In this document: piece after piece, positions 1 to 32,729 of the stretch
How positions within the stretch are numbered: the first letter of the stretch is position 1
Layout: each line of letters begins with the position of its first letter
Source: Beijerinckiaceae bacterium
Lineage (GTDB): Bacteria > Pseudomonadota > Alphaproteobacteria > Rhizobiales > Beijerinckiaceae
Reading direction: 5' to 3'
Assembly (NCBI GenBank): GCA_022702015.1
Contig: JAKONI010000177.1
Span: 1-32,729, forward strand
Length of the DNA: 32,729 bases
Made by a program: the position numbers and the translations under genes
The notes under the pieces: generated by a model
What the model saw: the letters and a program-made list of their open reading frames with translations, nothing else
Database searches by the model: none
Told to the model about the DNA's origin: nothing

Positions 1-32
1 GCCAACGAAGCAGCGCGGAACGCTTTTCTTCG

Positions 33-48
33 TTAACTTTTCGTTAAC
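33..48 (+). promoter_or_regulatory. Candidate CtrA binding site (TTAA-N7-TTAAC)
   Basis: Sequence TTAACTTTTCGTTAAC at 33-48 matches the alphaproteobacterial CtrA full-site consensus TTAA-N7-TTAAC exactly, in an AT-rich leader upstream of the 162..812 CDS. Confidence 0.6.
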
Positions 49-161
49 CAATCTTCACCAAATTGTTACTTGTGGTTGAATCGATGAAGAGATTGCGCCT
101 CCGCAAAGATCTCTGTGCATTCGATTCATGATGATTACTATCGCGCAATAGGGCGGCTTGG

Positions 162-812
162 ATGCAGGGCTCGGCTCAATCTTACGATCTCGGCGGGGTA
201 CTTGAGGCACAGCATTCGCGGGATCTGGCGCCGGCGTCACTGATCAAAGTCGCGCGGATGGCCGAGGTAGGCCCGGTTCAGCGCCGGTTCGGCAAGATTC
301 AGATGCTGGCCGAAAAGATCGCGATGGCGGGAATGCAGTCCGTCCTGTTTCCGGGCAGCCTGCGGCCGACGGTGTTGCGTCTTTTTGGGGCGAAGATCGG
401 ACGCAACGCCCGCATTACGCAGAAAGTCTTCATCGGCCAGCCAAGCAACCTGACGATTGGTGACGATGTGGTGATCAACATCGGCTCTTTCATCGATTGC
501 TCGGCGCCGGTCTTCATCGGCGACAAGGTTCGCATCGGCTATCAGGGGATGGTCGTCACCGGGTCGCACCGCACGGAGAACAGCGTCTACCGCCGCAAGG
601 AGGGTGACCATGTCCGCCGCTCGGTGACGATCGAGCGCGGATGCTGGATCCAGTCGCGCGGGATGGTCGGCCCCGGCGTGATCATGGCCGAGGGTTGCAC
701 GCTGATGGCCGCCGGCGTGCTCACCAAGAGCACGCTCCCGAACGGCGAGTATGCCGGCCTGCCGGCGATTCGCCGGCGCGACCTGTCGATCGACGACGAC
801 GACGGCCTGTAG
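162..812 (+). CDS. Left-handed beta-helix (hexapeptide-repeat) acyltransferase, WcaF/maltose-acetyltransferase-like
   Basis: ORF translation shows hexapeptide-repeat pattern (IGRNARITQKVFIGQPSNLTIGDDVVINIGSFID...RGCWIQSRGMVGPGVIMAEGCTLMAAGVLTKS). The start could instead be an internal ATG near 258 or 303. Confidence 0.8.
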   Translation: MQGSAQSYDLGGVLEAQHSRDLAPASLIKVARMAEVGPVQRRFGKIQMLAEKIAMAGMQSVLFPGSLRPTVLRLFGAKIGRNARITQKVFIGQPSNLTIGDDVVINIGSFIDCSAPVFIGDKVRIGYQGMVVTGSHRTENSVYRRKEGDHVRRSVTIERGCWIQSRGMVGPGVIMAEGCTLMAAGVLTKSTLPNGEYAGLPAIRRRDLSIDDDDGL

Positions 813-817
813 GGCTT

Positions 818-1474
818 TCAGCCCGCCGAGGTCCCCTCGGCGAGCAACCCCTCGACGAAGCCGGGGAGGCCGGTCCGCCGGGTGCGCTTCAGCCGCTCGG
901 CGGCCAGGATGCTCTTCAAGGCGGTGAAGGCGCTGTCGAGGTCGTCGTTGACGATCACGTAGTCGTACTCGCTCCAGCGCTGGATCTCGGTGCGGGCGTT
1001 GGCGAGGCGGCGCTCGATGGTCTCGGCGGAATCCTCCGCCCGGCGCTCCAGCCGGTGGCGCAGTTCGGCCATGCTCGGCGGCAGGATGAACACGCTCACC
1101 ACATCGTCGGCGAGCTTGCCGCGCACCTGGCGGGTGCCCTGGTAGTCGATGTCGAAGATCATGTCCCGGCCCGCGCCCAGCACCTTCTCCACCGGCCGCC
1201 GGGGGGTGCCGTAGCAGTTGCCGTGGACCTCGGCGGATTCGAGCAGGTCGTCCCGGGCGCGCAGGTCGTCGAAGGTTTCGCGCTCGATGAAATGGTAGTG
1301 CCGACCATCGATCTCGGAGGGACGGCGCGCCCGGGTCGTCACCGAGATCGACAGTTCGAGGGCCCAGGTCGGATCGCCGGCGATGGCGCGGGTGAGGGTC
1401 GTCTTGCCCGCTCCGGAGGGGGAGGACAGGATGAGGATCAATCCCCGGCGCGCGATGGTGGTCTCAACGGTCAC
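818..1474 (-). CDS. gmk: Guanylate kinase
   Basis: P-loop [11 protein letters not shown], followed by [20 protein letters not shown] and the GNCYGTPR motif typical of Gmk. Confidence 0.96.
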
Positions 1475-1543
1475 GGGTCTGCCCGGCTTTCTGTGAAGTG
1501 CGGCTGTGCGGGACGGCCGCCGCGCGGACCGTATCCGGCGGCG

Positions 1544-2422
1544 TCATTCGATATTCTGAACCTGCTCGCGAAATTGCTCGACCACGGCCTTCAGGTCCAG
1601 GCCGATGCGCGACAGGCCGACATCCCCGGCCTTGGCGCACAGGGTGTTGGCCTCGCGGCCGAGCTCCTGGGCCATGAAGTCGAGGCGCCGGCCGATCGCG
1701 CCACCCGCCGCGAGGAGGTCGCGGATGGCCCCCGCATGGGCGCGCAGCCGGTCGAGTTCCTCGCGCACGTCCGCCTTGGCGGCGAGCAGCACCGCCTCCT
1801 GGTACAGGCGCTCGGGGTCGAGCCCCGTGGCGGAAAGGGCTTCCACGCTCGCCGCGAGCCGGGCGCGGACCGCCTCCGTCCGGCGCGAGGGCTCGTCCTC
1901 GGCGGCCTGCGTCAGGGCGGCGATCCGGGCGATCTGGCCGGAGACGATCTCCTCGAGGTGGCGTCCCTCGGCGCGGCGCGCCTCCACTAGGTCGGCCACC
2001 AGCCGCACTACCCCCGCCGTGAGGTCCCGGTTGAGCGAATCGGCCTCCGGGGCGGCCTCGTCGTCCGAGATCACCACGCCCCGCAGCCCCAGCAGCCCGT
2101 CCATGGTCGCGGGGGCGATGCCCTCGGGCCGGGGCACCCGCGCCACGGCCTCGGCTAGGCTCGCCAACAGGGCCTCGTTGATCCGGACGGTCGGCGTCCC
2201 TTCCCCGCGTCCGAGATTGAGGGAGAGCTGGCACTGCCCCCGGGTGAGGGTCTTCTGCAGGGCGGTGCGGGCGGTCTCGCCCACGGCCTCGTAGCCGGTG
2301 GGGACCCGGACACGCACGTCAAGCCCGCGGCCGTTGACGCTGCGGACCTCCCACGCCCACTGCACCGGCCCCGTCGTTCCGGCGGCGCGGGCGAAACCCG
2401 TCATGCTCGCGATTGGGGCCAT
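1544..2422 (-). CDS. YicC family protein (endoribonuclease YicC-like)
   Basis: Starts MAPIASMTGFARAAG, the usual YicC N-terminus; C-terminus RLDFMAQELGREANTLCAKAGD is the YicC/DUF1732 signature. Adjacent to gmk. Start trimmed from the ORF start at 2461. Confidence 0.92.
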   Translation of the reverse strand: MAPIASMTGFARAAGTTGPVQWAWEVRSVNGRGLDVRVRVPTGYEAVGETARTALQKTLTRGQCQLSLNLGRGEGTPTVRINEALLASLAEAVARVPRPEGIAPATMDGLLGLRGVVISDDEAAPEADSLNRDLTAGVVRLVADLVEARRAEGRHLEEIVSGQIARIAALTQAAEDEPSRRTEAVRARLAASVEALSATGLDPERLYQEAVLLAAKADVREELDRLRAHAGAIRDLLAAGGAIGRRLDFMAQELGREANTLCAKAGDVGLSRIGLDLKAVVEQFREQVQNIE

Positions 2423-2485
2423 GGGACGTGCCGACGTTCGAGGGGACGGCGGCTGTAGCACGGATTCCGCCTGCGAAAAGACCCC

Positions 2486-3886
2486 TCAGCGCTTCGGCTT
2501 GAGCGTCGGCGGCTCCGGCAGGACCGGAACGCTCTTGGGCGAGCCGAGGTCGTAGGTTCTGTTCTTGAGGGGATCGAGGCGGGTGCCCTCGGAGGCATCG
2601 AAGGCGCGCGTCCGGGGATCGGGGGAGTTCGGGTCGAGGAAGGCCGCGTTGGTGCCGCCGATCGTGGCGCCCCCCGAGCGCTGGGCGGCGGGGTCGGCGT
2701 TGGGATCGGCCTTGTCCACCGCGTCCGGCGGCGACTGGCGACTCTTCTCCACCGCCCGCCAGCGGGCGACGTTGCGCTGGTGCGCGTCCAGGGTCTCGGC
2801 GAAGGCGTGGCCGCCGGTCCCGTCCGCGACGAAGTAGAGGTCCCGGGTCCGCGAGGGGTTGGCCACCGCCTCCAGGGCCGCCTTGCCGGGGTTGGCGATC
2901 GGCCCGGGGGGAAGCCCCTCGATCGCGTAGGTGTTGTAGGGCGTCGGCCGGTCGATCTCGGAGCGCAGGATGCCCCGGCCCAGCGTGCCGCGCCCGCCCA
3001 CGAGGCCGTAGACGATGGTCGGGTCGGATTGCAGCCGCATCCGCTTGTTGAGGCGGTTGATGAACACCGCCGCCACCCGGGGCCGCTCGTCCGCCCGGCC
3101 GGTCTCCTTCTCGACGATGGAGGCCAGGGTCACGAGTTCGGCCGGGGTCCGCACCGGCACGTCGGCGCTGCGCCGCAGCCAGATCTGGTTCAGCACCTCG
3201 CGCTGCTTCGCCTTCATCAGGTTGACGATCTGCTGGCGGGTGGCGCCGCGCTCGAACTTGTAGGTGTCGGGCAGCAGCGAACCCTCGGGCGGGACCTCGT
3301 TGATCTCGCCGGAGAGCACGTCGTTGTCGTTGAGGCGGCCGACGATCTGCTCCGAGGTCAGGCCCTCGGGGAAGGTGATGGCGTGCTGGATCTGCCGTCC
3401 GGTGGTGATGGTGTCGAGGGCGTCGCCGATGCTCGCATGGGCCTTGAACAGGTACTCGCCGGCCCGGAGTGGCGGACGCCCGCCGAACCGGGCGGCGAAC
3501 TCGAACAGCCCGGTATGTCCGATCACCCCCTCCTTCGCGAGGGTCTCGGCGATCTCGGTGGTGCCGCTGTGGCTCGGGATGACGACCACCTTGTCCGCCG
3601 CCAGCGGGCCCGGCTCCTGGACGTTGCGCTGATAGATCGTCAGCGTGGCCATGGCCGCCAGGGCGGCGGCCACCGCGAAGGTCAGCAGCCCGCTGAACAG
3701 GCCGATGAAGCTGCCGCGCTCGCGCTCCGGCCGGTCCGGCGGGGGCGGGGCGGCGATGGGCTTGATCGCCTCGCTCGGGGAGCGCGGCGACAGGCGCTGG
3801 GGCAGGGCCTGCTCGTCGGCCTGGCCCTCATGCCCGTCCGCGTCCTGTCCCTGGTCGGGCTTCGTCTTGGAACGGCGAAAGAACAT
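2486..3886 (-). CDS. mltG: Endolytic transglycosylase MltG
   Basis: Single N-terminal TM segment, LPDTYKF, LASIVEKETG and YNTY...GLPPGPIANPG motifs of the MltG/YceG family. Confidence 0.95.
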   Translation of the reverse strand: MFFRRSKTKPDQGQDADGHEGQADEQALPQRLSPRSPSEAIKPIAAPPPPDRPERERGSFIGLFSGLLTFAVAAALAAMATLTIYQRNVQEPGPLAADKVVVIPSHSGTTEIAETLAKEGVIGHTGLFEFAARFGGRPPLRAGEYLFKAHASIGDALDTITTGRQIQHAITFPEGLTSEQIVGRLNDNDVLSGEINEVPPEGSLLPDTYKFERGATRQQIVNLMKAKQREVLNQIWLRRSADVPVRTPAELVTLASIVEKETGRADERPRVAAVFINRLNKRMRLQSDPTIVYGLVGGRGTLGRGILRSEIDRPTPYNTYAIEGLPPGPIANPGKAALEAVANPSRTRDLYFVADGTGGHAFAETLDAHQRNVARWRAVEKSRQSPPDAVDKADPNADPAAQRSGGATIGGTNAAFLDPNSPDPRTRAFDASEGTRLDPLKNRTYDLGSPKSVPVLPEPPTLKPKR

Positions 3887-3973
3887 CGGGATCCTCGGCG
3901 ATCCGGCCGATCCCCATCGCGCGGGGGTCCGGGCCGGCCGCCCGCATCAGGTTGTCGCGTCAGACGCGCGACC

Positions 3974-4918
3974 CTACGCGCTTTTGTGGCGAAATTGCCG
4001 TCCGGGGAAGCGCCCGGATGACGGTTCGGCGGATTCGGGCTGGCAGGTCGCACAGAAAAACGTCGAGCGCCCCGCCTGGACCACCCGCGCGACGGTGCCG
4101 CCGCACCCGGCCCGGGGGCAGGCGAGGCCGACACGGTCGTAGACCCGGAAGGCGTGCTGGAAGCCGCCCTCGGTGCCGTCGGTGCGGGCGTAGTCCCGCA
4201 GGGTCGAGCCCCCGGCTCGCACCGCTTCGTTCAGCACGGCGACGATCGCCTTCGCCAGGGCGTTGGCGGCGGCGGTGGGCCGCCCGTCCGGCTTGGCGAG
4301 GCTCCCCGCCGGGGCCTCGGGATGGAGCTTGGCCCGGTGCAGGGCCTCGCAGACATAGATGTTGCCGAGGCCGGCGATCAGGCGCTGGTCGAGGAGGGCG
4401 GCCTTCAGCGGCGTGATCTTCCCCTGGAACAGGCCGGCGATCACCGCCCCGGTCAGGCCGTCGAGGGGCTCGACGCCCATGCGCGCGAAGTGCTTGCAGG
4501 TGGCCAGGCTCTCGCTCGGCACGAGGTCCATGAAGCCGAAGCGGCGGGCGTCGTTGTAGGTGACGGTGGCCCCCGAGCTCATCGCCATCACCACGTGGTC
4601 GTGCTTCGGGATACCCTGCGCCCCTTCGAGGTAGAAATCCCCCGGCGAGAGGTTGCGCCCGTCCGCCATCGCCACGTCGAACCGCCCGCTCATGCCGAGG
4701 TGCATGATCAGCGTCTCCCCCGAATCGAGGGCGGCGGTCAGGTATTTGGCCCGGCGGGCCAGCGCCGTCACCGTGTGTCCCTCCAGCCGGGCGGCGAAGC
4801 GGTCGGGGAAGGGGAAGCGCAGGTCCGGCCGGCGCAGGATGATGCGGCTGAAGCGGGCTCCGACCATGGCGGGCTCAAGGCCCCGGCGGACGGTCTCGAC
4901 CTCGGGAAGTTCGGGCAT
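3974..4918 (-). CDS. mutM: Bifunctional DNA-formamidopyrimidine glycosylase / AP lyase
   Basis: N-terminus [17 protein letters not shown]-terminal zinc finger [27 protein letters not shown]. Start trimmed from 5014 to the conserved MPELPEVE. Confidence 0.96.
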
Positions 4919-5170
4919 TGCGTTCGGGCGGTTCGGGGCGGCGCGGGCCGGAACCCGGGATATCGCCGCCCCCGTGGCCCGGCGCAATGCGGGCTGTGGG
5001 CGCGGGCCGGACACGGCCTACCCAGAAGGGTGGTTCGGGGCTATCGTCGGCGCATGGCAAGACATGTCCCCCTTGGCGGCGCACCGGATCCCTTGGCGGA
5101 CGGGGTTCAGCCCCCGCTCGCACCAGGTCACGCCCGGCCGAACGGCCGGGATGACCGTCCCGCCGAGGCC

Positions 5171-5281
5171 ATGACCGACGAGGAGCGGGCCGCCGTGCGG
5201 CGAGGCCTGGACGATTGGCGGGCGGGTCGCCTCGCGTCCGCCGACGAGATGCGGGCCATCTTGCGTCGCCTGGGAAGGTGA
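5171..5281 (+). CDS. Short antitoxin-like ORF (ParD C-terminal-like fragment, 36 aa)
   Basis: MTDEERAAVRRGLDDWRAGRLASADEMRAILRRLGR; its stop overlaps the GTG start of the downstream ParE-like toxin (GTGA). Resembles the toxin-binding C-terminal half of ParD-type antitoxins. An in-frame upstream ATG at 5054 would give a longer product. Confidence 0.5.
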   Translation: MTDEERAAVRRGLDDWRAGRLASADEMRAILRRLGR

Positions 5282-5556
5282 TACTCGTCTACACGCAGGC
5301 GGCCCGCGATGATTTCGCGGACCTTGCGACCTACCTGGAATCGCGCCACCCCTTCGCCATCGCGAATGTCGCCGACGACATTCTGGTCGCCATCGACCGC
5401 CTCACGGATTTCCCCTTCAGCGGCCGGCGGCAGGACGAGGCCGACGTGCGCAAACTGGTGTCCCGCCGATACCGCTACAGAATCTTTTACCGTGTGGACG
5501 AGGAGGCGGCGACCGTGACGATCCTCGCGATCCTGCATCCGGCACGTCAGGGCTGA
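5278..5556 (+). CDS. RelE/ParE family toxin
   Basis: ILVYTQAARDDFADLATYLESRHPFAIANVADDILVAIDRLTDFPFSGR...RRYRYRIFYRVDEEAATVTILAILHPARQ is a characteristic ParE fold signature. GTG start at 5278. Confidence 0.88.
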   Translation: MILVYTQAARDDFADLATYLESRHPFAIANVADDILVAIDRLTDFPFSGRRQDEADVRKLVSRRYRYRIFYRVDEEAATVTILAILHPARQG

Positions 5557-5587
5557 GGCAGGTCTTCTCTTCTTCGGTGCCGGGACG

Positions 5588-6247
5588 CTAACGCCGCCGC
5601 AGCCGCACATACAGCGCGCCGCCGCCGCCATGGTGACGGGCCGCCTCCTCGAAGCCGTGGACGATGCCGTGCAGGTCCGGGCCCCGCAGCCAATGGGGCA
5701 CGCTCCGGCGCAGGACACCCCGCTCGCCGAACGGTTCGGAATAGCCCGCCCCGCCCTTGCCGGTGACGACGAGGACATAGGTGTGGCCGGCGGACCGCGC
5801 CCGCAGCAGGAAGCCCGTCAGCGCCGCATGCGCTTCCGATTGCACCATCCCGTGTAGATCGATGCGCGCCTCGATGCCCCGTCGCCCCCGGCGCAGGGCG
5901 AGGCGCGCTTGGCGCTCCAGGCCCTGGACGGGGGCGGGCCGCTGCGGTGGCGCCTGATAGGGGGCGGCGGTGGCCGGACGGCTCGGGGAGGGCGCCGATT
6001 TCGGCGGCGTCCGCGTCACGACGCCGGAGGGCTTGTCGGCGGGGGCGGGGGTCCGCGACGGCCGCGCCTGCGGAAAGGCGGGGGGCGGAGCGGGCGGTCG
6101 CTCCGGCATCGCGGCGGGGGCGGGCGTCGGGGAGACGTCGGTGACGGGCGAAGTACGCCCGCGCAGGGGCGTAACGAGCTTGGCCACCTCGCGCCACAGG
6201 CGAGCCTCCCCGGAGGAGAGGGGGCGGGGGCGGCGCGGGGGCCTCAT
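5588..6247 (-). CDS. Smr/MutS2 C-terminal domain protein
   Basis: IDLHGMVQSEAHAALTGFLLRARSAGHTYVLVVTGKGG...GVLRRSVPHWLRGPDL...HHGGGGALYVRLRR is the Smr domain; N-terminal region is proline-rich. ATGA overlap with the upstream mltA stop supports the start at 6247. Confidence 0.88.
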   Translation of the reverse strand: MRPPRRPRPLSSGEARLWREVAKLVTPLRGRTSPVTDVSPTPAPAAMPERPPAPPPAFPQARPSRTPAPADKPSGVVTRTPPKSAPSPSRPATAAPYQAPPQRPAPVQGLERQARLALRRGRRGIEARIDLHGMVQSEAHAALTGFLLRARSAGHTYVLVVTGKGGAGYSEPFGERGVLRRSVPHWLRGPDLHGIVHGFEEAARHHGGGGALYVRLRRR

Positions 6248-7410
6248 GGGTTCCCCCGGTGCCGGGGCAGCAGCACGACGAAGCCCGTCGCCGCCCGCAG
6301 GTTGCCGGCGATGGTCCCGGCCTCCGCGCCGGTGCCGACGAACAGGTCGCCCCGCGCCGGGCCGACGATGGCCGATCCGGTGTCGGCGGCGACGGCCAGG
6401 TGCCCCCGCTCCCCGCCGGGCGATCCGCCCTCCAGCCAGAAGGGCAATCCGTAGCGCCACAGGGTGGAATCGACGGCCAGCCCCACCATCGGGCTCAACG
6501 GGGCGTTGGCGGCCCCCGGCGGCCCGAGGGCGGGATCGTCCACGGGGGCGAGGCGGAAGAAGATGTAGGAGGCGTTCCGCCGGATCAGCGAACGGGCCTC
6601 CTCCGGGTGTGCCCTCAGCCAGCCGGTCCACGTGGCCAGCGTCAGCCCGTCGAGGGGCAGGTGTCCCCCTTCGACGATCAGCTTGGCCACCGCCGTGTAG
6701 GGACGCCCGTTGCGGCCGTCGTAAAGCACCCGCACCACCCGCCCGTCGGGCAGCCGCACCCGTCCGGAGCCTTGCACCTGGAGGACGAGCAGGTCGATCC
6801 CGTCCCGGAGCCACAGGATCGGGCTCGCCCGTCCCCCGAGGGCGCCGTCCTCGATCGCCGCCCGGTCGGGATAGGGCTCGAAGCCGTCGCCCCGGGCGCG
6901 GGCGGCCCGGAGGGTGGGGTCGAGGCCGGGGCGCGTCTCGCCGGGGGCAAGGCTGACGAGATCGTCCGGGCGGGCGAGGACCGGCGCCGTGAAGGTGGGG
7001 GAGGGTTCCAGCGACCCGGTGAGTTCCGGCTCGAAATAGCCCGTGAGGAAGCCCGGGCGCCCGTCGTCGCGCACGACCCGGTAGGCGTCGAAGGCGTCCC
7101 GGAAGAAGCCCGCCGCCTCCCCTGCGGCCACGTCGGCGGCGAGGGCGCAGGTGGCCGCGAGGTCGGCGTGGTCGCCCGCGACGGTGGCGGCCTGCGGCTG
7201 GGCCGGGGGCGGGGCCGCGCAGACCCCGCGGAAGGCCGCGAGGGCCCGGGCGGGGTCGGGGCCGGGAAAGCCCGGGAGGGAGGTCGGCGCAACGGGTTCG
7301 AGCCGAGCGCCGGCGACCTCCGGCGGCGCCGCGAGGGCGCCCCCCGTCAGCAGCGCCGCCGCGACGGCGGCGGCCGGCCCGAGTCCGGATCTGGCACGCT
7401 GGGGTCGCAC
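6244..7410 (-). CDS. mltA: Membrane-bound lytic transglycosylase A (MltA, 3D domain)
   Basis: GFLTGYFEPELTGSLEPSPTFTAPVLARPDDLV; LLVLQVQGSGRVRLPDG; C-terminal 3D-domain-like VAADTGSAIVGPARGDLFVGTG; N-terminal signal peptide. Confidence 0.93.
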   Translation of the reverse strand: MRPQRARSGLGPAAAVAAALLTGGALAAPPEVAGARLEPVAPTSLPGFPGPDPARALAAFRGVCAAPPPAQPQAATVAGDHADLAATCALAADVAAGEAAGFFRDAFDAYRVVRDDGRPGFLTGYFEPELTGSLEPSPTFTAPVLARPDDLVSLAPGETRPGLDPTLRAARARGDGFEPYPDRAAIEDGALGGRASPILWLRDGIDLLVLQVQGSGRVRLPDGRVVRVLYDGRNGRPYTAVAKLIVEGGHLPLDGLTLATWTGWLRAHPEEARSLIRRNASYIFFRLAPVDDPALGPPGAANAPLSPMVGLAVDSTLWRYGLPFWLEGGSPGGERGHLAVAADTGSAIVGPARGDLFVGTGAEAGTIAGNLRAATGFVVLLPRHRGNP

Positions 7411-7428
7411 GGCGGGGTCAGGTGGGGC

Positions 7429-8142
7429 TCAAGCGCCGGCGTCGGTGGCGACGAGCTGCCAGTTCGGATCGCGGGAGCCCAGGGTGCGCGCGAAGGTCCA
7501 GACGTCCGGCACCTCGACCACGGTCTCGGCGCTGCCATCCACCACCTTGCCCTCGGCGTTGCGGGTGGCGGTGATGAGGTTCGACAGGAACCGCACGGTG
7601 ACCTGGGCCACCCGGTTGCGCACGTCCACCGCCACGATCTCCGCCCGGTCGATCGAGACGAAGGTGGTATCCAGCGTCTGCCGGTTACGCTCGCGCTCCG
7701 TGATCGCCCGCTCGAACGCCTCGCCGACCTCCTTCGACAGGAGCGAGCGCAGGGTCTTCCGGTCGCCCTTGGCGAAGGCGATCATGATCGCCTCGTAGGC
7801 ACCCTTCGCCCCCTCGATGAACGCCTTCGGCTCGAAGGCCGGCTCCACTTGAACGATGGATTCCAGGCCGCGGGCGACCTCGGAGCCCGGCTCGGCGATG
7901 CCCCGCCAGTCGCGGGGGGCAGCGGGCGCCGGGGCGGGCGCCACCCGGTCGACGCCCGGCAGGCGCACGACGTTGTCGCGTTCGGACCGGCCCTGCGGCT
8001 CGGTCCGGCTGCGCTCCACCGGCTTGAAGGGCGAGCGTTCCGTCCCGGTCTTCTGGCCGAGCACCGAGCGCAGGCGCCAGATCACGAACACGGCCAGCGC
8101 GAGGAAGATGATTGTCGTTATGTCGAAGCCGTCCTGCATCAC
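7429..8142 (-). CDS. Tim44/TimA-like domain protein
   Basis: N-terminal TM (ITTIIFLALAVFVIWRLRSVLG), then FIEGAKGAYEAIMIAFAKGDRKTLRSLLSKEVGEAFERAI...DVWTFARTLGSRDPNWQLVAT, typical of alphaproteobacterial Tim44-like proteins. Confidence 0.9.
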   Translation of the reverse strand: MMQDGFDITTIIFLALAVFVIWRLRSVLGQKTGTERSPFKPVERSRTEPQGRSERDNVVRLPGVDRVAPAPAPAAPRDWRGIAEPGSEVARGLESIVQVEPAFEPKAFIEGAKGAYEAIMIAFAKGDRKTLRSLLSKEVGEAFERAITERERNRQTLDTTFVSIDRAEIVAVDVRNRVAQVTVRFLSNLITATRNAEGKVVDGSAETVVEVPDVWTFARTLGSRDPNWQLVATDAGA

Positions 8143-8449
8143 CGATCCGATTGCGGCCGCTTGCGCGTCTTACGCCCCGCGCAACTAGGCCTTGTCCAGG
8201 CGCATCTATAGCTCCAGTCTTATCTGACCAACGCGCGCGGATCGAGCCGGTTGTTGATCTACCGTGGGCTGTGCTGCGACGAAGACGCACGCGCGAAAGG
8301 CGCCGCTGCGGCCCGCGCCCGGCGGATCGCCTTCGCTTGTTCCGTCCGACCGGGCGTGCTAGCGGCGCCGGTGCCCGGACCGAATGCGGTCCTGCGGCGA
8401 CGATCTTTCGCCGTCCGTGCCGGACGCCCACTCGACAAGGATGACCCCG

Positions 8450-8947
8450 ATGGCCGATTCCCCGGCAGCCAACGGCAACGGCGGCGCTGAGCCGCAAGGC
8501 GCCCCGACCATCAACGCCCTCGCTCAGTACGTGAAGGATCTCTCCTTCGAGAATCCCAACGCGCCGCGCTCCCTCCAGCCGAAGGAGGGCCAGGGGCCGC
8601 AGATCAACATCCAGGTCAACGTCAACGCCTCGCAACTCGCCGAGACGGATTTCGAGGTCGAGCTGGTCCTCGAGGGCGACGCCAAGATGGACGGCGACGT
8701 GCTGTTCGCCTTCGACGTGAAGTATGCCGGCATCTTCCGCATGCTCAACATCCCGGACGACCAGATGCACCCGGCGGTGATGATCGAGTGCCCGCGCCTG
8801 CTCTTCCCCTTCGCCCGGCAGATCGTGGCCGAGGCGGTGCGCAACGGCGGCTTCCCGCCCCTGTACATCGACCCGATCGATTTCGTCGGCCTGTACCGTC
8901 AGAAGATGATGGAGCAGCAGGGCGCCACGGGTCCGCTAGCCTCCTGA
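8450..8947 (+). CDS. secB: Protein-export chaperone SecB
   Basis: [19 protein letters not shown]...[12 protein letters not shown]...[11 protein letters not shown]...[38 protein letters not shown] is canonical SecB. Start could be 8441 or 8450; an AAGG sits upstream. Confidence 0.96.
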
Positions 8948-9049
8948 GCCGAGCCCCCCGCCGCCGGCGTCCGGCGGCCGGGTTGCGGTAGGCCGCCGCC
9001 AGGGCCCGCAGGGCATCGGCGGCGGCCCCCGGTGCCGTCATCCGGGTCC

Positions 9050-9300
9050 GGCTCATCGACCTCCATTCGCAGCGGCACGGCATCGAAGCGGCCGGCGCCG
9101 AAGGCGTGACGACGACCTCGTCCTGATCCGGATCACCGCCAACGCGACACGGACGACGGAGAGAAGCGCGCGCTTGACCGGGCGGTCGTCCCGGAACTCA
9201 CCCGCGATCCCGGTTTGCGACCCGGCAACGTCTTCATCGACCCTGTCGAGGTTGAACCGGAGAACTGGTCGTTCGGGGAAGGCGCCATGCAGGACGGCCC
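9050..9300 (+). pseudogene. Decayed tautomerase-family gene remnant
   Basis: Frame from 9111 gives DDLVLIRITANATRTTE; a 1-nt shift near 9161 restores KRALDRAVVPELTRDPGLRPGNVFIDPVEVEPENWSFGEGAMQ, matching the tautomerase-family C-terminal pattern (DDLVxIQITxxxGRTxEQKxALY...GVRPEDVFINLVEVxxENWSFGxGxAQ). No intact ORF spans it. Confidence 0.62.
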
Positions 9301-9360
9301 GCCGATCTCAGTCCGACGTAACCTGTGCGAAACCGGTTCGGTGCTTGACCGTGGGCGCGG

Positions 9361-9380
9361 GGCGGCCCAGTTGGGCCGCC
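9361..9380. repeat. Perfect 9-bp inverted repeat immediately upstream of the MFS gene
   Basis: GGCGGCCCA-GT-TGGGCCGCC. Confidence 0.7.
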
Positions 9381-9399
9381 TCATCACGAACCGGACAGC

Positions 9400-10629
9400 A
9401 TGGCACCCACCGCGCACCTCGCCCTGATCAACCTGTTCATCGGCGACATCCAGGGGGGGCTCGGGCCCTTCCTGGGGACGTGGCTGGCGCAATCGGGGGA
9501 TTGGAGCCCGGCGCGGGTGGGGCTCGTCGTGACCCTCGTGGGGTTCGCGACGCTGTTCCTCAGCGGGCCGGCGGGGGCGCTGGTGGACAGGGTCGCCAAG
9601 CCCCGCCTCCTCATCGGTGCCGCCTGCACCGCGATCCTGGCCGGCACGCTGCTGCTGCTGCCCGCCCGCAGCTTCTTCGCGGTCTTCACCGCGCAATTCC
9701 TCGCGGCCGCCGGCGGGACGCTTCTCTTGCCCGCCGTGGCGGCGCTCACCCTTGGGATCGTCGGCAAGGACCGCTTCCCGAAGCAGCAGGGCCGCAACCA
9801 AGCGTTCAACCACGTGGGCATCCTCGTGGCCGCCGGGGCGATCAGCTTCGGCGCCCCGTTCGGCCCGGCCATCGCGTTCTATGTCCTCGGCGGCATGGCG
9901 GTGGCGGCGATCCTCGCCACCTTCTCCACCCCGGCGGGGGCGTGGAGCCGGCGCCGGGCGGTGGGCTGGAACGAGGAGGACAACGACGAGCCCGAGCGCA
10001 GCGGCATCCGGCAGGTTCTCGGCAACCGGCGCCTGCTGGTGCTGACGGTGGCCCTCGCCCTGTTCAACCTCGGCAATGGCGGGATGCTGACCCTGCTCGG
10101 GCAGAAGCTCGTGGCGACCTCCGGTGACGCGACGACCTGGACGGCGCGCTACGTCATGGTCGCGCAATTGGTGATGGTGCCGGTCGCCCTCTTCGCCGGA
10201 TCCCTGGCCGACCGGCGTGGACGGCGGCTCCTGCTCCTGGTCGCCTTCGCGGTGCTGCCGATTCGGGCGGCGATGTCGGGGCTGATCGACGATCCCTGGT
10301 GGCTGATCGGCGCCGAGGTGCTGGACGGGGTGGCATCGGGGATCGTCGGCGTTGCCGTACCCGTGGTGGTGGCGGACCTGACCTGGGGTTCGGGCCGCAC
10401 GCAGACGGCGCTCGGCAGCGCCTATGCCGTCCAGGGGATCGGGGGAGCCCTCTCGGGCTGGTACGGGGGGTTGGCCTTCGCCTGGGTCGGCTGGACCGGC
10501 GCCTTCCTCGCGCTGGGTGTGCCGGGCCTCCTGGCCCTGGCGCTAGTCATCTGGCTCGACGCCACGCCCGAACCGGGCCGCCGCCGCAAGCGCCGGGAAC
10601 GCCATCACGCGGCCCGGCAAACGGCCTGA
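9400..10629 (+). CDS. MFS transporter
   Basis: About 12 hydrophobic segments; FIGDIQGGLGPFLGTWL, GPAGALVDR, and a second MFS loop motif AGSLADRRGRR. Confidence 0.9.
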   Translation: MAPTAHLALINLFIGDIQGGLGPFLGTWLAQSGDWSPARVGLVVTLVGFATLFLSGPAGALVDRVAKPRLLIGAACTAILAGTLLLLPARSFFAVFTAQFLAAAGGTLLLPAVAALTLGIVGKDRFPKQQGRNQAFNHVGILVAAGAISFGAPFGPAIAFYVLGGMAVAAILATFSTPAGAWSRRRAVGWNEEDNDEPERSGIRQVLGNRRLLVLTVALALFNLGNGGMLTLLGQKLVATSGDATTWTARYVMVAQLVMVPVALFAGSLADRRGRRLLLLVAFAVLPIRAAMSGLIDDPWWLIGAEVLDGVASGIVGVAVPVVVADLTWGSGRTQTALGSAYAVQGIGGALSGWYGGLAFAWVGWTGAFLALGVPGLLALALVIWLDATPEPGRRRKRRERHHAARQTA

Positions 10630-10689
10630 TCGAGAGTTCCCTGGATTCCTCTTTCAGTGGAGTCCAGGGGCGGCGCCCAGGGGCTTGAG

Positions 10690-10730
10690 CAGGGCGCTGC
10701 CCTGCACCCGCCAAAGGGCTCGCCCTTTGG
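10690..10730. repeat. Tandem hairpins in the convergent MFS/rpoH intergenic region (terminator-like or intergenic palindromic element)
   Basis: CAGGGC-GCT-GCCCTG (10690-10704) followed by CCAAAGGG-CTCG-CCCTTTGG (10711-10730). Confidence 0.6.
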
Positions 10731-10737
10731 GAACCCC

Positions 10738-11613
10738 TTACCCGACGTAGGGGCTGCCGGTCTCGGCGGGGAAACGGTCGGCCAACGCGCGACGGAGCTT
10801 CTCCAGGGCGCGGTTCTCGATCTGGCGCACGCGCTCCTTCGAGATCCCGAGGCGCTGGCCGAGGGCCTCCAGGGTCGCCTGATCCTCCGCGAGGCGACGC
10901 TCGCGCAGGATGCGCAACTCGCGCTCCGACAACACGCCCAGCGCCTGATGCAGCCAGCCGAGGCGGCGCTCGCCATCCACCGCCGCGCCCACGGTCTCGT
11001 CCGGGAGTGCCGCGCCGTCCACGAGGAAGTCCATCCGCTCCGAGGCGGCGTCGCCATCCTCGCCGATGGGGGCGTTGAGCGACATGTCCGGCCCCGAGAG
11101 GCGGGCATCCATCAGGGCCACGTCGTCGCGCGAGACGCCGATGGCGGTGGCGATCCGGCGGTGGATCTCGTCGCCCACATGCTCCTCGGTGGATTGCATG
11201 AGGCGGGCACGAAGGCGCCGCAGGTTGAAGAACAGGGCCTTCTGCGCGGAGGACGTGCCGCCACGGACGATCGACCAGTTGCGCAGGATGTAATCCTGGA
11301 TCGAAGCGCGGATCCACCATGTCGCGTAGGTGGAGAAGCGCACCTCCCGCTCCGGCTCGAACCGGGCGGCGGCTTCCATCAGGCCGACATGGCCCTCCTG
11401 AACGAGGTCGGCCATCGGCAGGCCGTAGTGACGAAAACGCCCCGCCAGGGCGATGACGAGGCGCATATGGGCGGAGATCAGACGGTGGAGGGCGCGTTCG
11501 TCGCGGCGGTCCTTCCAGCGGACGGCGAGATCACGCTCCTCCTCGCGGGCGAGGAAGGGCGCCTCCATCGCGGTCCGAATGAATTGTCGACGAATTCCCG
11601 CGATCTCGGCCAT
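10738..11613 (-). CDS. rpoH: RNA polymerase sigma-32 family factor
   Basis: Sigma-70 region 2 (LISAHMRLVIALAGRFRHYGLPMADLVQEGHVGLMEAAARFEPEREVRFSTYATWWIRASIQDYILRNWSIVR), RpoH-box-like SSAQKALFFNLRRLR, and region 4 HTH LGISKERVRQIENRALEKLR. Confidence 0.94.
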   Translation of the reverse strand: MAEIAGIRRQFIRTAMEAPFLAREEERDLAVRWKDRRDERALHRLISAHMRLVIALAGRFRHYGLPMADLVQEGHVGLMEAAARFEPEREVRFSTYATWWIRASIQDYILRNWSIVRGGTSSAQKALFFNLRRLRARLMQSTEEHVGDEIHRRIATAIGVSRDDVALMDARLSGPDMSLNAPIGEDGDAASERMDFLVDGAALPDETVGAAVDGERRLGWLHQALGVLSERELRILRERRLAEDQATLEALGQRLGISKERVRQIENRALEKLRRALADRFPAETGSPYVG

Positions 11614-11894
11614 TCCGCCTGCCTCTCTATCGAGTGCTTGTGCGGCACCGGTCCCATGAGTCCGGCGCGCAAGGCATCGATAAGGAACGACGCCAAGCGA
11701 CCGCTAACGGGTGCTCAAACGCGAAAGTTCCCCGCTTTCCTCAGGGAAACACGGTGAGGGACGAAGATTTCTTCATCAACTTTTCGAAAGATGGGACGCC
11801 GCTGCCCTGCGTCCAGTCCAATCGACCCTGTCCAGGGGGAAAAATGACGCGGACGGGCGATTTTCCGTGACCCGACCACGTGGTTCGGCCCACG

Positions 11895-11920
11895 AAAAAG
11901 CCCGGCCTTGCGGGCCGGGC
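11895..11920 (-). terminator. Rho-independent terminator downstream of carD
   Basis: On the minus strand: GCCCGGCCCGCAAGGCCGGGC hairpin followed by a T-tract (the plus-strand AAAAA at 11895-11899). Confidence 0.8.
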
Positions 11921-11948
11921 TCGGGACGTCTGAGGAAGAAGGTGGCCC

Positions 11949-12545
11949 TTAGGCTGCCTCCTCCTGAATGTCGTCGCCCTCGGCCTCGGCGTCGCCCTCG
12001 GCTTCCGCCTCGGCCTTCACCCGGCGGGGGGACTTGGCGAGGCTCTGCTCAATCAGCTTCAGGGCCTCGGTCTCGGTGATGCGGTTCACCGACGAGATCT
12101 CCCGGACGATCCGATCGAGGGCCGCCTCGTAAAGCTGGCGCTCGCTGTAGGACTGTTCCGGCTGGGCCTCCGACCGGAAGAGGTCGCGGACAACCTCGGT
12201 CACGGCCAGCAGGTCACCGGAGTTGATCTTCGCCTCGTATTCCTGGGCGCGACGCGACCACATCGTCCGCTTCACGCGGGCACGGCCGGTGAGCACGTCG
12301 AGAGCCTTCTTCACGATCTCCGGCTCGGCCAGCTTGCGCATGCCGACTGAATTCGCCTTCGCGGTCGGGACCCGCAGCACCATCTTGTCCTTCTCGAAGG
12401 ACACGACGAACAGCTCAAGTTTGTAACCCGCGATCTCCTGCTCCTCGATCGCGGTGATGCGACCCACACCGTGGGCCGGGTAGACGACGGCCTCGCCGGT
12501 CTTGAAGCCTTGCCGGCCTGCGGTCGTCTTCTTGGCTGTGGTCAT
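11949..12545 (-). CDS. CarD family transcriptional regulator
   Basis: FKTGEAVVYPAHGVGRITAIEEQEIAGYKLELFVVSFEKDKMVLRVPTAKANSVGMRKLA is the CarD/CdnL RNAP-interacting domain. Start trimmed to MTTAKKTTAGRQGF. Confidence 0.95.
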   Translation of the reverse strand: MTTAKKTTAGRQGFKTGEAVVYPAHGVGRITAIEEQEIAGYKLELFVVSFEKDKMVLRVPTAKANSVGMRKLAEPEIVKKALDVLTGRARVKRTMWSRRAQEYEAKINSGDLLAVTEVVRDLFRSEAQPEQSYSERQLYEAALDRIVREISSVNRITETEALKLIEQSLAKSPRRVKAEAEAEGDAEAEGDDIQEEAA

Positions 12546-12642
12546 GCGTGAAGGGCCTCCACTGGCGCGCGACGCCAATCACACCGCGCGAACCGCTGTT
12601 CCCGGGCGGGTCTACACCCGGTCCGATCGGCGGATCCCAAAG

Positions 12643-12875
12643 CGCGCCATGGGGGCGCGACTCCGAAAGCCGACGAAGCCGGGCACGCGACATTGCCTTC
12701 CGCCGGGTGGAAACCCGGCGGCCGAACACATGCAATCCCAAACAGGGAAATGCGTTTCGGCGCGGAGTGGGCACGTCTGACGCGAGCGACGGCAGGCGGA
12801 TTGTGTACCACAATCCACGCCGCGATCCAAGCTGCTTGGATCGCGGGCACGTACGCCCGAGCCTTCGGACGAAGG
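12643..12875. repeat. Cluster of perfect short inverted repeats in the fdxA-carD intergenic region
   Basis: CGCGCC/GGCGCG (12643-12659), CGCCGGGT-GGAA-ACCCGGCG (12701-12720), GGATTGTG-TAC-CACAATCC (12798-12816), CGCGATCCAAG-CTG-CTTGGATCGCG (12821-12845), CCTTCG-GA-CGAAGG (12862-12875). Confidence 0.75.
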
Positions 12876-13017
12876 TTTTACACTGGCTCGCCGCCCAGCC
12901 TAGGGACCTGATGCGGGGCAGGTCTTCCCTAAGAGCAAGCCAAGGCCGGATTTGAGCGCCCGGACCTGCTGGCCCCCGGGAGTATGGGACCGCCGGGTGC
13001 GGGTTCTCTCAAACTTA

Positions 13018-13356
13018 TCAGTCGCCCGAGCCGGCATTCGCGGAGAAGTGCGCGTCGAGCTTGCCGGACACCCCATCCCACTCCTTCGCGTCGGCGGGGG
13101 CATCCTTCTTCTGGGTGATGTTGGGCCAGCTCTTCGCGTAGTCGGCGTTGAGCTTCAGCCACGTCTCCAGGCTCGATTCGGTATCGGGCTTGATGGCCTC
13201 GGCCGGGCATTCCGGTTCGCAGACGCCGCAATCGATGCACTCATCCGGGTGGATGACGAGCATGTTCTCGCCCTCGTAGAAGCAGTCCACCGGACAGACT
13301 TCCACGCAGTCCATGTACTTGCACTTGATGCAGTTCTCGGTGACGACGTAGGTCAT
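13018..13356 (-). CDS. fdxA: Ferredoxin FdxA (7Fe-8S type)
   Basis: [55 protein letters not shown], a typical FdxA with cluster-binding Cys motifs. Confidence 0.95.
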
Positions 13357-13532
13357 CGGCTGTCTTCGTCCTCAGGTCCCGCATCAACCGGACGGGGCGG
13401 CTCAGCCCGCGCATCCGGGAGGCTGCGCTGTTGCGCATGCGTTGTTGGAAGGGCTCTAGACGCTGCCTCCCGCACTGACAAGCGCACGGGCGACGCGGGG
13501 GAGGGACGATGGACGCCTGTGGCGCCGCGTCA

Positions 13533-13808
13533 TCACTCCTGTTGGGGGGACAACGCCTCGTACAGGGTTTTGGCTTCCTCCGACGGCCCACGCCGGTCGC
13601 CGAGGTCCACCACCCGCACCGCCATGGTGGCGTGGGGGGCCGCGACGGTGACGACGTCGCCGAGGCCGAGGCCCTTGGCGGCGTTGTCGGTGCGCATCCC
13701 GTTCACGCGGACATGGCCATCCGTCACGAGGCGGGCGGCCAGGGTCCGCGTGCGGGCGAAGCGCGCGAACCACAGCCACTTGTCGAGGCGCTGGCGCCCG
13801 TCACGCAT
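13533..13808 (-). CDS. S4-domain RNA-binding protein (Hsp15-like)
   Basis: QRLDKWLWFARFARTRTLAARLVTDGHVRVNGMRTDNAAKGLGLGDVVTV. Confidence 0.92.
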   Translation of the reverse strand: MRDGRQRLDKWLWFARFARTRTLAARLVTDGHVRVNGMRTDNAAKGLGLGDVVTVAAPHATMAVRVVDLGDRRGPSEEAKTLYEALSPQQE

Positions 13809-13814
13809 CGCGCC

Positions 13815-16800
13815 TCAGCGCTTGCCGCCGTCGCCACCCTCGAGCTGCGCCTTGAGGGCGGCGAGCTTGGCGAAGGGCGAATCGGGATCCGGGGCCCGCT
13901 CCCGCCGGGGCGGGCGCTGATCCGGGCGCGGCCCGGCGTTCCGCTGATCGGGGCGGGGCTCGCCGCGATGGTCCGGCCGCCGGTCGGAACGGCCCTCGTC
14001 CCGGCGCCGTCCGTCCCGCTCGGGGCGTCCGCCCTCCGGCCGCTCGCGCCGCCGGTCGTGATCGCGGCCCGGCCGGGGCCCCCCTTCGCCCTCGGCCCGG
14101 CGCGGCTGCTCCGGCCCGCCCTGCTGCCCGGCGGGGGCGCCGTCGCGACGGCCACCACCCCGGGGACGGTTGTTCGGCCGGGAATGGGCCGGACGCTGGA
14201 ACCGTTGCAGCTTCCACACCTCGATGGGCGGGGCTTCCTGGGCGGCGCCCTCCTCGGAGGGAGCTTCCCCGTCGGCGGTCTCGGCGGACACCGCCCCGTC
14301 CGACGCCTCGGCCGTTTCGGTGGGCGCTGTCTCCTCGGGGACGAGGGCCTCCGGCTCGGCGGCGACGTCCGGTTCGGCCTCACCGGTGGGCTCGGCTTCG
14401 GCGGCGGGCTCGGCGTTGGCGACGGCTTCATCCTCGGCCGGGGCCTCGGACTCGCCCTCGGTGGGGGCCTCCGGCTCGGACGGCGCCTCGGGGGCCGGCT
14501 CCGCCTCGGTGGTGACGGCCTCGGCCTCGCCCGGAACCGATTCGCCGGTCTCCACCGGGGCGTCCTCGCCCACGGCGGGGGCCTCCTGCGCCACGGTGCC
14601 GTCCCCGGCCGGCGCTCCGGCGGTCACGGGGGCGGCCGGGGTGGTGGCGGCGGCGGGAAGCAGCGGCACGGTGATCGCCGGGCCCGGGCGGGTCTCGTTG
14701 GAATAGCCCAGCGACTTGAGGATCGAGGCGAAATCCTCGCCGGAGCAGCCGACCAGGGAGGTCATGCCCACGGTGGCGACGAAGCTCTCCCCGTCGGCGG
14801 TGCCGTCCGGCGGTGCGCCGGGGGTGGTGCCAGGACGGTAGGCGATGGCCGGGCGAATCAGGTCGGCGAGACGCTCCAGGATGTCGACCCGCACCGCCCG
14901 CTCGCCGCAGACCCTAAAGCCGGCGGCCCGGTAGAGGCCCTTGGCGATCTCCTTGTCGACCTTGATCGACGTCCGGCCGGAGCCGGCCAGATGGGCGATC
15001 TCGTCGAGGCCGCGCTGATCGAGCCCGCCGTTGCGCAGCGCCCAGAGCTGGGCGGCCAGGGTCCGGGGGGCCGGCTTCAGCAAGGCCGGCAGGAAGATGT
15101 GATAGGCGCCGAACCGGATCCCATGCCGACGCAGGGCGGCACGGCCGTCCTGATCGAGGGTGCGCATCTCCTGTGCGACCTTGGACCGCTCCAGCACGCC
15201 GAGCGATTCGACGACCTGGTAGCCGATGCCCTTGGCGAGGCCGGTGAGGTCGGCGGCGGTCTCGATCTCCATGAGCGGGCCGAGCAGACGCACCACATGC
15301 GCCTTCAGCCACGCATCGAGGCGAGCCTGCACCTTCTCCCGCCCCGCCGTGTCGAGGCTATCGTCCGACAGGACGCGGATCTGCGGGGCGAACAGCTTGT
15401 CGCCCGGCACCAGCCGGCCCACCGGCGCCCCCGTCCAACGGATCGTGCCGTCGTGCGAGAGGACGAGGGTCGAGTCCGCGGTCGAGGCGAAGCGCTCGGC
15501 CCGGGATTCGAATTCGCTGGCCAGGGCTTTCTCGGCGGCGCTGCGGAGCGTCTTGGCCTCGTGGCCTTCGGCGCTTGCATCGGGCACGAACAGGAAGCCG
15601 TTCAGTTGGCCGACATGTTGACCCTCGACGGTGACATCCCCGTCGGGGGTGATCTGGGCTTCGAGCATCGTGTTCTCTCGTAGGCGCCGCATCAGGACGC
15701 TGGTGCGTCGGTCGACGAAGCGGCTCGCGAGGCGTTCGTGAAGGGCGTCCGACAGTCTGTCCTCTACCCGACGCGTTTCGCCCTGCCAATGTTCGGGATC
15801 GCGAAGCCAGTCCGGCCGGTTCGCGACGAAGGTCCAAGTGCGGCCCTGCGCGATGCGGCGGGACAGGGTGTCGATGTCGCCGTCGGTGCGGTCGATCATC
15901 GCGACGTGCTCGGCGAACCACTGGTCCGGGATGCGCCCGGCCATCCCCTTCATCAGGAAGCGGTAGAGCTGGGCGATGAGGTCCGCGTGCACCTGTGGAT
16001 GCACCTTGCGGTAATCGGGCACCCCGCAGGTATCCCAGAGGCGCCGGACCGTGGCGGGGTTGCGCGCCATGTCGCGGATGTCCTCCTCGCGCATCAGGAT
16101 TTCCAGCGCCTGCTGGTCCTCGCCCATGGGGGCACGGGTGAGCCCGGCCTCGTGGGGATGCTCGTCGAGGCTTGCCTGGAGGGCGTCGAGGCTTGCGAAG
16201 GACAAGTCAGGGTTGCGCCACTGAAGGATGCGCAGGGGGTCGAAGTCGTGGTGCTCCAGGCGCTCCACCAGTTCCGGCTCGAAGGGCTGGCAGCGGCCCG
16301 TGGAGCCGAAGGTCCCGTCGGAGAGGTGGCGCCCGGCGCGGCCGGCGATCTGGCCCATCTCCGAGGGGGTGAGCCGCCGGAAGCGCGTGCCGTCGTATTT
16401 CCAGTTGGCGGCGAAGGCGACGTGATCCACGTCGAGGTTCAGCCCCATCCCCACGGCGTCGGTGGCCACGAGGTAGTCCACGTCGCCGCTCTGGTAGAGT
16501 TCCACCTGGGCGTTGCGGGTCCGCGGCGAGAGGGCGCCGAGCACCACCGCCGCGCCGCCCCGCTGCCGGCGGATCAACTCCGCGATGGCGTAGACCTCCT
16601 CCGCCGAGAAGGCGACGATGGCCGTGCGCCGGGGCAGGCGGGAGAGTTTCTTCTCCCCCGCGAAGGTCAGCTGCGACAGGCGCGGCCGGGTGGTGGTGTG
16701 GACGTTGGGGATCAGGCTCTGCACCAGCGGCAGGATGGTCGAGGAGCCGATGAGCAGCGTCTCCTCCCGCCCCCGGACGTAGAGCAGCCGGTCGGTGAAG

Positions 16801-17264
16801 ACGTGGCCCCGGTCCATGTCGGCGCCGAGCTGGATCTCGTCGATGGCGACGAAGGCCACGTCGAGGTCGCGCGGCATCGCCTCGATGGTGCAGATCCAGT
16901 AGCGCGGCCGGTCCGGCTTGATCTTCTCCTCGCCGGTCACGAGGGCGACCTTCTCCGGGCCGACCTTGGCGACGACGCGCAGGTACACCTCCCGGGCGAG
17001 CAGGCGCAGGGGCAGCCCGATCATCCCGGTCGGGTGCGCCAGCATCCTCTCGATGGCGAGATGGGTCTTGCCGGTGTTGGTCGGCCCCAGGACCGCCGTC
17101 ACGCCGCGGGCGCGGGCGTCGCGGTGGAGGGAGCGCTGGGTGGGGCGAAGGAGGGCGTCGATGATCAGCGGTCCTTCGGTCGAGCGACCGTCGGGGAGAG
17201 GCCGTTTCCCGGTGGGCGGGCCTCGGATCCGCCTAATATGGGCCAGGGCGCCCGCCCCTGCCAA
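13815..17264 (-). CDS. Suv3-like DEAD/DExH RNA helicase with long disordered C-terminal tail
   Basis: LGPTNTGKTHLAIERM (Walker A), IDEIQLGADMDRGHVFTDRLL, VLGALSPRTRNAQVELYQSGDVDYLVATDAVGMGLNLDVDHVAF and QIAGRAGRH helicase motifs. The ORF start at 17264 is TTG and overlaps the upstream gene, so the true start may lie nearer 17165. Confidence 0.88.
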   Translation of the reverse strand: MAGAGALAHIRRIRGPPTGKRPLPDGRSTEGPLIIDALLRPTQRSLHRDARARGVTAVLGPTNTGKTHLAIERMLAHPTGMIGLPLRLLAREVYLRVVAKVGPEKVALVTGEEKIKPDRPRYWICTIEAMPRDLDVAFVAIDEIQLGADMDRGHVFTDRLLYVRGREETLLIGSSTILPLVQSLIPNVHTTTRPRLSQLTFAGEKKLSRLPRRTAIVAFSAEEVYAIAELIRRQRGGAAVVLGALSPRTRNAQVELYQSGDVDYLVATDAVGMGLNLDVDHVAFAANWKYDGTRFRRLTPSEMGQIAGRAGRHLSDGTFGSTGRCQPFEPELVERLEHHDFDPLRILQWRNPDLSFASLDALQASLDEHPHEAGLTRAPMGEDQQALEILMREEDIRDMARNPATVRRLWDTCGVPDYRKVHPQVHADLIAQLYRFLMKGMAGRIPDQWFAEHVAMIDRTDGDIDTLSRRIAQGRTWTFVANRPDWLRDPEHWQGETRRVEDRLSDALHERLASRFVDRRTSVLMRRLRENTMLEAQITPDGDVTVEGQHVGQLNGFLFVPDASAEGHEAKTLRSAAEKALASEFESRAERFASTADSTLVLSHDGTIRWTGAPVGRLVPGDKLFAPQIRVLSDDSLDTAGREKVQARLDAWLKAHVVRLLGPLMEIETAADLTGLAKGIGYQVVESLGVLERSKVAQEMRTLDQDGRAALRRHGIRFGAYHIFLPALLKPAPRTLAAQLWALRNGGLDQRGLDEIAHLAGSGRTSIKVDKEIAKGLYRAAGFRVCGERAVRVDILERLADLIRPAIAYRPGTTPGAPPDGTADGESFVATVGMTSLVGCSGEDFASILKSLGYSNETRPGPAITVPLLPAAATTPAAPVTAGAPAGDGTVAQEAPAVGEDAPVETGESVPGEAEAVTTEAEPAPEAPSEPEAPTEGESEAPAEDEAVANAEPAAEAEPTGEAEPDVAAEPEALVPEETAPTETAEASDGAVSAETADGEAPSEEGAAQEAPPIEVWKLQRFQRPAHSRPNNRPRGGGRRDGAPAGQQGGPEQPRRAEGEGGPRPGRDHDRRRERPEGGRPERDGRRRDEGRSDRRPDHRGEPRPDQRNAGPRPDQRPPRRERAPDPDSPFAKLAALKAQLEGGDGGKR

Positions 17265-17505
17265 CCTGCGGCACGATGACGGGATAGGCGTCGATCCGGA
17301 TGTCGGCCGGCGGCTGCTGCGGCGCGAGGTCGGCGCAGAGGGTGTCGGGCACGGCGGTGATCGGCCCGCGCCGGGGCGGGCGGTGCTCGATCACCTGCGC
17401 GGAGGAGTAGGCATCGCCGCCGCAGGGCGAGTCCGTCGTCAGGGGCTGGGCCGCCGCCGGGGCGGCGCAGAGGAGGGCGAGGGCGAGGGGGGCGGAGACG
17501 CGCAT
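17233..17505 (-). CDS. Hypothetical small secreted protein
   Basis: MRVSAPLALALLCAAPAAAQ signal-peptide-like N-terminus, two Cys in the mature part; same strand as and overlapping the helicase ORF start. Confidence 0.6.
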   Translation of the reverse strand: MRVSAPLALALLCAAPAAAQPLTTDSPCGGDAYSSAQVIEHRPPRRGPITAVPDTLCADLAPQQPPADIRIDAYPVIVPQVGRGGRPGPY

Positions 17506-17798
17506 GGGCCTACTCCGCCCGTCGCCGGTAAACGATTCGCCCAAGCTGGGTGGGCGGAAGCCCGTCTCCGTATGGATCGCGTTGGACAACTCAGGGCTGT
17601 CCGGCCGTTCCGAAGGCGAGGCTCGATCTCTTTGCGTGCGGGGACGGGGCCACCCTCCGCTGCGGGGGAGGGGGATGGAAGGCGCGAGCGCGCCTGCGGT
17701 GGGTTCCGCAACGCTCGGCGCAGGCGGGGATGCAGGCGGGGATGAGGGGGCTGGGCACTCGATGGCTCGCGACGGGTCTTGGGGCTCCCCGCGGCCCC

Positions 17799-18218
17799 CT
17801 AATCGATCGGCCCCCCGCGCAGGCGCTTGGTGGAGGAGCGCTTGGTCTTCTCCTCGAGCCGCCGCTTCTTGGAGGCGAGGGTCGGCCGGGTCGGGCGGCG
17901 GGGCGTCGGGGGGATGGCGGCCTCGGCGACGAGGGCCGCCAACCGCTCCCTGGCGTCGGCGCGGTTGCGCTCCTGCGTGCGGAACTGCTGGGCGATGAGG
18001 ATGAGGACGCCGTCATCCGTCAACCGCCGTCCGGCGAGGCGCATCAACCGGACGGCCACCGCGTTCGGCAGGGCGCGGGAGCGGCGCACGTCGAAGCGCA
18101 ATTGCACCGCCGTGGACAGCTTGTTGACGTTCTGCCCGCCCGGTCCCGAGGAGCGCACGAAGGTCTCGATGAGTTCCGCGTCGGGGATCGCGATCTCCGG
18201 CGTGCAGACGAGGGTCAC
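17799..18218 (-). CDS. arfB: ArfB/YaeJ-like peptidyl-tRNA hydrolase (release factor domain)
   Basis: GGQ motif in ELIETFVRSSGPGGQNVNKLSTAVQLRFDV, basic C-terminal tail RPTRPTLASKKRRLEEKTKRSSTKRLR. GTG start inferred at 18218. Confidence 0.9.
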   Translation of the reverse strand: MTLVCTPEIAIPDAELIETFVRSSGPGGQNVNKLSTAVQLRFDVRRSRALPNAVAVRLMRLAGRRLTDDGVLILIAQQFRTQERNRADARERLAALVAEAAIPPTPRRPTRPTLASKKRRLEEKTKRSSTKRLRGGPID

Positions 18219-18240
18219 GGCCGGGGCCTCTCCATCGCGG

Positions 18241-18519
18241 TCAGGCGGCTTCGCCCGGGGTGCGGGCGCGCAGCGCCAGGGCGTGCAATCCCCGGGCGAA
18301 GGCTTGGTCGAGCAGGCCGTTGACGACCCGGTGGCGCTCCACCCGGCTCTTTCCCTCGAAGGCGGCCGACACGATATCCAGTCGGTAATGCGTCTCGCCC
18401 CCCGGCCGCGCCCCGGAATGGCCGGCATGGAGGTGTGATTCGTCGATGACGTCGAGATGGGCCGGAGCGAGTTCCGCCCGCAGCCGTGTCTCGATCCAGT
18501 CCCGAAGCGTTTCAGCCAT
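18241..18519 (-). CDS. BolA family protein
   Basis: LRAELAPAHLDVIDESHLHAGHSGARPGGETHYRLDIVSAAFEGKSRVERHRVVNGLL is characteristic of BolA. Start trimmed to MAETLRD. Confidence 0.94.
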   Translation of the reverse strand: MAETLRDWIETRLRAELAPAHLDVIDESHLHAGHSGARPGGETHYRLDIVSAAFEGKSRVERHRVVNGLLDQAFARGLHALALRARTPGEAA

Positions 18520-18623
18520 TGGTGCGTTCCACTCGCTGGGAAGCGTCAAGCCCGATCCCGCGCATGCGTCATCAGGCCCAGCGCACTTGTGTCTCGGAGA
18601 GACCCCCTCATAATCGGCCCGTC

Positions 18624-19247
18624 ATGGATCTCAACTCGCGCCTGTTCGACAGCATCCGCATCAAGCCGTCCTGCGACGAGCCCAAGGCCGCTGCCGAGGG
18701 CTCCTGCGAGAGTCCGGGCTGCACCGCGCCCGGGCTCTACCGCGCGCCGAAGGGGCGCAAGGCGGAGGGCCAGTACTGGCGCTTCTGCATGGGCCACGTG
18801 AAGGCCTACAACGCCTCGTACAATTATTTCGACGGGATGAACGACGCCGCCGTCCAGGCCTACCAGAAGGATGCCCTCATCGGGCACCGGCCGACCTGGG
18901 CCATGGGCGTGAACCGCACCGGCCCCGCCAAGCCCGAGGGCGAGGCGGCCCGGGACTGGGCCTATGTCGATCCGCTGGGCATCCTGCGGACGAACGGCGT
19001 CGGCGACAAGGGCCGCCGCACCCGCCAGGACGAGCCGGAGCGCCCCAAGCGCTCGGGGGCGGTGCGCAAGGCGCTCGACGTGCTCGGCCTCGACGAGGCC
19101 GCCGACCAGGCGGCGATCAAGGCGCAGTACAAGACCCTGGTGAAGCGCTTCCACCCGGATGCCAACGGCGGCGACCGGTCCTTCGAGGAGCGCCTGCGCG
19201 ACATCATCCGCGCCCACGACGTGCTGCGGGCGGCGGGGCTCTGCTAG
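18624..19247 (+). CDS. J-domain-containing protein (C-terminal DnaJ domain)
   Basis: KALDVLGLDEAADQAAIKAQYKTLVKRFHPDANGGDRSFEERLRDIIRAHDVLRAAG with the HPD motif. Start at MDLNSRLFDSIRIKPSCD. Confidence 0.93.
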   Translation: MDLNSRLFDSIRIKPSCDEPKAAAEGSCESPGCTAPGLYRAPKGRKAEGQYWRFCMGHVKAYNASYNYFDGMNDAAVQAYQKDALIGHRPTWAMGVNRTGPAKPEGEAARDWAYVDPLGILRTNGVGDKGRRTRQDEPERPKRSGAVRKALDVLGLDEAADQAAIKAQYKTLVKRFHPDANGGDRSFEERLRDIIRAHDVLRAAGLC

Positions 19248-19440
19248 GCGGGCGTCGGCACGAAGGATGCACGGCCCCGCTCGAAGCGGAGGCCGGTGGG
19301 CTCTATATGATGGGTCCGTTCCTGCGGTAGCGAGTCCCCGCGCCGCCGTCTAAGGTTCCGCCGAGCGCGCGGGGCCACCCCCATGCGTCACCCGCGCGGA
19401 CGCGGCCATCCGGGCCGTTCCGCGCTCCAAGAGGTCCCGA

Positions 19441-20424
19441 ATGTCTTCTGCCGATACGCCCGCCCGGCTCCCCGACCGCACCGTCTCCGTCCGCGACGTC
19501 TTCGGTATCGACCTCGATCTCAAGGTGCCGGCCTTCGCCGAAGCGGAAGAGCACGTGCCCGACCTCGATCGGGACTACATCTTCGACCGGGAGACGACGC
19601 TCGCCATCCTCGCCGGCTTCGCCCGCAACCGCCGGGTGATGGTCACCGGCTACCACGGCACCGGCAAGTCGACGCATATCGAGCAGGTGGCGGCGCGGCT
19701 GAATTGGCCCTGCATCCGCATCAACCTCGACAGCCACGTCTCCCGCATCGACCTCGTGGGCAAGGATGCCATCGTCCTGCAGGACGGCAAGCAGGTCACC
19801 GCCTTCCAGGACGGGATCCTGCCCTGGGCGCTGCAGAACAACGTCGCCCTCGTCTTCGACGAATACGATGCCGGCCGCCCGGACGTGATGTTCGTGATTC
19901 AGCGGGTGCTGGAAGTCTCGGGCCGCCTGACGCTGCTCGATCAGAAGCGGGTCATCCGCCCCCACCCGTCCTTCCGCCTGTTCGCCACCGCCAACACGGT
20001 GGGCCTCGGCGACACGTCGGGCCTGTATCACGGCACGCAGCAGATCAACCAGGGCCAGATGGACCGCTGGTCCATCGTCACCACCCTGAACTACCTGCCG
20101 CACGACCGGGAGGTGGACATCGTCCTCTCCAAGGCCACCCACTACAAGGGCGACAGCGGCCGCGACATCGTCAGCCGCATGGTCCGCGTGGCCGACCTCA
20201 CCCGCAACGCCTTCATGAACGGCGACCTCTCCACCGTCATGAGCCCGCGCACGGTCATCACCTGGGCCGAGAACGCCGACATCTTCCGGGATATCGGCTT
20301 CGCCTTCCGGGTCACGTTCCTCAACAAGTGCGACGAGCTGGAACGGACGCTGGTCGCCGAGTTCTACCAGCGCGCCTTCGGCAAGGAGCTGCCCGAAAGC
20401 GCGATGAACGTCGCCCTGAGCTGA
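19441..20424 (+). CDS. cobS: Cobaltochelatase subunit CobS (AAA+ ATPase)
   Basis: [75 protein letters not shown]...[19 protein letters not shown] is CobS-like. Confidence 0.96.
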
Positions 20425-20432
20425 AAGTCCGC

Positions 20433-22343
20433 ATGTCCCTGTCCAACCGCAAGCCCGGTGAGCGGCGCGAGCCCGTGGCCGAGCCCCTGAAGCGCTCGGT
20501 GGCGGGCTGTCTGCGGGCCATCGCCCGCAAGGCCGATGTCGAGGTGACCTACGCCACCGACCGGCCGGCGCTCACCGGCGACAAGGCCCGCCTGCCCGAG
20601 CCGCCGCGCAAGATGTCGCCCGGCGACGTGGCGGTGCTGCGCGGCAATGCCGACGCCATGGCGCTCCGGCTCGGCTGCCACGACGTGTCCCTGCACCGGC
20701 GGTTCGCCCCGGAGAACGCCCCGGCCCGCGCGGTCTACGACGCCGTGGAGCAGGCCCGGGTCGAGGCGATCGGCTCCCGGCGGATGGCGGGGGTGGCGAG
20801 CAACATCTCCGCGATGCTGGAGGACCGCTACCACCGGGGCGGCAAGTACGAGTCGATCACCGACCGGGCCGACGCGCCGCTGGAGGACGCCGTCGCCCTG
20901 ATGGTGCGCGAGCGGCTCACCGGGCAGGCCCCGCCCGAGGCGGCGGGCAAGATCGTGGACCTGTGGCGCTCCCACATCGAGGAGAAGGCCGGGCCGAACC
21001 TCGACGGGCTCATCGGCTCCCTCGAGGACCAGCGGGCCTTCGCCCGGTCCATCCGCGACCTCCTCACCTCCCTCGATATGTCGGACGAGACGCCCTTCGA
21101 CCCGGAGGACGACGAGAACGACGACGACAACGACGCCCAGGACGACGAGCAGAACCCGAGCGAGGGCGATGCCGAGGAGAAGTCCGAGGGGGATCGCGCC
21201 GAGATCGAGACCACGGAGGACGGCTCCGACGAGATCGAGGAGGGCGCGCAGGAGCAGGCCGACGCCCCCTCCGGCGAGTTGCCAGACGAGGCCGAGGACG
21301 CCGAATCGGAGGAGGCCTCCGACGCCTCGCGCCCGCCGCCCCGGCAGGCGAACGAGGCGCGGGGCCCGGAATACAAGGTCTTCAACCCAAAATTCGATGA
21401 GGTGATCCACGCCGAGGATCTCTGCGACGCCGAGGAACTCGCCCGGCTGCGCAGCTACCTCGACAAGCAGCTCTCCCACCTTCAGGGCGTCGTCGGCCGG
21501 CTGGCCAACCGCCTGCAACGGCGCCTGCTCGCCCAGCAGAACCGGGCGTGGGACTTCGATCTGGAGGAGGGGCAGCTCGATCCGGCCCGTCTGGTCCGGG
21601 TGGTGACGGACCCGTTCCAGCCCCTCTCCTTCAAGCAGGAGAAGGACACGAACTTCCGCGATACGGTCGTGACGCTGCTCCTCGACAATTCGGGCTCGAT
21701 GCGCGGGCGGCCGATCACCGTGGCGGCGACCTGCGCCGACATCCTGGCGCGGACGCTGGAGCGCTGCGGTGTGAAGGTCGAGATCCTGGGCTTCACCACC
21801 CGGGCCTGGAAGGGCGGACAGAGCCGGGAATCCTGGCTCGCGGCGGGCAAGCCCCCGTCGCCCGGCCGGCTGAACGACCTGCGCCACATCGTCTACAAGG
21901 CGGCCGACGCGCCATGGCGTCGGGCGCGCAAGAACCTCGGGCTAATGATGCGCGAGGGGCTGCTGAAGGAGAACATCGACGGCGAGGCGCTGGACTGGGC
22001 GCACAAGCGCCTGCTCGGCCGCCCCGAGCAGCGCAAGATCCTGATGGTGATCTCGGACGGCGCGCCGGTCGATGATTCGACCCTCTCGGTCAACGCCGGC
22101 AACTATCTGGAGCGGCACCTGCGCTGGATGATCGAGGACATCGAGACCCGCTCGCCGGTGGAACTGCTGGCCATCGGCATCGGCCACGACGTGACCCGCT
22201 ACTACCGGCGCGCCGTGACGATCATCGACGCCGAGGAACTCGGCGGGGCGATGACCGAGAAGCTGGCGGAGTTGTTCGAGGAGAACGGCGATTCGGCGCC
22301 GGTGCGCCAGCCGACCCGGATGGCGGCGGGCGGGCGGCGGTAA
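20433..22343 (+). CDS. cobT: Cobaltochelatase subunit CobT (VWA/MIDAS domain)
   Basis: Acidic linker ([20 protein letters not shown]...), [13 protein letters not shown], and C-terminal [21 protein letters not shown]. Starts 9 nt after the cobS stop. Confidence 0.95.
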
Positions 22344-22456
22344 CGCCGCCGCGGCTCTCGCATTGACAGGGACCGAGTACTCGGCCGCGTGAACGACGGG
22401 GTGCGTCCGATCACGAGAGCCGGTGTCGATCGAGTGGGATCGCTCCCACCCTCGCC

Positions 22457-22566
22457 CTCATCCTGAGGCGCCACCGCAAAGCGGTGGCCTCGAAGGAGGC
22501 TTTCAGAAAGCTCTGCGCTCCCTGGAGGCCTCCTTCGAGGTTGCTGACGCGGCACCTCAGGATGAG
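22457..22566. repeat. Long interrupted inverted repeat (REP-like intergenic element)
   Basis: CTCATCCTGAGGCGCC (22457-22472) pairs with GGCACCTCAGGATGAG (22551-22566); inner arms CCTCGAAGGAGGC and GCCTCCTTCGAGG; plus internal CCACCGC-AAA-GCGGTGG. Confidence 0.8.
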
Positions 22567-22596
22567 GAGGATGCTCCGGGCAGGCAGCCCATCGAA

Positions 22597-23172
22597 TCAA
22601 TTCGGCCGGTCGTGGGTCTCGGGAGAGAGCAGGTCCCGCTCGATTCGTGCCAGCATCCGCGCGAACACCCCCGGATCGTCCAATGACCGCGCCAGCACCA
22701 GCGCGCCCTGGATCGCCAGGACGGCGTGCTCGGCCCGCTCCATGGCCTCCCCCCGGCCGGACCGCGCCACGGCGTCCGCCAGGGCCCGGCGCCACGCCGT
22801 GAAGTAACCGCCGATACGTGCCGCGAACCGGTCGCGGGTCCCGTCGAGGGCGAAGGCGCCGACGAGGCAGATCCGCCGGCCGGAGCGGAAATAGGCGTCC
22901 GTCTCCCGCAGCATCCGGGCGATCGCGGCCTCCGGGTCCGGATCGTCCCGCAGGGGCGCGAAGACGGTCCGCGTGAACCAGCCGTCGATCTCCGCGAGCA
23001 CGGCGGCGGCCATCTCCTCCTTCCCGCCGGGGAAGAAGTGATACAGGCTGCCCTTGCCCAGGCCGGTGCGGGCGGTGATCGCCGACAGGCTCGCCCCCTC
23101 GAACCCGAACTCGCGGAAGATTTCCGCCACGGCGGCCACCGCGTCCGCCCGCTCGCGGGGAGGGCGGCTCAT
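22597..23172 (-). CDS. TetR/AcrR family transcriptional regulator
   Basis: N-terminal HTH AVAEIFREFGFEGASLSAITARTGLGKGSLYHFFPGGKEEM. Confidence 0.93.
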   Translation of the reverse strand: MSRPPRERADAVAAVAEIFREFGFEGASLSAITARTGLGKGSLYHFFPGGKEEMAAAVLAEIDGWFTRTVFAPLRDDPDPEAAIARMLRETDAYFRSGRRICLVGAFALDGTRDRFAARIGGYFTAWRRALADAVARSGRGEAMERAEHAVLAIQGALVLARSLDDPGVFARMLARIERDLLSPETHDRPN

Positions 23173-23185
23173 GCGCGGAGCAGGC

Positions 23186-23659
23186 TCACAGGCCGAGGTC
23201 GGTCAGGCCGGGATGGTCGGCCGGGCGGGGGCCGGAGGGGTCCCAGCGGAACAGCCGCTCGCCCTCGGCGATGGGGCGGTCGTTGATGCTGGCATGGCGC
23301 GCCCGCATCAGGCCATGGCCGTCGAACTCCCAGTTCTCGTTGCCGTAGGCCCGGAACCACGACCCCGCATCGTCGTGGAATTCGTAGGCGAAGCGCACGG
23401 CGATGCGGTCGTCCGTGAAGGCCCACAGCTCCTTGATGAGGCGGTACTCGTGCTCCTGCTGCCACTTGCGGGTGAGGAAGGCCACGATCGCCTCGCGGCC
23501 GGAGAAGATCTCGGCGCGGTTCCGCCAGCGGCTGTCCGGCGTGTAGGCCAGGGACACCTTCCCGGGGTTGCGCCCGTTCCAGCCGTCCTCGGCGGCGCGG
23601 ACCTTCCGGGCGGCGGTCTCTGCGGTGAAGGGGGGTAGCGGTGGACGGCTCTCGGACAT
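23186..23659 (-). CDS. DUF1348 family (NTF2-like) protein
   Basis: [100 protein letters not shown] is the DUF1348 pattern. Confidence 0.92.
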
Positions 23660-23674
23660 GCGGGCTCCTCTGTC

Positions 23675-23690
23675 TGTACCGATTGGTACA
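23675..23690. promoter_or_regulatory. Palindromic TetR-type operator
   Basis: TGTACC-GATT-GGTACA, 16 nt upstream of the DUF1348 start codon, in the operon that includes a TetR regulator. Confidence 0.75.
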
Positions 23691-23742
23691 AAGCCCGGCG
23701 GGCAGCGTCAACATCACCTCTGCAGACATCGACGGACATGCG

Positions 23743-23775
23743 AAAACGACCGGCTACCTCGGGGTAGCCGGTCGT
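23743..23775 (-). terminator. Rho-independent terminator downstream of rpmB
   Basis: ACGACCGGCTACC-TCGG-GGTAGCCGGTCGT stem with AAAA on the plus-strand left flank (T-tract on the minus strand). Confidence 0.8.
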
Positions 23776-23802
23776 CCAAAACCCTAGAGGGTAATTGAAG
23801 CC

Positions 23803-24102
23803 TCAGGCCGCGGCGGGGGCCTCGGCGAGCTTCTTGTGCAGCTCGCGCTTCAGGAGGCGGGCGGTCTGCGACAGGTCGCCCTCGGAGGCCTTCACAAGGA
23901 AGGCGTCGAGACCGCCACGGTGCTCCACCGTGCGCAGGGCATGGGCGGTGATCCGCAGGCGCACGCGCTTGCCCAGCGCATCGGACTGCAGCGTCACGTT
24001 GCACAGGTTCGGCAGGAACCGGCACTTGGTCTTCCGGTTCGAGTGGCTCACGAGGTGGCCGACCTGAACGGCCTTGCCGGAGAGTTCGCAGCGGCGCGCC
24101 AT
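23803..24102 (-). CDS. rpmB: 50S ribosomal protein L28
   Basis: [69 protein letters not shown]. Confidence 0.97.
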
Positions 24103-24387
24103 AATACCCTAAAATCCCGTTTCGTTCCGCCTCGGGCCAGGTCGCGGCCGGCGCGTACTACCGCGCCGCGGGCCGCGCCCGTGCGTCAAACCAGGTCCGG
24201 CGGAGTCCTGTTGAAGGCGCGGGCTATAGGCGAGGCAGGGGCATGTCGTCAAGGCTTGGCGCCGAATGAAGCCCGATGCCGCCGGGCCCTGTGGGGGCGG
24301 CCAACTCTCTGTTAACCATGCCGTGGGGATAAACGACGACCCCACCGCGCCACCCGACGGGCGCGGCCTCAGGATTCGAGCCGGACC

Positions 24388-25281
24388 ATGCGACTCACGT
24401 TCCCGGTCAAGACTCTGTTGGCGGCGGGGCTTTCCGCCGGCCTCGGTCTCCTCCCCGCCGTCGTCACCGCCCGCCCGCGCCCGGCCAAGCCGGCCGGGTC
24501 CACCCTCGCCGTCGATTACACCATCGCCCTGGCGGGCCTGCGGATCGGCACGGCGCGGCTCGCCGGCGCCTTCGAGCGGGACGCCTACCAGGTCGATGTC
24601 TCCGCGACGCTCACCGGCCTCGTGGGCGCCATCACGGGCGGCCAGGGCTCGGCCCGCGCCTCCGGGGCGCTCGCGGCCCTGCCCCTGCCGCAGAGCTTCG
24701 CCATCGCCACCCGCACCGCCAGTTCCGGCATCGCCGTGCGCATGGCCCTGTCCCACGGCAACGTGGTCCAGACCGAGATCACGCCGCCCCTCGTGGACAT
24801 GCAGGATCGGGTGCCCGTCACCGGTGGAGCCAAGCGCGGCATCGTCGATCCGGCGAGCGCCCTCCTCATGCCCGCCCGGGCGGGGGGCTCTCCGATGGAT
24901 CCGGCCAATTGCGACCGGACACTGCCGCTGTTCGACGGCGCCACCCGCTTTAACGTGGTGCTGAGCTACGCCGAGACGCGGGACGTGCAGAAGCCGGGCT
25001 ATGCCGGCCCCGTCCTGGTGTGCAGCGCCCGCTACCAGGCGATCGCCGGCCACCGCCCCGACCGGCCGGGGGTGAAGTTCATGGAAGACAACCGGGAGAT
25101 GTCGGTCTGGCTCGCCCCGGTGGAGGGCACGCGCCTGCTCGTGCCCCTGCGCATCTCGGTCCTCACCGAGATCGGCACCAACATCATCGAGGCGACCCGC
25201 TGGAGCCGCTCCGGCCCCACGGACAACGCGACGATCGCGGCCGACCCGGCCCTGGCGCAGGCGAGCCTGCCGGCGCGGTAG
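24388..25281 (+). CDS. DUF3108 domain-containing secreted/periplasmic protein
   Basis: N-terminal signal peptide; VDYTIALAGLRIGTARLAGAFERDAYQVDVSATLTGLVGAITGGQGSARASG...LLVPLRISVLTEIGTNIIEA. Confidence 0.8.
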   Translation: MRLTFPVKTLLAAGLSAGLGLLPAVVTARPRPAKPAGSTLAVDYTIALAGLRIGTARLAGAFERDAYQVDVSATLTGLVGAITGGQGSARASGALAALPLPQSFAIATRTASSGIAVRMALSHGNVVQTEITPPLVDMQDRVPVTGGAKRGIVDPASALLMPARAGGSPMDPANCDRTLPLFDGATRFNVVLSYAETRDVQKPGYAGPVLVCSARYQAIAGHRPDRPGVKFMEDNREMSVWLAPVEGTRLLVPLRISVLTEIGTNIIEATRWSRSGPTDNATIAADPALAQASLPAR

Positions 25282-25348
25282 CGCTTCCCTTCCCGGCGCG
25301 GGGGACCTATCCCCGCACCCGGCGGGCGGTCCCGCCGGAGGACACAAC

Positions 25349-25639
25349 ATGGCCAAGGGCTACATCATCGTCCGCATGACGGTCACGGACCCCGAGACGT
25401 ACAAGGAGTACGCCGCGATGGCCTCCGAGGCGATGAAGAAGTACGGCTGCAAGCCCCTGGTCCGCGGCGGCCGCAGCGAGGCCCTGGAGGGCGAGGCCCG
25501 GCCGCGCAACGTCGTGCTGGAATTCGAGTCCTACGAGGCCGCCCGCACCTACTACTTCTCCCCCGAGTATCAGGCCGCGATCGAGAAGCGCCGCCCGGCC
25601 GGCATCGGCGAGGTGGTGCTGGTCGAGGGGGCGGAGTAA
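25349..25639 (+). CDS. DUF1330 domain-containing protein
   Basis: MAKGYIIVRMTVTDPETYKEYAAMASEAMKKYGCKPLVRGGRSEALEGEARPRNVVLEFESYEAARTYYFSPEYQAAIEKR. Confidence 0.94.
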   Translation: MAKGYIIVRMTVTDPETYKEYAAMASEAMKKYGCKPLVRGGRSEALEGEARPRNVVLEFESYEAARTYYFSPEYQAAIEKRRPAGIGEVVLVEGAE

Positions 25640-25670
25640 GGCCCGGCCCCCGGGGCGACGGGGGCGGCCT

Positions 25671-28600
25671 TCACGATCGGGCGCTCCGCCGCGCCGGCCG
25701 GGGACGGTCGGCCGGCGCCTCCCCGGGGCTCGCGGCCTGCCGCCGCGCTCCCTCGGCCCGGGGCAGGAAGGGCAGGCGCAGCCGGGCGGCGTAGGGGTAG
25801 ATCGCGGGCAGGACCACCAGGGTCAGCAGAGTCGCGGTGATCAGGCCGCCGATCACCACCGTGGCGAGCGGCCGCTGCACCTCGGCGCCTGCGCTGGTGG
25901 AGAGGGCCATCGGCAGGAAGCCCAGCGTCGCCACCAGGGCCGTCATCATCACCGGTCGCAGGCGGCTCTCGGCGGCCCGGAACGCCGCCTCCTCCGGGGA
26001 AAGCCCGTCCCGCTCAAGGTCTCGGATGGTGCTCGTGAGCACCACCCCGTTGAGGATCGCGATGCCGAATGTCGCGATGAAGCCGATGGCGGCGGGGATC
26101 GAGAACGGCAGCCCCCGCAGGGACAGGGCCACGATGCCCCCGGTGGCCGCGATCGGCACGTTGAGGAAGATCAGCCCGGCGAGGCGGATGTCCCCGAACA
26201 TCACCACGAGCAGCATGAGGATCGCGGCCAGCGCCGCCGGCACCACCAGGGTGAGCCGGGCGGTCGCCTCCTGCAGGTTCTGGAACTGGCCGCCCCATTC
26301 CAGCGAATAGCGGGGCGGCAGCCTCACCTGATCCCGGACGGCGGCCTTGGCCGCCTCGACGAAGCTCCGCACGTCGCGCCCGCGCACGTTGGCCTGCACG
26401 GAGATGCGGCGCTGAAGGCTGTCCCGGCTGATCTGCGCCGGGCCGGAGGCGACCTCGACGGAGGCCACCGTCGCCAGCAGCATCATCATCCGGCCCGTGC
26501 CCCCCACGGGCAGGGTGCGGATCCGCTCGAGGTCGCCGCGGTCGGCGGGGTCGAGGCGCACCACGATCTCGGTGATGGCGTTGTCGTCGCCGTAGACCAC
26601 GCCGCTCGACCGGCCGCCGATGCTTCTCACCACGTCGAGCACGTCGGAGACGTTGATGCCGTAGCGGGCGGCCTTGGCCCGATCGACGGCGATGGTCAGG
26701 GTCGGCATCCCGGCCTGGGCCTCGGCCTTCACGTCCGCCGCCCCCGGGATAGCCGAGACCACCTTGACGATCTCGCTCGCCTTGTCGGCCAGGACCTTGA
26801 GGTCGTCGCCCGACAGCTTGATCGCCACGTCCCCGCGCACGCCCTGAAGGAGGTCCTCCATCCGCATCTGGATCGGCTGCGAGAAGGAATAGGCGACGCC
26901 CGGCACCTCGTCCCGCAGGCGCTTGTCGAAGGCGGCGACCAGCCCGTCCTGGGTGTCGGCGGTCTTCCAGGTGGAGGGGGCGGCCAGGGTGATGAACGTG
27001 TCGGTGGATTCGACGCCCATCGGGTCGGTGGGGATCTCGGCGCTGCCCGTGAGGGAGACGACCTTCCGCACCTCGGGGAAGGATTTCAGCACTTCCTCGA
27101 TCCGGTGGACGGTCTTGAGCGAAGCGTCGAGGTTGATGCCGGGGAGCTTCTCCGAGGTGATGACGACCGAGCCCTCCGCGAGCTGCGGCAGGAACTCGCC
27201 GCCGAGCCGGGTGGCCAGCCCGCAGGAGCCCGCGAACAGGGCGAGGGCGACGAGCATCGTCAGCCCCGCCCGGCGCTCCGCGAGGCGGAGGAGGGGCGTG
27301 TAGCGGTCGCGCAGCCAGTGGACGAGGCGTGTCTCCCGCTCCCCGACCCCCGGCCCCGCCAGGAAGAGCGCGGCCAGCGCCGGCATCAGGGTCATGGTCA
27401 CGACGAGCGAGCCGCCGAGCGCCAGGATGACGGTGAGCGCCATCGGCACGAACATCTTGCCCGCCACATCCTGGAGGGCGAGGATCGGCACGTAGACCAC
27501 GATGATGATCGCCACCGCCACCATCACCGGCTTGGCGACCCCGGCGGTGGCATCCCGCACCACCTCGAGGGCCGGGCGCTCCGGGTGCTCCCCTCGGGCG
27601 CGCAGCACGTTGTCGATCATCACCACCGCGCCATCGACGATCAGCCCGAAATCGATGGCGCCGAGGCTCATCAGGTTGCCCGAGAGGCCGATGAGACGCA
27701 TCCCGGCGAAGGCCATCAGCATCGAGAGGGGAATCGCGGCGGCCACGATCAGCCCGGCGCGGAGGTTGCCGAGCAGCAGCAGGAGCACGACGATCACCAG
27801 GCCCGCGCCCTCCAGCAGGTTGTGGGCGACGGTGTGGATCGTCCGTTCCACCAGCTTGCTGCGGTCGTAATAGGGAACGATCTCGACCCCCGGCGGCAAC
27901 TGCTCCTTCAGGCCGGCGAGGGTCGCCTTCACGCCCTCCACCACGGCACTGGCGTTGTCGCCGTACTGCATGAGGGCGATGCCCACGACGGTCTCGCCGG
28001 CCGCGTCGTGGGTGACGGCGCCGAGGCGGACCTTGGGCGCCTCCACGACCTTGCCCAGCGTGGAGACCAGCACCGGCACGCCCCCCGCCCCGGTCGTCAC
28101 GACGATGGTGCCGATATCCTCGGGGCCCTTCGCGAGCCCGAGGCCACGGATCGTCTCCTGCTGGTCGTTGTGCTCCAGGTAGGCGCCGCCGCCGTCGGCG
28201 TTGTTGGCGGCCAGCGCGGCGTAGACCTGCGCCAGGGTCACGCCGTAGCGGCGCAGGGCCTCCGCCGAGACCTGCACCTCGTAGGTGGGCATCTGGCCCC
28301 CGTAGACGTTCACGTCGACGATGCCGGGGGTGAGTTTCAGCTTGGGCGAGATCGTCCATTGCAGGATGCGCCGCAGGGCCATGGGCGAGTAGGCCGGGCC
28401 CCGCAACTCGAACTGGTAGACCTCCCCGAGGCCGGTCGCCATCGGCCCCATCTCGGGCTCGCCGACGCCCGCCGGCATCATGCCCTTGGCCTGCGGCAGG
28501 CGCTGGAACACCTGCGCCCGCGCCTCCCGGATCGGCACGTCGTCGTGGAAGGTCACGTAGACCGCCGAGATGCCCGCCCGCGACGTGGAGCGGATGCCCG

Positions 28601-28835
28601 CGATGCCCGGCGCCCCAGCCATGGCGTTCTCCACGGGGAAGGTGATCAGCCGCTCGACTTCGAGGGCCCCGAGGCCCGGCGAGAGGGTGAGGACCATCAC
28701 CTGCTTGGGCGAGATGTCGGGCACCGCGTCGATGGAGACGCCCCGGAGGTTGACGACGCCCCCCGCCGCGGCCGCCAGAGCGATCGCCAGCACCAGGATG
28801 CGGCGGCGGACGAGGGTGGCGAACCAAGCGGTCAT
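25671..28835 (-). CDS. CzcA-like heavy-metal efflux RND permease (HME family)
   Basis: VDAVPDISPKQVMVLTLSPGLGALEVERLITFPVENAMAGAPG; IDFGLIVDGAVVMIDN; PIQMRMEDLLQGVRGDVAIKLSGDDLKVL; LSLRGLPFSIPAAIGFIATFGIAILNGVVL. Confidence 0.93.
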   Translation of the reverse strand: MTAWFATLVRRRILVLAIALAAAAGGVVNLRGVSIDAVPDISPKQVMVLTLSPGLGALEVERLITFPVENAMAGAPGIAGIRSTSRAGISAVYVTFHDDVPIREARAQVFQRLPQAKGMMPAGVGEPEMGPMATGLGEVYQFELRGPAYSPMALRRILQWTISPKLKLTPGIVDVNVYGGQMPTYEVQVSAEALRRYGVTLAQVYAALAANNADGGGAYLEHNDQQETIRGLGLAKGPEDIGTIVVTTGAGGVPVLVSTLGKVVEAPKVRLGAVTHDAAGETVVGIALMQYGDNASAVVEGVKATLAGLKEQLPPGVEIVPYYDRSKLVERTIHTVAHNLLEGAGLVIVVLLLLLGNLRAGLIVAAAIPLSMLMAFAGMRLIGLSGNLMSLGAIDFGLIVDGAVVMIDNVLRARGEHPERPALEVVRDATAGVAKPVMVAVAIIIVVYVPILALQDVAGKMFVPMALTVILALGGSLVVTMTLMPALAALFLAGPGVGERETRLVHWLRDRYTPLLRLAERRAGLTMLVALALFAGSCGLATRLGGEFLPQLAEGSVVITSEKLPGINLDASLKTVHRIEEVLKSFPEVRKVVSLTGSAEIPTDPMGVESTDTFITLAAPSTWKTADTQDGLVAAFDKRLRDEVPGVAYSFSQPIQMRMEDLLQGVRGDVAIKLSGDDLKVLADKASEIVKVVSAIPGAADVKAEAQAGMPTLTIAVDRAKAARYGINVSDVLDVVRSIGGRSSGVVYGDDNAITEIVVRLDPADRGDLERIRTLPVGGTGRMMMLLATVASVEVASGPAQISRDSLQRRISVQANVRGRDVRSFVEAAKAAVRDQVRLPPRYSLEWGGQFQNLQEATARLTLVVPAALAAILMLLVVMFGDIRLAGLIFLNVPIAATGGIVALSLRGLPFSIPAAIGFIATFGIAILNGVVLTSTIRDLERDGLSPEEAAFRAAESRLRPVMMTALVATLGFLPMALSTSAGAEVQRPLATVVIGGLITATLLTLVVLPAIYPYAARLRLPFLPRAEGARRQAASPGEAPADRPRPARRSARS

Positions 28836-28842
28836 GGCGCCC

Positions 28843-30177
28843 TCAATCCGTGGAACCGAGGAGGCCGCGCAGCAGGATCGCCTTCAGCCCGAAGCTGCCC
28901 GCCGTGGCGACGGAATCCCCGGCGGCGATCCCCGCCTTCACCTCCACCCAGTCGGCGCGCTGGATACCCAGGGTGAGGTTCCGGCGCTGGAACGTGTCGG
29001 GCCCCGTCCGCAGGAAGGCGATGGGGCCCTGCTCGGTCTGCTGCACCGCCGAGGCGGGGATGGTGACGCCGGAACGGCCGAGGTCGGCGGCGATCGTCAC
29101 CGACACGAACATGTTGGCCCGCAGCAGGTCGTCGGGGTTGGCGATCTCGATCCGGGCGGGGGCCGCGTTGGTTGCCGGGTCCAGGGCGGCGTTGATGGCG
29201 CCGACCCGCCCCGAGAAGGGCGGATGGCCCGGCACGGGCGCCTCCACGGTCGCGGGATCCCCCGCCTTCACCCGGGCGATGTCCGGGCTGTAGAGGTTGG
29301 CGAGCACCAGGATCCGCGAGGGGTCGGCGACGGTGAAGGCATCGCGGGCGGTGTCCACCCCCTCGCCGAGGGTGACGCCGACGGTCGTCACCACCCCCGC
29401 GAAGGGGGCGACGATGGTTCCCGTCCCCGGGGCGGCGCCCTCCGCCGGGGCGAGGCGCTGGTACTGCGCCCGGTACATGTCGGCGCTGGCCTGGGCCGAC
29501 TTCACCGCCGCCTGAGCCTTCGCCAGATCCACCTGCCGCCTCTCGACCTCGGCCTGGGCGACTCCCCCGAACTTGAGCTGGTCCTGCCCGCGCTTCAATT
29601 GCAGGGCGGCGGCGGCCTCCGAGGCCTTCGCCTCCCCCAGCGCCGCCTCCGCCGAGGCGAGGCCGTTGCGGGCATCGAGAATGCCGGCGGCATCCAGGGT
29701 CGCCAGCACCTCGCCGGCCTTCACCCGGTCCCCCGGCTGCACCGCGAGGCTGAGGACACGCCCCTGGCTGCGCGGCTTGAGGTGGGCCACCCGGCGCTCG
29801 TCGAAGGCAACCGTCCCCGGCGCGCGGATCGGCAGAACGATCGGCCTCGTCTCCGCCGTCCCGGAGGCGAGGCCGAGGCGGTCGCGCCCGGCCCCATCGA
29901 GGGTGACGGTCCCGGTATCGGCCTTGTCGGTTCCCTTGTCCGCCGGGGCGGCGGGCTCCCCGTCCGCCGGGGAGCCGTAGCCGAGCACATCGAGGATGGG
30001 CCCGCGCTCGTACCAGCCCGCCCCGGCGAGGCCGAGAAGGATGACGAGCAGCATGCCGCCCCCGCCGCGTCTTGGGCCGCCGGGGGCGGGGGAGGGGGGG
30101 CTGGACACGCTGGCCTCGGCGGGATCGTCCGGCGAGACGGCCTCCGTCTCCCCCTCGGAGCCGACATTCAGCGACAT
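28843..30177 (-). CDS. RND efflux periplasmic adaptor (CzcB/CusB-like)
   Basis: N-terminal TM; RAPGTVAFDERRVAHLKPRSQGRVLSLAVQPGDRVKAGEVLATLDA; alpha-hairpin; IVAPFAGVVTTVGVTLGEGVDTARDAFTVADPSRILVLANLY. Confidence 0.92.
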   Translation of the reverse strand: MSLNVGSEGETEAVSPDDPAEASVSSPPSPAPGGPRRGGGGMLLVILLGLAGAGWYERGPILDVLGYGSPADGEPAAPADKGTDKADTGTVTLDGAGRDRLGLASGTAETRPIVLPIRAPGTVAFDERRVAHLKPRSQGRVLSLAVQPGDRVKAGEVLATLDAAGILDARNGLASAEAALGEAKASEAAAALQLKRGQDQLKFGGVAQAEVERRQVDLAKAQAAVKSAQASADMYRAQYQRLAPAEGAAPGTGTIVAPFAGVVTTVGVTLGEGVDTARDAFTVADPSRILVLANLYSPDIARVKAGDPATVEAPVPGHPPFSGRVGAINAALDPATNAAPARIEIANPDDLLRANMFVSVTIAADLGRSGVTIPASAVQQTEQGPIAFLRTGPDTFQRRNLTLGIQRADWVEVKAGIAAGDSVATAGSFGLKAILLRGLLGSTD

Positions 30178-30223
30178 GGCGAGGGGATCCGTCGTCCGCC
30201 AGGACCGAGGGGAAGCAGCCGCA

Positions 30224-30421
30224 TCAGGCGTCGAAGCCCGGCGGCAGGATCGCCTCGGTCACGAAACGGCCCGTTTCGACCTCGCGCACCACCACATCGA
30301 ACCCCTCCCAGCGCCACTCCCGCAATTGCGTGACCGTCACGTAGCTCGCCGTGACGACATCGTAGAGCCGCGCCTGCCCGTATCGGTTGATCAGGCGCCG
30401 GGGCCGCTGCTTCCTAGCCAC
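30224..30421 (-). CDS. Stand-alone PhaR N-terminal-like (polyhydroxyalkanoate regulator DNA-binding) domain protein, 65 aa
   Basis: RRLINRYGQARLYDVVTASYVTVTQLREWRWEGFDVVVREVETGRFVTEAIL aligns by eye to the PhaR N-domain pattern KKYANRRLYNTxTSxYVTLxDLxxxVKxGExFxVxDAKTGEDITRSVL. Confidence 0.78.
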   Translation of the reverse strand: MARKQRPRRLINRYGQARLYDVVTASYVTVTQLREWRWEGFDVVVREVETGRFVTEAILPPGFDA

Positions 30422-30557
30422 GGGTCCACCCCTCGGTCGCCCCGCGATTGATCCCTACCGGTCCCACGCCCATCGATCCGCCACGCCGTCGCCCCGCAGC
30501 ACCCGCCCCGGCACGGGACAGCTACTTCGGGTTGATTGATTGTTTTAGAGTTATTCC

Positions 30558-30594
30558 AATTAATGGGGCTGCCACGGCGGCGTGCCATTAAATT
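30558..30594. promoter_or_regulatory. Imperfect inverted repeat in the divergent AT-rich promoter region
   Basis: AATTAATGG (30558-30566) vs CCATTAAATT (30585-30594), between the PhaR-N/RND genes and the two-component system. Confidence 0.4.
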
Positions 30595-30666
30595 CGGGTT
30601 CATCCACACCGCCCGGGGGCGACGGGCCGCCGGGCATGGGGTTAAGGGGCCGGCTGGGGGGATGAC

Positions 30667-31344
30667 GTGGCGCGCCTGCTGCTGATCGAGGACGATGCGG
30701 AGACCGCCGCCAACGTGCTGGCCGACCTGCGGGGACGGGGTCACGAGGTGGCCTGGGCGGCGACCGGGCCGGAGGGGGCCACCGCCGCGCAGGGCGGCGG
30801 ATGGGGCGCCATCGTCCTCGACCGGATGCTGCCGGGCCAGGACGGGCTCAGCCTGCTCCGCGACCTGCGTTTGGGGGGCGATCGCACGCCGGCCCTCGTC
30901 CTGAGCGCCCTGAGCGACGTGGACGAACGCATCCGGGGGTTGCGGGCCGGGGGCGACGACTATCTCACCAAGCCCTTCGCCCTCGGGGAGTTGGCGGCGC
31001 GGATCGAGGCGCTGCTGCGCCGGCCGGTGGAGCCCCGGGAGACGATGCTGCGCCTGGGCGGCCTCGAACTCGACCTCATGGCCGGGACCGGCCGGCGGGG
31101 GACCCGCGACCTCGACCTCCTGCCCCGCGAATTGAAGCTCCTCGCCTACCTCATGCGGCGGCCGGGGCAGATCGTGACCCGGGCGATGCTGTTCGAGGAG
31201 GTCTGGGGCTACCGCTTCACGCCGAAATCGAACCTCATCGACGTGCATCTCGGCCGGCTGCGTCGCAAGCTGGAGGCCGGGGGCGAGGCGCCGGTCATCG
31301 CGAGCGTCCGGGGGACGGGCTTCATGCTCAACCCCGATGAGTGA
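30667..31344 (+). CDS. OmpR/PhoB-family response regulator
   Basis: Receiver (LLIEDD, VLDRMLPGQDGL, KPF) and winged-helix output (LLPRELKLLAYLMRRPGQIVTRAMLFEEVWGYRFTPKSNLIDVHLGRLRRKL). Confidence 0.95.
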   Translation: MARLLLIEDDAETAANVLADLRGRGHEVAWAATGPEGATAAQGGGWGAIVLDRMLPGQDGLSLLRDLRLGGDRTPALVLSALSDVDERIRGLRAGGDDYLTKPFALGELAARIEALLRRPVEPRETMLRLGGLELDLMAGTGRRGTRDLDLLPRELKLLAYLMRRPGQIVTRAMLFEEVWGYRFTPKSNLIDVHLGRLRRKLEAGGEAPVIASVRGTGFMLNPDE

Positions 31345-32683
31345 ATTGCTCCGCTCCACCGCCTTCCGCTGGGCGCTCGGCATCGCCCTGTGGTCGGTGC
31401 TGTTCGCCATGGCGCTCTTCGCCTTCGTCTACTGGCAGACGGCGGCGTTCCTGCGCGAGGAGCTGGCGGAGACGATCCGCCTCGAGATCCGCGCCGCCGT
31501 GAACGATCCTGCGGCGGCGGCCAACCGGATCGACACCTGGATCGCCATGGACCCCCATGCGACCCATTACGGCGCCCTGTTCGGGCCGGACGGCGCGAGA
31601 CGGCTCGGCAACCTCGATGCCGCGCCGGCCGGCATCCCCCGCGACGGGGAGGCCCACCGGGTCGCCGCCACGGTGGCGATCGGCGGCCAAACCCTGCGCG
31701 ACGAGATCTGGGCCGCCGCCCTCGCCCTTCCGAACGGTGACGTGGCGGTGATCGGCCACGATGCCGACGAGGTCGACCGGGTGCGCCAGACGACCCTGCG
31801 GGCCCTCGGCCTCGGCCTCGCCCCCACCCTCGCCCTGGCGATGGCCGGCGGCCTGTTCCTCGCCGGCCGGGGGCGGCGCCGCCTCGCCGCGACGGAGGCC
31901 GCCCTCGCCCAGGTGACGCGGGGCGACCTGGGTCAGCGCCTGCCGGTGGGCCGCCGCGGCGACGAGTTCGACCGCCTCGCCCGCAACGTCAACCGGATGC
32001 TCGACCGGATCGAGCACCTGTTGGGGGAGGTCCGCAGCGTGGGGGACGCGGTGGCCCACGACCTGCGCACGCCCCTGACCCGCCTGCGCACCCGCCTGGA
32101 GCGCAGCCGCGCCGAGGCCCGCACGGTCGCCGAACTGCACGACGCCATCGACCAGGGTCTCGCCTGGATCGACCAGACGCTGACCATGGTCACGGCGGTC
32201 CTGCGGGTGGGGGAGATGGAGGACGAGCGCCGCCGGGCCGGCTTCGCCCGCCTCGACCTCGCGGCGCTGGCCGCCGAGGCGGTGGACCTGTTCGAGCCCC
32301 TGGCCGAGGAACGCGCCATCCGCCTCTCGGCTTCCGGCGGTCCCGCCTGGATCGAGGGCGACCGGGACCTTTGCATCGAAGCCTTGTCGAACCTCCTCGA
32401 CAACGCCATCAAGTTCACCCCCGAGGGCGGGGCGGTGCGCATCCTGGTGGCGGAGGAGTTCCTCGCCGTGGAAGATACGGGGCCGGGGATTCCCTTGGGG
32501 GACCGGGATCAGGTGTTCCGCCGCTTCTACCGGGCCGAGGCGGCCCGCCGGACGCCCGGCCACGGGCTCGGCCTCGGGCTGGTGGCGGCGATCGCCAAGC
32601 TGCACGGGGCCACCGTCACCGCCACCGACGCGGCGGGGGGCGGATGCCGGATGGAGATCCGGTTCGGCGGGACGGAGGGGTGA
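31337..32683 (+). CDS. Two-component sensor histidine kinase
   Basis: Two TM segments, HAMP-like region, H-box DAVAHDLRTPLTRLRTRLE, N-box LSNLLDNAIKF, G-boxes VEDTGPGIP and GHGLGLGLV. 8-nt ATGAGTGA overlap with the response regulator. Confidence 0.95.
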   Translation: MSELLRSTAFRWALGIALWSVLFAMALFAFVYWQTAAFLREELAETIRLEIRAAVNDPAAAANRIDTWIAMDPHATHYGALFGPDGARRLGNLDAAPAGIPRDGEAHRVAATVAIGGQTLRDEIWAAALALPNGDVAVIGHDADEVDRVRQTTLRALGLGLAPTLALAMAGGLFLAGRGRRRLAATEAALAQVTRGDLGQRLPVGRRGDEFDRLARNVNRMLDRIEHLLGEVRSVGDAVAHDLRTPLTRLRTRLERSRAEARTVAELHDAIDQGLAWIDQTLTMVTAVLRVGEMEDERRRAGFARLDLAALAAEAVDLFEPLAEERAIRLSASGGPAWIEGDRDLCIEALSNLLDNAIKFTPEGGAVRILVAEEFLAVEDTGPGIPLGDRDQVFRRFYRAEAARRTPGHGLGLGLVAAIAKLHGATVTATDAAGGGCRMEIRFGGTEG

Positions 32684-32729
32684 GCCGACCGGGCGCCTCC
32701 GACAAAGGGGCGGCGGTCTCCGCGCGCGG

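Follow-up and report, generated by a model that had tools for sequence, protein, structure and literature searches.

Background

The closest described counterparts of the region considered here are the promoters and leaders of carD (cdnL) in other alphaproteobacteria. The mapped cdnL/carD 5' UTRs measure 233 nt in C. crescentus and 266 nt in S. meliloti (Sinorhizobium), and the Methylobacterium locus resembles both in its orthologous gene, its sigma-70-type promoter and the predicted length of its leader (PMC5324124). Whereas the text cited gives a leader length for Caulobacter and Sinorhizobium, a specific hairpin with compensatory changes, restricted to the genus, can be described at Methylobacterium carD. 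In Rhodobacter sphaeroides, the carD promoter is reported to be repressed by CarD itself, an effect that depends on the extended -10 and the adjacent spacer (Henry et al. 2021, cited by PMC8820732 and PMC11034885). The extended -10 (TGn) is common to that promoter and to the present one and is conserved across Hyphomicrobiales. In Caulobacter, CarD falls in starvation and in stationary phase, and its control is partly post-transcriptional, with proteolysis established (PMC11034885). A further parallel is provided by leader RNAs found through comparative genomics, such as Methylobacterium-1 and flg-Rhizobiales (Weinberg et al. 2010, PMC2864571), which likewise have a covariation-supported structure confined to a narrow clade; unlike those candidates, the carD leader region has no match to an Rfam family.

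The region studied here lies in a 32,729-nt window, that is, the whole stretch of Beijerinckiaceae DNA that was analysed. It is best explained, with a probability of about 0.78, as an ordinary sigma-70 promoter of carD carrying a palindrome private to the source genome, together with a structured 5' UTR of about 250 nt that contains a genus-level hairpin, here called P2.

The fdxA-carD region and its inverted repeats

On the minus strand of the window, the gene order is an S4/Hsp15-like gene, fdxA, a gap of 472 nt, carD and a sigma-32 gene. The last of these (10738-11613), immediately downstream of carD and in the same orientation, is of the PRK07500 type and RpoH-like.

11949..12545, minus strand: carD (cdnL) coding sequence, 198 aa (Pfam CarD_C 1.8e-24 and CarD_TRCF_RID 1.3e-13)
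12545-12543, minus strand: carD ATG
13018..13356, minus strand: fdxA, upstream neighbour of carD (NCBIfam FdxA_Protbact equivalog, 3e-52), with its stop at 13020-13018

carD was found in 110 of the 111 Methylobacterium genomes searched. The orthologous fdxA-carD regions of these 110 genomes and of about 70 other Hyphomicrobiales formed the comparison set; 62 Methylobacterium members were aligned first, and all 110 were then read. The source genome itself belongs to Methylobacterium, and its closest relatives are Methylobacterium sp. J-076 (G118; the nearest named record) and G089. Adjacency of fdxA and carD is seen across Hyphomicrobiales, with a gap of mostly about 290-630 nt at the loci examined, and the gap is an old arrangement.

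An earlier note on this DNA had pointed to a dense run of perfect inverted repeats before carD. All the repeats that it named were found, two of them longer than claimed (arms of 13 and 9 bp).

12820..12846 (arms 12820-12832/12834-12846), no strand assigned: perfect 27-bp palindrome with 13-bp arms and a 1-nt centre (13+1+13), overlapping the -35, private to the source genome
12798..12816 (arms 12798-12805/12809-12816), minus strand: perfect inverted repeat with 8-bp arms, GGATTGTG-GTA-CACAATCC, over the extended -10, its end near the start site
12700-12708/12713-12721: perfect inverted repeat with 9-bp arms, loop GGAA on the plus strand and UUCC in the carD transcript
12643-12659: inverted repeat with 6-bp arms
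12862-12875: inverted repeat with 6-bp arms, CCTTCG-TC-CGAAGG

Dinucleotide shuffling of the 472-nt gap (400 trials) gave a mean of 0.14 perfect repeats with arms of at least 8 bp per shuffle and never three at once (0/400); an arm of 13 bp was reached in 0.25%. The inverted repeats are confirmed to be present and to exceed chance. Their conservation in orthologous carD upstream regions is very unequal, and the cluster comprises three distinct elements and not one array, with two on the promoter and the third a hairpin of the leader RNA. The suggestion of an operator array did not hold up: the repeats are unrelated in sequence, and no repeated similar sites of the kind that make up the operators of a regulon were found at carD or elsewhere in the genome. 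Among the repeats it is the stem with the GGAA loop that matters. The two adjacent longer repeats, which had been thought the hardest to dismiss, both belong to the promoter and fall outside the leader RNA; the longer of them is the single element without conservation.

The carD promoter

A near-invariant promoter, TTTGAT-N16/17-TGTGnTA, occupies the fdxA-carD regions of the 110 Methylobacterium genomes and the roughly 70 other Hyphomicrobiales. The pattern TTTGAT-spacer-GTGnTA was matched in 101 of the 110 genus genomes, several of the remainder reading TTTGCT in the alignment, and the conserved block of the genus runs TTTGAT (or TTTGCT), 16-17 nt, GTGnTA and then GCCGTCG. The arrangement TTGATT-spacer-TTGTGnTATA is also found in Bosea, Bradyrhizobium, Rhizobium, Kaistia, Ancylobacter and others.

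12825..12830, minus strand: predicted -35, TTGGAT, with a 17-nt spacer to the -10 (in the relatives TTGATT within CTTTGATT)
12802..12807, minus strand: predicted -10, TACACA, extended TGTGG, without -7T
12793..12797, minus strand: predicted transcription start zone, placed from the promoter position, about 7 nt after the -10

The extended -10 sequence is TGTGGTACACA. Elements spaced 16-18 nt apart, as at sigma-70 promoters, are thus conserved upstream of the orthologs, and the zone from about 12798 to 12846 appears to be an ordinary housekeeping sigma-70 promoter of carD with an extended -10. A scan with the sigma-70 consensus did not pick it up, because its hexamers are non-canonical. Absence of -7T is usual in alphaproteobacteria (PMC8407463) and has been reported in Methylorubrum (PMC9320726). 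The extended TGn expected of a promoter autoregulated by CarD is present, and, by analogy, autoregulation by CarD at the carD promoter of the source genome is plausible. The assignment of the region to the promoter or 5' leader of carD is borne out.

Two further observations concern its surroundings. The sequence GTGTAAAAC at 12875-12883 (minus strand), located about 45-55 nt before the -35, is shared by the nearest relatives and many genus members (GTGyAaAAC) and is possibly a UP-like or regulator site. Just past the predicted start (12785-12793), the first transcribed bases read GCCGTCG in Methylobacterium and Microvirga, and CAGTCG(AA) at the same position in Bosea, Ancylobacter, Kaistia and Roseibium (e.g. 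L093, L094, L096, L099, L104, L107, L125).

The leader hairpin P2

12687..12731, minus strand: conserved hairpin P2 of the leader, with its core stem at 12700-12721 and a UUCC loop, covarying within the genus

The stem reads CCGCCGGGU-UUCC-ACCCGGCGG in the source genome and differs in sequence in other species, e.g. CCGCUGGAGGC/GCUUUCGGUGG. Across 41 distinct sequences, two-sided changes occur in 12 of the 16 pairs, and the cells are paired in 86.8% as against at most 50.4% in slid registers; 43 cells carry a two-sided change, compared with a shuffled mean of 16.6 and with none of 500 shuffles as high. The covariance model built on P2 (R1) scores 35.8 bits in the source genome and matches 89 of the 110 genus leaders (E <= 0.01), 41 of the 89 having built the model and matching by construction. 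G-U pairs are frequent, and scores on the carD strand far exceed those on the opposite one, which shows that the RNA is read together with carD. The covariation across orthologs proposed earlier as a check is therefore found at this GGAA-loop stem, a helix on the same strand as carD, and the idea of a structured regulatory leader stands for that part of the region.

The model has no match in one clade of 20 Methylobacterium genomes, and nothing convincing was found with it upstream of carD in other genera; P2 is thus not required for carD expression in general. As a wider RNA family P2 was rejected, since the model found nothing convincing upstream of carD beyond Methylobacterium. Overall, P2 appears to be a new, genus-restricted structured element of the 5' UTR, and it probably adjusts the translation of carD or the stability of its mRNA.

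The remainder of the leader

From the position of the predicted promoter, the carD 5' UTR is predicted to span about 250 nt. Apart from P2, it has the following features.

12768..12793, minus strand: P1, GCCGUC...GACGUGC at the predicted mRNA 5' end, sequence-invariant
12602..12621, minus strand: hairpin P3, CCGGGUG-UAGACC-CGCCCGG, 88.6% paired in 35 sequences
12562..12594, minus strand: P4, a G+C-rich hairpin just 5' of the Shine-Dalgarno sequence, 97.6% paired
12556..12560, minus strand: carD Shine-Dalgarno sequence GGAGG, 10 nt upstream of the ATG and almost without variation in the alignment

P1 is uninformative for pairing because its sequence does not vary, and its local fold is no better than that of shuffles. 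P3 and P4 are consistently paired and weakly covarying: P3 has no two-sided change in the 35 sequences and a local fold z of -3.2, and two-sided changes occur in two of the six pairs of P4. For the full leader, all five structure measures lie above nearly all shuffles. Folding against shuffles, a check the note had also put forward, gives z -5.0 for the whole 472-nt gap but z -2.3, with 7 of 200 shuffles as good, for the stretch that follows the predicted start; the two palindromes of the promoter region account for much of the excess of the gap. Over 23 species, leaders fold mildly better than shuffles, with a mean z of -1.4 compared with -0.3 for carD coding controls. The consensus fold suggested that a conserved 5' CCUCC sequesters the distant Shine-Dalgarno GGAGG; as a general feature this pairing was rejected, because single-sequence folds support it in only 12 of 110 leaders and it has no two-sided change.

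Alternative readings

Could the dyad on the extended -10 be a true cis-element in its own right, either bound by a dimeric repressor or, as a hairpin- or cruciform-prone sequence, modulating open-complex formation, and not a by-product of the promoter? This appears rather unlikely, though worth keeping in mind. The 8-bp dyad is made up of the extended -10 together with the sequence flanking it downstream, and its left half is invariant because it is the extended -10 itself. Of the 80 distinct genus sequences, 19 keep Watson-Crick pairing perfect at positions 2-7, and among these are versions in which both sides differ; ATTCGTG-CTA-TACGAAT and GATCGTG-CTA-TACGATC are examples of such double changes in the genus. 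About three quarters of the distinct sequences, however, lack the perfect core. The Watson-Crick share in the genus reaches 49.4%, as against 43.4% in shuffles (0/500 as high) and 20-30% in slid registers, the shuffle tests being inflated by the relatedness of the sequences. In a set of 30 diverse carD promoters, arms taken from one promoter pair better than arms exchanged between promoters when Watson-Crick pairs alone are counted (p 0.0026), but this cross-genus test fails once G-U is allowed (p 0.30). Finally, the dyad has one site per genome, at carD, and is therefore not the operator of a regulon.

Comparable arrangements were seen in other genera. Two Bradyrhizobium carD promoters (L102, L108) have arms AATGTGC/GCACATT around a -10 TATATT, and a third (L105) has AATGTGT/ACACATT, a two-sided change that parallels the Methylobacterium dyad; in two Microvirga carD promoters (L088, L090), the -10 is flanked by CAGAC/GTCTG and by CGGAC/GTCCG, respectively, again a two-sided change.

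The 13-bp-arm palindrome might be an operator acquired recently at the -35, one that adds a repressor input to carD of the source species; we regard this as improbable. A perfectly symmetric 27-bp sequence that overlaps the -35 would be a fitting target for a dimeric repressor, and arms of this length are rare in shuffles, as noted above. Against this, no second copy was found in the source genome with up to 2 mismatches allowed, and the palindrome is absent in the closest relatives, J-076/G118 and G089, though these match the source genome almost completely between the -10 and about 12675; conservation in close relatives, a further check proposed earlier, was thus not found for this repeat. 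Only in the source genome has CTTTGATT become CTTGGATC, and the -35 has been remodelled: the closest relatives have TTGATT-16-TACACA, the source genome TTGGAT-17-TACACA. Being absent in those relatives and single-copy, the palindrome, which is known from a draft assembly (85% complete, 422 contigs), appears to be a lineage-private change and not a conserved operator. Template-switch mutation at near-palindromes, moreover, usually leaves a perfect mirror (PMC7954356), and such an origin would fit both the perfection of the palindrome and its private, clustered substitutions; it is not provable, since no sufficiently close relative was found. Elsewhere in the window, a second perfect repeat with 13-bp arms, ACGACCGGCTACC-TCGG-GGTAGCCGGTCGT, lies at 23746-23775, apparently intergenic and without a T run.

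Very improbable, in our view, is the broader idea that hyphomicrobial carD combines a pairing-capable dyad of changing sequence on its own extended -10 with a structured leader, forming a two-layer CarD feedback device that senses structure and not operator sequence.

That the region encodes an independent small RNA, instead of or besides the carD leader, is scarcely to be expected: conserved hairpins and a promoter of its own are present, but the stretch from promoter to ATG has no intrinsic terminator on the carD strand, conservation runs on up to the Shine-Dalgarno sequence, and an Rfam search of the region at gathering and relaxed thresholds returned matches at chance level only. With no intrinsic terminator before carD, as an attenuator or a riboswitch with terminator would have, attenuation by intrinsic termination is likewise unlikely.

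Proposed mechanism and significance

In the preferred reading of promoter and structured leader, transcription would start near 12795, and the mRNA would carry P1-P4. The zone from about 12795 to 12545 would form the structured 5' UTR, in which P2 is best supported, followed by P3, P4 and the Shine-Dalgarno sequence. The leader would act after the start of transcription by setting carD mRNA stability or ribosome access, and could thereby let CarD, a cofactor of RNA polymerase, follow the growth state. Either layer, the leader hairpins or autoregulation by CarD, could act at carD.

The locus also carries a caution, as the most striking palindrome is the least conserved, and a modest repeat is the genuine RNA element. 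Long carD leaders were already known from two species, without a structure attached in the cited part of the text (PMC5324124). Since CarD/CdnL probably assists activation at the many alphaproteobacterial promoters without -7T, the way in which its amount is set would affect much of the transcriptome, and a covariation-supported hairpin together with a precise promoter provides defined bases for mutation.
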